Positions 1 to 64,000 of a DNA stretch of 64,000 nucleotides are shown here, piece after piece. This DNA is from Candidatus Zymogenus saltonus (GTDB lineage Bacteria > Desulfobacterota > Zymogenia > Zymogenales > Zymogenaceae): NCBI GenBank assembly GCA_016929395.1, contig JAFGIX010000010.1:1-64000 (forward strand). The letters are read 5' to 3'. A program made the position numbers and the translations under genes. Under the pieces are notes generated by a model. That model searched no databases and had not been told where the DNA came from. It saw only the letters and a program-made list of their open reading frames with translations. Position 1 is the stretch's first letter. Each line of letters begins with the position of its first letter.

Positions 1-115
1 ACCCCTTACTAAAAGTATCGACAACCACCCCACTAAAAATACCGACAACCCCTTACTAAAAGTATCGACAACCACCCCACTAAAAATACCGGCAACCGCC
101 CCAATAAAAATGCCG
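1..115. repeat. Tandem ~24-25 bp repeats (about 5 units)
   Basis: Five successive units follow the pattern C-rich stretch, ACTAAAA, then ATACCGACAACC or GTATCGACAACC. Pairs of units make a ~49 bp higher-order repeat (about 2-49 and 51-98, nearly identical). No reading frame with a convincing protein crosses it. It may continue to the left of the window. It resembles a minisatellite, not a CRISPR array, because there are no unique spacers. Confidence 0.75.
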
Positions 116-148
116 ACCCCCCCATCTGAACAAGATGCCTGCCGCAAT

Positions 149-235
149 ATCGACCAACCAACACTCGACCAACCAACACTAGACCAACCAACACTCGACC
201 AACAACCAACCAACCAACACCCAACTAACAAACAC
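149..235. repeat. Tandem 15 bp repeats (CGACCAACCAACACT)
   Basis: The 15-mer CGACCAACCAACACT recurs three times with near identity and then decays into CCAAC/CAACACC variants up to about 235. Read on the plus strand it would encode DQPTL repeats in a short open frame (110-322), but I see no ribosome binding site or homologue for that frame and treat it as non-coding. The rest of 236-411 shows only the hairpin at 321-342. Confidence 0.65.
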
Positions 236-320
236 CAACCCCCTCCCCAAAGTTTTACTCCCCCAGGCTCCAGCCCCGACCACAAGGTCAGCCGAAAGGC
301 TGCGTTCCTAAAATGCTCAT

Positions 321-342
321 AAAAGGGGGGGAAAAGCCCCTT
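321..342 (-). terminator. Possible intrinsic terminator after the DUF4013 gene
   Basis: On the minus strand AAGGGG pairs with CCCCTT and the stem runs straight into TTTT. It lies about 70 bases beyond the stop codon of the minus-strand membrane protein at 412-1098. The stem is short (6 bp), so this is tentative. Confidence 0.4.
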
Positions 343-411
343 AAAAGGACTTTACGACACAAAATCCCAGTTTAAAATATAATAATTTTCTTATTTTGTC
401 AATATTATGTT

Positions 412-1098
412 TTACCAGTTTAAATCCCCATCGATCATGCTCACCCTGTCTATTACGACGTCGCCCAAATCCGCCCCCAGCTTCCCGAGTATGTTGGTAG
501 CCACAAGGAGAAGGTAGAAGAGAGGGATTATAACGAGGATATATCCGAATTTGATCGACATGAGCAGATAACAGATAAAGAAAAATACGAGGCTTACCAG
601 CCAAACAATAAGGACATTTATAGTATAGGTCTTTACAGCCTTTCTGATGTTAAGGAGGACCTCCGAAAATGCAAATATCGTCTTCAGCCTCTCGTCACAT
701 TTCAGCATGTAGATTATCGCCATTGGGAATATATAGGCGGACGAAAGGGCTAAAATTGTCCCGATCATTACAATGAAGAAGCCCAGCAATACCGCCCACG
801 CCGATTTGACCACTACAAACAAAAACATCCCTATGGAAAAGGGGATAAAAAAAGGTATGCCGTAGACCACAAGCGCGAGAATGAACTTCCCTCCGGAAAG
901 AAACAATCCCATAAAATCGTTCCAGAGGGGCATCCCCTCCCTCTCAACCATTATCTCCCTCATCCCCCTCATAGCATAGCCGGCCGCCACTGCATTACCC
1001 AAGAGGGGAACTAAGTTTATCGCACATCCCAACAGGAACTTCAATGAAGTTTTTCTCCCGTTTACGGGATATATAAGAGTCTCTACTATTTTTTCCAT
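412..1098 (-). CDS. DUF4013-like integral membrane protein
   Basis: A 228-residue hydrophobic protein with about five membrane segments (roughly residues 23-45, 65-90, 95-125, 150-175 and 180-200). The arrangement, including the stretch around residues 20-45 (LLGCAINLVPLLGNAVAAGY), fits DUF4013 family proteins, whose role is unknown. I chose the ATG at 1098; an upstream in-frame TTG at 1119 is possible but less likely. Its nearest upstream neighbour on the same strand is another multi-pass membrane protein (Yip1-like), about 110 bases away, so they may be co-transcribed. No catalytic motif is visible. Confidence 0.7.
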   Translation of the reverse strand: MEKIVETLIYPVNGRKTSLKFLLGCAINLVPLLGNAVAAGYAMRGMREIMVEREGMPLWNDFMGLFLSGGKFILALVVYGIPFFIPFSIGMFLFVVVKSAWAVLLGFFIVMIGTILALSSAYIFPMAIIYMLKCDERLKTIFAFSEVLLNIRKAVKTYTINVLIVWLVSLVFFFICYLLMSIKFGYILVIIPLFYLLLVATNILGKLGADLGDVVIDRVSMIDGDLNW

Positions 1099-1210
1099 AC
1101 TCAATCCAATTAACGTCAAACAGAGCGGTTTCCCCTCCCCGCCCTATCGGTGCATCTAAAGGGGTATCCCCTGCCAAAAAAGGTCGAATCGGCACACTTC
1201 CGTATTTGTA

Positions 1211-1834
1211 TCAAAGTATACTGCTTATGGTGTCTCTAACGATACTTGTGGCAATTTTGTTGTTTATTATTTCCAGAAATCCCCAGACAACGATTCCCCC
1301 GATGACGGTCATGACGGTGTAGGCCAGGATCGTCGTCTTGGGACACTCCATCAAAATGGAAAGGCCTTGATACAGGATGTAAATACCGTAAATGGCGATA
1401 ATCAATCCGAGGAGAAATCCCGCCGTCGATCCTGTCAGGGACAGCCTGGGATGGATTGATAAAAACCCGCCGATGAGGGAGGGGGTACATGCGTAGGCGA
1501 TGGTCTTGAACGCCTGAAGGAAGTTTTCCTTCCCGCCCATTTTGGGGGCCAATAGGTTCACGATCAAGGCAAGTATAAAAACTCCCCCAACGGTCAAAAT
1601 ATACTGTACCATCACATGGATCAGTGTGGATCCGACAGCTATCCTGATATTGCCCTCAGGGCCGCCCGAAAAGCCAACGGCCGTATATCCTATAAATGTC
1701 GTCATAAAGGGTACCAGGGCGAGCATGCAAAGATAGATCAGAGTCTGCTGGAGGGTATTGCGCTCTTCCTTTAACAAATAAAGAGTATCACCCGGCTTTA
1801 GCAAAAGCCCAAATATTTTTTCAACTATACTCAT
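1211..1834 (-). CDS. Yip1-domain membrane protein
   Basis: A 207-residue protein with five predicted membrane helices. The layout (cytoplasmic N terminus beginning MSIVEKIFGLLLKPGDTLY, then alternating hydrophobic segments) matches bacterial YIP1-family proteins (PF04893). Their biochemical function is not established. The start ATG is preceded by GGGGGTAAT, an acceptable ribosome binding site. It reads toward the DUF4013 gene, and the two small membrane proteins probably form a unit. The assignment rests on helix layout and length, not on catalytic residues. Confidence 0.7.
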   Translation of the reverse strand: MSIVEKIFGLLLKPGDTLYLLKEERNTLQQTLIYLCMLALVPFMTTFIGYTAVGFSGGPEGNIRIAVGSTLIHVMVQYILTVGGVFILALIVNLLAPKMGGKENFLQAFKTIAYACTPSLIGGFLSIHPRLSLTGSTAGFLLGLIIAIYGIYILYQGLSILMECPKTTILAYTVMTVIGGIVVWGFLEIINNKIATSIVRDTISSIL

Positions 1835-2054
1835 ATTACCCCCATATAAACGATATTATAAAATAACTACGGTAAAACTACACCTGGAATCCATCCAGAT
1901 CGGTATTTCTCTCTATTCAGGTCGTTAAAAACTTTAGAAAAAAACTTAAACATCAGTTAATGAAATTTTTGCAACCATCTCTATAGAATAGCGTTGAATA
2001 GAAATGTTGTCAAGAAAAAGAATTTACACAATATTACATCCTTTTACGAGCATA

Positions 2055-2486
2055 TCACAAGGAAGAAAGCTTGTTCTCCGAGATTAGATGAACCCAGTTC
2101 CTCTTCATTACATCGATGGCCTCGTCCAATTTATCCACCCCGACGATCAGAATTGCGTTGTCGCCTATACGCCCGATGTAGGGATACAGGTAGTGGACGT
2201 TGATATTGGCTTCTTTCAGGGGCTTAAGCACGGCGTTCAATCCCCCCGGGTGGTCCGGCGTCTCCACCGCCAAGACGTCCCTCTGCCTGACCTTGTAATC
2301 CATCCCCTCGAGGACCAAGATCGCCTTTTTGGGATCATCGACCACCATCCTTATTGTTGTAAGGTCGGATGTGTCCGCGACGGTTATCGCCCTGATATTT
2401 ATCCCCTCCCCACCCAAGACATCCGATATCTCCGAAAGCTTCCCCGGGATGTTCTCTAATACCACTGAAATCTGCTTAATCCGCAT
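2055..2486 (-). CDS. Tandem ACT-domain protein
   Basis: A 143-residue protein made of two ACT domains (about residues 3-68 and 72-138). The first shows the classic pattern: VVLENIPGKLSEISDVLGGEGINIRA is read directly from residues 8-33. ACT domains bind amino acids and usually regulate enzymes allosterically; no catalytic domain is attached. It follows korC on the same strand after 42 bases, as the last gene of the kor operon. I infer that it senses an amino acid related to the 2-oxoacid substrate, for example branched-chain or aromatic, and regulates that oxidoreductase or its transcript. The ligand cannot be read from the sequence. Confidence 0.85.
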   Translation of the reverse strand: MRIKQISVVLENIPGKLSEISDVLGGEGINIRAITVADTSDLTTIRMVVDDPKKAILVLEGMDYKVRQRDVLAVETPDHPGGLNAVLKPLKEANINVHYLYPYIGRIGDNAILIVGVDKLDEAIDVMKRNWVHLISENKLSSL

Positions 2487-2528
2487 TGTACAAAACCCTT
2501 TCCGCTGTTTATTTAACCTCTACCAGTT

Positions 2529-3062
2529 CTACTCTATAGATTCGTATCCCAACATAAGCGCCTTTGAATTCATCTCTATGACCTTATTTTTCCCCTCAAA
2601 TATCTCACCCAGTCCGTCAAGGGCCGCATCAACGGAAACCAGATTCCCCTTCTTTATAAAGGCCCCCAGCATCACCATATTTGCGGTCCTCATATCACCG
2701 ATCCCCTCCGCCAGATTTCCCGCATCAACCAGGACGTATTCGATGTCCCCCCTGCTCGGGACTTCGTCTATCATCGTGGAGTTGAGAAACAGAATCCCCC
2801 CAGTTTGGACCTTGTTCTGAAAGTTGTGGAGGGAGGGCTTGTTCATAACGACGATAAACTCCGGGGAAGACGCGATGGGGGACGCTATCTCCTCATCGGA
2901 AACCGCCACCGTGCAGTTTGCGGTACCCCCCCTGACCTCCGCCCCGTAGGACGGGAGATAAGTCACCACCTTGTCCTCCATCATCGCGGCCACCGCAAAG
3001 GCGTATCCCATCATAAGGACTCCCTGGCCGCCGAACCCGGCAAATATGGTCTTAATCTGCAT
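2529..3062 (-). CDS. korC: 2-oxoacid:ferredoxin oxidoreductase, gamma subunit
   Basis: A 177-residue subunit of the pyruvate/ketoisovalerate-type oxidoreductase gamma family (PF01558). The N terminus has the FAGFGGQGVLMMG loop, and YGAEVRGG near residue 40 is a family signature. With the alpha, beta and ferredoxin-like subunits it forms a CoA-dependent enzyme that oxidatively decarboxylates a 2-oxoacid to acyl-CoA and reduces ferredoxin in the cytoplasm. Its ATG overlaps the end of korB by 11 bases, which points to translational coupling. Substrate class (2-oxoglutarate, branched-chain or aromatic) cannot be decided; kor is used as a generic name and vor is an alternative. Confidence 0.9.
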   Translation of the reverse strand: MQIKTIFAGFGGQGVLMMGYAFAVAAMMEDKVVTYLPSYGAEVRGGTANCTVAVSDEEIASPIASSPEFIVVMNKPSLHNFQNKVQTGGILFLNSTMIDEVPSRGDIEYVLVDAGNLAEGIGDMRTANMVMLGAFIKKGNLVSVDAALDGLGEIFEGKNKVIEMNSKALMLGYESIE

Positions 3063-3825
3063 TTACGGCCTCTTTGACTCCTTCCTTTTCCGTAATATCC
3101 TTTATAACCCCAAGGGGATACTCCTTTGACATCACCTCGTCGATCCATTTGCACGCATCCAGGGGTTTCATCTTCCAGTTTGTCGGGCAGGGGGAGAGAA
3201 CCTCCACGAGTGAGAAGCCGATATCATCCATCTGTATCTGAAAGGCCTTTCTGATCGCCTTTTTGGTCTTCTTTATAGCGGAAACGCTGTTTACCGTGGT
3301 CCGCTCGATATACGCGACGCCGTCGAGGAGGGCCAGCATCTCGCTTATCTTTATCGGCGCTCCCTCCCTCCTCATATCCCTCCCGAAGGGAGATGTGGTG
3401 GTCTTCTGATTAAAGAGGGTCGTCGGCGCCATCTGTCCCCCGGTCATGCCGTAGACTGCGTTGTTTATGAAGATCGTCGTGAACCTCTCGCCGCGGTTTG
3501 CCGCGTGGATCGTCTCCGCCGTGCCGATGGCCGCCAGGTCCCCGTCGCCCTGATATGTAAAGATCAGACAATCGGGAAGAATTCTCTTCATGGCCGTCGC
3601 CATGGCGCCGCCCCTGCCGTGGGCGGATTCAACCGAGTCGATATCGAGGTAGTTATAGGTCAAGACGGCACATCCCGCGGGCGGGATGCAGATGGCCTTC
3701 TCGGCGAGGTCCATCTCTTCTATGAGCTCGGCGATAAGCCTGGTAACGATGCTGTGCCCGCAGCCGGGACAGTAATGCATCGGGACTTTCTTTAGATACT
3801 TTGGTCGGGAATAAATCTTTTTCAT
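3052..3825 (-). CDS. korB: 2-oxoacid:ferredoxin oxidoreductase, beta subunit (TPP-binding)
   Basis: A 257-residue thiamine-diphosphate-binding subunit. HYCPGCGH near residue 17, the GDGD motif near residue 94 and the downstream NNAVYGMTGGQ segment are the TPP/Mg-binding and cluster-associated signatures of the family. CPTNW near residue 212 is common in 2-oxoglutarate and 2-ketoisovalerate enzymes. It carries the decarboxylation chemistry. The gene begins four bases after korA ends and overlaps korC, so the subunits are made from one transcript in stoichiometric amounts. Confidence 0.92.
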   Translation of the reverse strand: MKKIYSRPKYLKKVPMHYCPGCGHSIVTRLIAELIEEMDLAEKAICIPPAGCAVLTYNYLDIDSVESAHGRGGAMATAMKRILPDCLIFTYQGDGDLAAIGTAETIHAANRGERFTTIFINNAVYGMTGGQMAPTTLFNQKTTTSPFGRDMRREGAPIKISEMLALLDGVAYIERTTVNSVSAIKKTKKAIRKAFQIQMDDIGFSLVEVLSPCPTNWKMKPLDACKWIDEVMSKEYPLGVIKDITEKEGVKEAVNAD

Positions 3826-3829
3826 CTCC

Positions 3830-4963
3830 CTATAATCCCTTCTGTAAATATTGGCGTGATATTATCCTCGAAAGCTCCACAGGCGTCGGCACAACCCCGC
3901 CCGGCCTTCCGTAAAAGTAGACCTCCGACGCCCCCTTCAACGAGAGCTCCACGTCTTCGACCATCTGGCCCGCGCTCATCTCGAAGACGAAGAAGAGAGA
4001 GACCGACTTCACCCATTTCCTTATAACCTCGGAGGGAAACGGCCAGAGGGTGATGGGGCGTATCAAACCAACCTTAAGCCCCTCCTTTCTCGCCCTCTTA
4101 ACGCCCCCCTTCGCAATCCTCGCGGCCGTGCCGTAGGCGACGACCGCAAGTTTTGCGTCGTCCATCATGAACTCTTCGCACTTGACCTCTTTTTTCGTGA
4201 TCATCTGATATTTGCGCATGAGCTTCCAGTTGTGCTCTTCCATCTCCTGCGTATTCAAAATGAGGGAGCAGACGATCCTCGACGGCCTCCCCTTCGCACC
4301 GGTTATCGTATAATCCTTTTTCGGGAGCTTCCTGGGCTTGTAGTTGTCGAACGTCACCGGCTCCATCATCTGCCCCAGCATTCCGTCGGCCAAGATAATA
4401 ACCGGATTTCTGTAGTAGTCGGAAATGTCGAAGGCCTCCATCGTCAGATCAGCCAGCTCCTGACAGGAGGCGGGCGCCAGGACTACCACCCGGTAATCGC
4501 CGTGGCCGCCGCCGCGGGTTGACTGGAAATAGTCGGACTGGGCGGGCGAGATGTTCCCGAGGCCGGGGCCTCCCCTCACCATGTTTACGATAACGGCCGG
4601 GAGCTCGTCCCCGCAGAGAAAGGAGATCCCCTCCTGCTTCAGGCTTATTCCGGGACTTGAAGACGAGGTCATTGCCCTTGCCCCCGCCGCGCTGGCCCCA
4701 AGAACCATATTTATGGCCGATATTTCGCTCTCGGACTGGATAAATATGCCGTCCTTGACCTCGGCAAGCCTTCTCGACATATATTCGGGAAGCTGATTCT
4801 GTGGCGTTATGGGATAGCCGAAATAGCAGGTGCACCCGGCCCTCACGGCGGCCTCCCCCACCACCGTGTTTCCCCTCATAAGCTTCTTGCTGCTCTTTTG
4901 CCTGACGACCTTCTGTTTGCCGCCGTCTTTGGCTTCCCCTTCCATATCAATGCTCTGCTTCAC
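3830..4963 (-). CDS. korA: 2-oxoacid:ferredoxin oxidoreductase, alpha subunit
   Basis: A 377-residue alpha subunit. Residues ~30-60 contain GEAAVRAGCTCYFGYPITPQ, the pyrimidine-binding domain signature, and the middle contains VRGGPGLGNISPAQSDYFQ, typical of VorB/KorA. I chose GTG at 4963 because GAGGTG sits at the right distance upstream; this start overlaps korD by 17 bases. An ATG at 4945 directly after the korD stop is an alternative. About 25 lysine-rich residues precede the conserved core, which is longer than in many homologues. Confidence 0.92.
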   Translation of the reverse strand: MKQSIDMEGEAKDGGKQKVVRQKSSKKLMRGNTVVGEAAVRAGCTCYFGYPITPQNQLPEYMSRRLAEVKDGIFIQSESEISAINMVLGASAAGARAMTSSSSPGISLKQEGISFLCGDELPAVIVNMVRGGPGLGNISPAQSDYFQSTRGGGHGDYRVVVLAPASCQELADLTMEAFDISDYYRNPVIILADGMLGQMMEPVTFDNYKPRKLPKKDYTITGAKGRPSRIVCSLILNTQEMEEHNWKLMRKYQMITKKEVKCEEFMMDDAKLAVVAYGTAARIAKGGVKRARKEGLKVGLIRPITLWPFPSEVIRKWVKSVSLFFVFEMSAGQMVEDVELSLKGASEVYFYGRPGGVVPTPVELSRIISRQYLQKGL

Positions 4964-5171
4964 GATACACCTCTATCGCCACATCAGGACACGCAACCGC
5001 ACAAAGGGCGCACCCGGTGCACCTGTTCTCACCGGAGTCAACGACCCTGGCCGGATAGTATCCCTTCAGATTAAGATTGTCCGATACTTCAATCATATCC
5101 CTTGGACACGCCTCTATGCAGAAGAGGCATCCCTTACAGGCTTCCTCGTCTATTACTATCTTCCCTTTCAA
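4947..5171 (-). CDS. korD: Ferredoxin-like delta subunit of 2-oxoacid oxidoreductase (2 x [4Fe-4S])
   Basis: A 74-residue protein with two ferredoxin motifs, CKGCLFCIEACP near residue 12 and CTGCALCAVACP near residue 51. It is the electron-relay subunit of the korDABC enzyme and first gene of the operon. The only start ahead of the first cluster in this frame is TTG at 5171, with AAGGGGAA about ten bases upstream, so a TTG start is likely. A promoter candidate lies at 5220-5248. Confidence 0.88.
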   Translation of the reverse strand: MKGKIVIDEEACKGCLFCIEACPRDMIEVSDNLNLKGYYPARVVDSGENRCTGCALCAVACPDVAIEVYREAEH

Positions 5172-5219
5172 TTATTTATTCCCCTTAGGTGATCTCTATA
5201 ATATCAGATTAAAACTATA

Positions 5220-5248
5220 ATTTAATATAATTCAATTCAAAATGTCAA
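5220..5248 (-). promoter_or_regulatory. Putative sigma-70 promoter of the kor operon
   Basis: On the minus strand TTGACA (5248-5243) is followed after 17 bases by TTAAAT (5225-5220), in a very AT-rich divergent intergenic region. Transcription would begin near 5213, about 40 bases before the korD start. A perfect -35 box with correct spacing is the only support. Confidence 0.5.
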
Positions 5249-5347
5249 GAAAATTAATTACACCGCAGCTACATTATGCCACACTTCGATAAAAATGTAA
5301 AAGTCTAATCTCCTCAATAAATACACCCATTATGACGATAAAAAGGT

Positions 5348-5376
5348 TTGCTTTTATTTTTATTTCATATTACCAT
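5348..5376 (+). promoter_or_regulatory. Weak promoter candidate for the CoA-ligase gene
   Basis: TTGCTT and TACCAT are separated by 17 bases, with the downstream gene starting 29 bases later and AAGGGATTTAGGAA in front of it as ribosome binding region. It shares the 5172-5404 divergent region with the kor promoter, so both pathways could be co-regulated. Confidence 0.3.
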
Positions 5377-5404
5377 ACAAAAAAATCTTGAAGGGATTTA
5401 GGAA

Positions 5405-6907
5405 ATGAAAGACGGATTTAAAACAAAACTCGATCCTATATTCTATCCTGAAAGCGTCGCCATTATAGGGGCCAGCAACAACTTTGCGAAGTGGGGATCT
5501 TTTATCACGGCCCACATGATCGTCGGCGGGTACCTCGGGAAGATCTACCCGATAAACCCGAAGAAAGATACGATATACGGAAGGAAGGCCTATAAAAATA
5601 TCGCCGACGTTCCAGGGAAGGTGGACCTCGCCATAATAACCACCCCCGCAAAGACGGTCTTCAACGTCGTCAAAGAGTGTATCGAGAAAAAAGTCGGCGG
5701 TATCGTGGTGGTCACGTCCGGCTTTTCCGAGACGGACGAGGAGGGAATTAAGTTTGAGAGGGAACTGGCAGAACTTCTGGAAAAGGCCAAGATACCGATG
5801 GTTGGGCCGAACACGATGGGTGTAATGTGCACCCAGAAGCGCCTTTTCTCAATAGGCGCCCCCCTATATCCCCACCGTGGCGATATCTCGTTCATGTCCC
5901 AGAGCGGGAACCTCGGAAACCAGATGCTCGAATGGGCGGAGATGCACAGCGTCGGCATGGGCAAGTTCGTGGGATCGGGGAACGAGGCGCTCCTGAAAAA
6001 GTCGGATTTCCTGAGATATTTCAAAGACGATCCCGACACCAAGGTAATACTCCTCTACGTTGAGGGGGTCGAGGAGGGAGAGAAATTTCTCGAGATCGCC
6101 CAGGAGACCACAAAGAGAAAACCGATTGTGGCCCTCAAAGGCGGAAGGACCGAGGCCGGCGGTGTCGCCGCCCGCTCCCACACCGGCTCCCTTGCCGGGG
6201 ACAGCGAGATAATCACCTCGGCCTTTAGGCAGGCGGGAATTATCGAGGCGAGGACCCCCACTGATATGCTCGATTACTCCATGGCCCTGGACAACCTCCC
6301 CCTCCCCAAGGGCGACAGGGTGGGAATAATCACCCTGGGCGGAGGCTGGGGCGTGGTCACGTCCGACAACGTGGTGGAGTGCGGGCTTACCGTCGCCAAG
6401 CTCGGGAAGAAGGTGATCGACAAGCTCGACAAGATCCTCCCCCCCTTCTGGAGCAAGAGAAATCCCGTAGACCTCGTGGGACAGATAAACCCGGAGGCGT
6501 ACGTGCAATCGGTGGAGGCGGTCACTTCATCCGACGACGTGGACGCCGTGATCTGCCTCGGGATCGTCGGGGTTTCCAGCATGGGAATCCGCTCCTTTGC
6601 GGCCTCGGCCACGGCCGCCGACCTCGACAACATCGAATACGCAATCCGTCAAGCACAGGGACGCCTGGCATCGATCGAGAGGAGTTTCCTGGACAAGGTA
6701 AACGAGCTCATGAACGAATACAAAAAGCCGATCATTAACGTCTCTCTCTACGCCGGGGGAAGGAGGGAGCGCTACCAGTCGAGGACGGGCTATTCCGAGG
6801 TCGTTTACTCAACGCCGGAAAAGGCGGTGCAGTCCCTCGCCGCCATGTACGAATACTACAAATATCTCTCCGGACACGGCATTACGGAGCTGAAGGGATT
6901 CCTATAA
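5405..6907 (+). CDS. ADP-forming acyl-CoA synthetase alpha-type subunit (CoA-binding)
   Basis: A 500-residue protein with an N-terminal CoA-binding Rossmann domain (about residues 10-140, YPESVAIIGASNNF), a succinyl-CoA-ligase-like domain and a third flavodoxin-like domain. His259 in ARSHTGSLAGD matches the phosphohistidine of the ADP-forming acetyl-CoA synthetase/NDP-forming acyl-CoA ligase family. Such enzymes recover ATP from acyl-CoA, but need an ATP-grasp beta subunit that is not fused here and not found in the window. It is divergent from the kor operon, whose product is acyl-CoA, so a combined 2-oxoacid fermentation to a free acid plus ATP is a reasonable inference. It could instead act with a distant beta gene or be an acyltransferase-related paralogue. 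Confidence 0.85.
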   Translation: MKDGFKTKLDPIFYPESVAIIGASNNFAKWGSFITAHMIVGGYLGKIYPINPKKDTIYGRKAYKNIADVPGKVDLAIITTPAKTVFNVVKECIEKKVGGIVVVTSGFSETDEEGIKFERELAELLEKAKIPMVGPNTMGVMCTQKRLFSIGAPLYPHRGDISFMSQSGNLGNQMLEWAEMHSVGMGKFVGSGNEALLKKSDFLRYFKDDPDTKVILLYVEGVEEGEKFLEIAQETTKRKPIVALKGGRTEAGGVAARSHTGSLAGDSEIITSAFRQAGIIEARTPTDMLDYSMALDNLPLPKGDRVGIITLGGGWGVVTSDNVVECGLTVAKLGKKVIDKLDKILPPFWSKRNPVDLVGQINPEAYVQSVEAVTSSDDVDAVICLGIVGVSSMGIRSFAASATAADLDNIEYAIRQAQGRLASIERSFLDKVNELMNEYKKPIINVSLYAGGRRERYQSRTGYSEVVYSTPEKAVQSLAAMYEYYKYLSGHGITELKGFL

Positions 6908-7889
6908 AAACTCGGCTTAGTCATTTGCCTCGCTCATCAATCAAGGGGGAGTGATTTTTTTAAGAGATGGCCCCAATCTTATTCGGGAGACATGAGCTCC
7001 GATTTATATATGGCGGGGCCTTCAAAACGGCCGCGGCCTGTTGTCATGGGTCTTGAGACCCTCCCTCAATTCTAGACACCGAAATAGAGGAGATCAAAAA
7101 CAGAATTCAGTGAATTTTTAAGTATAACGTAATTTTTTTTGCAAAACGACATTATACGTGTAATCCTTAAATTAGATCTTTCCACCCGAGAACGTCCGTC
7201 CGCTCAAAACACCAAAAAGTGCAATAATATCAAGTATTCCTTCAAATTCATAATTTGGATCGATTCAAATATTGAATTTTTTTGCATAAATTCTTTACTA
7301 TTTCCTTTTACCTGTTGACAATAAGCAATTTATAGTAAAAAATATAACAAGGGGCCTAATAAACCATGTTAAGGGCCTTTATAAATATGATAGAGCATAG
7401 AAGTACCTTTACCAAATGGAGGACGTTTTATTTTCGGTCTTAATATATAAATGGCCTAAAACCAGCGCCGCTCAAAATTGAGGTTTTTCAAAATCGAGCT
7501 TAAAATCTAAACTCTGTGACGCCTGACAAAAAGCGAAGGAATCGTAAAGAAGTATCAATAATGCTCTTTTCCGCTTCCGACGATTTCATTTCCTCCCATA
7601 CTCGATTTTGAAGAATTTTTCAAAAACCACCCAACGGTGCCTTAAATCACATAATTAGTACTTCAGATGATGTATTTATGCGATTAACAGTCCAATAGGC
7701 TCGTATAGTCAGATTAGCGAAGATTACCGTAAAAATGGTGTTAGAGAATATGATTATTGAAGATTCAAGAGAGATTTTAGGGGCATCAGCAATCAGGGGA
7801 GAGATGCTCAATCTTGAGGTGGGCTGCGCCCCAAACTAAGGGAGATAAAAGTACCGATTTTTTATAATGTTAAGGAGGAGGTATCTATT
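6908..7889. other. Long gene-free interval with a bulged inverted repeat
   Basis: No frame here resembles a protein. The first part has a weak AATCA/TGATT stem followed by T7 (6939-6962), a possible terminator of the CoA-ligase gene. TTCAAAATCGAG at 7487-7498 is the exact complement of CTCGATTTTGAA at 7601-7612, with GGTTTTT/AAAAACC extending the pairing on the outside (7482-7488 and 7622-7628). The interval is AT-rich with GC-rich patches. I cannot assign it to a known RNA family. Confidence 0.4.
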
Positions 7890-8342
7890 ATGTCGAAAAG
7901 ATTAATTTTCATGTTTCTGGTCTTTTTCGGATTGACGGCCGTATCGGCGGGCGAAAACACATTTTCCACCCTTGCCAAGGGGTATTATGCATCGGGGATC
8001 GAAGAGAAGGTGGAGGCGGTCTTTTACGATGCGGACGCATTTTCTTCATTCTTTAAAAAAAACTACATTGGAGTGACGCCGGCACCAAAGATCCCCGAGG
8101 TGGATTTCAAAAAGGATATGGTGGTAGCGGTCTCCCCGGGGCCCAGGATGTCCGGGGGATACGATGTTGAGATAGTCGAGATTGTCGAGATGGAAGGAAA
8201 GCTCGTGGTTGAAATCCGATACAGTGAGCCCGGCCCGAGCGCCATCGTGACAACGGCCATCACCCAGCCCCATCACATAGTATCCACACCTAAGAGGGAT
8301 CTGCCGGTGGTGTTCAGATGGGAAGAGAAAAAATCCGAATGA
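7890..8342 (+). CDS. Exported PrcB-domain-like protein
   Basis: A 150-residue protein with a clear signal peptide (residues 1-21, ending VSAGE). The mature part fits the PrcB C-terminal domain family (PF14343): a GPRMSGGYDVEI segment near residue 89 and a later PGPSAIVTTAITQPHHIV segment near residue 118. These proteins are periplasmic or surface-associated; in spirochetes PrcB is associated with a surface protease complex, but the domain is widespread and its role here is unknown. AAGGAGGAGG ten bases upstream is a very strong ribosome binding site. TATAAT at 7863-7868 sits just ahead of it without a good -35 box. Confidence 0.7.
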   Translation: MSKRLIFMFLVFFGLTAVSAGENTFSTLAKGYYASGIEEKVEAVFYDADAFSSFFKKNYIGVTPAPKIPEVDFKKDMVVAVSPGPRMSGGYDVEIVEIVEMEGKLVVEIRYSEPGPSAIVTTAITQPHHIVSTPKRDLPVVFRWEEKKSE

Positions 8343-8417
8343 TAGCGGGAAAGGTTAAATCATTTTTCAAAGAGGTTGTTTCGAGTCTAACAATCCCCTT
8401 ACAATGGCAAGTAAATA

Positions 8418-8669
8418 ATGCCCGATAAGTTCAAAATTTTAAATCCGGAGGTTGTCGAAGAGGCCCTCTTTAGAGGCGGAAAGTCGAGAAACGGCCTTAT
8501 CAAGGAGCTGGGCAACATCTCCTACGAAATGGTACACAAGGCGATGCGAGGGGAACCGGTGCCTCCTGAGATAGCATATAAAATAATAATCACCATCGAG
8601 AAGCTCAACGGCAAGACCGGGGATGACGTAGACTTCGATCATTACCTCGAGGAGCTGTCCTTAGAATAG
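8418..8669 (+). CDS. Small acidic protein of unknown function, possibly HTH-like
   Basis: An 83-residue protein with no family that I recognise. It is mostly helical by composition. The centre (residues ~25-58, GLIKELGNISYEMVHKAMRGEPVPPEIAYKI) has the rhythm of a short helix-turn-helix, with a recognition-helix-like stretch followed by a PP turn, so a DNA-binding role is possible but unproven. It starts 76 bases after the PrcB-like gene and may be co-transcribed with it. Confidence 0.5.
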   Translation: MPDKFKILNPEVVEEALFRGGKSRNGLIKELGNISYEMVHKAMRGEPVPPEIAYKIIITIEKLNGKTGDDVDFDHYLEELSLE

Positions 8670-8917
8670 GGTTTGACCTTTGTTATCTATGCTTCTTCCC
8701 TTGATTCTGAAGGAGCCTTATTAAACAGCTTTTGAAACAGATGAGAGCTCCCGCCATAAAAGATCGCAACACAAAAACCGACGGGTGGGAATTACAGGAG
8801 ATAAGAGATCCGGACAAAATCCAATTGTAGAAAAGCATGCGGGTCGTTAGGTGTTACGGCCCAATCGTTTTTTCTATTTTTAGTCTAGTCTTCCGGGGGG
8901 CTTGGAGATCAAAAAAA

Positions 8918-8993
8918 TGGTGGAGATGATGGGATTCGAACCCACGACCTCAGCGTTGCGAACGCTGCGCTCTCCCAACTGAGCTACATCCCC
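8918..8993 (-). tRNA. tRNA-Ala (anticodon CGC)
   Basis: On the minus strand a 76-base cloverleaf begins GGGGATGTAGCTCAG and ends with an encoded CCA. The acceptor stem GGGGATG pairs with CATCTCC (one G-T), the anticodon stem CAGCG/CGCTG closes the loop TTCGCAA, and the T-loop TTCGAATC is canonical. Anticodon CGC reads GCG alanine codons. No other tRNA is nearby and no integrase accompanies it. Confidence 0.97.
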
Positions 8994-9011
8994 ACGCGAT
9001 AATTTTCGGTA

Positions 9012-9040
9012 TTTTTAGCACCAATCGCGATGCTTGTCAA
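9012..9040 (-). promoter_or_regulatory. Promoter of tRNA-Ala
   Basis: On the minus strand TTGACA (9040-9035) and TAAAAA (9017-9012) are spaced by 17 bases. The start point would lie about 12 bases before the mature tRNA 5' end. Position and a perfect -35 box make it convincing for a stable RNA gene. Confidence 0.65.
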
Positions 9041-9106
9041 CATCTAAAATATTTAAAATCTCCGCCGCACCGACAATACTGATAATCCCTCTTCCCCCCT
9101 TCCCCC

Positions 9107-9679
9107 TCAAAACTTCAGCTTTTCGAGATCGCCCGTGATGTTTCCAAGCTCGAACCAGAGCCTCGACATCTTGATATTGACGCCCACGAACTTCGTCTGG
9201 ATCAGCTCGAAGATGATACCGCCGATCTCCACCGTATCGAGATAGGCGTATTTCGTCACCGACCCTCCGGCCTTACCCACGCTCTTTATGACACCGGACT
9301 GGAGGACGCCGATTCCCATCTTGTCTAAAGCCTCCATCCTTTTGTCGAAGTCGGAGACGAAAAAGCCAAGGTGGTGAAGACCCTCTCCATGCTTTTCTAG
9401 GTGGTCAAGGTAGATATTGCGATCGCCTTTTACATGCCTGATCAGCTCGAACTGGATCTTCCCGGAAAAGGCCATCACGATATCCACGTCGAAATCGAGC
9501 CTCTTCTTTCCCCCCAGGTTGTGCTCCTCGTCAGAAAGCCCTGCCCTGAACCAGGGCTTAAGTCCGAATGTATCGGAGTAGAACTTAGCCGTCTTTTCGA
9601 TGTCCTTGACGACAATCCCCAGCTGACCCAGCTTCGGAAGTTTCAAAACCTTGGCAAGCCTTTTCGCCTTATCGTCCAT
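9107..9679 (-). CDS. VOC-family (glyoxalase / methylmalonyl-CoA epimerase-like) protein
   Basis: A 190-residue protein with two beta-alpha-beta-beta-beta modules of the vicinal-oxygen-chelate fold. Candidate metal ligands are Glu in QFELIRH, His in GLHHLGFFV and Glu in IIFELIQ; the usual first His is replaced by Gln in LGQLGIVV, as in some family members. Methylmalonyl-CoA epimerase or lactoylglutathione-lyase-like chemistry is possible, but the substrate is unknown. I chose the internal ATG at 9679, which follows GGGGGGTG, over the track-length start at 9754. Confidence 0.75.
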   Translation of the reverse strand: MDDKAKRLAKVLKLPKLGQLGIVVKDIEKTAKFYSDTFGLKPWFRAGLSDEEHNLGGKKRLDFDVDIVMAFSGKIQFELIRHVKGDRNIYLDHLEKHGEGLHHLGFFVSDFDKRMEALDKMGIGVLQSGVIKSVGKAGGSVTKYAYLDTVEIGGIIFELIQTKFVGVNIKMSRLWFELGNITGDLEKLKF

Positions 9680-9760
9680 CTTTTCACCCCCCGAAATCGA
9701 TTTTATTAGAACAATCCCTCCGACCCCCCTCCCTAACTTAAACTGATTCCCCATAAATCT

Positions 9761-10288
9761 CTATCTAACTTTCGACACGACCTCCCTCGCAAAATCCTCG
9801 GCCGCCCTCTCGTCCTCCTCGTCAGGATGCTTGTCCAGCTTCTCCATTCTCTTCGCCCACTCATCGTCCGGGATCTTCTTTGCCTGCTGGACCATCGGCC
9901 GGATATTCGGATCGAGCCTGCCCCGGCAGTCGAAACACCCAAGATATTCGATCCCCTTAGCCTTCGCCGCATCGGAAAAAGCGTTAATTCCCCTATCAAA
10001 GCCCTCTTTTCTCTCGTACACACCCGACGCATGGGTGACGAATCCCGCGAGCCTGAATCCGGGGGAGTCCGGCAATGCATTCAGAAACTCCCCTGCCGCG
10101 GCCGAAAGCCCGCCGGCGTGGATGGGAGACCCCAGGAACACCAGGTCAAAGGCTTTTACGTCTTCCGCCCTCACGTCTTCGAGCCTCTTGATCTCCGCAT
10201 CGTGGGAGGCCTCAACCCCCCCCAATATCGCCCCGGCGATCTTCTCGGTGTTTCCGGTACCTGTGGTATATGCAATCAGGACTTTCAT
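9761..10288 (-). CDS. Flavodoxin-family protein
   Basis: A 175-residue protein beginning MKVLIAYTTGTGNTEKIA, the phosphate-binding loop of flavodoxins. GSPIHAGGLSA near residue 55 and a later HASGVYE segment match the FMN-binding loops of the flavodoxin/FldA fold. It is probably a low-potential electron carrier or a flavodoxin-like reductase in the cytoplasm. The C-terminal ~45 residues contain a Cys-x-x-Cys pair (CFDCRG) and a charged tail (DEEDERAAEDFARE) not needed for the fold. It lies 81 bases upstream of the VOC gene on the same strand, so the two may be co-transcribed. Confidence 0.82.
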   Translation of the reverse strand: MKVLIAYTTGTGNTEKIAGAILGGVEASHDAEIKRLEDVRAEDVKAFDLVFLGSPIHAGGLSAAAGEFLNALPDSPGFRLAGFVTHASGVYERKEGFDRGINAFSDAAKAKGIEYLGCFDCRGRLDPNIRPMVQQAKKIPDDEWAKRMEKLDKHPDEEDERAAEDFAREVVSKVR

Positions 10289-10544
10289 CGCGAATCCCCC
10301 AAGTATATAAATCGTCGTTTGGCCCTATACCCTCACCACATATTTCCGGGCATAAAAACCACCCTGCAGTTTTTTCAACACCCCTTCCGGCCCCTTCAAT
10401 CAAAAATACCGCACATCTAAATCGAGAATCCTAATCGTGCGGCTAAATCATGTTGTTTAACCGCTTCTTCGTCTCCTCGGCCTCCTTAACCATTCGACTC
10501 GTTCCTCGCTCATGGCGGGCCTAAGACAAGGGGCCTATCAAAGG

Positions 10545-10564
10545 CAAGGGGCTTAAGCCCCTTG
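10545..10564. repeat. Dispersed palindrome, copy 1
   Basis: The perfect 20-base palindrome CAAGGGGCTTAAGCCCCTTG sits 58 bases downstream of the nitronate-monooxygenase-like gene. A half-site (GACAAGGGGC) lies just left of it at 10525-10534. The outer bases (GG versus TC) are not complementary in this copy. The same palindrome recurs at 13136, 16357, 29826 and 57032. Confidence 0.85.
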
Positions 10565-10622
10565 TCTGTCCTGATCCCGTCGAAGGGAGCCTGCCGAAGG
10601 ACATGGTGAACCATCCAAGTAA

Positions 10623-11657
10623 CTAAATCATCTCGTTTAACTTCTTTTTCGTCTCCTCCGCCTCCTTCACCATCCTCTCCATCAGCTCCTTGATCGTCGG
10701 CACGTCTTCGATCAGGCCGGTTACCTGCCCCACAGGGAGGATACCCCTCTTAACGTCCCCGTCCTCGGTGGCGAGGTTCGCCGCCCGGTAGGTGTTTGCA
10801 AGATAGGCCATCTGAATGGCGTTTTTCGGCCCCGAGGCGAGCACCCCGAGGAAGAGCTTGAAAAACGGGAGCTTCAGCTGCTTTGCAATAATCCTCGAGT
10901 TGAAAAACGCCGCCGGGAGATTCAAGCCCCGCTTGACCGCCCTTCGTGTGGCCTTCGTGTCCATGCAGCGGCACGGGATACCGTCGATCCTCGTCGAGTA
11001 TATCGTATCGTATATCGTCTTTTCGATGGAGAGGTCCTTGAAGTTCTGATGGAGGGGGCTCTCCGCTGTCGACATGAAGCGGCTTCCCATCGCTATACCT
11101 TCGGCCCCGAGGGCGAGCGCCGCGGCAAGAGCCATCCCGCTGGAAAATCCGCCGGCCGCGATGATCGGTATATTCATAGCCTTGGAGATGCTCGGGATAA
11201 GTACCAGGCTCGTGGCGTCCCCGCCGTGGCCCGCCGCCTCGTGCCCCGTAACGATCAGCCCGTCAGTCCCGTAGTCCTGGGCGCGCTTTGCGTGGTAGTG
11301 GTTTATCACCGTGGCAATCACCTTGCCGCCGTATTTATGGGCCTTGTCCACCAGCCAGTCACCCTTTCCCAGGGCGAAGTTTATCACGGGGACCTTCTCC
11401 TCAATTAAAATCTCGGCGTTTTCCCTCCCCGCCGGAAGCAAGAGGGACGCGTTGGCGCCGAAGGGTTTATCGGTCAGAGACCTTACCTCTTTTATCGCCT
11501 CTCTCGTCTCGTCCAGGCTCAACGGGCCTGTCGCCAGAATCCCCAACCCTCCGGCGTTGGAGACCGCCGCCACCACCTTGGGAATGCTGATCCAGCTCAT
11601 CCCCGAAAGTAGTATAGGATACTTGATACCAAAAAGTTCCGTAATCTTCGTCTTCAT
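10623..11657 (-). CDS. NAD(P)H-dependent flavin oxidoreductase (nitronate monooxygenase / FabK-like)
   Basis: A 344-residue TIM-barrel FMN enzyme of the 2-nitropropane dioxygenase family (PF03060). It starts with the family pattern ITELFGIKYPILLSGMSWI; EAAGHGG near residue 138 holds the catalytic-type histidine, and AAGGFSSG near residue 166 is an FMN phosphate-binding segment. FabK enoyl-ACP reductases share these features, so either a nitronate/oxidoreductase or an enoyl reductase role is possible. No fatty-acid genes are adjacent, which favours the general oxidoreductase reading. The ~70-residue C-terminal extension has a lysine- and glutamate-rich end. Confidence 0.82.
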   Translation of the reverse strand: MKTKITELFGIKYPILLSGMSWISIPKVVAAVSNAGGLGILATGPLSLDETREAIKEVRSLTDKPFGANASLLLPAGRENAEILIEEKVPVINFALGKGDWLVDKAHKYGGKVIATVINHYHAKRAQDYGTDGLIVTGHEAAGHGGDATSLVLIPSISKAMNIPIIAAGGFSSGMALAAALALGAEGIAMGSRFMSTAESPLHQNFKDLSIEKTIYDTIYSTRIDGIPCRCMDTKATRRAVKRGLNLPAAFFNSRIIAKQLKLPFFKLFLGVLASGPKNAIQMAYLANTYRAANLATEDGDVKRGILPVGQVTGLIEDVPTIKELMERMVKEAEETKKKLNEMI

Positions 11658-11820
11658 AAAAACCTCGTATTTGGTTACAGTTCAGCTCGATATGATCTGT
11701 CGCATTTTTTGCCCGAATAGAGTAGCACACCCAACCGGCTTTTGTAAAACCTTATTTAAAGGGACTCCGAAAAAAAACGACGGTGAAAGTAGTTATTGGG
11801 ATGATCGAGCCGGATATTCG

Positions 11821-12936
11821 CTAAAGGAAGAGGGTCTCCCCGTGGGCGATCTTGACCAGGCGATCGGAAAGACCCGCGGCCTCCATCTCCCTCTCGATAT
11901 CGATGGGCGGAAAGTAGACAGGCTCATCCCCCAGGCGGAACGTCCCCCAGTGGATCACCATCAGCCTCTCGGCGTTGAGCTCCCTGAAAGCCCTGACCGT
12001 CTCCTTCGGATCCATGTGGCTCCCCTTCATGAACCACCTCGGCTCGTAGGCGCCCAGGCATATTATCGCAAGGTCGATCTTGCACTGTTCGCCTATCTCC
12101 TTGAAGTAGTCGAAATAGGCCGTATCCCCAGAGACGAAGATATTACCGCCCGAGGCGGTCTTTATGAGATACGATCCCCAGAGGGAGCGGTTCGGCCCCT
12201 CGATCGGGTCCCTCATCGTCCAGTGGTTACAGGGAAGGAGGGTTATCTCGAATCCGCCGTTCCTGTAGCTCTCGTACCAATCGAGCTTGGTTCGGTTCTT
12301 CATCCTCAATATCTTGAAGATCCAATCGTAGCCCAGGGGAGTGACCAGATGGGTATTCCTGTCGAGTCTTCTCAATGAATTGAAATCGAGGTGGTCGCGG
12401 TGGCCGTGGCTGATCAGGACGTGGTCCGGGGCGGGCATCTCCGCCACGTCAAAATTGAGGGGCGTGAAGTCCCTGATCTTCCCTATGAACCTGTAAAAAA
12501 CGGGGTCGACCAGGAGATACTTGCCCTCATCCTTTATCAGCACGGTGGAGTGCTTCAGGAAGGTTGCGGACAGCCCCTTGTGTTTTTTAACGGCGTTCCA
12601 GTCCACGGAGACGCCCACGACCCTCTCGTCCTTGTAAAAACCCTTGAACCTGTTGTCGGAGAGGAACTTCCACTTGAAGAGATTCTTGAAGCCTCCCTGA
12701 TCCTTGATGCTCCCGAAGGGACTCAGAAAGCGCTCAAAGCCGTGATGGAGCTTCTTCTTGGCATATTCTCTCAAGGAAAGTCCATCGTAGTTTACGATGA
12801 GCGCCCTCTCGTCCTCGGATTCAGCCACATCGGCTCCCCTTGAACACGATGGAAACAGGGAGAAAACAGCCACTCCCTTTGAAAGGGCGGCTATTTTTTT
12901 CAGACACGTCCTTCTGTCAATTTTCTCTGTGTACAT
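11821..12936 (-). CDS. Exported metallo-beta-lactamase-fold hydrolase (NAPE-PLD / UlaG-like)
   Basis: A 371-residue protein. The N terminus carries a twin-arginine-like DRRTCLKKIA stretch and a hydrophobic segment ending FPSC, so Tat export with lipid attachment at Cys28 is possible. The MBL metal motif HGHRDHLDF is near residue 172, followed by a later VSGDTAYFDYF segment (Asp ligand) and VIHWGTF near the C terminus. This is the N-acyl-phosphatidylethanolamine phospholipase D/UlaG branch of the fold. It probably cleaves a phosphodiester or lactone outside the cytoplasm. The substrate is unknown. Confidence 0.82.
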   Translation of the reverse strand: MYTEKIDRRTCLKKIAALSKGVAVFSLFPSCSRGADVAESEDERALIVNYDGLSLREYAKKKLHHGFERFLSPFGSIKDQGGFKNLFKWKFLSDNRFKGFYKDERVVGVSVDWNAVKKHKGLSATFLKHSTVLIKDEGKYLLVDPVFYRFIGKIRDFTPLNFDVAEMPAPDHVLISHGHRDHLDFNSLRRLDRNTHLVTPLGYDWIFKILRMKNRTKLDWYESYRNGGFEITLLPCNHWTMRDPIEGPNRSLWGSYLIKTASGGNIFVSGDTAYFDYFKEIGEQCKIDLAIICLGAYEPRWFMKGSHMDPKETVRAFRELNAERLMVIHWGTFRLGDEPVYFPPIDIEREMEAAGLSDRLVKIAHGETLFL

Positions 12937-13135
12937 TGCGCTTAGTTAAATCATCGATCAAGTTGGAAATCTTCTATAAGTATATTACAAATACCTCGTT
13001 TTGTAAATGGTTTATATCGTTAAGGCTGGTTTTTTTTAGTAAGTGCAAAAAGTGCTTCGAGGCGGGCCGTAAAACGGCGACCGCCCCTCCCCTCTTTACA
13101 AAGGCTCACTAAAAAAGGGCTTTGTCAACAGTCTG

Positions 13136-13159
13136 GACAAGGGGCTTAAGCCCCTTGTC
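13136..13159. repeat. Dispersed palindrome, copy 2
   Basis: A perfect 24-base palindrome built on CAAGGGGCTTAAGCCCCTTG with GA/TC on the outside. A further half-site (AAGCCCCTTGTCT) follows at 13166-13178. It lies in the 305-base gap (12937-13241) between the exported hydrolase and the AT-rich orphan gene; I see nothing else there except a TTGTAAATGG-rich AT stretch. Confidence 0.9.
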
Positions 13160-13241
13160 TCAGCCAAGCCCCTTGTCTTATATAATCCCCTTGTTTTAGG
13201 GAGCGCGGCAATCGGGTGTTAGATTATCGTATGGAATGCTT

Positions 13242-14159
13242 TTATGTCTTGTCAGCTTTTTCGATCATTTTCATAAATTCAATTATAGGAATTTGACTAT
13301 CCTTCTTTGATAAATAACCGGTATCACCATGTTCAAAAATGGTTCTAACGGCTTGCATTAGTATCTCTTTTTTTGAATCCTTGTTTTCCACTCCCTCAAT
13401 TAATAAACGATACGTGTGTAAAATATTTTCCCTATGCTTGTTCATTGTATACAAGTGCATATTAACATTAAATATTCTGATTACTTGATAGAATATAAAT
13501 GTTACGAACGAGATAATTACAATTCTAATCAGTATAACTTGAAATGATATTTTTACATCAGATTTTTTTTCGATCATATCCGTCAATTTATCTAGTAATA
13601 ATTGTAGGTCTTTGTATATAAAACACGCAATTCCTATTCCAATAACTAGAAAAAATAAAGCAATAAAAATGTTTTTAGACGCCTGTTTACCAAATATACC
13701 AGTGCCAACTATTTTTTTAAAAAAACCAGCAAACCTACTAATTCCAGTTTCTACTGAAGCTTCTCTAAGCAATTCTAAAGTTCTTTCTGCCACTTCCGAT
13801 TGTTTTTTCGAAAGGTAAATATCAAAATCTCTTATAAAATTGTAAGAGTTTTGATAACTATCAGTTGTTCTTCTGAATAGTTGTTCTTTTTTAGCTAAAG
13901 CGTCATGTTTTTGAGGATCAAATGAGCTTATTTCTTCTGCTATTTTTGTGAATTCACTTAAATGCTGAAGAATTTGTTGTTTGTTATGTTCAGGCAATGG
14001 ATTAAAGAAATCATGCTCATTCTCAAGTTTAGTATAGTATTCATACATTCTCTCTAATTGTGGGTATACTTGTGTGAATTCATAATCCTTGTTTTTTCTT
14101 TCCAAAGATGGAAGGTCAATTTTTTTCAACTTATCTATGTATCCAATTATCCTATTCAT
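13242..14159 (-). CDS. AT-rich orphan membrane protein (unknown)
   Basis: A 305-residue protein that I do not recognise with confidence. The first ~140 residues are charged and probably helical or coiled-coil; two membrane helices follow (about residues 160-185 and 205-230); a soluble C-terminal domain ends in HTYRLLIEGVENKD and TIFEHGDTGY. The layout loosely recalls DUF6161-type membrane proteins. Base composition is far more AT-rich than any neighbour, and it stands alone, so recent acquisition is likely. ATG at 14159 follows GTGGGGGATTTA and is preferred over the upstream in-frame start at 14180. Confidence 0.7.
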   Translation of the reverse strand: MNRIIGYIDKLKKIDLPSLERKNKDYEFTQVYPQLERMYEYYTKLENEHDFFNPLPEHNKQQILQHLSEFTKIAEEISSFDPQKHDALAKKEQLFRRTTDSYQNSYNFIRDFDIYLSKKQSEVAERTLELLREASVETGISRFAGFFKKIVGTGIFGKQASKNIFIALFFLVIGIGIACFIYKDLQLLLDKLTDMIEKKSDVKISFQVILIRIVIISFVTFIFYQVIRIFNVNMHLYTMNKHRENILHTYRLLIEGVENKDSKKEILMQAVRTIFEHGDTGYLSKKDSQIPIIEFMKMIEKADKT

Positions 14160-14324
14160 ATTAAATCCCCCACTTCCCAATAATTAATTTAGAATGATTT
14201 TTTAAAGACCTATTTAACAATTATACAATCATGGTCTAAAAAATCTACTAAAAAATGATGAAGCCTAAACCACAAAACCATCGCACCCCAGCCACCTTTT
14301 CAATAAAAACCCTACAAAAAACAC

Positions 14325-14354
14325 TTGACAAACAACTTCCCTCTATGCTATTCA
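14325..14354 (+). promoter_or_regulatory. Putative promoter of the rnf cluster
   Basis: TTGACA at 14325-14330 is followed after 18 bases by TATTCA (14349-14354), preceded by TG at the extended -10 position. The start point would be near 14361, leaving a leader of about 70 bases before rnfA. Confidence 0.5.
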
Positions 14355-14433
14355 CATTATCTTATGCTTGCGGAAAAGAATCTTGCATAGGAAGTGCTCA
14401 CCTCAAACGGTTTAATTAGATTGTGGGTGCCCT

Positions 14434-15012
14434 ATGGAAAAACTGCTCCTCCTAATTATCAGCGCGGTATTGGTAAATAACTTCGTCCTCGCAAGATTCC
14501 TGGGCATATGCCCATTTCTCGGAGTGTCAAAAAAGACGGAGACCGCCATCGGCATGGGAATGGCGGTCATCTTCGTAATGAGCATTGCGTCACTCGTCAC
14601 CTGGATTCTCCAGTATTATATCCTTACCCCTTATAATATCCAATATCTACAAACTATCGTGTTCATCCTTGTCATAGCCTCTCTTGTCCAGCTTGTCGAG
14701 ATGATAATCCAGAAGGTAAGCCCAGTCCTCTATCAGGCATTGGGGATATTTCTCCCCCTTATCACCACGAACTGCGCTGTTTTGGGCGTGGCCGTTCTGA
14801 ACATCCAGAAAGGCTACAGCTTCTGGGAGTCCGTTATCTTCGGCGTGGGCGCGTCTTTGGGGTTTGCCCTCGCGCTGATCCTGTTCGCGGGAATCAGGGA
14901 GCGACTCGACCTCGCCGATGTGCCCAAGCCCCTCAGGGGTACAGCCATCGCCCTTGTCACGGCGGGGCTCCTATCACTGGCGTTTATGGGATTCGCCGGC
15001 CTCGTCAAGTAG
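14434..15012 (+). CDS. rnfA: Rnf complex subunit RnfA
   Basis: A 192-residue protein with six membrane helices, close to full family length. The conserved segments [22 protein letters not shown] (residues 9-30) and [12 protein letters not shown] near residue 110 identify RnfA/NqrE-family proteins. Cysteines in these two segments are the ones proposed to bind an iron-sulphur cluster inside the membrane. RnfA and RnfE form the membrane core through which electrons pass in ferredoxin:NAD oxidoreductase. First gene of an A-B-C-D-G-E order like that of gamma-proteobacteria; the clostridial order is C-D-G-E-A-B. Confidence 0.97.
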
Positions 15013-15236
15013 TCGAGGACCGGGGTGTCGGGGCAACACAAAAGGCAGGAGAACGGGAAGGTTGGGACAGCGGGGCTGGAGGGGCAGCGGAGGGGCTGGA
15101 CAAAGGAAAATGGAGAACAGCGGAAAGGGCAAGGTAACGGAAAGGGAGGCGGAGCCGAGGGATGGAAACGGATGAACGATGGACAAGGCATTTGAATCTG
15201 TCGAAATCTTAAATACGGGAGGGGAGGGATAAAATC

Positions 15237-16238
15237 ATGCTGTCAGCCCTGTTGACATTGGCGGGATTGGGCCTCATCGCGGCTTTGGGACTCGCCGTGG
15301 CCTCCCGCGTCTTCTACGTCGATATCGATCCAAGGATAAATACGATCGCCGACCTCCTCCCAGGGGCCAACTGCGGAGGCTGCGGCTACCCCGGCTGCAG
15401 CGCCCTCGCCGCGGCGATAGTCAGCGGAGAGGGGAAGATCGAAAGCTGCTCCGCCGTCGACGAACAAAGCGCCCTCGCCATAGCGGACGTCATGGGGATC
15501 ATCTACACCGAGACCGAGAAGAAACACGCCGTGATACACTGCAATTTCCCCGCGGGAGGCGTCGGCGAAAAATTCAGATACCTCGGCGTGACCGACTGCC
15601 GCGCCGCAAACATGATGTCAAACGGGCCCAAGCTCTGTGCCTACGCCTGCATCGGCCTCGGAACGTGCAGGGACGTCTGCCCCTTCGGCGCAATAACCTT
15701 AACCGAGGCGGGGCTTCCGGTGGTCGATATAGACAAGTGCACCGCCTGCGGGAAGTGCGTCGAGGCGTGCCCCAAGTCGCTGATCGACCTCGCCCCGGTA
15801 AGCAAGACCGTCCACGTCCTCTGTTCATCGAGGGAAAAGGGGGCAGCGGTCAAAAAACTATGCAGTGTGGGGTGTATATCGTGCATGGCCTGCGAAAAGG
15901 CGTGCCCCTTCGAGGCGATAAAGATAACAGACAATCTCGCCCGAATCAATTACGACAAGTGCAGGAGCTGTGGTATATGCGTCTCCAAGTGCCCCACGGG
16001 CTCGATCGTCGATTATCGGGATTACCGCCTCGTCGCCGAGATCTCGGATAAGTGCAACGGCTGTACCCTCTGCGCAAGGGCGTGCCCGACAAACGCCATC
16101 TCCGGCACACCCAAGGAGATGCACGTGGTGGACGGTGAGAAGTGCATCGGGTGCGGCATCTGCGTGGATCAGTGCAAGAGGAATGCTGTGACCTTAAAAA
16201 AGGTCGAGGGAGTAAAAAGGGCGGTCGTCGCCGGTTAG
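15237..16238 (+). CDS. rnfB: Rnf complex subunit RnfB (multi-cluster ferredoxin subunit)
   Basis: A 333-residue subunit with one N-terminal membrane helix, a [4Fe-4S] domain (ANCGGCGYPGCSALA near residue 42), then six further cysteine motifs: the RnfB-type CAYACIGLGTCRDVCP and five ferredoxin-type motifs (CTACGKC, CISCMAC, CRSCGIC, CNGCTLC, CIGCGIC). It accepts electrons from reduced ferredoxin. This long form is like that of acetogens and much longer than the ~190-residue E. coli RsxB. It is separated from rnfA by 224 purine-rich bases without a gene. Confidence 0.97.
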   Translation: MLSALLTLAGLGLIAALGLAVASRVFYVDIDPRINTIADLLPGANCGGCGYPGCSALAAAIVSGEGKIESCSAVDEQSALAIADVMGIIYTETEKKHAVIHCNFPAGGVGEKFRYLGVTDCRAANMMSNGPKLCAYACIGLGTCRDVCPFGAITLTEAGLPVVDIDKCTACGKCVEACPKSLIDLAPVSKTVHVLCSSREKGAAVKKLCSVGCISCMACEKACPFEAIKITDNLARINYDKCRSCGICVSKCPTGSIVDYRDYRLVAEISDKCNGCTLCARACPTNAISGTPKEMHVVDGEKCIGCGICVDQCKRNAVTLKKVEGVKRAVVAG

Positions 16239-16356
16239 CCGGCTTGTAATGAGTTGGGGAGGGATGAACTGGAATGGCTTAAGGATATATTGGCTTTAGG
16301 TAAAGGCACTAAACGGTTTTAATAAATAATATCGCGATAATAGATAGAAAAGGGGA

Positions 16357-16380
16357 GACAAGGGGCTTAAGCCCCTTGTC
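16357..16380. repeat. Dispersed palindrome, copy 3 (between rnfB and rnfC)
   Basis: A perfect 24-base palindrome on the CAAGGGGCTTAAGCCCCTTG core. It ends 46 bases before the rnfC start codon. As RNA it would fold into a 12-bp hairpin inside the rnf transcript. Confidence 0.9.
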
Positions 16381-16426
16381 TGGCTCCCTTATCTGGCCCC
16401 TTATCTCTAGGGAGAAGATCGAGCCC

Positions 16427-17755
16427 ATGAATAAGAAGAAGACATACAGGTTTTCGGGGGGTGTTCACCCGCCTGAGGAGAAGCTGACGAGGAGTCTCCC
16501 CATAGAAGAAATGCCCCCTCCGAAAAAGGCCTACATCCCCCTCTCCCAGCATATCGGCGCGCCGTCGAGTCCGGTGGTTGAGCCGGGAGACAAGGTGAAT
16601 ATCGGAACGAGGCTCTCCGATCCGGGCGGCTTCGTGTCGGCCCCGGTCTTCTCCTCGATTTCGGGGAAGGTGGTTGAAATAGTCGATCACCCCCACACCC
16701 TCGGGAGGTCGATGCCCACCGTCGTTATCGAGGCGGAGGGAACAGACGAGTGGGACAAATCAATAAAACCAAGGACAGATTACGAGGCCCTCTCCCCGGA
16801 CGAGATAAAGTCTATAATCCAAAACGCCGGCATCGTGGGAATGGGGGGTGCCACGTTTCCCACCCACGTCAAGCTCTCGCCGCCCAAGGAGAAGCCGATA
16901 AACGCCTTTATAATAAACGGCGCCGAGTGCGAGCCGTACCTGACGGCGGACCACCGCGTCATGCTGGAGATGCCTGAGAAGGTGGTGTCCGGCGCCATGC
17001 TCATCGGCAAGGTCCTCGGGGTCAAGAAGATATACGTGGGGATAGAGAACAACAAGATGGACGCCGTAGAGGCGATGAGGGATGTGGTGAAAGAGGACAA
17101 TGTGGAGATAGTCCCCCTGAAGGTACGGTACCCCCAGGGTGCGGAAAAACAGCTTATAAAAACGATATTGAACAGGGATGTCCCTTCCGGGGGGCTCCCC
17201 ATGGACGTGGGCGTCGTCGTCCAGAACGTCGGGACGGCGGTCGCCGTTCACGACGCGGTGGCGCTCGGAAGGCCCCTCGTCGAGCGTATAACGACAGTCA
17301 CCGGCCCCGGAATAAAAAACCCGAAAAACCTTAAGATAAGGATAGGGACTCCTATATCGGAGGTGATCGACTACTGCGGGGGACTCTCCGAGGACGTGGG
17401 AAAGGTGATCCTCGGCGGGCCGATGATGGGTCTCGCCCAGTACGACCTCTCCGTCTCTGTAATCAAGGGGACGTCGGGTATCCTGATCCTGACCGATGAG
17501 ATGCTCGACACGACCGCCCAGGGGCCGTGCCTCCGCTGCGGGAACTGCGTCACGGTCTGCCCCATGGGCCTGACGCCCCTGATGTTCGGGAGATACACGG
17601 AGCTTGGGATGTTCAACGAGGCGGAAAGGAACAACGTCATGGACTGCATCGAATGCGGATGCTGCGCCTACGAATGCCCCTCGCACATTCCGCTTGTCCA
17701 TTACGCCAAGTACGCAAAGGCGGAAATTCAGGCCGCAAGGAGGAAAAGGGCGTGA
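16427..17755 (+). CDS. rnfC: Rnf complex subunit RnfC
   Basis: A 442-residue NADH-binding subunit. GGVHPPEEK near residue 9 opens the N-terminal RnfC domain; GMGGATFPTHVKLSP near residue 140 is the NuoF-like nucleotide-binding region; two ferredoxin motifs (CLRCGNCVTVCP and CIECGCCAYECP) near residues 369 and 408 complete it. It passes electrons to NAD. ATG at 16427 is chosen because the family N terminus begins there; the upstream TTG at 16376 would add 17 unconserved residues inside the palindrome. Its stop overlaps the rnfD GTG. Confidence 0.97.
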   Translation: MNKKKTYRFSGGVHPPEEKLTRSLPIEEMPPPKKAYIPLSQHIGAPSSPVVEPGDKVNIGTRLSDPGGFVSAPVFSSISGKVVEIVDHPHTLGRSMPTVVIEAEGTDEWDKSIKPRTDYEALSPDEIKSIIQNAGIVGMGGATFPTHVKLSPPKEKPINAFIINGAECEPYLTADHRVMLEMPEKVVSGAMLIGKVLGVKKIYVGIENNKMDAVEAMRDVVKEDNVEIVPLKVRYPQGAEKQLIKTILNRDVPSGGLPMDVGVVVQNVGTAVAVHDAVALGRPLVERITTVTGPGIKNPKNLKIRIGTPISEVIDYCGGLSEDVGKVILGGPMMGLAQYDLSVSVIKGTSGILILTDEMLDTTAQGPCLRCGNCVTVCPMGLTPLMFGRYTELGMFNEAERNNVMDCIECGCCAYECPSHIPLVHYAKYAKAEIQAARRKRA

Positions 17756-18819
17756 CCAACGAAAGCGATGACAAAAGGGGCGCGGCGAAAAAGGGTGAGA
17801 TCAAGAAGGGTATGACAGAAAGTGGAGCCGGCTATATCATAACCACATCGCCCCACATCCACACGGCGGATTCCATTCCCAGGGTGATGTACTCGGTGGT
17901 GATCGCCCTTATCCCGGCCGTTATCGTCTCCGTACTCTTCTTCGGCAAGGCGGCGATTGTAATCTACTGCCTGAGCATAGTCTCCTGCCTCGCCTGCGAG
18001 GCGATAGCGCAAAAAATTATGGGCCGCCCCATAACGGTAACCGATGGGAGCATCCTGGTCACGGCAATTTTATTTGCCATGAACATCCCCCCGTCGTCCC
18101 CCTGGTGGCTCGTCGTCTTAGGCTCGGTGATCGCCGTAGTCCTCGGAAAGCAGATCTACGGAGGTCTGGGGTACAACCCCTTCAATCCGGTTCTGGTGGC
18201 GAGGATCTTGCTTTTGATCTCATTCCCCGTCCAGATGACATCCTGGATAAAGCCGGCGCCCCTCTTCTCCGGGGCCGACCTCGTAAGCGTGGCGACGCCA
18301 CTGGGCGAGGTCAAGACGGAGCTGATGCTCAAGGGCGCCATCGACCTTAGCAGGTACAATTATCTCGATTTCACGACCGGGTTTATGGGCGGAAGCATGG
18401 GGGAGATGTCGGTCCTGGCCCTCCTTCTGGGAGCGGCATTTCTTCTCTATCGCAAATATATAACGTGGCACATCCCGGCGGGCTTTATAGGCACCGTATT
18501 TGTAATGACCGGCATATTCTGGCTGGTCGACCCGACGAGGTACGCAAACCCGATCTTTCACGTCCTCGCCGGCGGGCTCGTCCTCGGGGCGTTCTTCATG
18601 GCGACCGATATGGTGACCTCACCGGTATACCCGAGGGGAAAGATAATCTTCGGAATCGGGTGCGGAGTAATCACCGTGGTGATCCGCCTCTTCGGCGGAT
18701 ACCCGGAGGGGGTGGCGTTCTCCATACTCCTCATGAATGCCGCAACGCCGATAATCGACAGGTACACTGTTCCCAAGAAGTTCGGCTACATAAAGATAGA
18801 CGAGGCGAAGGCGGGTTAG
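17752..18819 (+). CDS. rnfD: Rnf complex subunit RnfD
   Basis: A 355-residue membrane subunit. The core starts ITTSPHIHTADSIPRVMY and has about nine helices; the segment ITVTDGSILVTAILFAM near residue 100 is family-typical. The FMN-attachment region of the NqrB/RnfD family is expected near LKGAIDLSRYNYLDFTTGF, but I cannot point to the threonine with certainty. GTG at 17752 overlaps the rnfC stop (GTGA) after AAGGAGGAAAAGG and gives a 20-residue charged extension; ATG at 17812 would give 335 residues, nearer family length. Confidence 0.95.
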   Translation: MTNESDDKRGAAKKGEIKKGMTESGAGYIITTSPHIHTADSIPRVMYSVVIALIPAVIVSVLFFGKAAIVIYCLSIVSCLACEAIAQKIMGRPITVTDGSILVTAILFAMNIPPSSPWWLVVLGSVIAVVLGKQIYGGLGYNPFNPVLVARILLLISFPVQMTSWIKPAPLFSGADLVSVATPLGEVKTELMLKGAIDLSRYNYLDFTTGFMGGSMGEMSVLALLLGAAFLLYRKYITWHIPAGFIGTVFVMTGIFWLVDPTRYANPIFHVLAGGLVLGAFFMATDMVTSPVYPRGKIIFGIGCGVITVVIRLFGGYPEGVAFSILLMNAATPIIDRYTVPKKFGYIKIDEAKAG

Positions 18820-18997
18820 CCGGGGCTGTAGAGAACATTTCTAGTGGCGGAGCGGGGTATTTAATTGAGATGGGGGATGGGAAAAAGATTTGAAAGGGAT
18901 AGGAGGATGGGAGGAAGGTATAAGGGGGATGGGAAAATTTTTTAAGGCAAAAATGACGGCAATAAACAGAAGAAACAGGATACGGGGGTAGCGATAG

Positions 18998-19630
18998 ATG
19001 AAGGAGATTGGAAAGCTCATTCTCGTTTTGACACTGATCTGTCTCGCGGCGGCGGCGGCGCTCTCCCAGATCGAGAAGCTTACCAGAGAACCGATAGCCC
19101 AAGCCTTGAGGGAAGAGAAGCTCAAGGCCATCAGGAAGGTGCTCCCTGAATACGACAACGAGCCGGACAAGGAGAGCGTGTCGATTGTCGTGGGCAAGGA
19201 CGACTCCGGCAAGGATATCGAAAAGGAATACTATATAGCGAAAAAGGGTGGAGATCTGGTCGGCGTGGCCTTCGAGGGATCCTCCTCGGAAGGATACGGC
19301 GGTGAGATTGCCGTGATGATAGGGGTCGATAAAGAGGACACCATAAACGGAATAGAGATAATAAAACATGCGGAGACCCCCGGTCTCGGCTCCAAGATCA
19401 CCGAGAGCGTCTTCCTCTCGATATTTAAGGGGAGAACCCTCGAAAACACCAAGTGGGCCGTGAAAAAGGACGGGGGGGACATCGACCAGATCACCGGCGC
19501 CACCATATCCCCCAGGGCGGTGGTCTACGCGGTTGATAAGGAGCTAAAGAGGTTTTCAGAGCACAGGGAGGAGATCCTCGAAATGGTGAAGATGAAAAAA
19601 AGGGACGAGGGCGCTCCATCGAGCGAGTGA
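18998..19630 (+). CDS. rnfG: Rnf complex subunit RnfG (FMN-binding)
   Basis: A 210-residue protein with one N-terminal membrane helix (about residues 7-22) and a periplasm-side FMN_bind domain. DQITGATISPRAV near residue 165 is the flavin-attachment motif, in which the threonine of GAT-x-S/T carries FMN by a phosphoester bond. HAETPGLGSKI near residue 126 is also conserved. It follows rnfD after 178 purine-rich, gene-free bases. Confidence 0.95.
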   Translation: MKEIGKLILVLTLICLAAAAALSQIEKLTREPIAQALREEKLKAIRKVLPEYDNEPDKESVSIVVGKDDSGKDIEKEYYIAKKGGDLVGVAFEGSSSEGYGGEIAVMIGVDKEDTINGIEIIKHAETPGLGSKITESVFLSIFKGRTLENTKWAVKKDGGDIDQITGATISPRAVVYAVDKELKRFSEHREEILEMVKMKKRDEGAPSSE

Positions 19631-19663
19631 CAAACAAATCGAAAGTAAAAAGAGGGGTTCGAT

Positions 19664-20263
19664 ATGTCCAACCTAAAAGAACTCACCAAGGGCCTCTGGA
19701 ACGAGAATCCGATATTCAAGCTCGTTCTGGGAATGTGCCCCACGCTTGCCGTCACGACGGCCGCAATAAACGGAATAGGGATGGGGCTTGCAACCACCTT
19801 CGTCCTTGTCTCGTCCAACCTCGTCATTTCGATTATGAAAAACGTCATTCCGCCCAAGGTCAGGATCCCCTCGTTCATTGTCATCATCGCCTCGTTCGTC
19901 ACCATAGTGGATCTCGTAATGAACGGCTATTTTCACGACCTCCACAAGACCCTCGGCCTGTTTATACCGCTGATCGTGGTCAACTGTATAATCCTCGGCA
20001 GGGCCGAGGCCTTCGCCTCGAAGAACGGGATTGTTGCCTCTCTGCTGGACGGCCTCGGAATGGGAATCGGGTTTACCCTCGGGCTGTTTGTCCTCGGCGC
20101 CATCCGGGAGGTATTCGGAAACGGCACCATATTGGGGATCACCCTCTTCGGCGAGGGCTTCTATCCCCTGATAGTCATGATACTCCCCCCAGGGGCCTTC
20201 ATTACACTGGGCATCCTCCTGGGGCTGATGAACAAGATTGAAGAGTCGAGGGGAAGAGCATAA
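19664..20263 (+). CDS. rnfE: Rnf complex subunit RnfE
   Basis: A 199-residue, six-helix membrane protein homologous to RnfA. WNENPIFKLVLGMCPTLAVTT near residue 13 and VVNCIILGRAEAFASKNG near residue 106 are the family signatures, each with one conserved cysteine. With RnfA it makes the membrane core. It starts 33 bases after rnfG, the normal close spacing, unlike the wide gaps elsewhere in the cluster. Confidence 0.96.
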   Translation: MSNLKELTKGLWNENPIFKLVLGMCPTLAVTTAAINGIGMGLATTFVLVSSNLVISIMKNVIPPKVRIPSFIVIIASFVTIVDLVMNGYFHDLHKTLGLFIPLIVVNCIILGRAEAFASKNGIVASLLDGLGMGIGFTLGLFVLGAIREVFGNGTILGITLFGEGFYPLIVMILPPGAFITLGILLGLMNKIEESRGRA

Positions 20264-20438
20264 ATTTTGAACGGGGAATGCCGGAGTTGTCCGAATTTGA
20301 TGAGGAGGAGGGGGAAAAGGTTAATTTTTGAGATTTCGGGGAATTACATTGACTACAGACGGGGGAAGGTGATGGTAAAGTGGGAGGAAGGTGGGGGGAA
20401 GATGGGGCGAGGATCGATTGTTAAAAAAGAGCAGGGGC

Positions 20439-20592
20439 GGTCGTAAGGAGTAGTTTGTATCCCCCTTATCACTCGGAAGGTCGATTTTGTGATTTTGATA
20501 TAAGTGATATAGAATAGATTTAAAAGGCCGGTCGTAAGGAGCAACTTGTACCTTCTTATCACGGGGAAGGTCGATCTTGATATAAAAATGAG
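20439..20592. repeat. Imperfect tandem repeat between rnfE and nfnA
   Basis: Two related units of about 60-70 bases begin GGTCGTAAGGAG at 20439 and at 20530. Both continue through CTTATCAC and GGAAGGTCGAT to GATATAA. The first has an extra TGTGATTT stretch. They occupy the 394-base gap (20264-20657) between rnfE and nfnA. The AAGGAG in each resembles a ribosome binding site, but no gene follows. The rest of this gap is a purine-rich stretch without a gene. Confidence 0.75.
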
Positions 20593-20657
20593 TTGCAAGG
20601 GGGTCTTCCCCTTTCTGTTGGAGCTGTAGATTTTTTAAAACCAATTAAAGGGAATGG

Positions 20658-21497
20658 GTGATTAAGGTGGCAAAGATACTAAAAAAAGAGAGGCTGTCGG
20701 AAAACACGGTCAAGATGGTGCTGGAGGCGCCGCTGATAGCCGAGAAGCGGAAGGCGGGTCAGTTCGTAGTCTTGAGGATAAACGAGCAGGGGGAGCGGAT
20801 TCCCCTAACCATCGCAAACGCCGACAAGGATGCGGGAACCATCACAATAATCTTCATGGAGGTCGGAAAGACAACATCGCTTCTGGGCACCCTCAAAGAG
20901 GGGGATAACATCATGGACCTCGCGGGTCCCCTCGGAAATCCCACCCATATCGAGAAATTAGGCACCGTTGTATGCGTCGGGGGCGGGGTCGGAATCGCCC
21001 CGATGTACCCGATCACCGAGGCGATGAAAAAGGCCGGAAACAGGGTCATAACCATAATCGGCGCAAAGAACAAGGATTCCCTCATCATGGAAGAGGAGAT
21101 GAAAAGCGTCTCGGACGAGTTCCTGATATGCACCGACGACGGCTCCTACGGGACGAAGGGCTTCGTGACCCAGGTCCTGGAAGACGTGATAAAACGAGGC
21201 GAAAAGATCGATGTTGTTGTGGCGATAGGCCCCGTTGTCATGATGAAGGCCGTAAGCAAAGTGACGAGGCCCCACAATATCAAGACAATAGTGAGCCTAA
21301 ACTCCATCATGGTGGACGCCACCGGGATGTGCGGCGGATGCCGGGTGTCGATAGGCGGGGTTTCCAAGTTCGCCTGCGTGGAGGGCCCTGAGTTCGACGG
21401 CCACGAGGTCGACTTTGACGAGCTGATGACGCGTCAGAGCGCCTATGGAAAACAAGAACACGAATCGATGCAGTGCTTTTTGCGGGACAAGAAATAG
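20658..21497 (+). CDS. nfnA: Electron-bifurcating transhydrogenase small subunit (NfnA-type, FAD/[2Fe-2S])
   Basis: A 279-residue protein of the ferredoxin-NADP reductase-like family (sulfide dehydrogenase/DHODH electron-transfer subunit type). The N-terminal half is the FAD beta-barrel (AGQFVVLRINEQGERIPLTI near residue 33), the middle has the nucleotide loop CVGGGVGIAPMYP near residue 107, and MCGGCR with a downstream FACVEGP segment near residue 230 supplies the [2Fe-2S] cysteines. The GTG start at 20658 follows AAAGGGAAT. Followed directly by nfnB. Together they would interconvert NADH, NADPH and reduced ferredoxin. Confidence 0.9.
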   Translation: MIKVAKILKKERLSENTVKMVLEAPLIAEKRKAGQFVVLRINEQGERIPLTIANADKDAGTITIIFMEVGKTTSLLGTLKEGDNIMDLAGPLGNPTHIEKLGTVVCVGGGVGIAPMYPITEAMKKAGNRVITIIGAKNKDSLIMEEEMKSVSDEFLICTDDGSYGTKGFVTQVLEDVIKRGEKIDVVVAIGPVVMMKAVSKVTRPHNIKTIVSLNSIMVDATGMCGGCRVSIGGVSKFACVEGPEFDGHEVDFDELMTRQSAYGKQEHESMQCFLRDKK

Positions 21498-21514
21498 ATA
21501 CGGGAGCAGTCAAG

Positions 21515-22915
21515 ATGGAAGTTAAAGATCGAATGAAAATACCCAGGCAGAAGATGCCTGAACAAGACCCCAAGGCCAGGGGCAAGAACTTCGATGAGGT
21601 ACCCTACGGTTACGATGAAAATACTGCGGTTACGGAGGCTCAGCGCTGCCTGAAGTGCAAAAAACCTCCCTGTGTGGAAGGGTGTCCGGTGGAGATAGAC
21701 ATCCCCGGTTTCATCGTCTGTATCGAAAACAAGGACTTCGATGGAGCAATTAGGAAGATAAAGGAGACGAACGGCCTTCCCGCGGTGTGCGGCAGGGTAT
21801 GTCCCCAGGAAGACCAGTGCGAGGTCAGGTGCGTTGTCGGGAAGAAGGGGGATCCCGTGGCTATCGGGAGGCTGGAGCGCTTCGCCGCCGACTACGAGCG
21901 GAACAAAGGTAATGTCTTTATCCCCGAGATTCCGAAATCGACGGGGAAAAGGATAGCGGTCGTTGGATCCGGGCCGGCGGGACTCACCGCCGCGGGAGAC
22001 CTCAGGCTCATGGGCCACGATGTGACCGTCATGGAGGCCCTCCATAAGGAGGGGGGCGTCCTCGTCTACGGAATCCCGGAGTTCAGGCTCCCCAAGGCGA
22101 TAGTCAAGGCGGAGGTCGATTATCTGGGCAAGCTCGGAGTAAAGTTTATAAGCAATTACATCGTCGGAAAAACCAGGACGGTCGACGAGCTGTTGGAGGA
22201 ATACGATGCCGTCTTCCTCGGCACTGGGGCGGGCCTTCCCCTCTTTCTGAATATCCCCGGCGAGAACCTGATCGGCGTCTACTCCGCCAACGAATACCTG
22301 ACGCGCTCAAACCTGATGAAAGCCTACCTCTTCCCCGAATACGACACGCCGATAGTCAGGGGAAAGAACGTCGCAGTCTTCGGCGGCGGAAACGTCGCCA
22401 TGGACAGCGCCAGAACGGCCCTGAGGCTCGGCGCGGATAACTCCTACATCATCTACCGGAGATCGAGAGTGGAGATGCCCGCGAGGAATGAAGAGATCCA
22501 CCACGCAGAGGAGGAGGGAATAAACTTCCAGCTCCTCACGAACCCGATCCGCTTCATCGGGGACGACAAGGGAAGGGTAAAGGGGGTTGAGTGCCTGAGG
22601 ATGGAGCTGGGCGAGCCGGACGACTCCGGCAGGAAGCGCCCCGTTCCGATCAAGGGATCGGAGTTTGTAATCGAAATCGACACGGCGGTCGTGGCGATCG
22701 GAAACAGCCCAAACCCGCTGGTCCCGGCGACCACGCCCGGCCTCGATACATCGAAGCGTGGCACGATAATCGCCGACGAGGAGACAGGCTTGACGTCGAG
22801 GGAAGGAGTCTTCGCCGGCGGCGACATCGTCACCGGGGCGGCGACCGTCATACTCGCCATGGGCGCCGGCAAGAAGGCCGCCAGGGCGATTAACGAGTAT
22901 GTGATGAAGAAATAG
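21515..22915 (+). CDS. nfnB: Transhydrogenase large subunit / glutamate synthase small-subunit-like (NfnB-type)
   Basis: A 466-residue flavoprotein. CLKCKKPPCVEGCP near residue 39 and CGRVCPQEDQCEVRC near residue 90 bind two [4Fe-4S] clusters; GSGPAGLTAAGDL near residue 150 is the FAD loop; GGGNVAMDSARTALRLGA near residue 290 is the NADPH loop; the C-terminal AGGDIVTGAATVILAMGAGK closes the FAD site. Homologues are often named gltA or gltD, but adjacency to nfnA and the rnf genes favours bifurcating transhydrogenase. ATG at 21515 with GGGAG upstream avoids overlap with nfnA and gives family length. Confidence 0.9.
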   Translation: MEVKDRMKIPRQKMPEQDPKARGKNFDEVPYGYDENTAVTEAQRCLKCKKPPCVEGCPVEIDIPGFIVCIENKDFDGAIRKIKETNGLPAVCGRVCPQEDQCEVRCVVGKKGDPVAIGRLERFAADYERNKGNVFIPEIPKSTGKRIAVVGSGPAGLTAAGDLRLMGHDVTVMEALHKEGGVLVYGIPEFRLPKAIVKAEVDYLGKLGVKFISNYIVGKTRTVDELLEEYDAVFLGTGAGLPLFLNIPGENLIGVYSANEYLTRSNLMKAYLFPEYDTPIVRGKNVAVFGGGNVAMDSARTALRLGADNSYIIYRRSRVEMPARNEEIHHAEEEGINFQLLTNPIRFIGDDKGRVKGVECLRMELGEPDDSGRKRPVPIKGSEFVIEIDTAVVAIGNSPNPLVPATTPGLDTSKRGTIIADEETGLTSREGVFAGGDIVTGAATVILAMGAGKKAARAINEYVMKK

Positions 22916-23086
22916 TCCGGGGGGTTGGGATGATTGTTTTGTAACTAACTGGTGGAGTGGTTCTTGTGTACATGTGGGAAGGGGGGAAATGTCTGTTGGT
23001 GGTGGGGGGGGGAAGGTTGCTCGGAGTAAGCTTATTATAAAAAACAGGAGACTCAATGGCTTGGGTCCCCTTTTTGTGTCCTTTTG

Positions 23087-23095
23087 TGCTATAAT
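23087..23095 (+). promoter_or_regulatory. Extended -10 promoter candidate for dut
   Basis: TGCTATAAT is a perfect extended -10 element, 61 bases before the dUTPase start. No good -35 box lies at 17 bases upstream, as is common for extended -10 promoters. Confidence 0.4.
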
Positions 23096-23155
23096 CGTGC
23101 CGCTTGAGAACCGAGTCGAAACAAAAAACGAACAATTTTATTTCACGGGGTGTCC

Positions 23156-23602
23156 ATGAAGGAGATAAAGATCAGGGTCAAGAGGGTAGGCGGATTTTCG
23201 GGAAGGCTCCCCCAATACAAGACCGCCGGCTCTGCGGGTGTTGACCTCACGGCCCACCTCGAAAGGAGCTTATCTATCAGGCCGATGGAGCGGGTTCTGA
23301 TACCCACCGGGATTGCTGTGGAGATACCGGAGGGGTACGAGGGGCAGGTAAGGCCAAGGAGCGGCCTGGCCTTAAAACACGGCATCACGACGGTAAACAC
23401 CCCCGGGACGATAGACAGCGACTACCGGGGCGAGATAGGGGTGATTATGGTAAACCTCGGCGACACCCCCTTCGATATGAATCCCGGAGACAGGATCGCC
23501 CAGCTCGTTATCTCGCCGGTCGTCCATCTAGTGTGGGAGGATGTGGACGAGCTTACGGACACGGAGAGGGGCGAAGGCGGCTTCGGCTCATCAGGCAAGT
23601 GA
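23156..23602 (+). CDS. dut: Deoxyuridine 5'-triphosphate nucleotidohydrolase (dUTPase)
   Basis: A 148-residue trimeric-type dUTPase that hydrolyses dUTP to dUMP and pyrophosphate. The five motifs are visible in order: AGSAGVDLTA, RPRSGLALKHG, NTPGTIDSDYRGEIGVIMVN, DRIAQLVI and the C-terminal RGEGGFGSSG. All key residues appear present. ATG at 23156 is preferred because ACGGGG lies at normal distance; a GTG six bases earlier is possible. It lies 10 bases before the ATC-hydrolase-like gene. Confidence 0.96.
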   Translation: MKEIKIRVKRVGGFSGRLPQYKTAGSAGVDLTAHLERSLSIRPMERVLIPTGIAVEIPEGYEGQVRPRSGLALKHGITTVNTPGTIDSDYRGEIGVIMVNLGDTPFDMNPGDRIAQLVISPVVHLVWEDVDELTDTERGEGGFGSSGK

Positions 23603-23611
23603 GGTGAATAT

Positions 23612-24313
23612 ATGGATATAAAAGGGGACATAAAAAACCTCAAGAACTACGATGTTCCGATGAACGAGTCGACCGCGGCGATCCCGCCCCGCGTAATAAA
23701 GGTGGTGGAGAGGGCGGCTATGGGGATATTGAGGGAGCGGTTGGGGCTTTTGAGATTAATGAAGCTCGGCCTCATGATGAAGAGCGCCGAGAGGGAGTTT
23801 TCGGCGGTGGACTTAGGCACCGTCAGGGAGAGGGGCCTCACGGACGAGGCCTTTATAAAAAACATCATATTACAGTCCTCCGCCTTCTGCGCACTTACGG
23901 AGATGGTCGGGGAGGAGGACGCCCTCGAGACATCTTACGAGATAGCTGAGAGGACGGCCTTGGAGTTGATGTCCGAAATATTGCCGTCGACCTCAGATTT
24001 CCTCGCATTAGAAAAGCCCCTCGACGCCGCTAAGTCCTACATCCTGGCGCTCATGGAGGCGGACAAAAGGGCGGGCCTCCATGAGAACGAGCTGGTCTAC
24101 GACTCTGCCGACGCCTTCCAGATCAACGTCACATACTGCGCCTTCCGCGAGATCCCGAGGCTCCTGGGCGTGCCGAAGACGGCGCTCCCCAGCTGCTATG
24201 GAGACGACGTCTTCTTCCCCCAAATCTGCGGGGAGCTGGGGCTTCGCTTCGTCAGGAAGGGCGCCCTCGCCAGGGGGGACGACTTCTGCGACTTCAGGTT
24301 CGAGGTTATCTGA
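23612..24313 (+). CDS. L-2-amino-thiazoline-4-carboxylic acid hydrolase-like protein
   Basis: A 233-residue protein whose C-terminal half fits the ATC hydrolase family (PF14196): INVTYCAFREIPRLLG with a downstream PSCYGDDVFF segment, and a final RKGALARGDDFCDFRF. In Pseudomonas the enzyme opens the thiazoline ring in D,L-ATC conversion to cysteine, but the family is broad and many anaerobes carry members of unknown substrate. The first ~100 residues look helical and less conserved. It follows dut after nine bases and is probably co-transcribed with it. The 276 bases after it contain no recognisable gene. Confidence 0.7.
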   Translation: MDIKGDIKNLKNYDVPMNESTAAIPPRVIKVVERAAMGILRERLGLLRLMKLGLMMKSAEREFSAVDLGTVRERGLTDEAFIKNIILQSSAFCALTEMVGEEDALETSYEIAERTALELMSEILPSTSDFLALEKPLDAAKSYILALMEADKRAGLHENELVYDSADAFQINVTYCAFREIPRLLGVPKTALPSCYGDDVFFPQICGELGLRFVRKGALARGDDFCDFRFEVI

Positions 24314-24589
24314 ACCCTACGCCTCAAATTGCAACTCACTTCCTTTTCTATTTCGGCTGTCTTTGTGAAATGTGGACGGCTTCTATTGAGCCTTAATATC
24401 TTATACGGCAACTGGGGATAAACGGGCGGATGTTGTTTTCAGAGAAGGAGCGATGCACCGGCTGCCCCCCCGCCTCGAATGAAGGCCCCAGCACGTCTTC
24501 CTTGGACATTCAAGATATTGTCGTTGGGTACGGATGCCGCGGTTTCTCTCGGTCAAATCAGTTCGTTAAAATAAAAACGGCGACCCCGG

Positions 24590-25381
24590 CTACCCCCTCG
24601 CGTTGAAAAAAGAGACGACGGCATCGGCAACAACTTCTTTCTCCACATCCACCGTTATCGTGTGGAGGGACTTTTCGACTATGGCCCTCTCTTTTATCGC
24701 GGACGACACCCCGTTGTAGATGATGTCGACGCTCTCGAAGGCCACGACCGAATCTATCTTCGACTGCATTATAAGAAGGGGTGTATTTATTTTCGATAGA
24801 TTTGACCTGACGAGCTTCATCAGCTTCACGATGGAGACGGTCGCCCTGACCGAGTCGTGGTCGTAGCAGACGTGGGTATCCCCACTCTTATCGGCCACGT
24901 CCTGAATCGTCTTCGGCACGTCAGGGATTAGGTACATAAGACCCGTTACCGCGGCAACGGGGAGGAGGGCCCTCGCCTTCCATTCAGCGAACCGCATCGG
25001 CGTAGAGAGGGAAGCGGCGCCCCTTATATCGTCCCCGTAGTCTATGGCGAGCTTCAGCGTCAGAAGCCCCCCCATCGAGAGGCCGGCTACAAAGAGGTCT
25101 TTGAATTCGCCCCGAATCTCCTTGAAAATCTTCTCCACCGATTCGTATATCTCCTCCCACCTGGTCCTGTTGAGCTCCTTGATGCTTGTCCCGTGGCCCG
25201 GGTGGAGTGGGGCGAAAACATGGTAACCCTCCCCGTTCAGCCTCTCGCCGAGGTATCGCATCTCGGAGGGCGTTCCGGTCAGGCCGTGGAGGAGGAGGGC
25301 GGCCTTTTTAGAGCCCTTGGCCGAATGCTCGAAGGGCTCGGCTCCTTCCATAACATTTTTAGGGATTTTCAGTTTGATCAT
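24590..25381 (-). CDS. Alpha/beta-hydrolase, carboxylesterase (Est30-like)
   Basis: A 263-residue serine hydrolase. LLLHGLTGTPSEM near residue 30 supplies the oxyanion loop, GLSMGGLL near residue 100 holds the nucleophile serine, and the Asp of IDSVVAF and His of SLHTIT near the C terminus complete the triad. Short size and HGLTGTP resemble Geobacillus Est30 and monoglyceride lipases. ATG at 25381 follows GAGG; an upstream GTG at 25393 overlaps the SixA-like stop by four bases. It is the last gene of a four-gene minus-strand run. Confidence 0.85.
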   Translation of the reverse strand: MIKLKIPKNVMEGAEPFEHSAKGSKKAALLLHGLTGTPSEMRYLGERLNGEGYHVFAPLHPGHGTSIKELNRTRWEEIYESVEKIFKEIRGEFKDLFVAGLSMGGLLTLKLAIDYGDDIRGAASLSTPMRFAEWKARALLPVAAVTGLMYLIPDVPKTIQDVADKSGDTHVCYDHDSVRATVSIVKLMKLVRSNLSKINTPLLIMQSKIDSVVAFESVDIIYNGVSSAIKERAIVEKSLHTITVDVEKEVVADAVVSFFNARG

Positions 25382-25389
25382 TGTCTTCC

Positions 25390-25926
25390 TCACGTCAGGA
25401 GAAGTGGTTTTTCTTTATCATCGATATCGGGTTCGGTTAAGGGTTTGCCGTCCGGCCCCAGAAGCGTCAGCACCCTGTTCCCATCCCAGGGGCGATCCTC
25501 CTCCCAATCGATTATCGCGAGGACCGGTCTCGTCTGGAACCAACCGTCGATGACGCCTTCGATCCTCTCCCTCTTGGGAAGGGCGTTGGCGAGGTCAGAG
25601 TGGAGCGTGATCAATATCCCGTCGCAGGCGTAGTCCTTTATCGCCCTTAACAGCTGATCCGGCTCCATCGGCTCCTTAGCCGCCATAAGACGGGGGTCTG
25701 TGTCGAGCCTCCTCAACCTCTCCCCGGAAAGCTCCTTTAGGATCACAAGCGCCGTCTCAATGCAGCGGACGGCTGGGGAGGAAACCGCCTTGGTAACCCT
25801 GAAGTCATCTCCCATGAGCCTTCGGATACGGCCCGCCGCCGACTTCGCTCCCTTTACCCCCTTTTTCGAAAGAAACCTGGGCGGGGCATCGTCCGTCTCC
25901 GCGTGGGTTACAAGGATAATCCTCAT
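25390..25926 (-). CDS. SixA-like histidine-phosphatase-fold protein with degenerate active site
   Basis: A 178-residue protein of the histidine phosphatase superfamily. The fold is recognisable from FLSKKGVKGAKSAAG near residue 18, SSPAVRCIETA near residue 49 and LHSDLANAL near residue 108. The defining RHG/RHxxA motif reads THAE here, so the arginine that binds phosphate is missing although the histidine remains. Activity may be altered or lost. SixA in E. coli removes phosphate from phosphohistidine in signalling proteins. The role here is uncertain. Confidence 0.7.
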   Translation of the reverse strand: MRIILVTHAETDDAPPRFLSKKGVKGAKSAAGRIRRLMGDDFRVTKAVSSPAVRCIETALVILKELSGERLRRLDTDPRLMAAKEPMEPDQLLRAIKDYACDGILITLHSDLANALPKRERIEGVIDGWFQTRPVLAIIDWEEDRPWDGNRVLTLLGPDGKPLTEPDIDDKEKPLLLT

Positions 25927-25989
25927 GGAAAATCAGTCCTGATATATATCGTACTTGTTCGGGAGGCCTTGCCGGTTCGGATCATCGCC

Positions 25990-26775
25990 TCATGCGAACG
26001 ACTTTATCAGATCGAAGAAGGCCCCCGAAAAGACCATCAGGGTCTGGTTTCTGTTTTCGAGATCCAACGCCGTCTCGAGGGAAGGGGCGTTGACGTTCTG
26101 ATCCAATGCCCGCTTTGTGAGCTTCAGCGCCCCCCGTGTCTTCTGGAGGAGCACTTTTGCGACCTCAAGCGCCTCCCCTACCAGACTATCCAAAGGAACG
26201 ACCTTGCTGACAAGCCCTATCCTCAACGCCTCGTCGGCAGGGACCCTCCTTCCGGTCATTACGATATCGGTCGCGTTGGAAAGCCCCACGAGCCTCGGCA
26301 GGAAGTATGTAGTCCCCAGCTCGCCGCCGGTCAGCCCTATATTGATAAAAGGCGCCAGGAAAAAGGCCTCGGGCGCGGCTATCCTTATGTCGGAGGCAAG
26401 CGTAATGCAGAAACCGCCTCCCGCCGCCGGGCCGTTGACCGCCGCGATCACCGGCTGGGGTATCCTCCTTAATCCCAGGATTACCGACGCGTACCTCTCC
26501 TGAACCATCTTGAGGAATATCTCCGGGTCGGAGAAGGGCTTTGCATCCTTGTGGGCCGTCGCCGACTGAAGGTCCGCCCCGGAGTTGAATCCCCTTCCCT
26601 TCCCCGTCAGAACCAGGACCCTGATCGAGTCGTCATGATTCAGCCTGTCAAAGAGATTGTCGAAGTCGTCCAGCATCGCCGTATCAATGGCGTTTAGGCT
26701 CTCGGGCCGGTTGAAGGTAACAAGAGCGATCCCCTTTTCCGGCTCCTCAAATATAAGGGTCTTGTAATCTGTCAT
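25990..26775 (-). CDS. Enoyl-CoA hydratase/isomerase family protein
   Basis: A 261-residue crotonase-fold protein. GFNSGADLQSA near residue 61 and NGPAAGGGFCITLASDIRIA near residue 114 form the oxyanion hole; Glu in GLTGGELGT near residue 147 matches a catalytic glutamate. It may hydrate or isomerise an enoyl-CoA, but paralogues do many reactions. It starts 2 bases after the DUF362 ferredoxin gene ends, so translation may be coupled. Confidence 0.85.
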   Translation of the reverse strand: MTDYKTLIFEEPEKGIALVTFNRPESLNAIDTAMLDDFDNLFDRLNHDDSIRVLVLTGKGRGFNSGADLQSATAHKDAKPFSDPEIFLKMVQERYASVILGLRRIPQPVIAAVNGPAAGGGFCITLASDIRIAAPEAFFLAPFINIGLTGGELGTTYFLPRLVGLSNATDIVMTGRRVPADEALRIGLVSKVVPLDSLVGEALEVAKVLLQKTRGALKLTKRALDQNVNAPSLETALDLENRNQTLMVFSGAFFDLIKSFA

Positions 26776-26777
26776 AT

Positions 26778-27881
26778 CTACACCTTTATCAACTCGTAGT
26801 CTCTGGTTCCAAGGCCGACCTTCTCTCCGTGGGAGAGCTGGATCGACCAGTCAACGTTCGGATACACCCCCCGAAACTTGTCTCCTCCCTGCTCCAGGTT
26901 TTTCTTCAAGGCCGTTCCCTCTATTCCGGCGGCCCCGTTCACGAGGTCGACGGACGCTTGGTCTATAGCCACGGGATCCGTTCCGCAGACGATCCCGATG
27001 TCCCCGACAATGGGGGCGTCCGAGAAGGGGTAGCAGTCGCACGCCGGCGTCACGTTGATGATGAAGTTGAAGAGGACCATCTTCTTCTCCTTCCCCTTGA
27101 CGACGCCGAGTGTGTATTCGGACATCTTTCTCTGAAACTCCTCGAAGGATGAGTCCCAGACGATCTTTATCGATCCGTTGGGGCAGCTCAGGATGCACTG
27201 CCCGCACCCGATGCATACCTCGGAGTTGATGACCGCAACGTCCTCTACGATGATGGCGCCCGATGGGCAGTTCTCGGCGCAGATGCCGCAGGCGATGCAG
27301 CTCTTCGCGCTCACCTTAGGCGATACGTTGCTATGCTGGGCGAGCTTTCCCTCCCTTCCCGCGCACCCCATACCGAGGTTTTTTATCGCGCCGCCGAAGC
27401 CGGAGAGCTCATGCCCCTTGAAGTGGGTCAGGGCGATCAGGGAGTCCGCCTTGACGATGTCGGCCCCGATAACGGCGCCCTTGAATATCTCGCCGTCGAT
27501 CGGGACATTGACGACGCTGTCTCCCCTGAGGCCGTCGGCGATTATTATCGGGGCGCCCAATGCACCTGGCGTAAAACCGTTGTCGTGGGCGCACATCAGG
27601 TGCGATACCGACTCACCCCTGGCCCCGATGTAGAGGGTGTTGCAGTCGGTTACAAAGGGAAGACCTCCCGCCCCCTTGACGACGTCAACAAACGGCTTGC
27701 AGTAGGCGGGCCTTAAGTATGCGGTGTTTCCCCGCTCGCCGAAGTGGACTTTTATGGCCGTGAGAGCCCTTTTTGAGATCTTCCCCGGCACGTCGACCGC
27801 CTTTATCAGGGCTCCGATCTTGGTAAAGAGGTTTTGCTTCATGTCGGCGCGGGCGTCCGCGAAGTAGATTTTTTCTGCCAT
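26778..27881 (-). CDS. DUF362 protein with two [4Fe-4S] ferredoxin motifs
   Basis: A 367-residue protein. The N-terminal ~180 residues are DUF362 (IKVHFGERGNTAYLRP, LIALTHFKGHELSGFGG); then CIACGICAENCP and CIGCGQCILSCP bind two clusters; DUF362 sequence resumes after them (DPVAIDQASVDLVN). These proteins are common in anaerobes and probably bind a redox cofactor, but no reaction is established. ATG at 27881 follows GGGAGAAG; TTG three bases earlier is possible. It is the first gene of the run down to the esterase. Confidence 0.85.
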   Translation of the reverse strand: MAEKIYFADARADMKQNLFTKIGALIKAVDVPGKISKRALTAIKVHFGERGNTAYLRPAYCKPFVDVVKGAGGLPFVTDCNTLYIGARGESVSHLMCAHDNGFTPGALGAPIIIADGLRGDSVVNVPIDGEIFKGAVIGADIVKADSLIALTHFKGHELSGFGGAIKNLGMGCAGREGKLAQHSNVSPKVSAKSCIACGICAENCPSGAIIVEDVAVINSEVCIGCGQCILSCPNGSIKIVWDSSFEEFQRKMSEYTLGVVKGKEKKMVLFNFIINVTPACDCYPFSDAPIVGDIGIVCGTDPVAIDQASVDLVNGAAGIEGTALKKNLEQGGDKFRGVYPNVDWSIQLSHGEKVGLGTRDYELIKV

Positions 27882-28041
27882 CAAACTTCTCCCATCTGCA
27901 GTTTTTTTCTGTAAAAAGCCTTAAATGAATACGGCCGTTGCCTTCAGCATTATGACTCAAATTGCGGCGCGGTGTCAATAAAGTTTTATCGATAAAACGT
28001 CTCTCGGTGTCAATTGTACAAAAAGAAGCCGTCGAATTTAG

Positions 28042-28070
28042 TTCCAATCTTCTTTCAAATCTGCTATAAT
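28042..28070 (+). promoter_or_regulatory. Promoter candidate giving a leaderless rseC-like mRNA
   Basis: TTCCAA at 28042-28047 and a perfect TATAAT at 28065-28070 are spaced by 17 bases. The ATG at 28077 lies exactly where transcription should begin. No ribosome binding site precedes this ATG. Confidence 0.4.
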
Positions 28071-28076
28071 AATTTG

Positions 28077-28511
28077 ATGATTTTAGAAATGGGAAAAGTT
28101 ATCGAATCGAGGGACGGCATGGCCTTAGTTCTCGTCAACCGCAGCTCCGCCTGCGAGGGGTGCGGGGCTAGGGGGGCGTGCCATACCTTCGGCGGCGGCA
28201 GGGACGCCAAGGTAAGCGTGGACAACGAGGTAGGGGCAAAGGCGGGGGACATGGTGGAGATCGGCATCGAGGAGGCGTCTTTGCTAAAGGCGTCTTTTCT
28301 TGTCTACATCGTCCCGATAATAGCGCTCATTTTGGGCGCCGGGGCGGGGCAGTTGGTCTCCGGACAGGTCGGCATCGCAAAGGAAGGGGCGGCGGCCTTC
28401 GGCGGGCTCCTGGCGCTGGTAGGGTGCCTTATTATTATCAGGCTCTTCGATCCGGTCTTCAAGAGGTATCGGTCAATGAGGCCCAAGATCATCAGAATCT
28501 GTGAAGGATAG
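28077..28511 (+). CDS. RseC/MucC-like membrane protein (SoxR-reducing system family)
   Basis: A 144-residue protein with four cysteines near the N terminus (SACEGCGARGACHTF), a small beta domain, and two membrane helices (about residues 76-97 and 107-128). This matches RseC/MucC proteins (PF04246), which act with Rnf/Rsx in reducing SoxR in E. coli. Its gene is not adjacent to rnf here, but shared presence in one window is suggestive. Starts at 28077 and 28089 are both possible; neither has a ribosome binding site. Confidence 0.8.
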   Translation: MILEMGKVIESRDGMALVLVNRSSACEGCGARGACHTFGGGRDAKVSVDNEVGAKAGDMVEIGIEEASLLKASFLVYIVPIIALILGAGAGQLVSGQVGIAKEGAAAFGGLLALVGCLIIIRLFDPVFKRYRSMRPKIIRICEG

Positions 28512-28517
28512 AGCTTT

Positions 28518-28985
28518 ATGGCTGACGGCGTAAAGGTAATCGCCAAGAACAAGAAGGCGAGGTTCGAGTACTTCATCGAGGACACCTTCGAGGCGGGGCT
28601 GGTGCTCGTCGGCACAGAGGTGAAGTCGCTCAGGGAGGGAAGGGCGAACCTAAAGGACTCCTACGGCCAGGTGAAAAACGGCGAGGTCTTCCTCGTGGGC
28701 GCCCACATAACGCCCTACCCCTACGGGACGCACAAAAACCACGACCCGATGCGGGAAAGGAAGCTCCTCCTCCACAAACGGGAGATAAAGAGGCTCTACG
28801 GGAAGTCGAGGGAGCGGGGCTACACCCTCGTCCCCCTGACGATATATTTCAAGAACGGAAGGGCGAAGGTGGAGATAGGCCTCGGCAAGGGCAAGGCGAA
28901 GTACGACAAGCGGGAGTCGATAAAAAGAAAAGACGAGAAGCGCGACATGGAGCGGGCGATGAAAGACCGGGGGAGGAAGCATTGA
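28518..28985 (+). CDS. smpB: SsrA-binding protein SmpB
   Basis: A 155-residue protein with the full SmpB signature: [28 protein letters not shown] near residue 15, [10 protein letters not shown] near residue 51, and a basic C-terminal tail ending [13 protein letters not shown]. SmpB brings tmRNA to stalled ribosomes and its tail enters the mRNA channel. The gene begins six bases after the rseC-like gene. Its partner RNA, ssrA, lies 440 bases downstream on the same strand. Confidence 0.97.
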
Positions 28986-29034
28986 ACGGGGGTCGGCGAA
29001 GGCTGTGGTTGCGAGAAGAGAGCCTTTTTAAAAG

Positions 29035-29057
29035 GCAAGCGACGAAGCAATCGGGTT
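29035..29057. repeat. Partial REP-like element (GCGACGAAGCAATCGGG)
   Basis: A partial copy of a repeat that recurs at 29265, 30483, 31097 and in the cluster at 56684-57000. It is located just after smpB within the 440-base smpB-ssrA gap (28986-29425), which is mostly repeats. Confidence 0.75.
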
Positions 29058-29133
29058 AATACAAGCAACACGCGGTTGCTTTGTTTATAAATTAAGTCTA
29101 ATTCCCTTCGGAAGCGGGGATTCAGAATATACT

Positions 29134-29201
29134 GTCATTCCCGCGGAAGCGGGAATCCAGCAAAAAAAACTTTCTGGATTCCCAATCAAGTTGGGAATGA
29201 C
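29134..29201. repeat. Composite inverted-repeat element, copy 1
   Basis: Begins GTCATTCCC, contains a CCGCGGAAGCGG hairpin, GAATCCAG and its complement CTGGATTC, then a second hairpin CCCAATCAAGTTGGG, and ends GGGAATGAC. The whole element is an imperfect palindrome of about 68 bases. A second copy in the opposite orientation is at 30373-30438. Confidence 0.85.
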
Positions 29202-29264
29202 AGAATAAGGATTCCCGTTATAGCCGCCGGGAACGACAAAGCGGATTTCAATCACTCGAAAATA

Positions 29265-29304
29265 GCAAGGAGTGAGCCTGCAAAGCGACGAAGCAATCGG
29301 GTGA
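29265..29304. repeat. REP-like element
   Basis: Reads GCAAGGAGTGAGCCTGCAAA and continues into GCGACGAAGCAATCGGGTGA, a fuller copy of the element noted at 29035. It matches, in reverse orientation, the units around 56700. Confidence 0.75.
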
Positions 29305-29346
29305 AACTATTTAACAAAAACGGTGTTATCTGAATTAATTTGTGAC

Positions 29347-29375
29347 TTGATATTTTCAAAATCAAGGTATATATT
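29347..29375 (+). promoter_or_regulatory. Promoter of ssrA
   Basis: TTGATA (29347-29352) and TATATT (29370-29375) are spaced by 17 bases. Transcription would begin near 29382, so the precursor has a leader of about 44 bases that RNase P should remove at 29426. Confidence 0.6.
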
Positions 29376-29425
29376 ATTCATCCATTCTAAAACATCATCT
29401 TAACGGCTCTTTGAAATCAAATCTT

Positions 29426-29782
29426 GGGGGCGACATGGTTTCGACGGGGATAATTGATCTCGATGCTGCATGCCGGGGAGATTCACCTACCCGTTAATCA
29501 CGGTGGAGAAAAATATAATCGCAGACAACTACGATTACGCTCTGGCCGCGTAAATAGGCCAGCGTCCTGATTTCCCGTTCCCACCGGGGATGAAAGGACG
29601 TCGCAATGTGGGATAAGCCACAGCCGACGCCCGTAGGCGGTGGATTAAAACCTAACGGGCTCCCCTCTTCACAGGACCTCTTCGCCGGGGGCCGGAAGGG
29701 GCGGTAAAAAACGGCGAATAAGCATGTAGACGCCTCGGGTGAAGGTCTTCGGACGCGGGTTCGATTCCCGCCGCCTCCACCA
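29426..29782 (+). ncRNA. ssrA: Transfer-messenger RNA (tmRNA)
   Basis: A 357-base one-piece tmRNA. The 5' end GGGGGCG pairs with the 3' CGCCTCC, followed by discriminator A and encoded CCA; GACATGGTTTCGACGGGG near the start and GGTTCGATTCCCG near the end are the tRNA-like signatures. The tag frame begins at 29521 and reads ADNYDYALAA before TAA at 29551-29553. The tag ends in the usual ALAA recognised by ClpXP. smpB lies just upstream. Confidence 0.97.
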
Positions 29783-29825
29783 TTCGACAAGCTCATGATG
29801 GACTTAAGACAAGGGGCTTAACCGA

Positions 29826-29849
29826 GACAAGGGGCTTAAGCCCCTTATC
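29826..29849. repeat. Dispersed palindrome, copy 4
   Basis: The palindrome on the CAAGGGGCTTAAGCCCCTTG theme with one mismatch (CTTATC at the end instead of CTTGTC). A left half-site (GACAAGGGGCTTA) precedes it at 29808-29820. It lies 44 bases after the tmRNA 3' end, so as a hairpin it could terminate ssrA, though no T-run follows immediately. Confidence 0.85.
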
Positions 29850-29905
29850 TGTCTGTCCTCTTGTCTTTCTTTTTCCTCCCTTTTTCCCCCATTTCCCAAT
29901 AAACA

Positions 29906-29953
29906 TTGACACCGATGAAAATCGAATATATCATATTCCGAAATATATTTCGG
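29906..29953 (+). promoter_or_regulatory. Promoter and palindromic operator of the DsrE-like gene
   Basis: TTGACA (29906-29911), 17 bases, TATCAT (29929-29934). A perfect 16-base palindrome CCGAAATATATTTCGG occupies 29938-29953, covering the expected start point and ending ten bases before the gene. This is the classic place for a repressor. No regulator gene is adjacent. Confidence 0.55.
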
Positions 29954-29963
29954 AGTTGCAAAG

Positions 29964-30311
29964 ATGGCTGATAAGGACAAGCTGTGCGTTATCTGGAGCT
30001 CGGCGGACAAAGAAGTGGCGTTGGGCACCGCCTTCATGTATACCTTGAACTCGAAGCTCCGCGGCTGGTGGGGGACGGTCAAGCTCATCGTCTGGGGGCC
30101 GTCGTCAAGGCTTCTCTTAAAAGACAAGGAGCTTCAGGACCATATTGCGAAGATGATGGACGCCGGGGTGGAAATTCAGGCGTGCAAGTCATGCGCCGAT
30201 ATATACGGCATATCCGACGACCTCTCCGCGCTCGGAATTGACGTGCAGCATGTGGGGGCTTCGCTGACGGAGATGCTGAAGAGCGACGACTGGGCGGTGC
30301 TCACATATTAA
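29964..30311 (+). CDS. DsrE-family protein
   Basis: A 115-residue protein of the DsrE/DsrF-like fold. KLCVIWSSADKEVALGTAFMY at the N terminus and KLIVWGPSSRLLL near residue 40 match the family; CKSCAD near residue 74 holds a cysteine at the position used for sulphur transfer in DsrE/TusD, followed by a second cysteine three residues on. It is likely cytoplasmic and may handle sulphane sulphur, but no dsr or tus genes accompany it. It has its own promoter and operator. Confidence 0.8.
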   Translation: MADKDKLCVIWSSADKEVALGTAFMYTLNSKLRGWWGTVKLIVWGPSSRLLLKDKELQDHIAKMMDAGVEIQACKSCADIYGISDDLSALGIDVQHVGASLTEMLKSDDWAVLTY

Positions 30312-30372
30312 TAAGTAGATATGCCGAGATGGGGGTGAAAAATGCCCGATTGCCGCGCCCGCAATGTATACT

Positions 30373-30438
30373 GTCATTCCCAACTTGATTGGGAATCCAG
30401 ATTGATATTTACTGGATTCCCGTTTTCACGGGAATGAC
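30373..30438. repeat. Composite inverted-repeat element, copy 2 (reversed)
   Basis: Begins GTCATTCCCAACTTGATTGG and ends with a CCCGTTTTCACGGG hairpin plus AATGAC. It is the reverse complement of the element at 29134-29201 apart from the inner linker and a few bases. The two copies flank ssrA and the DsrE-like gene. Confidence 0.85.
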
Positions 30439-30482
30439 ATATAATGAAAGACCAAAATAAGACACTCACAAAAAAAGGCCTT

Positions 30483-30526
30483 CATTGCGGGGAGTAAGCC
30501 TGCGAAGCGACGAAGCAATCGGGTGA
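30483..30526. repeat. REP-like element
   Basis: CATTGCGGGGAGTAAGCCTG continuing into CGAAGCGACGAAGCAATCGG. Third copy in the smpB-hic region, same orientation as those at 29265 and 31097. It lies about 40 bases downstream of the hicA stop (which is on the minus strand). Confidence 0.8.
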
Positions 30527-30565
30527 GAATTTTTAGGAAAGGAAGGATTGACTAATTTCCATTGT

Positions 30566-30772
30566 TTACAACTCGTCCTCCTCGATTTCAGCGATCTTCA
30601 TCAGCGCTCTTAAGAGACCTATCTTAAGGTCTTTGTTGCCGTGAACCGGCACACTTATTCGCTCTTTCCTCCCCTCCTTCATATAGATATGATGACTTCC
30701 CCTTATGATCTTCAGCTCCCAGCCCTTCTTTTCAAGGATTTTTGCGAACTCCTTTCCCGTAACTGCCTTCAT
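30566..30772 (-). CDS. hicA: HicA-family toxin (mRNA interferase)
   Basis: A 68-residue toxin with a dsRNA-binding-like fold. [10 protein letters not shown] near residue 25 holds the catalytic histidine and [18 protein letters not shown] is the conserved C-terminal half. It would cleave mRNA during translation when released from HicB. Its ATG overlaps the hicB stop (ATGA), giving the antitoxin-first order hicB-hicA, the reverse of the E. coli order but common elsewhere. Confidence 0.93.
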
Positions 30773-30972
30773 ACCGCGATTTCCAGAACCACATCCTCAT
30801 CGGAAATCTCGATCTCCTCGGTATCCAGCGAGAGGCACGCCTCCACCGCCTCGTAGATATTGGGCAGGAGCTCCTCCCACGTGTCCCCCTGGGTGACGCA
30901 GCCCGGTACCGCGGGAACCTCGGCCCAGTAGCCCCCCTCCTCCGCTTTGTGTACAACGACCTTCAGCTTCAT
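30769..30972 (-). CDS. hicB: HicB-family antitoxin
   Basis: A 67-residue protein with the HicB partial-RNase-H fold: [27 protein letters not shown] is visible from residue 5, followed by a helix and a short acidic strand ([16 protein letters not shown]). There is no separate C-terminal DNA-binding domain in this short form. It should bind and block HicA; whether it binds DNA directly is unclear, although operator-like repeats lie at its promoter. Confidence 0.92.
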
Positions 30973-30983
30973 ACTGACTCCAA

Positions 30984-31038
30984 AATATCAATGGGTTGAT
31001 ATTGATTGATATTATCACATTTTGCCGTTGAATTGCAA
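30984..31038 (-). promoter_or_regulatory. hicBA promoter with three operator half-sites
   Basis: Minus-strand promoter: TTGCAA (31038-31033), 16 bases, GATAAT (31016-31011), preceded by TG as an extended -10. Immediately downstream, AATATCAA (30984-30991) and TTGATATT (30996-31003) form an inverted repeat, and a third half-site TTGATATT lies at 31006-31013 overlapping the -10. This is a typical autoregulated toxin-antitoxin operator. Confidence 0.6.
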
Positions 31039-31096
31039 AAATAATGATGGGTGAATCAAGTGCGGGGTTGATTGGGCAAGGGGGTCGGCAAGGGCC

Positions 31097-31143
31097 GTCA
31101 CTGCGAGGAGCGAGCCTGCTAAGCGGCGAAGCAATCGGGTGGA
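31097..31143. repeat. REP-like element
   Basis: GTCACTGCGAGGAGCGAGCC continuing into TGCTAAGCGGCGAAGCAATC. It sits between hicB and the 3' end of the restriction-modification gene. Confidence 0.8.
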
Positions 31144-31171
31144 TATATGGAAAATGGGTGGTGGGGGGAGA

Positions 31172-34100
31172 TTATTTCCCCTCGCCCTCCACAATGGCGA
31201 TCTCCTCATCGGTGAGGCCGTAAAGCTCATAGACGAGGCTGTCAATCTTATCTTCTAGAAAATCAACATCTGCATGTTTAGTATCATCTTTTTTTAGTTC
31301 AATAATTTTTCTTACATTATTTTCAATTTCTTTACATATTTTGTTTTTATCTTCATCACTTTTTTCCGGTAAATAAATTGGGAGCTGTTTTATATACTTA
31401 TTTTCAAAAGAATAGAAACCACCTCTTAAAGCTGTAGATATTGACTTCAGATATATCTCTAATAACGATGAATTCAAAATTCCTAATAAATATTCGTAGT
31501 TTATATTCACTTCACTATTTAGTAAAATCCCATAAGCACCCGAAACACCTGCACTAAAAATGAAACCTCCTTTAGTATCATAAAAGAATGAGCTATTAAA
31601 AGCATTAAATGGTGTTAATATCTTATTTCTATCTAGTAATAGCATATTTTGAGGTCTACTATATGACCACCATATTTTTTTAAATCTGCCCTTTTCTCTT
31701 GAATTTAGAATCTCTTTATTTTGTTTTCTTGACAAGTAACTATATGCCAAAGGATAATTATCTAATAATTCTTTTTCTGTAAATAAAATCCCTTTTTCGT
31801 TATATGGGAAAATAATTAATTCATTCGTTTTTTCTACTTTATACCTCTTTATTTTTTTCCCTTTTACATAAGGTTTTAAAATTCCTTTTTCTATTTCTAT
31901 CTCTTCACCAACTGAATTAGAAAAACATCTGATAGTTTTTTCACCTTTTTCAGAAATCTCCAATATAAAAACAGGATCTGCGCCAGATTTAGGCCCTTGA
32001 AAAATATTTGATGTGATTTCTTCCAAAGTTTGTTTGTTTCTTCTTACTTTTTCAATAAGCAATTCCAATTTTGGGTCTAAGAAAACCCAATTATTTTCTG
32101 ACAATTCTGACGAACTAATGTTTAAATAACTAATGCCTTTATTTACTTCATTTTCCAAATTATCAATCTCCTCGTCAAATTTATAATAATCAAAATGAAT
32201 CTGTGCTTTTTTTGTTAAGAAAAGTAGACAAGTATAATTTGTTGCATTCTCAAATATTTGGTTAATACCAAAATTTAGTATCTTGTAAATATTTCTATTT
32301 TCCGAAATAATTCTCCTTAAATTTTGACCATAATTAGAATTAAAAAACTTATGTGGGCAAATAAAACCCATTAAACCATTATTAGATAATAGTTCTAAAG
32401 CCTTTTCGATAAAAATTATATATATGTCGACATTACCACCACTCGCAGATATATAACTTCTTTTTAGAAGCTCCGTTGTTTTCGGTTGGAATTCTTGTAA
32501 AATTTGAGTTTTCAAATATGGTGGATTACCAATAATACAGTCAAATCCATTATTCTTAATTATCGTACCAAAACCAAACTTCTCATTATCCCAGTCAAAT
32601 GGATTAGTTTCTTCTTCCTCAAATAAATCAAACTCATAGAGATGTTTTCTTGATAATAGCGAGTTACCGCATTTGATGTTATCCCCGAGGTCGGGGAGCG
32701 CCCGCTCCTTGAACATCTTTAGCTGCGTGTTTATTGTCTCCTCGCTCTCCCCCTCCAGCACCTTTAAAAGGAGCGAGAGCTTGGTCACCTCCACCGCTTG
32801 ATTGTCAATGTCGACTCCGTAAATATTGTTCAACAGAATCCGTTTCTTCTCGGCCGTGGTCAGCTTCCATTCGCCCCCCGCCCCCTGATACAGCTCTTTC
32901 TTGTGCTTCTCCACGCCGTCCGCTTCGTAGAAATTTCTGTGCCAGTCAAGAAGCTTCTGATACGCACCGATTAGAAAAGAGCCTGAGCCGCACGCCGGGT
33001 CCAGAATCCGCATCTTGGATACGCGGTTAGGAGCGCTCCCCTCAAGCAGTTTGCCAACCGTGTTATCCACTATGTAGTCAACGATATAGGTAGGCGTGTA
33101 ATAGACGCCCCCCGCCTTTTTGACCTCCGGCTTTTCCTCCACCACCGCCCGGTGGGAGGGCGTAAGCCTTATGACCTTCCCCAGAAACTGTTCATACACC
33201 TGCCCCAGAATGTCAATGGGTATGAAGGAGAACACATAGGGGCTTTCGGGGTAATAGAGGTCTTTGATTATATCTTTTAAAACCCTGTCGTCGATATCGA
33301 GAGACAGCGTCAACGTGTCCGGGTCTCCGGGCCTGTCTCTCTCCCTCGAAAAATGGAAGAGGCCGGAGTTGAACCTGTCGTCCGCCTGATGGTATATTTG
33401 AATCAGCCTCCGGTATATATTCTCGCCGTTAAGAAGAGACATGAGCCTCCCCTGATCATCTATGCCCCTATCCTCGCATACCCTCAAAAAGATAATTCTG
33501 TCGATTGTTTTTTGAACGGCGAAATTTAGATCTCTCGTTGTGAGGCTCGGATTTCTTATGGCAATATTTCTTGCCAACAGATCGCGCCAAGACTCGATCT
33601 CCTTCAAAAACTCCGAGTCCACCTCTTCCTTTGGAGATTTTTTATCCTCAAAAAACCGGTCATAATTTCCCTTAAGAACGGCCTCCTTTGAAAACACATC
33701 AGAAATAACTCCCCACTTTTTCTCGTATTCTTTATACGTAAAATAGCACACCCTGGCATTGGAGGCCTTATCGGTTTTTACAGGCTTAACGCGGCAGTCA
33801 TAGACGGCGAATTCTTCAAAGTCGGTGAGGATAGAAAGGGGCATCTTCGCAGACCATGCGTAACGCCTGAGCTGAAATGCGGGGGCTATGTCTTCCTTTA
33901 TATCAACGGAAGGTTTTTTTGCCTCAAGGAAGAATTTCTTTGTGCCGCCAATCCTGAATGAATAATCGGGCGCCTTGGTCACCCCGCCCACCTTTACGAC
34001 CGCTTCGTGAATCACATCCCTGTACTGCGGCGCATAGCCTTTTTCATTGTTGACATCCCAACCCAATGCGGTAAAAAAAGGGTTAATGAATTCACTTCGT

Positions 34101-34192
34101 ATCTCGGCTTCCTTATAATGCCCGGAAAGATAGGCATCCCGATTACGATCAAAGATATCGACAAGCTCTAAAATCTTTTCTGGCACATCCAT
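31172..34192 (-). CDS. Type IIG restriction-modification enzyme (Eco57I/TaqI-C-like fusion)
   Basis: A 1006-residue single-chain enzyme. An N-terminal PD-(D/E)xK nuclease domain is visible (PDYSF then FFLEAKK near residue 90). The N6-adenine methyltransferase core follows, with GGVYYTPTYIVDYIVDN, the AdoMet motif ILDPACGSGSFLIGAY near residue 395 and the catalytic NPPYLK near residue 554. The C-terminal third (YVKGKKIKRYKV onward) is a TaqI-like target-recognition domain. It should both methylate adenine and cut at one site. Residues ~505-975 are encoded by DNA much more AT-rich than the rest. ATG at 34192 follows CGAGG; 34210 is an alternative start. Confidence 0.9.
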   Translation of the reverse strand: MDVPEKILELVDIFDRNRDAYLSGHYKEAEIRSEFINPFFTALGWDVNNEKGYAPQYRDVIHEAVVKVGGVTKAPDYSFRIGGTKKFFLEAKKPSVDIKEDIAPAFQLRRYAWSAKMPLSILTDFEEFAVYDCRVKPVKTDKASNARVCYFTYKEYEKKWGVISDVFSKEAVLKGNYDRFFEDKKSPKEEVDSEFLKEIESWRDLLARNIAIRNPSLTTRDLNFAVQKTIDRIIFLRVCEDRGIDDQGRLMSLLNGENIYRRLIQIYHQADDRFNSGLFHFSRERDRPGDPDTLTLSLDIDDRVLKDIIKDLYYPESPYVFSFIPIDILGQVYEQFLGKVIRLTPSHRAVVEEKPEVKKAGGVYYTPTYIVDYIVDNTVGKLLEGSAPNRVSKMRILDPACGSGSFLIGAYQKLLDWHRNFYEADGVEKHKKELYQGAGGEWKLTTAEKKRILLNNIYGVDIDNQAVEVTKLSLLLKVLEGESEETINTQLKMFKERALPDLGDNIKCGNSLLSRKHLYEFDLFEEEETNPFDWDNEKFGFGTIIKNNGFDCIIGNPPYLKTQILQEFQPKTTELLKRSYISASGGNVDIYIIFIEKALELLSNNGLMGFICPHKFFNSNYGQNLRRIISENRNIYKILNFGINQIFENATNYTCLLFLTKKAQIHFDYYKFDEEIDNLENEVNKGISYLNISSSELSENNWVFLDPKLELLIEKVRRNKQTLEEITSNIFQGPKSGADPVFILEISEKGEKTIRCFSNSVGEEIEIEKGILKPYVKGKKIKRYKVEKTNELIIFPYNEKGILFTEKELLDNYPLAYSYLSRKQNKEILNSREKGRFKKIWWSYSRPQNMLLLDRNKILTPFNAFNSSFFYDTKGGFIFSAGVSGAYGILLNSEVNINYEYLLGILNSSLLEIYLKSISTALRGGFYSFENKYIKQLPIYLPEKSDEDKNKICKEIENNVRKIIELKKDDTKHADVDFLEDKIDSLVYELYGLTDEEIAIVEGEGK

Positions 34193-34269
34193 AATCATCC
34201 TCGAAGTCATTACCTATTATTAAATTTGAGAGCAAATTTCACCATACTATATAATCTTTCCCTCCCCCC

Positions 34270-34782
34270 CTACTCCCCCGGATACCTCAGCTCTTTCGGC
34301 AGGATGGTCAGCTTATCGGTCCCGGTGTACTCGTTGTAGTTGTAGACCGCTATGACCTCACCTGTGGCCGGGGCGTCCTTGTTGAGGTAGGCGATGTTAT
34401 ACATCGCGGAGTTCAGGAAATATTCGTGGGAGAGGTAGAGGTTCAGCTTTTCTATCTCGGAGTCGGTGATGTCCGGCTTCACCCCGATGTTCATGTGGGC
34501 CGGCGACTGCTCGATTACGGTAAAATCGACCACGTCTTTGACGTCCGGTATGGGAGTGACCGAATCGGGCGTTTTGGGCTCCTCCGTTTTTTCTCCGCCC
34601 TTAAAAATCTCGAAACCGAATTCCTTTTCGAGCACATTGTTAAAGAACACGATCGATCCGACAACCAATCCAACTAAGAGAAGGACTATTATCAAACATC
34701 CTACACAGAAAGATCGATTTCTGGATTTTCCACGGTCGGGCTCCATCGGTTCAACGGGTTGTTTCATTTCAGTAGTTTCCAT
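34270..34782 (-). CDS. Single-pass membrane protein of unknown function
   Basis: A 170-residue protein with a charged N terminus, one membrane helix (about residues 29-49, VGCLIIVLLLVGLVVGSIVFF), a Pro/Asp-rich linker and an outer domain that mentions no motif I recognise (SHEYFLNSAMYNIAYLN, then AVYNYNEYTG). ATG at 34782 follows GGGAGGTAATTG and overlaps the TPR gene's stop (TGATG), so the two are translationally coupled. An envelope role together with the TPR protein is an inference. Confidence 0.7.
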   Translation of the reverse strand: METTEMKQPVEPMEPDRGKSRNRSFCVGCLIIVLLLVGLVVGSIVFFNNVLEKEFGFEIFKGGEKTEEPKTPDSVTPIPDVKDVVDFTVIEQSPAHMNIGVKPDITDSEIEKLNLYLSHEYFLNSAMYNIAYLNKDAPATGEVIAVYNYNEYTGTDKLTILPKELRYPGE

Positions 34783-35438
34783 CAATTACCTCCCAGTCTC
34801 TCGTAGGTTGGGTCAAGTGAATGTGCCTTTTTAAACGCCTCTTCCGCCTCTTTGTCCCTTCCGAGAGACCAGAGGATTTTATAGTGGGAATAATGGCATC
34901 CGGCGCAATTCGGATTTATCTCGATCGACTTTTCTATGTCGGAAAGCGCCTTCACGCCGTCTCCCTTGATGAAGCGGGCGATGGCGCGGTTCGCGTACGC
35001 CACGTAGCTTTTCGAGTCGAGCTTTGTCACCATGTCCAGATCGGCTATCGCCTCGTCGAGTTTCTTTAGGGCAAGCTGGAGAAGGCCCCTCTCCAGATAC
35101 GCCTCCTTGAAGTCGGGCTTTAGCTCGATCGCCTTCGTGTAATCCTCAAGGGCGCTGTCATACTTTTTGAGGTAGGAAAGCGCGACCCCCCGACTGAAAT
35201 AGGCGTCGTATATGTCGGGATTGGTGGGGTTTCCCTCGATGGCAAGGGAGTAGAGCGATACCGCCTCCGCGTATTTCCCATCGTCCATCATCTCCTGCGC
35301 CTTGTCCCAGATGCTCTTTCCTCCCTCCTCGGATAAGGCCGTTCCCAGGGGGAAAAGGGCCGCAATGAACAGTAGAACTATCAATACCAAGAATTTCTTT
35401 AAAAACACGCTCTTTAAAAGTACGTTTCTAAAAAACAC
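34782..35438 (-). CDS. Exported tetratricopeptide-repeat protein
   Basis: A 218-residue protein with a signal peptide or N-terminal helix (about residues 14-35, FLVLIVLLFIAALFPLGTALSEE) followed by about five TPR motifs (AYFSRGVALSYLKKYDSALEDY and YLERGLLQLALKKLDEAI are two). TPR arrays mediate protein-protein contacts. The GTG start at 35438 follows GAGG. It leads a two-gene operon with the coupled membrane protein. Confidence 0.82.
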   Translation of the reverse strand: MFFRNVLLKSVFLKKFLVLIVLLFIAALFPLGTALSEEGGKSIWDKAQEMMDDGKYAEAVSLYSLAIEGNPTNPDIYDAYFSRGVALSYLKKYDSALEDYTKAIELKPDFKEAYLERGLLQLALKKLDEAIADLDMVTKLDSKSYVAYANRAIARFIKGDGVKALSDIEKSIEINPNCAGCHYSHYKILWSLGRDKEAEEAFKKAHSLDPTYERLGGN

Positions 35439-35531
35439 GATGTTTACCTCTCGTTTGTGCCGTTACCGATTCGCCTTGAAAAGCTCATATTTTCTTTTAC
35501 CACAACAGGTGGTGAAAAATCAAGCTAAAAC

Positions 35532-35865
35532 CTATGATTTCCCGGAAGCTCGACTCCTTTTGCCCGGGCCGAAAAGATACCTCCCGACCAAAAGCGATAT
35601 CTCGCCTATCAGCTCTTCGTCGTCGAACCTATCATTCTCGTACAGTACGAAGTGGTGCGTCATGGATTCGATCGTCCACGCGACGAGCCTTGCTGCAAGA
35701 TCCGGATTTATCGTCTTGACATTCGGGGCTTTTGAGACGGCCGTCTTAAGCTCCATAACCATGAACTCCTCGAACTCGGCGATAATATCCCCCAAAGGCC
35801 CTTCCCAGGGCGTCTCCTCGAAGATCACCCTGTCGGCGAGACCGACGATGGGCATGTCCCCTTGG
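35532..35865 (-). pseudogene. TetR-type regulator, C-terminal fragment
   Basis: In the minus-strand frame the stretch from about 35865 down to 35532 (FEETPWEGPLGDIIAEF, then AARLVAWTIESMTHHFVLYE and DDEELIGEISLLVGRYLFG) reads like the ligand-binding half of a TetR regulator. The DNA-binding half is missing: upstream of 35865 the frame switches to antisense of another coding remnant. An open frame continues to 36002 but is not regulator sequence. Confidence 0.65.
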
Positions 35866-35871
35866 AAGAAA

Positions 35872-36291
35872 ATGCTTGCCGACGTCTTGAGGTTCATCCC
35901 GGTTCCGGACAAGATCGTTGTGGAGATGGTGTCAAGGCTATGCAGCGGGAACAGGGACGACACCCTCCTGTACGAGCGGGTGGGCGAGGCGTTCTCCGCC
36001 ATCAGGAAAACGGCTGATGTAAAAAGTATAAGAAGATGGTTTATGAGAAACGTCTGGACATTGTCGCATTACGACTGGACGACCGGGCTTGTAAGTTTAA
36101 ATATCCCGATCCTCCTTATAAACAGCGACAACGACATGGTAAACTCCGTCAACGCGATGGGGCTTATCGAGAGACAGCTTCTCGACTGCCGCGGCTACAG
36201 GATCGTCGAGGGGGGAAGACACTTCTTCCAATACACAAGGTCGGAACGGGTAATAGAGCATATGGAGGAGTTCTATAGGGAAATCTCGTAA
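35872..36291 (+). pseudogene. Alpha/beta-hydrolase, C-terminal fragment
   Basis: In the plus-strand frame from about 35865 (MLADVLRFIPVPDKIVVEMV) to 36291 the sequence resembles the last third of an alpha/beta hydrolase: LNIPILLINSDNDMVNSVNA holds the acid residue and EGGRHFFQY the histidine of a triad. The nucleophile region is absent. The open frame runs back to 35302, but that part is antisense to the TetR fragment and TPR gene. It is probably a remnant, though an ATG at 35872 could give a 139-residue product. Confidence 0.6.
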
Positions 36292-36376
36292 TATTGGGTG
36301 TTCAATAGATACGATTTAGTGAGCTTGAGGTACAAGAGGGACAAGACAAAATATCCGTATGTAAAAAATATGGAGA

Positions 36377-36660
36377 TTGAACTCGGGAGATTGTCGTCAA
36401 GCCGATTACAACTCTTTTTTAATCGTCGGGAAAGAGGGAATACCGGTGACCGGAAACGGCAATATGTTTTTGTTGCAGCCGGGAGACAACAAATCAACGG
36501 GCATCGGGAAATCGGGGGTGCAGATTGTTTTATATCCAGTATTGCAAGTATGGCCAAGTACGGCAACTATAACAGGTTCGGAGAATGTGTCTCTCATCAG
36601 CGGCAATCAAGGGGTATGAGTGAAATCTGGAATTGGGAACAACAACGGGACCTTCAGTGA
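36377..36660 (+). pseudogene. Gene remnant interrupted by an in-frame TGA
   Basis: The frame from 36377 reads SFLIVGKEGIPVTGNGNMFLL and ends SLISGNQGV at a TGA (36617-36619), yet the same frame continues VKSGIGNNNGTFSD in the same style before running into the antisense of the stress-protein gene. Glycine/serine-rich, repeat-like content suggests part of a secreted or spike-type protein. There is no ATG and no ribosome binding site. I cannot assign a family. Confidence 0.35.
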
Positions 36661-37092
36661 TCAGGCAACCATCATAACGGGAATGTCCGTACATTCGACG
36701 ACCTTGACGGAGATATCGCCGACGAGCACCCTCCTGGGTCCGATCTTGCCGGTCTTCGGCATGACTATGAGATCGACCTTGTTTTTTTTCGCCTCCTCCG
36801 TAATCCTCGATGCGGGCTCTCCCTCGACGATATCAATAAAGACCTTCATCATGTTGTTAGGCGCGGTCTTCTTGATTGAGTAGAGCATCTTGTATCTATC
36901 TTCCTCCAGCTCCTTTCTCTGCTCTTCCCGCTCAAGATCGGAGATCTCTTCCACGGCGTTAAGGGATTTTGTTTTTATAACGTTAAACAGTATGATTTCG
37001 GAATTGTGGACAATGGCGAGCTCATAGGCAATCTTGATGGCGTTTTCGGATTTCTCCTTTGTCTCTATGGGAACCATAATCCTTTTAAACAT
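36661..37092 (-). CDS. Universal stress protein (UspA family)
   Basis: A 143-residue protein with the UspA fold: FKRIMVPIETKEKSENAIKIAYELA at the start and VDLIVMPKTGKIG near residue 107. The usual ATP-binding G-x2-G-x9-G-S/T pattern is not clear (GKIGPRRVLVGDIS), so it may bind ATP weakly or not at all. It lies 36 bases downstream of the V-ATPase subunit D gene and could be the last gene of that operon. Confidence 0.88.
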   Translation of the reverse strand: MFKRIMVPIETKEKSENAIKIAYELAIVHNSEIILFNVIKTKSLNAVEEISDLEREEQRKELEEDRYKMLYSIKKTAPNNMMKVFIDIVEGEPASRITEEAKKNKVDLIVMPKTGKIGPRRVLVGDISVKVVECTDIPVMMVA

Positions 37093-37128
37093 CCGGACAC
37101 CTCTTTGAAAGACTTATATTTTTATATT

Positions 37129-37767
37129 TTACAAGGGGGGTGCTTTCTCGGCCAGTTTGGCCTTTACCCTTTTCATCTGGAAAAACGCCTCCCGCTCCTT
37201 TTCCGCGAGGTTGTCCTCTAAAAATTTCAGCGTCTCCTCGTACTGGGGAATAAAGATGTTTTCGAGGGCGTTAACTCTTTTCTGGGTCTTTTTGAGTTCG
37301 ATGGCGAGCCTCCACACGGCCACCTCCACCTCCGTAAGCTCCACGATCCTCTCCAGCGCCTCCCTGAATCTCGTCGCCGCCTCATCGACGGAGCTCTCGG
37401 TCCCGCCGGGGTAGAAGTAGGGTCTCTTTTCCGTCTTGGTAATGTCGATAATCGGCACGACCACCCCCATGATGGTCCTGTCGGTGATCTTCATCGAAAT
37501 ATCCGGCATAACGGCCATCGACACAGCCTCCACCTTGTTGACCCCCATCCTCATCAGCGCGCGCCTCAGGGCCTTATAGGCCTTGGAGAGTACCTCCTCC
37601 GCATTTGTCCTTGCACGCCTCACATCCTCGATCATGTGCATGACCTCCATGACGAGGATCTCCCGCTTCTGGTCGAGGAGCTGGTAGCCGTCCTTGGCGA
37701 ACTCCAGCTGCCCCTTGATCTTTATGAGGTTGCTCTTTGTGGGTGAAACGTTAAGCTTGTTTGCCAT
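37129..37767 (-). CDS. atpD: V/A-type ATPase subunit D (central stalk)
   Basis: A 212-residue coiled-coil subunit starting MANKLNVSPTKSNLIKIKGQL, the family N terminus, with the closing coil near residues 155-205. It is the rotor shaft that turns inside the A3B3 head. ATG at 37767 is preferred over a TTG six bases earlier. It starts seven bases after the atpB stop. Confidence 0.96.
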   Translation of the reverse strand: MANKLNVSPTKSNLIKIKGQLEFAKDGYQLLDQKREILVMEVMHMIEDVRRARTNAEEVLSKAYKALRRALMRMGVNKVEAVSMAVMPDISMKITDRTIMGVVVPIIDITKTEKRPYFYPGGTESSVDEAATRFREALERIVELTEVEVAVWRLAIELKKTQKRVNALENIFIPQYEETLKFLEDNLAEKEREAFFQMKRVKAKLAEKAPPL

Positions 37768-37773
37768 ATACAA

Positions 37774-39159
37774 TTACTCCAAAGGTGACGGCATATATTT
37801 TTCGATCTGCTCTTCCTTGACCCTCACGAGCTCCGCCCTGGGAAGGATCGAGACGAGTTCCCATCCGAGCTCCAGGCTATGGAATATCGAGCGGTCTTCG
37901 TCCATCCCCTGGGAGATGAACCTCTTTTCAAACTGTTCGCCGAATTCGAGATACTTCTTGTCCACCTTGGAAAGCTCATCCTCGCCGATGACCGAGGCGA
38001 GCATCTCCACCTGCTTCGTGGTGGCGTAGGCGGAATAAAGTTGGCTTGAGAGGTTCATGTGATCCTCCCTCGTCCTCCCCTCCCCTATCCCGTCGTTCAT
38101 GAGCCTTGAAAGAGACGGCAGGACGTTGATGGGGGGGTAGATCCCCTTCTTATCGAGGTCCCGGGAGAGGACTATCTGCCCCTCGGTGATGTATCCCGAA
38201 AGGTCTGGGATCGGGTGGGTGATGTCGTCGTTCGGCATGGTCAGGATCGGTATCTGGGTGATGGAGCCGGCTCTCCCCTTGATCTTCCCCGCCCGCTCGA
38301 ATATGGACGAAAGGTCGGAGTAGAGGTAGCCCGGGTATCCTTTCCTGCTGGGGACCTCCCCCTTCGAGGTGGAAATCTCCCTCAGGCTCTCGCAGTAGTT
38401 CGTCATATCGGTGATCACTACAAGGACGTGCATCCCCTTGTCGAAGGCGAGATACTCCGCCATCGTAAGGGCGCACCGGGGCGTTACGAGGCGTTCGATG
38501 GACGGGTCGTCTGCGAGGTTCAGAAACATCACCACGTTTTTCAAGGCCCCGCTCTCCTGGAAGCTTTTTCTGAAGACGTCCGCCACGTCGTGCTTTACTC
38601 CCACCGCCGCAAAGACCACTGCGAACTCCTCCTCCTCTCCCAGTATCTTCGCCTGCCTGACGATCTGGGCCGCAAGCTGGTTGTGGGGAAGCCCCGAGCC
38701 GGAGAATATCGGGAGCTTCTGCCCGCGGACCAGGGTGTTCATCTGGTCAATGGTCGAGATGCCGGTCTGGATGAAATCGCGGGGATATTCCCTTATTATC
38801 GGGTTTATGGGGGCGCCGTTTATGTCCCTATGTATCGTGGTGATCGGCTCGGCGCCGCCGTCGATCGGGCTGCCCAGGCCGTTAAAGACCCTTCCCAGCA
38901 TATCGGATGATACCGGAAGTCTCAACGGCTCGCCCAGAAACCTCACCCTGCTCCCGGTGATGCTAAGGCCACTCGTCCCCTCGAAAACCTCCACCACCGC
39001 GAGATTGCTGCTGATCTCCAGCACCCTTCCGTGGAGCCTGTTGCCGTCGGGAGATGTTATCTCCACCATCTCCTCGAATCCCACGTCTTTTATCCCCTCG
39101 ATAAAGATCAACGGGCCTTTGATCTTCTGAAGACCTACATATTCTTTTACAACCGCCAT
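37774..39159 (-). CDS. atpB: V/A-type ATPase subunit B
   Basis: A 461-residue non-catalytic regulatory subunit. [18 protein letters not shown] near residue 150 is the degenerate P-loop region typical of B subunits, and [17 protein letters not shown] near residue 400 is conserved. It alternates with subunit A in the head. ATG at 39159 follows GGAG; the GTG three bases upstream is the alternative. Confidence 0.97.
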
Positions 39160-39176
39160 CACTTCAACTCCTTTGA

Positions 39177-40937
<1,761 letters not shown>

Positions 40938-40943
40938 CTCTCC

Positions 40944-41561
40944 TTATTCAAAAAGAATCTCGGAAATCCTGACCCTTATCTCGTTCCTCTTCCTGTCGAG
41001 GATGCTGTCAAAGGTGTTGTCAATAGAGACCTTGCCCCCCTTCTCCCGAACGATCACCCCTCCCATATCCTCCGAAACCTCGTTTAACGTTATCTTCAAT
41101 CCCTTCTTTTTCGTGTTCTTGGCTATCCTCTGTACGATCTCGTTTGTGAGCGCCAATCCCTCCCCCTCGTAGACATCGACCGTAAACTCCTTCCCCTCAA
41201 GCTCCGCTATGGAGGATTCGACCTGTTTTATGAGTATATCCTTGTACTTCTTAGTCTTCTTCAGCTCGTTGAACTCCTGCCGCGCCCTGCGAAATGTCTC
41301 CTCTATCAACGTCTCTTTGGAGTTCAAGACGATCTTCTTCACCTCCATCTCGGCGGTGGAGAGGAGCTTCTGTTTTTCCTTTTCCCCCAGCTGTTTTCCG
41401 GTATGGATTATCCTGTCGGAGTTCTCCTTCGCCCTGCTTTTAGCATCCTCCATGATCTTCTTCTTAGTTTCCTCTGCGCTCTGGATAATCCACTCCGTTT
41501 TGTCCTTCGACTCGTTCAAGACGATCTGTCCCAGGCTGTCAACAGACTCCAAGGGTGCCAT
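40944..41561 (-). CDS. atpE: V/A-type ATPase subunit E (peripheral stalk)
   Basis: A 205-residue subunit with a long N-terminal helix rich in Lys/Glu and a globular C-terminal domain (GGVIVREKGGKVSIDNTFDSILDR near residue 173) that binds the top of the head. With subunit H/G it forms the stator stalk. ATG at 41561 after GAGAGGA is preferred over the TTG at 41576. Confidence 0.93.
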   Translation of the reverse strand: MAPLESVDSLGQIVLNESKDKTEWIIQSAEETKKKIMEDAKSRAKENSDRIIHTGKQLGEKEKQKLLSTAEMEVKKIVLNSKETLIEETFRRARQEFNELKKTKKYKDILIKQVESSIAELEGKEFTVDVYEGEGLALTNEIVQRIAKNTKKKGLKITLNEVSEDMGGVIVREKGGKVSIDNTFDSILDRKRNEIRVRISEILFE

Positions 41562-41589
41562 TTGCCGTCCTCTCAATAAATCCTTAAAA

Positions 41590-41895
41590 TCAGATCTTTA
41601 TCCCTATTGCGCTCTTTACCAGATCAGAAATGGTGATCTTGTCTTCGAGGGAGCCGCCGATGTCTGGAATCTCCACCAGGAGGGGGAGATTCCTGTTTAT
41701 GATGATATTTTCTATCTCCGGCCTTATCTCCTGGGCCACCCTCTCCGTTATCAGGATGATCCCTATCCTTTCCGACTCCACGGCCTCGTTGAGAGCCATC
41801 AGTCCTTCCCTGGAGTTGTTGACGCTCCTGCCGTTTATTCCCGCGAGGGAAAAGCCTATAACGGTATCGCTGTCGCCGATTACGAAAAATTCCAT
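41590..41895 (-). CDS. atpF: V/A-type ATPase subunit F
   Basis: A 101-residue protein beginning MEFFVIGDSDTVIGFSLAGI, the subunit F signature, with ILITERVAQEI near residue 46 and LPLLVEIPDI near residue 68. It binds subunit D in the central shaft. It lies 28 bases upstream of atpE and 19 after atpK. Confidence 0.95.
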   Translation of the reverse strand: MEFFVIGDSDTVIGFSLAGINGRSVNNSREGLMALNEAVESERIGIILITERVAQEIRPEIENIIINRNLPLLVEIPDIGGSLEDKITISDLVKSAIGIKI

Positions 41896-41914
41896 TTCAC
41901 TTCCCGCTTCGTCA

Positions 41915-42325
41915 TTAACCGAGCTTGCCGAGGATCATGATCGATATGATCAGTCCGTAGATACAGACTCCCTCCGCCAGTCCGACGAAGATAAGGGCAC
42001 GGCCCGCGAGGTCCGGCTTTTCGCTCAACGCCCCCATGGCGGCGGAGCCGACGCCGCTGACCGCGATCCCCCCGGCGATACAGGAAAAGCCGGTTGCCAG
42101 GGCCGCCGCGATGTATCCCCAAGACTTCACCTGATCGGATACGCCCCCGCCCCCGGTGCCCGTCGCCACATCGTGGGATGGAGGAGCACCCTCGGTTTCG
42201 GTATCGGTCTGAAATCCGTAACTCTCGGTGGGCGTTAAAATTCCGAACATCATTACGCCGGTCATTCCGGTAACAAGCAAGACGTTCAGCAATATCAGTC
42301 CTATAACTATCTTTTTGATCTTCAT
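41915..42325 (-). CDS. atpK: V/A-type ATPase proteolipid subunit K (c-ring)
   Basis: A 136-residue proteolipid. An N-terminal hydrophobic segment (residues 1-32) looks like a signal peptide, as in Thermus AtpK; a polar Gly/Thr linker follows; then one hairpin, AAALATGFSCIAGGIAVSGV and LIFVGLAEGVCIYGLIISIM. Glu in LAEGVCIYGL is the ion-carrying carboxylate. The residues next to it (AEGV, not ES/ET) and the lack of Gln in the first helix look proton-type, but this is only a motif argument. Confidence 0.93.
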   Translation of the reverse strand: MKIKKIVIGLILLNVLLVTGMTGVMMFGILTPTESYGFQTDTETEGAPPSHDVATGTGGGGVSDQVKSWGYIAAALATGFSCIAGGIAVSGVGSAAMGALSEKPDLAGRALIFVGLAEGVCIYGLIISIMILGKLG

Positions 42326-42353
42326 GAAACAACTCCTTTTTTATTTTATGACT

Positions 42354-44339
42354 CTATTTTTCTTCGCCGAAGGCCCCTACCTTCATGGGAGAGAATATCT
42401 TTCCCTCCCCCCTGTAAAATTTACCGAAGAACTCGTAATATATAAGCCTTACAGATTGTATCGACACCACGAGGCCTTCGAGGACGATAACAAGCGCGTT
42501 TCCCCCTATCATCATCGATATAGAGGCCAGCCCGTACGTATCCCCCTTTTTCAACATCTCCACCAGCATCAGGATCGCCCCCATCAGCGCCACGTGGGCC
42601 AGGGAAAAGGCGGCCACCCTGATAAACGAGACGCTGTTCGAGAGAAAACCGGTGCAGGTGTCCAGGACCTCCACCAGAGACCCGAGGAAATACTCCCCAG
42701 TCTTCTTTATCAGCGGCCTCTTGTTGGAAAAGAGGTGATAAATCGGCTCCCTCAAGAAGATGATCAAGAGGGGAACCCCCACGATCGAGATTATCCCCCA
42801 CGTAGGTATTTTCACGGCTTCCGGCTTGGCGAACGAGACCACGACTACGAAGATCGCCCCCCAGTAGAAGATCGTTCCCACGAGACCGTGGTTCTCTAAA
42901 AGCCCCACCTCGAAGTCCCTTGCCCTGATGGAGTTTATGATATTAATAATAAGCCCGATGCTGATGAAGAATATCCCGAAGGCTATGGCCGAGACCATCA
43001 ACGAATCGATATTCTCCATCGGGCTGAAGACAAATCCGTAGTGGATTGCGTGGTAGCCGAAGAGTTCGCCGAAGATCACGCCGAAAAACATCGAGGAGAC
43101 CCCGGCGATGTTCAAGATGCTCCCGAGGTCCTTGGCGGCCTTGTATTTTTTCTTTACCAAAAGTCCGATGAGAAAGAGACAGAGCCCGTGGCCGATGTCC
43201 CCGAACATTACACCGAAGAGTATTATGAACGCCATCCCGATTATCGAGGAGGGCTCGATCTCGTTGTAGTTCGGGGGGCCGTAGGTGGTAACGAGGGTCT
43301 CGAAGGGGGCCAGGAACTTCGGGTTTTTGAATATCACCGGGACCTTGACCCTGCCTGTTCTCACCTCCTCGATCTCCTCCGGTCTCGTCGTGCTCAAATA
43401 GAAGGGATTTTTCAGGGTGGCTTTCAATGCCTTTTCGAGTTTGTCGGCGTTCTCCTCGGCCACCCAGCCGGTAATGAGGGCCGTGCTCTCGGAGATACCC
43501 ATCGACTTAACCGCCTTGAGGATATCGAGATTCGTCTCGAGGTGCTCCTTAGTCTTCAATATCTCTCCCCTCTCGGTCCATCCGAAGCCCCTCAGCTTGT
43601 TTTCGCTCTCCGTAATCCTGATCTTTATGTTCTCTATTCTGGCCTCGATCTCCTGTATCGCCTCCTCGGGATTTCCTTTACAGTCCTGAGGAAGCGGCAC
43701 GGGCTCAAATCCCAGGTTTCTTATTTCGCCCATGAGCTTGTCGGCGTCCTCGGCAAGGCAAAAGACAGCCCCCAGCTCTCGATCGCCCCTGGTATCAAGC
43801 TGGATATAGGAGGTGTATTTTGTCGTAACATATTCTTCGAGGCTGCGGGAGACCTTCAACGGGAAGTAGCCGAGCGACATGTGAAGTACCTTTAAGGATC
43901 GCATCCTTTCAAGATCGGCGTTTATCCCGATCATGTTTTTTGCCTTCTTTAGATTATCCTCTTCGGATACGAGCATATCCCTCAGGGAGAGGACTTGATC
44001 GCCTATGGACTTTATCCGGTTGTAGTAGCCCTCGATCTTATCCTCGAGGGCGTCGATATCTTTCAGGGGATTTACGTCGAAATTGCCGGGAGCTATTGGG
44101 GCGTCTTTGGGGATTTCGGTGTCTTCTATTATCTCGTCGAGCTGTCTCTTGGCGGTCTGGTACCGGGAGACAACCTCGAGCTCCTCTCCCGGCGTCCAGC
44201 CCATATCCAGCAGGCCCGGCGTCTGCCCGACCTCTTCCAGGTGCATTATGCCGAGTCGGCCTATCTCCTTGGTCACAACGGCAAGGTCCCTATCGAGGAT
44301 AAGGATATTGGCCCTAATCATTGGCACGGGACGAAACAT
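42354..44339 (-). CDS. atpI: V/A-type ATPase subunit I (a-type stator)
   Basis: A 661-residue subunit: a ~320-residue cytoplasmic N-terminal half with coiled coils (PVPMIRANILILDRDLAVVTKEIGRLG start), then about eight membrane helices. PSSIIGMAFIILFGVMFGDIGHG near residue 360 and SFIRVAAFSLAHVALMGAI near residue 570 are family signatures; the arginine in FIRVAAF is the half-channel arginine. It links the c-ring to the peripheral stalks. Confidence 0.97.
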   Translation of the reverse strand: MFRPVPMIRANILILDRDLAVVTKEIGRLGIMHLEEVGQTPGLLDMGWTPGEELEVVSRYQTAKRQLDEIIEDTEIPKDAPIAPGNFDVNPLKDIDALEDKIEGYYNRIKSIGDQVLSLRDMLVSEEDNLKKAKNMIGINADLERMRSLKVLHMSLGYFPLKVSRSLEEYVTTKYTSYIQLDTRGDRELGAVFCLAEDADKLMGEIRNLGFEPVPLPQDCKGNPEEAIQEIEARIENIKIRITESENKLRGFGWTERGEILKTKEHLETNLDILKAVKSMGISESTALITGWVAEENADKLEKALKATLKNPFYLSTTRPEEIEEVRTGRVKVPVIFKNPKFLAPFETLVTTYGPPNYNEIEPSSIIGMAFIILFGVMFGDIGHGLCLFLIGLLVKKKYKAAKDLGSILNIAGVSSMFFGVIFGELFGYHAIHYGFVFSPMENIDSLMVSAIAFGIFFISIGLIINIINSIRARDFEVGLLENHGLVGTIFYWGAIFVVVVSFAKPEAVKIPTWGIISIVGVPLLIIFLREPIYHLFSNKRPLIKKTGEYFLGSLVEVLDTCTGFLSNSVSFIRVAAFSLAHVALMGAILMLVEMLKKGDTYGLASISMMIGGNALVIVLEGLVVSIQSVRLIYYEFFGKFYRGEGKIFSPMKVGAFGEEK

Positions 44340-44641
44340 CTATTTACCCTTTCGGCATTTGGATTTTAAAGCAATTAAGCCTTTAGTGGCTTCAAAAAAT
44401 AACTTCTTACCCAATAGAATCTCTTCTGAAATTGTGCCGCCTGGGACAATTTTCGCTCAGCCGATTTTCAGATCACCGTTTTACAGGTTGCTAATTTGCA
44501 GTTCTCTTTTAGATCGCGCTTTCAGGTCGCGTGCTTTTAGTTCAATATTCCACTCCAGATCAACAGGGTAGCTACAATTATATTTCATTTAGGTTCCAAA
44601 TTCAATTCATTCACATATCAAACAAAGAAAAAAAGCTTCGC
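44340..44641. other. Intergenic gap inside the V-ATPase operon
   Basis: 302 bases between atpC and atpI hold no gene and no clear hairpin with a T-run. It is AT-rich and the only large gap in an otherwise tight operon, so an internal promoter for atpI is conceivable but none stands out. Confidence 0.4.
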
Positions 44642-45682
44642 CTACATGACAAGGCTTGCCGATATTTCATCTTCGGCAAGGTTGTGTCTTTTCCCCTCGG
44701 CTATACACTTGAGGTTTCCCACCTCGAGCTCCTTTAAGGCGAGGTAGCCGATGATTGTGCCGATATTGAACGGAGAGCCCGAAAGAACTTTCCTGGCGCT
44801 GGCCGCCATGATGCGGTTCAGGCCCATCTCCAGCTCCGGTAGATCGCCGTAACTCCCCACGTGTCTCCCGTAATATGAGCTGTTTATTATGTCCCTGTAG
44901 TCCTCTTCGGTGGCCCGGGTCAAGGACTCCAACTCCGTTTTTGCAAGCCTGTATCTTATCGGGATGATCATCGATTTTACAGCATCCGAGGGCACATCGT
45001 AATAGAGCCTGTATCTCAAGGTCCCCATGATGTTGAAACAATCTATAATGGTGCCGATATAGCCCTTCATGATCTTCTCGTCGTTGCCCGTCAGGTTCTT
45101 GAGATTTTCGAACATACTGAAATAATATGTCTCGTCCATGGGGCGCTCGAGCAGGACCGTCCTCCTGTCTTTCACAAAAAGGGGGAGCACCTGCCTCAGC
45201 GATATTCCATATCGGGTTGAGCCCAGATCGGACACAAACTCGTCGACGTCTTTGCTGTTTATCAGCCTATCGTAATCTATATTGGAAAGACCGTTGGTCG
45301 GAATCAGCGCATCGCTTATCAAAACGGGGCTTATACCCTTGAACTTCCCCCTCAATATGATCTTGAGGTTTTCCACCTCCAGCCTCGAGATGAGATGAGC
45401 TATAAAGGTGTTTTCTTTTTTTGACGTGAAGAACTTGAGTATGGTCTTGTAGGTGGCGATTAGGCTCCTGTCGAAGGCCCTGGTGACCTCCGTAATCTCC
45501 GCCTCGCCGGAGCCGAGTCCCAAGAGCGTATCTCCGTAGTCGGTATCGATCAGGGCCTTGACAAACGCGTCGAGCTGGGTGGTCTCCATGAGCTGTTTGT
45601 ACCTTGCCCCGTCGAAGAGGCGGCTTTTCATGCCCCTTATCTTGGCGTTGATAAAGGAATATTTTTCTACTTCAAGCAACAT
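44642..45682 (-). CDS. atpC: V/A-type ATPase subunit C (d-type)
   Basis: A 346-residue subunit of the vATP-synt_AC39 family: YSFINAKIRGMKSRLFDG near residue 8, LEVENLKIILRGKFKG near residue 100, and a C-terminal GTIIGYLALKELEVGNLKCIAEGK that is the family's closing motif. It sits on the c-ring and carries the central shaft. The gene is second in transcription order. Confidence 0.96.
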   Translation of the reverse strand: MLLEVEKYSFINAKIRGMKSRLFDGARYKQLMETTQLDAFVKALIDTDYGDTLLGLGSGEAEITEVTRAFDRSLIATYKTILKFFTSKKENTFIAHLISRLEVENLKIILRGKFKGISPVLISDALIPTNGLSNIDYDRLINSKDVDEFVSDLGSTRYGISLRQVLPLFVKDRRTVLLERPMDETYYFSMFENLKNLTGNDEKIMKGYIGTIIDCFNIMGTLRYRLYYDVPSDAVKSMIIPIRYRLAKTELESLTRATEEDYRDIINSSYYGRHVGSYGDLPELEMGLNRIMAASARKVLSGSPFNIGTIIGYLALKELEVGNLKCIAEGKRHNLAEDEISASLVM

Positions 45683-45735
45683 ATATTTTCAATCAATCCT
45701 TATACGATCAATCCGATCACAATAACACCGGTTTA

Positions 45736-45838
45736 ACAGCCCCGCCTCACCCCAGCCCCCCCTACCAAATTGCCCCAACCCCCCAACCCCCCCCTATCAA
45801 ATTGACCCGACCCCCACAACAAAATTGACCCGACCCGA
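45736..45838. repeat. C-rich short repeats upstream of atpC
   Basis: Between atpC and atpH, phrases such as CCCCAACC and AAATTGACCCGACCC recur two to four times. The same style (CCCCGACCC, AAATTGCCCGACCC) returns at 46206-46307 on the other side of atpH, so the short atpH gene is flanked by related C-rich repeats. Confidence 0.6.
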
Positions 45839-46150
45839 TTATATCTCGAAGAACTCGGAGATCACCGTCGCCGCCGCCTCGTCCATCCTCTTTTTCGCCC
45901 TGGCCTCCATCTCCTGAAGGTTCTTTTTTGTGCGGAGGTGGATTTTTTCGGCCTCCTCCTTTGCATCCACGACTATCTTTTCCCTGATCTTCTGGGCCTT
46001 GTCTTCCGCCTTGAATCTCATCTCCTTCAGCATTTCATCCGCGTCCCTCTGGGCCTCCCCCTTTATCTGGTCCGCCCTCCTGTTGGCGCCGTCCAAAATT
46101 TCTTGTGCCTCCGCCTCGTACTCGAGCATCTTTTTAAGCTCTTTTTCCAC
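45839..46150 (-). CDS. atpH: V/A-type ATPase subunit H/G (peripheral stalk)
   Basis: A 103-residue, almost wholly helical charged protein (EILDGANRRADQIKGEAQRD is typical), ending in a short hydrophobic tail (ATVISEFFEI). This is the stalk partner of subunit E. It starts with GTG at 46150 after GGGGATC. First gene of the operon, transcribed H-C-I-K-F-E-A-B-D. TATAAT-like sequence lies about 30 bases upstream (near 46180) but without a good -35 box. Confidence 0.88.
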   Translation of the reverse strand: MEKELKKMLEYEAEAQEILDGANRRADQIKGEAQRDADEMLKEMRFKAEDKAQKIREKIVVDAKEEAEKIHLRTKKNLQEMEARAKKRMDEAAATVISEFFEI

Positions 46151-46205
46151 CTTTTGATCCCCTATTACTATTTATATTATATACGAGACCTTCCACCTGA
46201 CGCTA

Positions 46206-46307
46206 ATTGAAAATCCCCCGACCCCCCTAAAACTCCCCGACCTCCGTAAATTACCTGCTCCCCCCAGTAAATTGCCCGACCCCCCTAAAACTCCCGACCC
46301 CCCCCTC
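46206..46307. repeat. C-rich short repeats upstream of atpH
   Basis: Three to four units of the type CCCCCGACCCCCCTAAAACT separated by TAAATTGCC or TAAATTACC. Counterpart of the block at 45736-45838. No coding function visible. Confidence 0.6.
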
Positions 46308-46308
46308 T

Positions 46309-46334
46309 AAAAAAAACACCCCTTATAAAAGGGG
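46309..46334 (-). terminator. Intrinsic terminator of the coaBC-mutS operon
   Basis: On the minus strand CCCCTT pairs with AAGGGG over a four-base loop, followed after TG by eight T (complement of 46309-46316). It lies about 165 bases beyond the mutS stop and just before the V-ATPase operon on the same strand. Confidence 0.7.
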
Positions 46335-46497
46335 CCTATATCGAACAGATTCTATTCCACTTGTTGAATCAATGCAAACACCGAATGCATACAAGGCTAT
46401 AACGAGATTTTTAGATGGAACCTTCATAATAGTCTCATCACCCTAACGTTATAGGTAGGTATAATCTCACAGGGAATTTTATATATCAAGAAAAAAA

Positions 46498-49128
46498 CTA
46501 TTGTTCCTTTATTTTTTTTAGTTTTTTTACAATTTCGTCTAACCTATTAAGGGCGTCCAGCGGGGTCATGTCCTGCGTATCGAGCGCCGCCACTTCCTCG
46601 AAGAATTCCCTCTCGTCGCCGTAAAAGAGGTCGAGCTGCGAATCCGTGTGTCTCTCCGGTGCTTTGTCCCCTGCTATCAGGGCGGGGATGCCCCTCGTGG
46701 TGAATTCCCCTCTCTCGATGTTTTCGAGGATCGCCTTCGCCCTTTCGATGACCTCATGGGGGATCCCCGCGAGCCTCGCCACGTTGATCCCGTAGCTTCG
46801 GCTGGAGACCCCTTCTTTTATGGTCCTCGAGAAGATCATCCTCCCGTTCCACTCCTTTGCGGATATGTAGTAATTTTTTACCCTCTCCTTGACGGCCGAA
46901 AGCTCCGTCAGCTCGTGGTAGTGGGTGGCAAAGAGGGTTCTGGGTCTCAGCGTTGCATTGTCGTGGATATATTCGGCCACGGCCCAGGCTATGGACAGTC
47001 CGTCGAAGGTGCTCGTACCCCTCCCTATCTCGTCGAGTATGACAAGCGACCTCCCCGTGGCGTTGTTCAGGATGTTGGCCGTCTCGACCATCTCCACCAT
47101 GAATGTGGACTGCCCCCTGACTATCGAGTCCGACGCCCCGACCCTCGTGAATATCCTGTCGACCACGCCTATCCTGGCATGGCTTGCAGAGACGAAGGAG
47201 CCTATCTGGGCCATCAGGACTATTACGGCAACCTGCCTTATTATGGTGGACTTTCCCGCCATGTTGGGGCCGGTGATGATGAGGAGCTGTTTTTTGCTCG
47301 TGTCAACGGATATATCGTTTGCCACAAAAGTCCCCTTCGGGAGGGCCTTTTCCACCATCGGGTGTCTCCCATCCCTGATCTCTATGATCAGGGACTCATC
47401 CACGACCGGCTTTGTAAAATCGAGGTCGATGGCACAGAGGGCGAGGCTCGTGTAGACGTCAAGCGCAGCTATCGATGCCGCCGCCGCCTTGATATCCCTT
47501 ATCCAGCCCTTGACCCAGTCCCTTAATTCCACGAAGATGTCGTACTCAATCGCCTTGATCCTATCGTCGGCACCTAAGACCTTCGCCTCGTACTCCTTGA
47601 GCTCCGGGGTGATGTATCTCTCGGCCGAGACGAGGGTCTGCTTTCTTATGTAGTCGTTCGGGACCTTGTCGGTGTGGATATTCGAGACCTCGATGTAGTA
47701 GCCGAAGACCTTGTTGTATCTAATTTTGAGCTTCGGGATTTTCGTCCTTACCCTCTCCTTCTCCTCGATCCTCAATATCCAGTCCTTACCCTCCCTGGAA
47801 ATCGATCTCAACTCGTCCAGCTCCTCGTTCACGCCGTCGGCGATAATTCCGCCGTCCCTAAGGGAGGGCGGCGGCGACTCCACAAGCGTCTTGTCGATCT
47901 TTTCGACAAGCTCGGCGAATTCGGCGAATCCCTCCGTTATCTTGTCTATCGCATCGGCCTTGAATCTCTCGAGCGACTCTCTCACGACCGGTATCATCTT
48001 AAGCGACCCGGATAGGGCCGCGAGGTCCCTCGGCCCAGCGATGTTCGTGGAGACCCTGCCGACAATCCTCTCGATATCTGAAATTTGAGAGAGCATTTCG
48101 GTTATCTCCAGAGTCCCTCCCCTGTCGTTGTAAAAACTTTCCACGGCGTCAAGCCTCGATTGGATCTCGGTAACGTCGGTTAAGGGATAGTTTATCCAGC
48201 CCCTCAGAAGCCTCCCGCCCATCGAGGTTACCGTCCTATCCAATAGCGAGAGGAGGGAGCCGCTCCTGGCGCCCTCGTAGAGGGTCTTTACGAGCTCCAG
48301 GTTTCTCTTCGTGACGTCGTCAACCAGCATGAACTCCGAGGGGACGTAGAGCCTCGGGAAGGAGAGGTGGAAAGCTTCGCCCCTCTGATAGTCGACCACG
48401 TATCTCAAAAGCCCGCCCGTCGCCGAGAGCGCCAGGGGCGTTTCCTTGATTCCCAGCCCATCGACGCTCCCAAGATTGAATATCTCGCAGATCGTCTTTG
48501 CGGCGGATTCAGTAGAAAAAGGAGAGGGGTCCATGTAGGTTATGAGGAGATGGGAAAACACGGTGTACAAGGGCTCGGCGTCCGCCTCCCCCTCCATCCC
48601 CTCCGGCATCACCACCTCTCTGGGATTCAGCTTGGATATTTCGTCGATAAGCTCGAAAACGTCATCGAGCTCCGTCGTCCTGAACTCCCCAGTGGAAAAA
48701 TCGAGGAAGGACGCCCCCCATCTGTCCCCGCCCTTGACGAGGCCGGCTATGTAGTTGTTCTCCTTAGACTCGATCCCGCCGATTTCTCCAGAAAGCCCCG
48801 GCGTGACCACCCTGACGACCTCCCGCCTGACGATCCCCTTCGCCTTTGCCGGGTCCTCCACCTGCTCGCAGATCGCCACCTTGTAGCCGTTTTTCAATAA
48901 CCTCGATATGTAGTTTTCCGCGGCGTGATACGGGACACCGCACATAGGGACGGGATTTTCTTTCCCCTTGTCCCGGGTGGTGAGGGCGATCTCGAGGACG
49001 GGCGAGGCCTCCATTGCGTCCTCAAAGAACATCTCGTAGAAGTCCCCCATGCGATAGAAGAGGATGCAGTCGGGGTAATCCTCCTTTATCTTGTGATACT
49101 GTCTCAACATGGGGGTGAGGTCTTGCAT
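46498..49128 (-). CDS. mutS: DNA mismatch repair protein MutS
   Basis: An 876-residue MutS1. FYRMGDFYEMFFEDA near residue 24 contains the mismatch-reading F-x-E motif, the middle holds connector, lever and clamp domains, and the ATPase has GPNMAGKSTIIRQ near residue 622 with downstream VILDEIGRGTSTFDGLS and FATHYHEL motifs. All core motifs look intact. Last gene of the minus-strand run that begins with coaBC. No mutL is nearby. Confidence 0.98.
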   Translation of the reverse strand: MQDLTPMLRQYHKIKEDYPDCILFYRMGDFYEMFFEDAMEASPVLEIALTTRDKGKENPVPMCGVPYHAAENYISRLLKNGYKVAICEQVEDPAKAKGIVRREVVRVVTPGLSGEIGGIESKENNYIAGLVKGGDRWGASFLDFSTGEFRTTELDDVFELIDEISKLNPREVVMPEGMEGEADAEPLYTVFSHLLITYMDPSPFSTESAAKTICEIFNLGSVDGLGIKETPLALSATGGLLRYVVDYQRGEAFHLSFPRLYVPSEFMLVDDVTKRNLELVKTLYEGARSGSLLSLLDRTVTSMGGRLLRGWINYPLTDVTEIQSRLDAVESFYNDRGGTLEITEMLSQISDIERIVGRVSTNIAGPRDLAALSGSLKMIPVVRESLERFKADAIDKITEGFAEFAELVEKIDKTLVESPPPSLRDGGIIADGVNEELDELRSISREGKDWILRIEEKERVRTKIPKLKIRYNKVFGYYIEVSNIHTDKVPNDYIRKQTLVSAERYITPELKEYEAKVLGADDRIKAIEYDIFVELRDWVKGWIRDIKAAAASIAALDVYTSLALCAIDLDFTKPVVDESLIIEIRDGRHPMVEKALPKGTFVANDISVDTSKKQLLIITGPNMAGKSTIIRQVAVIVLMAQIGSFVSASHARIGVVDRIFTRVGASDSIVRGQSTFMVEMVETANILNNATGRSLVILDEIGRGTSTFDGLSIAWAVAEYIHDNATLRPRTLFATHYHELTELSAVKERVKNYYISAKEWNGRMIFSRTIKEGVSSRSYGINVARLAGIPHEVIERAKAILENIERGEFTTRGIPALIAGDKAPERHTDSQLDLFYGDEREFFEEVAALDTQDMTPLDALNRLDEIVKKLKKIKEQ

Positions 49129-49251
49129 CGATCTCTATATCCTTGAGAGTACTATTTCTTCATATTAAAAAGGGCGGACGGGATTAAAAAGAGAAACCTT
49201 GAAAAATCCTGATCCACCCTTGGAAAAGCGAAATTTTTTAAAGAAGCCTTC

Positions 49252-50247
49252 CTACCACCTCACCAGCGACGAGGCCCACGTAAAGCCAGCTCCAAACGCC
49301 GCGATCATTAAAATATCTCCATCATGGATTACGCCCTGTTCCAGCATCTCGTCGAGGCAGATCGGGATTGTGGCGGCGGTGGTGTTTCCGTATCTCTGGA
49401 TGTTATGCCACACCTTCTCCTCCGGGATGCCCAGCTTGTGGGCTACGAACTGGTTGATCCTCATATTCGCCTGATGGGGCACCAGATGATCGATGTCTTC
49501 AATTTTAAGACCGTTGGCGTCCAAGGCCTCGTGTATTACCTCAGGCAACCTCGTCACGGCGTTCTTGAATACGTTCTTTCCGTTCATCTTGGGCCAGACC
49601 TTCCCACCATCGAGCATCTGGTGGGTGATCCTTGGAAACGTACGGCACGAGGTAGCCTCTATCCAGAGCTCACGAAATCCGTTGCCGTCGGCGTGGAGGT
49701 GCGAGGAGAGTATGCCCTTATTTTCATCGTCGCTGACCCCGATTACGGCGGCCCCGCCCCCGTCGCCGAAGATCACCGTGACGTCCCTCCCCTCGTCGGA
49801 GAACTGAAGTCCGGTGGAGTGGACCTCCGCCCCGACAACGAGCACGTGGTCGTACATTCCGGTCTTGACGAACTGGTCTGCTATGGCCATGCCGTACATG
49901 AAGCCGGTGCACTGGTTTCTGACGTCGAGCGCCGCGACGCCTGGTATTCCCAGCTTCTCCTGCAGAAGACACCCCGAGCCCGGGAAGGTGTGATCGTAGC
50001 TCAATGTCCCGAAGATTATCATGTCGATATCCTCCGGCTTTATCCCCGCCCTCTCGATGGCGATAACGGACGCCTCATATCCGAGGTCCGATGCTCCGGT
50101 GTCATCCTCCACGTACCTCCGCTCGACTATCCCGGTCCGCTCCTGAATCCACTTGTCGTTGGTCCTCATCACTTTTGACAGATCGTGGTTCGTCACCACC
50201 CTCTCCGGCAGGCATCTGCCGGTAGACAATATCCTGGATCTCCTCAT
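49252..50247 (-). CDS. fabH: 3-oxoacyl-ACP synthase III (FabH)
   Basis: A 331-residue ketosynthase. Cys113 in RNQCTGFMYG, His in PHQANMRI near residue 252 and Asn in RYGNTTAATIP near residue 284 form the catalytic triad. It condenses acetyl-CoA with malonyl-ACP to start fatty-acid synthesis; its activity depends on malonyl-CoA made by acetyl-CoA carboxylase, whose beta subunit (accD) is also in this window. It lies between the thiI-like gene (17-base gap) and mutS. Confidence 0.96.
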   Translation of the reverse strand: MRRSRILSTGRCLPERVVTNHDLSKVMRTNDKWIQERTGIVERRYVEDDTGASDLGYEASVIAIERAGIKPEDIDMIIFGTLSYDHTFPGSGCLLQEKLGIPGVAALDVRNQCTGFMYGMAIADQFVKTGMYDHVLVVGAEVHSTGLQFSDEGRDVTVIFGDGGGAAVIGVSDDENKGILSSHLHADGNGFRELWIEATSCRTFPRITHQMLDGGKVWPKMNGKNVFKNAVTRLPEVIHEALDANGLKIEDIDHLVPHQANMRINQFVAHKLGIPEEKVWHNIQRYGNTTAATIPICLDEMLEQGVIHDGDILMIAAFGAGFTWASSLVRW

Positions 50248-50264
50248 ATCTTCTCCTCTATTTT

Positions 50265-51335
50265 TTAAAACCTCAGAGTCTCAATATCTTCGTCATCGAT
50301 CGGCCTTGCCCTAATTTCTCCTTCGATCTTATCCACGGCGCCGCCGACCCCCCCCCTGACGCTTCCCTCGTTTCGAGCCTTACTATACCTCGCCAGGATC
50401 GATATTGCAAGGGAGATATGATCGTTGTTATAATCCCCCCTCATAAGGCCCAGGGGGCCGGGGACATCCACGAGCCTTACGAAGATCGATCCGCTGCCCC
50501 CCATCTTCTCGATAATCCTGTTCTCCCCGTCGTCCCTCCCCAAGGTCAGGATCACGCCCCCGCCGAGGTGAAAGGGCCTTCCCGCCCTCATCATTGAAAT
50601 ATATTCCGGGGCAGGAGTCCCCTTTACCCCGTAGAGCCTCCTTATCCTTTTCGAGATGATCGGGTCGGTGAGACAGCACCCCCCTGCCGGCGCCTCGAAT
50701 TGTTCTATTCCGAGGCTCCCGGCAAGAGCGATTTGGGGTTTCCTTCCCCTGCCGGAAAGTCCTAAGAGCGACCCTCGATCAACGTACCCCTCCTCCTCCA
50801 GAACGGTCGGCTCGAGGAGTCTTGCAGAGAGGGGGCGAAGCAAAATCCCCCGGCAGTCCGACTCCCGCTCGATTATCCTCAACGTGTCCCTCCTCTGGGA
50901 CATGGGGCGCTGGCCCAGGACCTCCCCTGTGACTATGAGCCTTGCCTCCCCGCCTTCGGCCGTATCATCGATGTACCTCTTCGCCTCCGACACCATCATT
51001 ATCTTGCAGTCGAGGCATGGATTGAAATCCTTGCCGTAGCCGTGGGGGGGATTTCCCACAATCTCGATGTATTTTTCGGAGATGTCGATAACCTCAGCTT
51101 TTATGCCGTAGAGATCGAGCATCCTCGCCTTGAATTCCCCGGCGTACTCGTCATATCCCAGACCCGGCCCCATCCCGAAGAAGGGTGTCACGAAGTTGAG
51201 CGCCAAGACATCGATCCCCATATCCATGACGAGGCGCGTCGCGAGCAGGCCGTCAAGCCCCCCCGATATGAGGGAGACCGCCCTGACGGCTTTCAGATCC
51301 ACCCCCCTATCCCCCCTATCGATATCGACACACAT
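50265..51335 (-). CDS. ThiI-like ATP-pyrophosphatase with C-terminal NFACT-R-like domain
   Basis: A 356-residue protein. SLISGGLDGLLATRL near residue 21 is the PP-loop of tRNA-sulphuration ATPases, with Gly-Gly-Leu-Asp in place of the usual Gly-Gly-x-Asp-Ser. NPCLDCKIMM near residue 103 and GGCCLTD near residue 218 supply cysteines. The C-terminal ~100 residues (GGGVILTLGRDDGENRIIEK, then LVDVPGPLGLMRG) resemble the RNA-binding NFACT-R domain. It probably modifies tRNA, perhaps by thiolation, but the target is unknown. Homologues are often named tRNA-thiouridine synthase without proof. Confidence 0.75.
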   Translation of the reverse strand: MCVDIDRGDRGVDLKAVRAVSLISGGLDGLLATRLVMDMGIDVLALNFVTPFFGMGPGLGYDEYAGEFKARMLDLYGIKAEVIDISEKYIEIVGNPPHGYGKDFNPCLDCKIMMVSEAKRYIDDTAEGGEARLIVTGEVLGQRPMSQRRDTLRIIERESDCRGILLRPLSARLLEPTVLEEEGYVDRGSLLGLSGRGRKPQIALAGSLGIEQFEAPAGGCCLTDPIISKRIRRLYGVKGTPAPEYISMMRAGRPFHLGGGVILTLGRDDGENRIIEKMGGSGSIFVRLVDVPGPLGLMRGDYNNDHISLAISILARYSKARNEGSVRGGVGGAVDKIEGEIRARPIDDEDIETLRF

Positions 51336-51377
51336 CCCGTTTATCCGATCTCCTCTCGATATGACATTTAACGTCGC

Positions 51378-52793
51378 CTATATCTTTTTAACCCTGACGC
51401 CGAGGTCAACGCTCTCAACGACCTCGACCTTCTCCCCCTTCTTTATGGGGGCGTCGCTTGTGGCGTCCCACCACTCCCCGTAGACGTACGCCTTGCCTCC
51501 GTCCTCGTTGATGTCTGTCTTGGCGACCCCCCTCTTCCCGACTATCCCCTCTTTCCCGGTGCTGGGCGTCTTCAAATATGCCTTTGCCGCCAGTCCTATA
51601 ACGGCGATGAAAAACGCCGCCACACATATCACCGTTACGATTATCGTCCACATAGATGGCCTCTGAAACTCCAGATTCGATTTGAAAAGCATTACCGAGC
51701 CCAAGAAGAGGGAAAGCACCCCGCCGACCGTCAAGAGCCCGTAGCTTGTCACCTTTATCTCCAGTATGAAGAGTATCACCGCCAGAAGGATCAAGAGCAC
51801 GCCGGCGAAGTTTATCGGGATCGATTGCGACGCGTAAAGTGCAAGTATAATGCTGATACCTCCTATAACGCCGGGGAAGATCGCCCCCGGATTGGATAGC
51901 TCGAAGTAGATCCCCGCGATTCCAAGCATCAAGAGTAGATAGAAAATGGTCGGATTTGTAAGGATATATATGAACTCCCTCCTGAAGCCCATTTTGTATT
52001 CGACCCGCTTCGCGTTTACGAGAGAGAGCTTTATCTCACCCTTACTAGTCATAAAGGTCTTTCCCTCGATCTGGGAAAAGAGACTGTCAATATCCTCCGC
52101 GAGAATATCCACTATGTTTTTCGACAGCGCCTCGGTCGAGGTTATAGACTTGGCCTCCGTCACCATCAGAACCGCAAGCTCCACGTTCCTGTCGTTGCTC
52201 TCCGCCAATCCCGTAATGTACGCGACGCTGTCCTCCATCACCTTTTTCATAAGGGTCTCGGTGTTTCCGTCCTTCTCCTGAGTCTTCTCCTTATCCCCCT
52301 TCTCCGTCGGGAAAACGCTTTTATCCTTATCCCCGCCGACGGGCGTCATCATGACGGGCGACGCCGCCCCGATGTTCGTGTTTGGGGCCATCGCCGCTAT
52401 GTCGGAAGCGATTGTGATGAAGGCCCCGGCGGAGGCCGCCCTGGCGCCCTTCGGGGAGACGTAGACGATCACCGGAATCTCCGTGTTTATTATCGCGCTT
52501 ATAATATCGCGCATCGGCTCCATCAGCCCACCCGGGGTGTCCAGCTCTATGAGGACGGCGTCGTATCCCTTTTCCTCGGCGTCCTTGATTCCGTCGATTA
52601 TATATTCCGCCGATATCGGGTTTATCGCCCCCTTAAGCCTCAGGATGCTGACCGTGTCGGCGTTCTCGGCCCGGGTCGTCACCCCCTCCTGCCCAAGCAG
52701 GACCGGGCCAAGGGCGAGGATAATCCCCAGCAGAAATATCGCGACCTGCACCTTGAGGATCGTCTTTCTTTTTCTCAAACCATTTATATTCAT
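51378..52793 (-). CDS. NfeD-type membrane-bound serine protease (long form)
   Basis: A 471-residue protein. A signal peptide or N-terminal helix (residues 13-35) is followed by a ClpP-like domain: ELDTPGGLMEPMRDI near residue 82, SPKGARAASAGAFI near residue 112 with the probable catalytic Ser, and APNTNIGAASPV. Four or five membrane helices and a C-terminal OB-fold NfeD domain (EGIVGKRGVAKTDINEDG) complete it. Homologues cleave stomatin-type proteins; no stomatin gene is adjacent here. Confidence 0.92.
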   Translation of the reverse strand: MNINGLRKRKTILKVQVAIFLLGIILALGPVLLGQEGVTTRAENADTVSILRLKGAINPISAEYIIDGIKDAEEKGYDAVLIELDTPGGLMEPMRDIISAIINTEIPVIVYVSPKGARAASAGAFITIASDIAAMAPNTNIGAASPVMMTPVGGDKDKSVFPTEKGDKEKTQEKDGNTETLMKKVMEDSVAYITGLAESNDRNVELAVLMVTEAKSITSTEALSKNIVDILAEDIDSLFSQIEGKTFMTSKGEIKLSLVNAKRVEYKMGFRREFIYILTNPTIFYLLLMLGIAGIYFELSNPGAIFPGVIGGISIILALYASQSIPINFAGVLLILLAVILFILEIKVTSYGLLTVGGVLSLFLGSVMLFKSNLEFQRPSMWTIIVTVICVAAFFIAVIGLAAKAYLKTPSTGKEGIVGKRGVAKTDINEDGGKAYVYGEWWDATSDAPIKKGEKVEVVESVDLGVRVKKI

Positions 52794-52799
52794 CTTCTC

Positions 52800-53630
52800 T
52801 CACTCACCTTTCATCAGTGTGTTGTACATATCCCTCACTTTCTTCATGTCCTCCCAGGTCTCCCGCTTCTTCGCGGGGTCCCTGAGGAGATAGGCGGGGT
52901 GATACGTAGGCATAACGAGGCTTCCAAAATGGTCGAGGGTGTGAAATCTCCCCCTCGCGCTTCCCAGAGACCCCTTTGTCCCCAAGAGGTTATTCGTGGC
53001 GACACCGCCCAGGGTCACGATGATCTGTGGCCTTATCGCCTCGATCTGATCCATCAGAAAGGGGATGCACGCCTTGACCTCGTCCGGCTCCGGGACCCTG
53101 TTTTCCGGGGGGCGGCACTTCACGATGTTTGCGATGTAGACGTCCTCCCTCTTCATGTCGATCGCCTCTATGATCTTTGTCAGGAGCTGGCCCGCCCTCC
53201 CCACGAATGGGATCCCCTGTATGTCCTCGTCCTTTCCCGGCCCCTCCCCCACGAACATCAGTACCGCGTTCGGGTTCCCGTCGCCGAAAACTATATTCTG
53301 CCTTCCGGAGCTCAGCTTGCACCTTGCGCAGTCGCCGAGCCTCTCCCTGATCTCTTCGAGCGTCACCGAGGGTCTCTCCCCCTCAAGATTCAAGGACTGC
53401 AAAGATGTCGCCGTCGCCGCAGTCGGTTCCCCAACCGTCTCGACCACGACCTTCTCCTCTGCCACCACCTCCTTCATCCGCTCCCTCGCCTCCACCATCT
53501 GCGCCCCCTCGCCGAAGAGCGCCCTGATGCCGGGGCCGTCCGGGATGTAGTCACAGCCCAGCGCCTTAAGATACTGCAGGGCCGAGACGGCCTCCCTGAC
53601 TAATTTTTCCCTTTCCTCTTCTCCAGCCAT
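52800..53630 (-). CDS. Type-4-like uracil-DNA glycosylase (Fe-S)
   Basis: A 276-residue protein. The first ~85 residues are variable; the UDG core begins CARCKLSSGRQNIVFGDGNP. GEGPGKDEDIQGIPFVGRAG near residue 131 is motif A, NIVKCRPPENRVP near residue 165 carries a cluster cysteine, and MPTYHPAYLLRDP near residue 244 is motif B. Four cysteines needed for a [4Fe-4S] cluster appear present. It removes uracil from DNA. Its start lies inside the end of coaBC (31-base overlap). Confidence 0.94.
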   Translation of the reverse strand: MAGEEEREKLVREAVSALQYLKALGCDYIPDGPGIRALFGEGAQMVEARERMKEVVAEEKVVVETVGEPTAATATSLQSLNLEGERPSVTLEEIRERLGDCARCKLSSGRQNIVFGDGNPNAVLMFVGEGPGKDEDIQGIPFVGRAGQLLTKIIEAIDMKREDVYIANIVKCRPPENRVPEPDEVKACIPFLMDQIEAIRPQIIVTLGGVATNNLLGTKGSLGSARGRFHTLDHFGSLVMPTYHPAYLLRDPAKKRETWEDMKKVRDMYNTLMKGE

Positions 53631-54838
53631 ATCTCCTTTACCCTGTCGAGGATGTACTCAGCCACCCCTTCCTTCATCATGAGGGGCGGCGAGTCGACGG
53701 CGCCCTTGGCATCGATAATCTTGACCTCGTTGGTGTCCGCCGCAAAGCCGGCGTCCGTCCTCGATACGTCGTTGATCACGATCAGGTCGAGGTTTTTCTC
53801 CCTGAGCTTTCTCTCGGCGTTCTCCATGAGGTCCCTCGTCTCGGCGGCGAACCCCACGAGTATCTTGTCTCCCTTTATCCTGCCCAGACCTTTAAGAATA
53901 TCCTCGGTCCTGCCGAGCTTTATCGCCTCGCCGCACTCCTCCTTCTTCAGCTTGTGGTCGCTCTTTTTAAGGGGAGTCACGTCGGCGACGGCCGCCGCCT
54001 TTATTACGGCGTCCACCCCGTCAAACCTGGCGTTGACCTCCCTTCCCATGTCGGCGGCGCTGGTCACCCTTATCGTCTCGACGCCGGCGGGAGGCGACAG
54101 GCTCGAAGGCCCCGTGATCAGCAGGACATCGGCGCCCCTGCTCCTGGCCCTCCTGGCGACGGCGTACCCCATCTTACCCGTGGAGTGGTTGGTGATGTAG
54201 CGGACCGAGTCGATAGCCTCTCTCGTCGGCCCTGCGGTAACCATCACCCTTAACCCTTTAAGGTCGCAGCTCAAGCCCCCCTTCTTGAGGTCGCCCGCGA
54301 AGAGGTCGCTGACGGACGCCATGATCTCCGCCGGCTCGGCCATTCTCCCCGCGCCGATAACGCCGCAGGCGAGCTCACCCTCATTAGGCTCAACGAAGAA
54401 GTAGCCGAACTTCCTCAACTTCGCAATATTTTCCTGGACGATCGGGTTTTCGTACATGTTGACGTTCATGGCGGGGCAGAAAACAACTGGAGCTTTTGTG
54501 GCCATGATCACCGTGGTCAGCATGTCGTCGGCGATGCCGCCGGCCACCTTACCTATGACGTTCGCGGTGGCGGGGGCGACGACGACGAGGTCCGCCGCCT
54601 CGGCGATGTCGATATGCTCGGTCCTGGCGGGGGACTCGTACATCCCGGTTACGACGTCGTTTCCGGTCAGTGTCGAGAACGTCAGGGGCGTCACGAATTC
54701 CTGGGCGTTTTTCGTCATAACGACGGTGACGCCGTGGCCGGCTTTAACCAATAGCCTTGACAGCTCGCACGCCTTGTAGGCGGCGATGCCGCCGGTGACG
54801 CCGAGGATGACGTTTCCTGTTCTTTTCAGCTCTTTCAT
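53600..54838 (-). CDS. coaBC: Bifunctional phosphopantothenoylcysteine decarboxylase/synthase
   Basis: A 412-residue fusion. The N-terminal FMN-dependent decarboxylase half has GGIAAYKACELSRLL near residue 14, PATANVIGKVAGGIADD near residue 87 and PAMNVNMYENP near residue 120; the C-terminal CTP-dependent synthase half has TAGPTREAIDSVRYITNHS near residue 200 and a late KSDHKLKK lysine motif. It makes 4'-phosphopantetheine for CoA. I chose ATG at 54838; the upstream in-frame start at 54877 would place the start inside the promoter. The 5' end is duplicated downstream at 55673-55840. Confidence 0.97.
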   Translation of the reverse strand: MKELKRTGNVILGVTGGIAAYKACELSRLLVKAGHGVTVVMTKNAQEFVTPLTFSTLTGNDVVTGMYESPARTEHIDIAEAADLVVVAPATANVIGKVAGGIADDMLTTVIMATKAPVVFCPAMNVNMYENPIVQENIAKLRKFGYFFVEPNEGELACGVIGAGRMAEPAEIMASVSDLFAGDLKKGGLSCDLKGLRVMVTAGPTREAIDSVRYITNHSTGKMGYAVARRARSRGADVLLITGPSSLSPPAGVETIRVTSAADMGREVNARFDGVDAVIKAAAVADVTPLKKSDHKLKKEECGEAIKLGRTEDILKGLGRIKGDKILVGFAAETRDLMENAERKLREKNLDLIVINDVSRTDAGFAADTNEVKIIDAKGAVDSPPLMMKEGVAEYILDRVKEIWLEKRKGKN

Positions 54839-54980
54839 GTTGGGTATTATAATATTAAAAGCCGTCGGCTTTGTCAATCTATTTAAGGGGAATGAATTGC
54901 GGTTTGGGGAGTGCAGGTGTCTATTTTTAAGCGTGAAAAAAACCGATAATGATGTTGACAGGTTCTATCGTTAATTATAG
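54791..54980. repeat. Direct repeat, copy 1: coaBC 5' end, promoter and intergenic DNA
   Basis: About 190 bases covering the first 16 codons of coaBC, its promoter, and the plus-strand promoter ahead of the methyltransferase. It aligns with 55673-55840 in order: GCCGAGGA/GACGTTTCC, AAAGCCG-GGCTTT versus AAGGCCGGTGGTTTT, TTTGGGGAG, GGTGTCTATTTTT versus GGGGTCTGTTTTT, then ATAATGATGTTGACAG and TATCGTTAAT. Confidence 0.85.
54849..54877 (-). promoter_or_regulatory. coaBC promoter with almost no leader
   Basis: On the minus strand a perfect TTGACA (54877-54872), 17 bases, TATTAT (54854-54849). The ATG at 54838 is only 10 bases beyond the -10 box, so transcription starts about 4 bases before it, giving a near-leaderless mRNA. 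No ribosome binding site is present. Confidence 0.6.
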
Positions 54981-54983
54981 AAT
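54955..54983 (+). promoter_or_regulatory. Promoter of the methyltransferase gene
   Basis: TTGACA (54955-54960), 17 bases, TAGAAT (54978-54983). The gene starts 51 bases later with AAAGGGGT as ribosome binding site. The -35 part of this promoter is repeated at 55818-55823 in the downstream repeat copy. Confidence 0.6.
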
Positions 54984-55034
54984 TCGCAGAATGCTTGAAA
55001 CGGACTTTTTATTGGGAAAAAGAAAGGGGTAAAA

Positions 55035-55649
55035 ATGGCAAACAAATTGCTCGATAATGCAAGGAAGCCCACAAAAACCATCGGCGGTAGATTAATGCTG
55101 TGGGGGATGAACCTCGGGCACAATCCTATGGCGATCTGGGCACTCTCGCACGTCGACCTCGGCGGCAGCGAGAGGCTTTTGGATATCGGGTGCGGCGGGG
55201 GCAAGAACCTTGCAAACCTCCTGAAGCTCGCCCCTAAGGCGAAGGTCTGCGGCATAGACTATTCGCCCGCAAGCGTGGAGAAGTCTCTCTCCTTCAACCG
55301 GGCGGCGGTAACAGCAGGCAAGGTCGAGGTAAAGGAGGCGAGCGTGGAGGCGATCCCATACAAGGATAAAACCTTCGACGGCGTCACGGCGTTCGAGTCG
55401 ATTTATTTCTGGCCGAACATCGCGGACAGCTTCAAAGAGGCGGCCCGCGTGCTTAAAAAGAACGGCGTGTTCATAGTCTGCAACGAGGCGCAGGGCCCCG
55501 AAGGACTTGAAAGAATAATAAAAAAGCTGGAAATAAACATTTACACAGGTGAGGAGATAAAAGGCTTTTTGGAGCAAGCGGGGTTTTCAAATATAGAGAT
55601 CGACAAGCACAAAAAAGGTAGATGGCTGTGCGTGGTGGGAAGGAAGTAA
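55035..55649 (+). CDS. Class I SAM-dependent methyltransferase
   Basis: A 204-residue methyltransferase of the Methyltransf_11/25 type. LLDIGCGGGKNLANLL near residue 48 is AdoMet motif I, CGIDYSPASVEKS follows as motif II, and EAIPYKDKTFDGVTAFESIYFW near residue 108 is motif III/post I. The N terminus (GGRLMLWGMNLGHNPMA) resembles small-molecule methyltransferases of anaerobes. Substrate is unknown. It is flanked by the two coaBC-derived repeats. Confidence 0.88.
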   Translation: MANKLLDNARKPTKTIGGRLMLWGMNLGHNPMAIWALSHVDLGGSERLLDIGCGGGKNLANLLKLAPKAKVCGIDYSPASVEKSLSFNRAAVTAGKVEVKEASVEAIPYKDKTFDGVTAFESIYFWPNIADSFKEAARVLKKNGVFIVCNEAQGPEGLERIIKKLEINIYTGEEIKGFLEQAGFSNIEIDKHKKGRWLCVVGRK

Positions 55650-55672
55650 AAAAACTTAAATAGGTGCATTTT

Positions 55673-55840
55673 GCCTGTGAAGCCGAGGAGGACGTTTCCC
55701 CTTCTTCTCGGCTTTTTTACTTTACGTGCTATGATACTAAAGGCCGGTGGTTTTGGGGAGCTGTTTGGGGGGGGTGGGGGTCTGTTTTTCAGTGTTAAAA
55801 ATGTGACGTATAATGATGTTGACAGTTTTATCGTTAATAG
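55673..55840. repeat. Direct repeat, copy 2: decayed coaBC 5' end
   Basis: About 170 bases that align with 54791-54980. In the coaBC frame (minus strand) it still reads RRRGNVLLGFTGK, matching RTGNVILGVTGG of CoaBC, but lacks the start and continues into nothing. On the plus strand both copies preserve a similar short frame (MPPVTPRMTFPVLF versus MPVKPRRTFPLLLG), simply the antisense of the same DNA. Confidence 0.85.
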
Positions 55841-55933
55841 TTTTGTTAGAATAATATGATATAAAAGGATTTTAAAACTTGACAATAAAATTTATGATAT
55901 TTATAATATTATCAAATAAAATAGGTGTTTTTT

Positions 55934-56632
55934 ATGTGTTCAACGTGGATTGCTTTATCAGCAATTTCTACATTTATACTTGCTTTAGTTGCTATCATTA
56001 CAGCTTTTAAAGACGAAATTATTTCTTTTTTTAGAAAACCAGAATTGAGCATATCTTTTGAGCCTTTTCCTCCAGATTATCATAAAACTATACTAAGGAG
56101 AGTGAATAATCCATCAATATGGGCTGATACATATTATGCGAGAATTAAAGTTCACAATTCAGGAAAAACAAAAGCAGAAAATGTAGAAGTTTTAGCAAAT
56201 AAATTGTATAAGATACTTCCCGATGGGAAAGAAAAAATAGTCCCTGATTTTATTCCAATTAATCTTTTCTGGACATATTTTTTTGATAGTCCAATTTATC
56301 CACATATTTCACCAGATAGTTACAGATATTTCACATTATTAAGAGTAGTAGATCCAAAAATGAGACATGCTCTTGATGAAGACAGAACTTGGGATGGAAT
56401 AGACCCTGAGAATACTATTATAGGATTTGAGACTTTTGTTAAACCTTATAGTAAAAAAAATTTACAACCAGCTGGTAAATATATTATAGAATTGAGAATT
56501 TCTGCATCAAATATTCCTAAAAGTATTAATCATAAAGTTCAGATTATTCTCACTGGTAAATGGTCTAAAGATGAAGAAAGAATGTATGAAGATGGAATTA
56601 GAATTAACATTCTTAATAATAAAGAAAATTGA
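55934..56632 (+). CDS. AT-rich orphan membrane-anchored protein (unknown)
   Basis: A 232-residue protein with an N-terminal membrane helix (about residues 3-25, STWIALSAISTFILALVAII) and a mainly beta soluble domain (YARIKVHNSGKTKAENVEV reads like an immunoglobulin-type fold). I do not recognise a family. DNA is strongly AT-rich compared with neighbours, like the orphan at 13242-14159, which suggests foreign origin. ATG at 55934 after TAGGTG is preferred over GTG at 55925. Confidence 0.68.
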   Translation: MCSTWIALSAISTFILALVAIITAFKDEIISFFRKPELSISFEPFPPDYHKTILRRVNNPSIWADTYYARIKVHNSGKTKAENVEVLANKLYKILPDGKEKIVPDFIPINLFWTYFFDSPIYPHISPDSYRYFTLLRVVDPKMRHALDEDRTWDGIDPENTIIGFETFVKPYSKKNLQPAGKYIIELRISASNIPKSINHKVQIILTGKWSKDEERMYEDGIRINILNNKEN

Positions 56633-56683
56633 ATAGCATTAGTCACAAGTTAAATTGACAGTTTCCCTTCCCCTCTATATATT

Positions 56684-57000
56684 CACCCGATTGCTTCGTC
56701 GCTTCGCAGACTCGCTCCTCGCAATGACGGGCTTTGCGACCTTCCCATTTTACCAAACACCGTCATTGCGAGCCCGCCGCAGGCGGGCGCGGCAATCGGG
56801 TTGTTCCTTCCACCAAATTATAATACTGCTCTATCCTACATGTGCTCACCCGATTGCTTCGTCGCTTCGCAGGCTCGCTCCTCGCAATGACAGGCTTTGC
56901 GACCTTCCCATTTTACCAAACACCGTCATTGCGAACTTGCCGAAGGCAGGCGCGGCAATCGGGTTGTTCCTTGCAACGTACTCTCCCGATTGCTTCGTCC
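56684..57000. repeat. Tandem ~163 bp units made of REP-like elements
   Basis: A unit beginning CACCCGATTGCTTCGTCGCT at 56684 recurs at 56847 (offset 163), and the start of a third at 56985. Each unit has CCGATTGC...CGCAATGAC followed by GTCATTGCG...GCAATCGGG, so the ends pair to make a long hairpin. The outer motif is the same element seen singly at 29265, 30483 and 31097. The 580-base interval 56633-57213 is otherwise without genes. Confidence 0.88.
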
Positions 57001-57031
57001 GTGTTTGATAGACAGACAAGGGGACAGACAA

Positions 57032-57055
57032 GACAAGGGGCTTAAGCCCCTTGTC
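57032..57055. repeat. Dispersed palindrome, copy 5
   Basis: A perfect 24-base palindrome on the CAAGGGGCTTAAGCCCCTTG core, with half-sites on both sides (GACAAGGGGAC at 57015-57025 and AGCCCCTTGTC at 57068-57078). Confidence 0.9.
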
Positions 57056-57213
57056 CCATCCCAGATTAGCCCCTTGTCTATCTCTCCCCGCAATGAACAG
57101 GCTTTACCGCCACCGTCACCCCACCCTCCCCGCCCCCCGCGCCTCAAAACCATAGTTGATTTTTTATCCAAATTGAGTTAAAATCTCTAAGAAAATCCTT
57201 TAAGGGAAAAAAT

Positions 57214-57516
57214 ATGCATCTGTCCAGAGATTCGATCATCAAGGCCCTGTCCGGCTCGGCCGGGGAGATAAGAGAGAAGTTCGGCGTCAGGAAGATCGGG
57301 CTTTTCGGGTCATACGCCGAGGGCGGGGAAGAGAGCCTGAGCGACATCGACATCCTGGTGGAATTTGAGAAGAACACGCTGGACAACTACATGGATCTCA
57401 AGGTCTTTCTCGAAACGCTATTCAACCGCGACGTCGACCTCGTAATCGAAGACAACCTGAAGCCGCGGCTCAGACCGAAAATCCTAAAAGAGGTCATCTA
57501 TGCCGAGGGACTATAA
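57214..57516 (+). CDS. MNT-type nucleotidyltransferase (antitoxin of a HEPN/MNT pair)
   Basis: A 100-residue minimal nucleotidyltransferase. GLFGSYAEGGEESLSDIDILVEF near residue 29 gives the G-S and D-x-D motif, and DVDLVIED near residue 74 a third acidic residue. MNT antitoxins neutralise HEPN RNases by AMPylating them. TAAGGGAAA is the ribosome binding site. It overlaps the HEPN gene by 17 bases, so the pair is one unit. Confidence 0.9.
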   Translation: MHLSRDSIIKALSGSAGEIREKFGVRKIGLFGSYAEGGEESLSDIDILVEFEKNTLDNYMDLKVFLETLFNRDVDLVIEDNLKPRLRPKILKEVIYAEGL

Positions 57517-57832
57517 GGTCTATCTCGATGACATCATCGATGCGATCGATCGGATCGAATCGTACGTTGAAGGTATGGACTATGACGCCTTCTCCGAGGA
57601 TCGTAAAACAATCGACGCCGTTATCAGAAATCTTGAGATCATCGGCGAGGCGGTAAAAAACCTCCCGATCGAAACAAAGGAGAAGATAAAATCCATCCCT
57701 TAACAAAAAATAGTCGACCTTCGAAATATCCTCATTCACGCATATTTCGGCGTAAACCTTGAAATTGTCTGGGACGTTGTGGAGAACAAGCTGGACGATC
57801 TGAAGATAGTCGTGAAGGAGATGCTGGAATAG
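57500..57832 (+). pseudogene. HEPN-domain toxin broken by an in-frame TAA
   Basis: A 110-codon HEPN (DUF86) frame: DYKVYLDDIIDAIDRIESYV at the start, NLEIIGEAVKNLP near residue 45, then a TAA at codon 68 (57701-57703) where the family has Trp in the IPW motif. The same frame continues correctly with IVDLRNILIHAYFGVNLEIVW to a TAG at 57830-57832, including the RNase R75-x4-H80 motif. The truncated 67-residue product lacks the active site, so the toxin is probably dead unless the stop is read through. Confidence 0.85.
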
Positions 57833-57948
57833 AAGTTTATATACCTGCCTTCTTTATTAACAATACAAGATTGCTTCGTAGAATTTTTGAGAAAATCCTC
57901 CTCCCAATGACAACCCTTGCCACCCCCTGAAGCATAATGCCTAACCGA

Positions 57949-59220
57949 TCATAATCCCCCCAACTCCCTCACAGCCGCCTCCACGGTGTAAAAGGAGCCG
58001 GTAACGACGACGCGTCCCCCTTCCCCCGCAAAGTCTCTTGCGGCGGAGAGCGCCTCGGTCATATTGTCGAATAACCTGACGGGCGTCTTGAGGCAAGAGG
58101 CATCCCTTGCCATTTCATCGACGCCCGCCGCCCTGGGGACGTTAAGCCCCGTCAGGAAAATCCCCTCCCCCTCGAGGTCGAGGATCTTGAGGAAGCCCTT
58201 TATATCCTTGTCTCTCATCATCCCGACCACGAAGGCGGTCTTCTTAACGGGTAGCGTCGTCAGGTGCTCGACAAGTGCCATGGCGGCATCCACGTTGTGG
58301 GCGACATCCACGATCACCTCGGGACTCCTGGCGATCACCTCCATCCTCCCGGGGAGGTAGATGTTTCCCACGCCCTCCTTCATCGCGCCCCCGGGAACTT
58401 TGTATCCCATCTCCCTTAAGACCTCGAGGACCGCCAGGGCGACGGCCACGTTCTGAGCCTGGTGCGCCCCGGGAAGGCCTATGGATATATCAGAGAGGGT
58501 GAACTCGATCCCGCGGTAGACGGCGTCGCCCGCCTCGTCCAGATCGTAGCTGAAATCCTCGCCCAGGAAATAGGACGCGGCGCCGCGCTCCTCCGCCTCG
58601 CCCTTGAGGAGCGACCTCACGGAATCGTCGACCCTGCCTACGATGAGCATGCCCCCCTCCGGCAGAATTTGGACCTTTTCAAGGGCGATCTCCTCCGGTG
58701 TCCTGCCGAGGTACTGGGTGTGATCGAGGGAGACGTTGGTGATGACGGAGACGGCCGGCATCCCCACGTTCACGGCGTCAAAGCGCCCCCCCAGCCCCAC
58801 CTCCATTACGGCCGGATTCACCCCGACATCCTTGAAGTGAACGAAGGCCATGAGCGTTATGAACTCGAAGTAGGTGGGCTTGAGAGGGGTATCCACGATC
58901 TCCCTGACCCTATTTATCAGGGAGGCGGCTTCGGATACCGTTATCATCTCGCTTCCCACGATTATCCTCTCCCTGAAATCGACGATGTGGGGGGAGTAGT
59001 AGAGCCCGGGCTTGTATCCAGCCGCGGCAAGGGCCGATCCGATAAAAGACACCACCGACCCCTTGCCGTTGGTCCCCCCCACAACGATTTTATTCAGCGC
59101 CTCGTGGGGATCGCCCATAAGGGCGAGCGCCCGCTCCATAACCGTAAGGTCGGTCCTTATCCCCCTGGCGTTCAGGCTTTCCAGATAGGCAAATTCTTTA
59201 TCGATCTTCCTCTCGTCCAT
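57949..59220 (-). CDS. folC: Dihydrofolate/folylpolyglutamate synthase
   Basis: A 423-residue Mur-ligase-type enzyme. VGGTNGKGSVVSFIGSAL near residue 47 is the ATP loop, SVITNVSLDHTQYLGRTPEEIA near residue 155 the second, and VDVAHNVDAAMALVEHL near residue 288 the Mur C-terminal motif. It adds glutamate to folates. ATG at 59220 matches the family N terminus; a GTG/ATG pair at 59235-59230 would add five residues. It follows accD after 210 bases. Confidence 0.96.
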   Translation of the reverse strand: MDERKIDKEFAYLESLNARGIRTDLTVMERALALMGDPHEALNKIVVGGTNGKGSVVSFIGSALAAAGYKPGLYYSPHIVDFRERIIVGSEMITVSEAASLINRVREIVDTPLKPTYFEFITLMAFVHFKDVGVNPAVMEVGLGGRFDAVNVGMPAVSVITNVSLDHTQYLGRTPEEIALEKVQILPEGGMLIVGRVDDSVRSLLKGEAEERGAASYFLGEDFSYDLDEAGDAVYRGIEFTLSDISIGLPGAHQAQNVAVALAVLEVLREMGYKVPGGAMKEGVGNIYLPGRMEVIARSPEVIVDVAHNVDAAMALVEHLTTLPVKKTAFVVGMMRDKDIKGFLKILDLEGEGIFLTGLNVPRAAGVDEMARDASCLKTPVRLFDNMTEALSAARDFAGEGGRVVVTGSFYTVEAAVRELGGL

Positions 59221-59430
59221 ATCCCCCTTCATCACAAACCGGTCATATTTACGTTTCAGATATATGGTTTTTCCCTTTAGAGAAAGTGTCTATTATCACA
59301 TTACTATATTTAAGAAAAGAATTTTTTTAGGTCCGGTAATTTTCGGCAAGGGCGTATCTTCACTCACAGCCGTCTTATCATCATTATATTATAGTTGGAT
59401 GGGGGGAGGGGGGCAAGTCAAAAGGGGGAG

Positions 59431-60267
59431 CTATTTTTTGGTCCTTTCCGTAAAGAACTCAAGCAGATGGAATATGGTATTCTTCATAGACTTTCGCTCT
59501 ACTATCATGTCTATCATCCCGTGCTTCAGAAGCTCTTCCGCCTTCTGAAAATTATCGGGGGGCTTCTGGTTTATCGTCTGCTCGATCACCCTGCGTCCGG
59601 CAAAGCCGATGACGGCACCGGGCTCCGCTATGTTGATATCTCCCAACATCCCAAAGCTCGCGGCGACGCCGCCCGTGGTTGGATTTGTAAGGATGGATAT
59701 GTAAGGCGCCCCTGAATCCTTCAGCCGCGATACGGCGCCGGTCGTCTTTGCCATCTGCATAAGCGAGATCAAACCCTCCTGCATCCGTGCGCCGCCGGAG
59801 GCAACAAAGGAGACAAGGGGAATTTTTTCTTTGGCCGCCTTCTCTGCTGCGAGCGTCACCTTCTCTCCCACCACGCTTCCCATGCTGCCGCCCATGAAGT
59901 CGAAATCCATGACCGAGATTACGACGTCGATGCCGGAGATCTTGGCGCTGCCCGTGACAACGGCCTCCGACTCCCCAGTTTTTTCCCGGGCGTTTTTAAT
60001 CCTATCAGGATACGGTCTTTCATCGACGAAACCGAGGGGATCCCCGGGCTTGAGGTCGGAAAAAAGCTCTTTTAAGCTATCCCTGTCCGTAACGGTTTCT
60101 ATCCGCTTTCTGGCGCCGATCCTGAAGTGATACCCGCATGAGGTGCAGACCGATAGATTTCTTTCGATCTCTCTCGAAAAGAGGGTATTGGAACAGCCCG
60201 GGCACTTCACCCAGTCCGCCGCCTCATCGAGCTTTACGCTTGAAGCCTTATCCTTTCTGATTCCCAA
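59431..60267 (-). CDS. accD: Acetyl-CoA carboxylase carboxyltransferase subunit beta
   Basis: A 278-residue subunit. CPGCSNTLFSREIERNLSVC with a following SCG is the four-cysteine zinc ribbon near residue 19; the crotonase core has VISVMDFDFMGGSMGSVVGE near residue 115 and FVASGGARMQEGLISLMQMAKT near residue 153. With AccA it transfers CO2 from biotin to acetyl-CoA, making malonyl-CoA. It starts with TTG at 60267 after AAGGA. It lies ten bases downstream of the cyclic-nucleotide phosphodiesterase gene. Confidence 0.97.
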   Translation of the reverse strand: MGIRKDKASSVKLDEAADWVKCPGCSNTLFSREIERNLSVCTSCGYHFRIGARKRIETVTDRDSLKELFSDLKPGDPLGFVDERPYPDRIKNAREKTGESEAVVTGSAKISGIDVVISVMDFDFMGGSMGSVVGEKVTLAAEKAAKEKIPLVSFVASGGARMQEGLISLMQMAKTTGAVSRLKDSGAPYISILTNPTTGGVAASFGMLGDINIAEPGAVIGFAGRRVIEQTINQKPPDNFQKAEELLKHGMIDMIVERKSMKNTIFHLLEFFTERTKK

Positions 60268-60276
60268 GATTGGTCC

Positions 60277-61068
60277 TTAAAATATAAACACCTGATCGTT
60301 TTCGAGGATTGATATGTCATCGTTATTCATTGCCTCAATCTCCCCCTTGATGATCTTATAGTACCTCGGCTTCAGGTGGTAGAGATATACCGGGATACCC
60401 CCGGTTTTGAATTTTTCCAGCTCTTTTTTCAGAGTATAGGGCGTAAGATGAAAACTCACATCCGCAACTCTTTGCAGGCTGCTGGGAAAAGAGGTCTCAA
60501 TAAAAATCGCCTTCAACCTGTTAAAATTCAGCGCCTCGTTGTTGGCAATCTCCCAGAGCTTATCCACGGGCCCCGTATCACCCGAAAATATTACGGACGA
60601 CCCCCCTTCAATAACGAGGTATCCAAACGCATCTATTGAGTGATTGACGGGAAAAGGCCTTACGGCTACTTCAGATGTCTTGCCCGCTTTACGATCCACG
60701 TTGGGTATCAACTCCTGCAGGTTGACCACTGGATCTTTCCCTGATTTGATTTTAGTGAAGTCGGGCCAGGTATGGTCGTTGAAAAAATGCTCTTTAAAGT
60801 CCGAGATCGTCGCTTTAGAGCCGTAAACAGTTATAGGCAGACCTTGTCTCTCGTAGGCGTTGTCCGACAAGAACGCAAGGTCTTTGGTGTGGTCGAGGTG
60901 AAAATGTGTTATAAAAACCTGTCTAACTTTATCCTGCTGATCGACAGTCAACTGGCCTGTAACGTGGCCGGCATCAATAAGTATCTCTTCGTTGATCAAG
61001 AAAGATGGAGGCCTTGTTCCTGGAATAATGCCGCCGTTACATCCTAAGACTTGAATCTTCATAGGCAT
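60277..61068 (-). CDS. Metallo-beta-lactamase-fold 3',5'-cyclic-nucleotide phosphodiesterase (class II-like)
   Basis: A 263-residue MBL-fold protein. THFHLDHTKDLAFLSD near residue 53 has the H-x-H-x-D-H metal site; VIFSGDTGPVDKLWE near residue 158 gives the Asp ligand; ETSFPSSLQRVADVSFHLTP near residue 182 resembles the conserved E-C/T-SFP...HLTP segment of class II cAMP phosphodiesterases (PDE1 type). It probably hydrolyses cyclic AMP or a related cyclic nucleotide. The ATG at 61068 overlaps the stop of the cNMP-binding regulator gene (TGATG). Confidence 0.82.
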   Translation of the reverse strand: MPMKIQVLGCNGGIIPGTRPPSFLINEEILIDAGHVTGQLTVDQQDKVRQVFITHFHLDHTKDLAFLSDNAYERQGLPITVYGSKATISDFKEHFFNDHTWPDFTKIKSGKDPVVNLQELIPNVDRKAGKTSEVAVRPFPVNHSIDAFGYLVIEGGSSVIFSGDTGPVDKLWEIANNEALNFNRLKAIFIETSFPSSLQRVADVSFHLTPYTLKKELEKFKTGGIPVYLYHLKPRYYKIIKGEIEAMNNDDISILENDQVFIF

Positions 61069-61724
61069 CAATCCAGGTCGCCGAATTGCTCTCTCAATAT
61101 GAGAAATTCCAGAAACTGTTTGAGTTTATCTTTGCTTGCCACAAATATCTCTTTATCCGATATCTCAATAATTTTTGCTTTTTGCAGCTTCTCTATTATT
61201 TCGGCGGCATGTTCAACATTTACTCCGGCCTTGTCGTACAACTCGTTCAGGGTAATATTGACAACAAAGCCGTTGTTCTTCTCCACCCCTTCCAACTCAA
61301 TTAGTCTCTCCAGGGTGTGAATCACCCTGCTGTTGGAGTCCTTTATCATCAATATCTCTATCCTCTTGTCGGTCTCCTGCAGGCGATCCGCGAGCTTTTT
61401 AATCATTCTGAGCGCAACCTCGTTATTGTTCTTTATCATCGTCTCAAAAGTCTTGGGATCGATAACCAACATCAAGCTGTCCTCGATGACCTCGGCCGTT
61501 GCGGACCTGGGCATGTTGCTGAGCGTTGCCATCTCACCGAAAAACTCCCCAGGCCCGAAGTTGGCCAGAACCGTCTCCTTGTCACCTATATTTTTCGATA
61601 TTTTTACCTTACCCTTGTGGATAACATACATCTCTTTGCTTTGAGTATCGCCCTCTTTAAAGAGGATAGTCCCCTTTATAAATTCGCGTCCGAACTTTTG
61701 CAGCAATAGGTCTTGTTCCGTCAT
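61068..61724 (-). CDS. CRP/FNR-type regulator with cNMP-binding domain
   Basis: A 218-residue protein. The N-terminal cyclic-nucleotide-binding domain has FGPGEFFGEMATLSNMPRSATAEV near residue 65; the FGE and RSA elements are the phosphate-binding cassette of true cNMP-binding proteins. A long linker helix and a C-terminal winged-helix-like region (NITLNELYDKAGVNVEHAAEIIEKL) follow, unusual in having no clear recognition-helix match to CRP. It overlaps the phosphodiesterase gene. Confidence 0.88.
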   Translation of the reverse strand: MTEQDLLLQKFGREFIKGTILFKEGDTQSKEMYVIHKGKVKISKNIGDKETVLANFGPGEFFGEMATLSNMPRSATAEVIEDSLMLVIDPKTFETMIKNNNEVALRMIKKLADRLQETDKRIEILMIKDSNSRVIHTLERLIELEGVEKNNGFVVNITLNELYDKAGVNVEHAAEIIEKLQKAKIIEISDKEIFVASKDKLKQFLEFLILREQFGDLD

Positions 61725-61783
61725 ATTGATCCCTCCAAGTTAGTATATCTAATTTACATAAAAAAAGTAATAAAGTCAAATGA

Positions 61784-63352
61784 TTATTCTAACGGTCCAT
61801 CCCCTGTTTTTTTGATTCTGCCGTTTTCATACGACACGATGAAGGCCTTGACAACTTCCGAGTCCAGCTGGGTGCCGGCCTGTTTTTTCAGCTCGTCGAT
61901 TGCCTCTCGGTCGCTTAGGGCCGCCCTGTAAGGGCGATCGGTCGTCATGGCGTCGAAGGTGTCCGCAACGGCTATGATCTTCGCCAAAAACGGGATTTCC
62001 TCGTTTTTCAGGCCTTCTGGATATCCATCACCGTCGATTCTCTCGTGGTGGTACTTTATAGCGGGCAGAACCTTTTCGAGCCTCTTGATATGTCTCAGTA
62101 TCTCTCCTCCAACGTTCGGATGACTCTTAATCTTCTCATACTCCTGTTCGCTCAATGGGGAATCTTTCCTTAAGATCGAATCCTCGATTCCGATCTTTCC
62201 GACGTCATGGAGTATCGAGGCGAGCCTCAGGCTCTCCCTTTCATCGTAAGAGAGATTAAAATACTCCGCCAAAACCATCGAGTACCTCATGACCCTTATC
62301 GTATGATTTCCCGTGTAAGGATCCCTTTTTTCGATGGCATCCGCCAGGGCCTCCGCCGTCTGGTAGAACGTTTCTCTCAAATCGTCGTGAAGCCTTGCAT
62401 TGTCCACCGCTATTGCAACCTGATGGGACAAGGATTTCAAAAGATCCAGGTCATATGTTACAAATTCCTTCTTCTCCAGCCTATTAATGGCCTGCAGGAC
62501 CCCTATCACCTTTTCGTTGATCACCATCGGCGCACAAACCATATTCCTCGTAACAAAAGTCGATTTTGCATCCGCCCGGTGTGAGTGCCTCTTGTCGCTT
62601 TTAACGTCATTTAACAACACCGCCTCGTTATTCTCCGCCACCCAACCCGCAATCCCCTCTCCCATCTTAAGACGAATCTCCTTGACCATGTCCCCCTTTT
62701 CGCCAAGCGCAACCTCGAAGTAGAGCTCGCCCTTTTCCTCATCGACGAGGAGGAGGGATGCGGTTTCGCAATCCAAGAGTCTTGTTACGGCTTCAATCGT
62801 TTTTTGCCTGACGATCTTCGGCTCCAGTGACAGATTTAGTATTCTCGATATCTCCATCAGCTCGGAGATTTTACCTATTCCCCTCTCTTTCTCCTTTATG
62901 AGTCTCATGTTTTCAAAGAACGGGGAGAGCTTTTGCGCCATCATCTCGAAAAAGACTATCTTATCGTATGAAAACACCTGGGAATTATTTTCATTTGCGA
63001 TTTTAAAAAAACCTATTGTCTCACCATGATTAATCACCGGTATATACGCAATCTTTCCGTAGTCCTCAAAACTCGACTTGCCCTCTTCAATCAGCTTGTA
63101 AACCACTTCCCCGTCCACAAAGCCGTTTTCCTCCAAGTCTTCCATTCCGTCTTTAATCAGACGAGAGGCGGATACCCTTTCGCAGGTGTTGTTACTGATT
63201 TTGTACATAGAATATCTGTTGCCGCCGACCTTTTCAAGAACCCTCTCGACGACATTCTCTATCAGGAGACCGATATCCATGTTCTCCTTAGTGAGCTTGG
63301 AAAACTCGCGAAAAATCAATGCATCAAGGTCTTTTATGCCGAATTTAACCAC
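61784..63352 (-). CDS. GAF-domain HD-GYP phosphodiesterase
   Basis: A 522-residue cytoplasmic signalling protein. Two GAF-type sensory domains (about residues 5-140 and 170-315; KMGEGIAGWVAENNEAVLLNDV is in the second) lead to a C-terminal HD-GYP domain: HDVGKIG near residue 387, HHERIDGDGYPEGL near residue 439 and later VADTFDAMTTDRPYR. HD-GYP enzymes hydrolyse cyclic di-GMP. The ligands of the GAF domains are unknown. GTG at 63352 is the start; no strong ribosome binding site. It lies 59 bases upstream of the cNMP regulator. Confidence 0.92.
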   Translation of the reverse strand: MVKFGIKDLDALIFREFSKLTKENMDIGLLIENVVERVLEKVGGNRYSMYKISNNTCERVSASRLIKDGMEDLEENGFVDGEVVYKLIEEGKSSFEDYGKIAYIPVINHGETIGFFKIANENNSQVFSYDKIVFFEMMAQKLSPFFENMRLIKEKERGIGKISELMEISRILNLSLEPKIVRQKTIEAVTRLLDCETASLLLVDEEKGELYFEVALGEKGDMVKEIRLKMGEGIAGWVAENNEAVLLNDVKSDKRHSHRADAKSTFVTRNMVCAPMVINEKVIGVLQAINRLEKKEFVTYDLDLLKSLSHQVAIAVDNARLHDDLRETFYQTAEALADAIEKRDPYTGNHTIRVMRYSMVLAEYFNLSYDERESLRLASILHDVGKIGIEDSILRKDSPLSEQEYEKIKSHPNVGGEILRHIKRLEKVLPAIKYHHERIDGDGYPEGLKNEEIPFLAKIIAVADTFDAMTTDRPYRAALSDREAIDELKKQAGTQLDSEVVKAFIVSYENGRIKKTGDGPLE

Positions 63353-63489
63353 TTACCCACCCAAACAAACACACCTTGGAACAGGAAGGTGTGATACATT
63401 GAATACCCTTTTTAAAGCAGCAAACACACATATAATAGCACAGTAATTTGGGAAATTAAACAGCAATTTGCCTTTTTATTTTGAAAAAT

Positions 63490-63520
63490 AAAGCCGCGGG
63501 GCCTTAAGCCCCGCGGCTTT
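63490..63520 (-). terminator. Strong intrinsic terminator after trpB2
   Basis: A 13-bp perfect stem (AAAGCCGCGGGGC and its complement, loop of five) followed on the minus strand by TTTATTTTT. It ends the TrpB2-type gene. A second hairpin precedes it at 63532-63560. Confidence 0.85.
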
Positions 63521-63531
63521 ACTACAATCCT

Positions 63532-63560
63532 AAAGGCCCATTCACAAATGAATGGGCTTT
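63532..63560. terminator. Second hairpin between trpB2 and its terminator
   Basis: GCCCATTC pairs with GAATGGGC, with AAA/TTT extending past a bulged G. Twelve bases downstream of the trpB2 stop; no T-run follows on the minus strand, so it may back up the main terminator or protect the mRNA end. Confidence 0.55.
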
Positions 63561-63570
63561 ACTTTTGCGA

Positions 63571-64000
63571 TTACAGTTCGATCTTCGGAAGATCCTTTAA
63601 AGCCGCCTCGATCTTTTCGGAAGGATACTCGTAATCCTCCAGGTCCTTTGAGAAGTACTTATCGTACGCCGCCATGTCGAAATGGCCGTGTCCGGAGAAG
63701 TTAAAGAGGATGACCCTCTCCTTCCCCTCTTTCTTGGCCTCCAGGGCCTCGTCAATGGCCGCCCTTATGGCGTGGGAGGTCTCCGGCGCCGGGATGATCC
63801 CCTCGGTCCTTGCAAAGGTAACAGCCGCCTCGAAACAGGCGTTCTGATGATAGGCCACGGCGTCCATTAACTTCTGGTCGTAAAGGAGGCACATCGTGGG
63901 CGCCATTCCGTGATACCTCAGGCCGCCGGCGTGAATTCCGGGAGGCTCGAAGGTGTGTCCCAGGGTGTGCATGAAGAGGATTGGAGCGACCATCGCCGTA
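63571..64000 (-). CDS. TrpB2-type tryptophan synthase beta chain, C-terminal part (cut by window end)
   Basis: The last ~143 residues of a PLP-dependent TrpB-like protein. PILFMHTLGHTFEPPGIHAGG is the TrpB2 signature, IIPAPETSHAIRAAIDEA and VILFNFSGHGHFD close the active site. Its start lies beyond 64000, so the ATG at 63993 is only an internal codon. TrpB2 proteins make tryptophan from indole or serve as a salvage enzyme. Confidence 0.92.
   Translation of the reverse strand, partial: TAMVAPILFMHTLGHTFEPPGIHAGGLRYHGMAPTMCLLYDQKLMDAVAYHQNACFEAAVTFARTEGIIPAPETSHAIRAAIDEALEAKKEGKERVILFNFSGHGHFDMAAYDKYFSKDLEDYEYPSEKIEAALKDLPKIEL

Follow-up and report, generated by a model that had tools for sequence, protein, structure and literature searches.

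The last 6 kb of the window, by which we mean the whole 64,000-nucleotide stretch of Candidatus Zymogenus saltonus DNA analysed here, raise the question of why genes predicted to sense and destroy a cyclic nucleotide should read directly into genes for core biosynthesis. On the minus strand, a TrpB-like gene is followed by genes for an HD-GYP protein, a CRP-like receptor and a phosphodiesterase (PDE), and then by accD and folC (Table 1). Families were assigned with Pfam and NCBIfam profiles, and all genes except the TrpB fragment score above the curated cut-offs. The four products named in the original prediction, a GAF/HD-GYP protein, a cNMP-binding regulator, a class II PDE and AccD, are all confirmed on this strand; the proposed join to accD-folC is also real, with folC lying beyond the region that the prediction had delimited.

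Table 1. Features at the end of the window, in the order in which the minus strand is read
Feature	Position	Strand	Evidence or remark
TrpB-like gene, 3' end, truncated by the window	63571..64000	-	TIGR01415/PRK12391; upstream neighbour
Terminator-like hairpin	63506-63489		Downstream of the 3' end of the TrpB-like gene
GAF/HD-GYP protein	61784..63352	-	HD_5, 138.8 bits (cut-off 27.2)
cNMP-binding CRP-like receptor	61068..61724	-	84.5 bits (cut-off 27.5)
Class II PDE, metallo-beta-lactamase fold	60277..61071	-	PF02112, 72.1 bits (gathering score 23.7)
accD, acetyl-CoA carboxylase carboxyltransferase beta subunit	59431..60267	-	TIGR00515, 385 bits (cut-off 317)
folC, folylpolyglutamate/dihydrofolate synthase	57949..59235	-	Completes the conserved accD-folC pair

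There are 59 nt between the HD-GYP and receptor genes and 195 nt between accD and folC. Alignment with homologues favours an ATG at 61062 as the PDE start, which leaves 5 nt after the receptor gene; an alternative ATG at 61068, within the sequence TGATG (61070-61066), would overlap the receptor TGA, and it is only with this second start that the overlap originally described would hold. The PDE and accD are separated by 9 nt (60268-60276) rather than by the ten bases first counted, and accD, which encodes a Zn ribbon, has a TTG start preceded by AAGGA. A scan for promoters and terminators across the region returned matches at the level of shuffled sequence. There is no trpF, trpB or trpA in this slot of the window; the TrpB-like gene alone remains upstream.

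In relatives, the genes run trpF-trpB-trpA-[HD-GYP]-[receptor]-[CHASE2 adenylate cyclase]-PDE-accD-folC, the bracketed genes being optional and almost always positioned between trpA and accD/folC. This arrangement is present in the phylum of the window and in Zetaproteobacteria, Nitrospirota, Myxococcota and Bdellovibrionota, a recurrence that rules out chance adjacency in one genome. It was mapped with profile HMMs in 80 named loci and in 60 stretches taken from genomes of the phylum to which the window belongs, and gene order was read at 133 PDE loci. In the loci that could be evaluated, accD/folC lies downstream of the PDE in 90 of 130, trp genes lie upstream in 49 of 123 and an HD-GYP gene lies upstream in 20 of 129, fractions biased by sampling, the 80 loci having been chosen for similarity to the PDE and the 60 stretches for what the phylum searches had returned. 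In the 42 loci that have trpA as well as accD/folC, the PDE is between them in every case, as are all seven HD-GYP genes, the one cyclase and eight of nine receptors. The most complete example (L168) reads trpF-trpB-trpA-HDGYP-receptor-PDE-accD-folC, and in four clusters (L057, L069, L174 and L176) a TrpB-like gene precedes trpF-trpB-trpA. The most frequent patterns are trpF-trpB-trpA-PDE-accD-folC (20 loci), PDE-accD-folC (11) and PDE-folC (11), together with a rsmI-PDE-accD-folC pattern of the Bacteriovoracia type, in which accD is further downstream (10), and mixed patterns with HD-GYP, receptor or cyclase genes in the slot; at 25 loci, the PDE has none of these partners on its own strand. 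On the PDE tree (FastTree, with many weak forks) the accD/folC label changes 11 times and the cyclase label 12 times, and such changes fit recurrent gain and repeated loss equally. The locus in the window exemplifies an old block that recurs, with cyclic-nucleotide genes located between trpA and accD.

A sample of 297 genomes of the phylum, chosen regardless of the locus, provides a less selective view. The PDE is encoded in 87, of which 49 also have accD, and in 27 of these 49 the PDE gene immediately precedes accD in the same orientation, with 22-195 nt between the profile matches. In the other 22 it is located elsewhere, as documented for families f8, f24, f25, f27 and f54, sometimes paired with a cyclase. 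In at least 12 further genomes, the PDE adjoins folC and no accD is detectable. Genomes that lack accD can thus still keep the PDE at this site, next to folC or trp genes, which ties it to the entire trp-accD-folC block and not to malonyl-CoA in particular. The specific link to malonyl-CoA supply in the original prediction is weaker, and is not supported in the form given.

The receptor and the PDE are themselves a linked pair. A survey of neighbourhoods gave 18 receptor-PDE loci whose downstream sequence could be read. The next gene is accD in 14 of them, and folC lies downstream in two more, both from genomes in which accD is undetectable. A pair independent of accD, the finding that would have spoken against the predicted linkage, is therefore not the rule. 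A receptor profile search of the 297 genomes identified ten high-scoring orthologues. Four are in the order receptor-PDE-accD, and three (in G080, G024 and G061) in the order trpA-receptor-accD with folC on another contig and no PDE detected in the genome; the remaining three are neighbours of the PDE, in genomes where no accD was detected. Seven genomes of this sample have both accD and a full-length receptor, and in every one the receptor gene lies within the accD cluster. With the receptor occupying the trpA/accD slot in three genomes without the PDE, its tie to the slot is independent of the PDE.

What the PDE hydrolyses is central to any explanation of the block. It has the HxHLDH metal motif and further metal ligands, with H56, H58, D60, H61, H144, D165 and H232 invariant in an alignment with 18 homologues, and PF02112 is its best match in Pfam. 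The AlphaFold model (pLDDT 94) has yeast PDE1 (4ojv) as its top PDB match, with a TM score of 0.85 over the query, followed by YhfI, and a FNxxIWPDFT stretch is common to the window PDE and yeast PDE1. The NCBIfam scores fall below the cut-offs for RNase Z (52.4 against 292.95 bits), for PhnP and for cyc_nuc_deg_phdiest (45 against 400 bits), and the fold and motif favour a cyclic-nucleotide PDE, as originally predicted, over a tRNase Z. We infer, with good reason from sequence and model, that 3',5'-cAMP (or cGMP) would be the substrate.

Adenylate cyclases recur beside this PDE. The window has none, as first noted, and a profile search of the genome places all five class III cyclase (PF00211) domains on other contigs. 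In the 133 PDE loci, a same-strand cyclase occurs within 6 kb of the PDE 15 times, ~20x the 0.66 expected from the cyclase density in 59 relatives, with the reservation that related loci are not independent. The cyclase is upstream of PDE-accD in seven (L062, L067, L075, L081, L091, L097 and L112). The order is AC-PDE-accD in L062, where the cyclase and PDE overlap by 4 nt, and in L067; AC-receptor-PDE-accD-folC in L075 and L081 (Anaeromyxobacter); AC-HDGYP-PDE-accD in L097; and trpA-HDGYP-receptor-AC-PDE-accD in L112. All seven cluster cyclases scanned with Pfam have a CHASE2 domain, and the catalytic residues of the cluster cyclases are intact. Of the PDE-bearing genomes searched, all 16 Zetaproteobacteria and 16 of 18 relatives encode class III cyclases, but across the 59 relatives the association of PDE and class III cyclase presence is not significant (Fisher p 0.31), and co-occurrence was dropped as proof of cAMP activity.

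The HD-GYP protein has intact ILHDVGKIG and HHERIDGDGYP motifs and, by these, is probably a c-di-GMP-type phosphodiesterase. The substrates of HD-GYP enzymes are c-di-GMP-type molecules, not cAMP.

The receptor combines a preserved pocket with a diverged winged helix. Its phosphate-binding cassette is intact (FGEMATLSNMPRSATAEV, E64, R73), with E64 and R73 invariant among orthologues, and the dimerisation helix is also conserved. Mean pairwise identity among orthologues is 0.76 in the cassette, 0.61 in the cNMP domain and 0.25 in the winged-helix region, as measured on this family alone. The region that diverges most in this receptor is thus the winged helix, which would generally be expected to be well preserved among orthologues of CRP. 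HTH_Crp_2 is matched marginally (27.1 bits against a cut-off of 27.0), and at E<=0.1 in 15 of 18 orthologues, from which the winged helix is probably still present; its helices are visible in a model with a pTM of just 0.50, and the protein may yet bind DNA. The recognition Arg/Glu of CRP (SRETV-R helix) are not conserved in the family. What the family does conserve is an additional C-terminal helix, which CRP lacks and which ends around KExFG. With the recognition helix so poorly conserved, classical CRP-type promoter control is unlikely as the shared function of the family, and the receptor may be other than an ordinary DNA-binding CRP. The genome also encodes a canonical CRP paralogue bearing ASRETVSR, as well as another protein of the diverged family, and relatives of 136-153 aa that lack the HTH are present in families f19 and f39.

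To explain the block, we give about an even chance to a cAMP set-point module that is co-expressed with biosynthetic genes, a reading built on what was observed: a conserved gene order, the sequence motifs, the fold predicted for the PDE and the repeated occurrence of CHASE2 cyclases in the slot. Class III cyclases, here encoded elsewhere in the genome, would make 3',5'-cAMP (or cGMP), the PDE would hydrolyse it and the CRP-like protein would be its receptor. If, as proposed, receptor and hydrolase are transcribed together with the biosynthetic genes, expression of the anabolic block would set both the cAMP level and the amount of receptor, resulting in a growth-linked set-point. Turnover of c-di-GMP would also be connected to this block, through the HD-GYP protein encoded next to the receptor.

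This set-point has to be weighed against a rival history, in which a cAMP PDE entered an ancestral trp-accD-folC operon and stayed for its expression, with other cAMP genes gathered later and no functional link of cAMP to tryptophan, malonyl-CoA or folate synthesis. Such hitchhiking would account for a PDE that accompanies folC alone in the genomes without detectable accD, and trp genes alone elsewhere, and for PDE-cyclase pairs formed without accD (L061, L133, L136, L139 and L144); linkage of trp, accD and folC was, moreover, already known, as the accessible text of PMC2395257 documents. It explains less readily how, in three genomes that lack the PDE, the receptor is still found in the trpA/accD slot, or how the arrangement persists across phyla with roughly 35-48% identity to the window PDE and with many 4-nt overlaps, and we regard it as a credible but rather unlikely account. 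It is quite unlikely that the PDE cleaves a different phosphodiester, such as 2',3'-cyclic nucleotides or the linear dinucleotides released by HD-GYP enzymes, and so has no ligand in common with the receptor. RNase Z enzymes have the same fold, and Sinorhizobium meliloti SpdA, from a cAMP-signalling setting, is described in the available part of PMC4222275 as a 2',3'-cyclic nucleotide PDE. The non-significant co-occurrence with cyclases is consistent with this, as is family f11 (8 genomes), in which the PDE is kept, mostly as PDE-accD-folC, and a search for PF00211 cyclases and CYTH proteins found neither, several of these genomes being 80-86% complete; a class IV (CYTH) enzyme as the missing cyclase of f11 was rejected on this search. 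Against a different substrate are the PF02112 and yeast PDE1 matches, the shared FNxxIWPDFT stretch and the concentration of cyclases near the PDE.

The receptor invites two further explanations. Malonyl-CoA supply might be under cyclic-nucleotide control, exerted by the receptor at the level of accD transcription or directly on the AccA/AccD carboxyltransferase, and both the position of the receptor directly upstream of accD in the three PDE-less genomes, where folC is on another contig, and its confinement to the accD cluster in all seven accD-bearing genomes with a full-length receptor would fit. In the same three genomes, however, trpA also adjoins the receptor, and accD therefore has no special position; accD is undetectable in three of the genomes that encode the receptor, and CRP-type TGTGA-N6-TCACA sites occur in the window at chance level (12 against 14.2 expected). 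We consider control of malonyl-CoA supply very unlikely. There is a slim chance that the receptor, rather than being a transcription factor, is a stand-alone cAMP sensor that works by protein contact, plausibly with the AccA/AccD carboxyltransferase or some other protein encoded in the block, and that the PDE is produced alongside to end the signal. If true, fatty-acid synthesis would be under the direct control of a second messenger in several phyla. In the preferred set-point reading, the slot that recurs over several phyla suggests, in a form open to experiment, that core anabolism and a second messenger are adjusted jointly, and it brings to light cAMP systems in bacteria that have received little study.

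All of the parts are of known kinds, and their combination and its spread appear to be undescribed. Among the open-access papers searched, none connects accD, folC and a cAMP phosphodiesterase. The backbone is the same as that of the trpF-trpB-trpA-accD-folC split-operon neighbourhood, attributed to Xie and colleagues in the accessible text of PMC2395257, in which accD and folC follow trpA; that text, as far as it is available, makes no mention of cyclic-nucleotide genes between trpA and accD. AccR, a LysR-type activator dedicated to an ACCase gene, also exerts gene-specific control of acetyl-CoA carboxylase, but belongs to a protein family unrelated to the receptor, and the available part of PMC11602165 mentions no cyclic-nucleotide module.

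With typical class II enzymes (yeast PDE1/CpdP, PF02112), the window PDE shares the HxHLDH motif, the metal ligands, the MBL fold and the FNxxIWPD stretch; it is, however, ~100 residues shorter than yeast PDE1, with 22% identity in the structural alignment, and differs from typical class II PDEs in being encoded in a biosynthetic operon and in having an activity that is predicted. The atypical class II enzymes YhfI, Rv1339 (PMC9293780) and Apyc1 (PMC9117128) belong to the same superfamily and are of similar size, but the window PDE, scoring below the cyc_nuc_deg_phdiest cut-off, falls outside that NCBIfam family. B. subtilis YhfI is reported to have a strong preference for cAMP/cGMP over cCMP/cUMP (PMC9117128), and the paper on M. 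tuberculosis Rv1339 (PMC9293780) does not mention accD. The receptor has the cNMP domain, Glu/Arg cassette, dimerisation helix and probably the winged-helix fold of E. coli CRP, T. thermophilus CRP (4ev0) and GlxR, and differs from them in its divergent winged-helix region, in a recognition-helix Arg that is not conserved and in the extra C-terminal helix. This CRP-like family may have abandoned ordinary DNA recognition.

Family f11 of the phylum, covered here by eight genomes (G013, G050, G085, G114, G142, G168, G193 and G259), retains the phosphodiesterase (PDE) gene, mostly with accD and folC behind it. Searches for class III (PF00211) and class IV (CYTH) adenylate cyclases were negative in 8/8 of these genomes and, despite this, cNMP-binding proteins do occur in the family. 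In G001 and G002, which represent the genus and family of the window itself, PDE, receptor, accD and folC are jointly undetected (genome completeness 88-89%), the block having been either lost entirely or hidden in assembly gaps.

In ten Bacteriovoracia-type loci (L049, L051, L054, L072, L078, L084, L089, L106, L109 and L113), PDE follows rsmI and a big gene on the opposite strand lies between PDE and accD-folC; in L051 and L113 this gene appears to encode a long exported protein. At four loci (L040, L085, L142 and L143), the HD-GYP gene has upstream of it a gene for an additional protein, which contains either a single cNMP-like stretch or two of them. L085 and L143 combine this protein with cyclase, HD-GYP, receptor and PDE and resemble an entire cyclic-nucleotide circuit that lacks accD.

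Stand-alone cNMP-binding proteins of 136-153 aa that have no HTH are present in L185 to L188 (families f39 and f19), as a tandem pair in L187, and closely match the N-terminal half of the receptor. The second CRP-like protein of the source genome has a C-terminal tail resembling that of the receptor and a non-canonical recognition helix; no PDE, accD or HD-GYP gene is in its vicinity.

Additional features in the source genome (G000)
Feature	Location	Strand	Remarks
Minimal nucleotidyltransferase-like ORF	window 57214-57516	+	residues GSYAEG...SDIDILVEF
Second CRP-like member of the receptor's unusual family	contig C18 2588-3223		loci L003, L183

The nucleotidyltransferase-like ORF is followed on its strand by no partner of at least 80 aa among the ORFs listed; minimal nucleotidyltransferases of this kind are typical of MNT/HEPN pairs.
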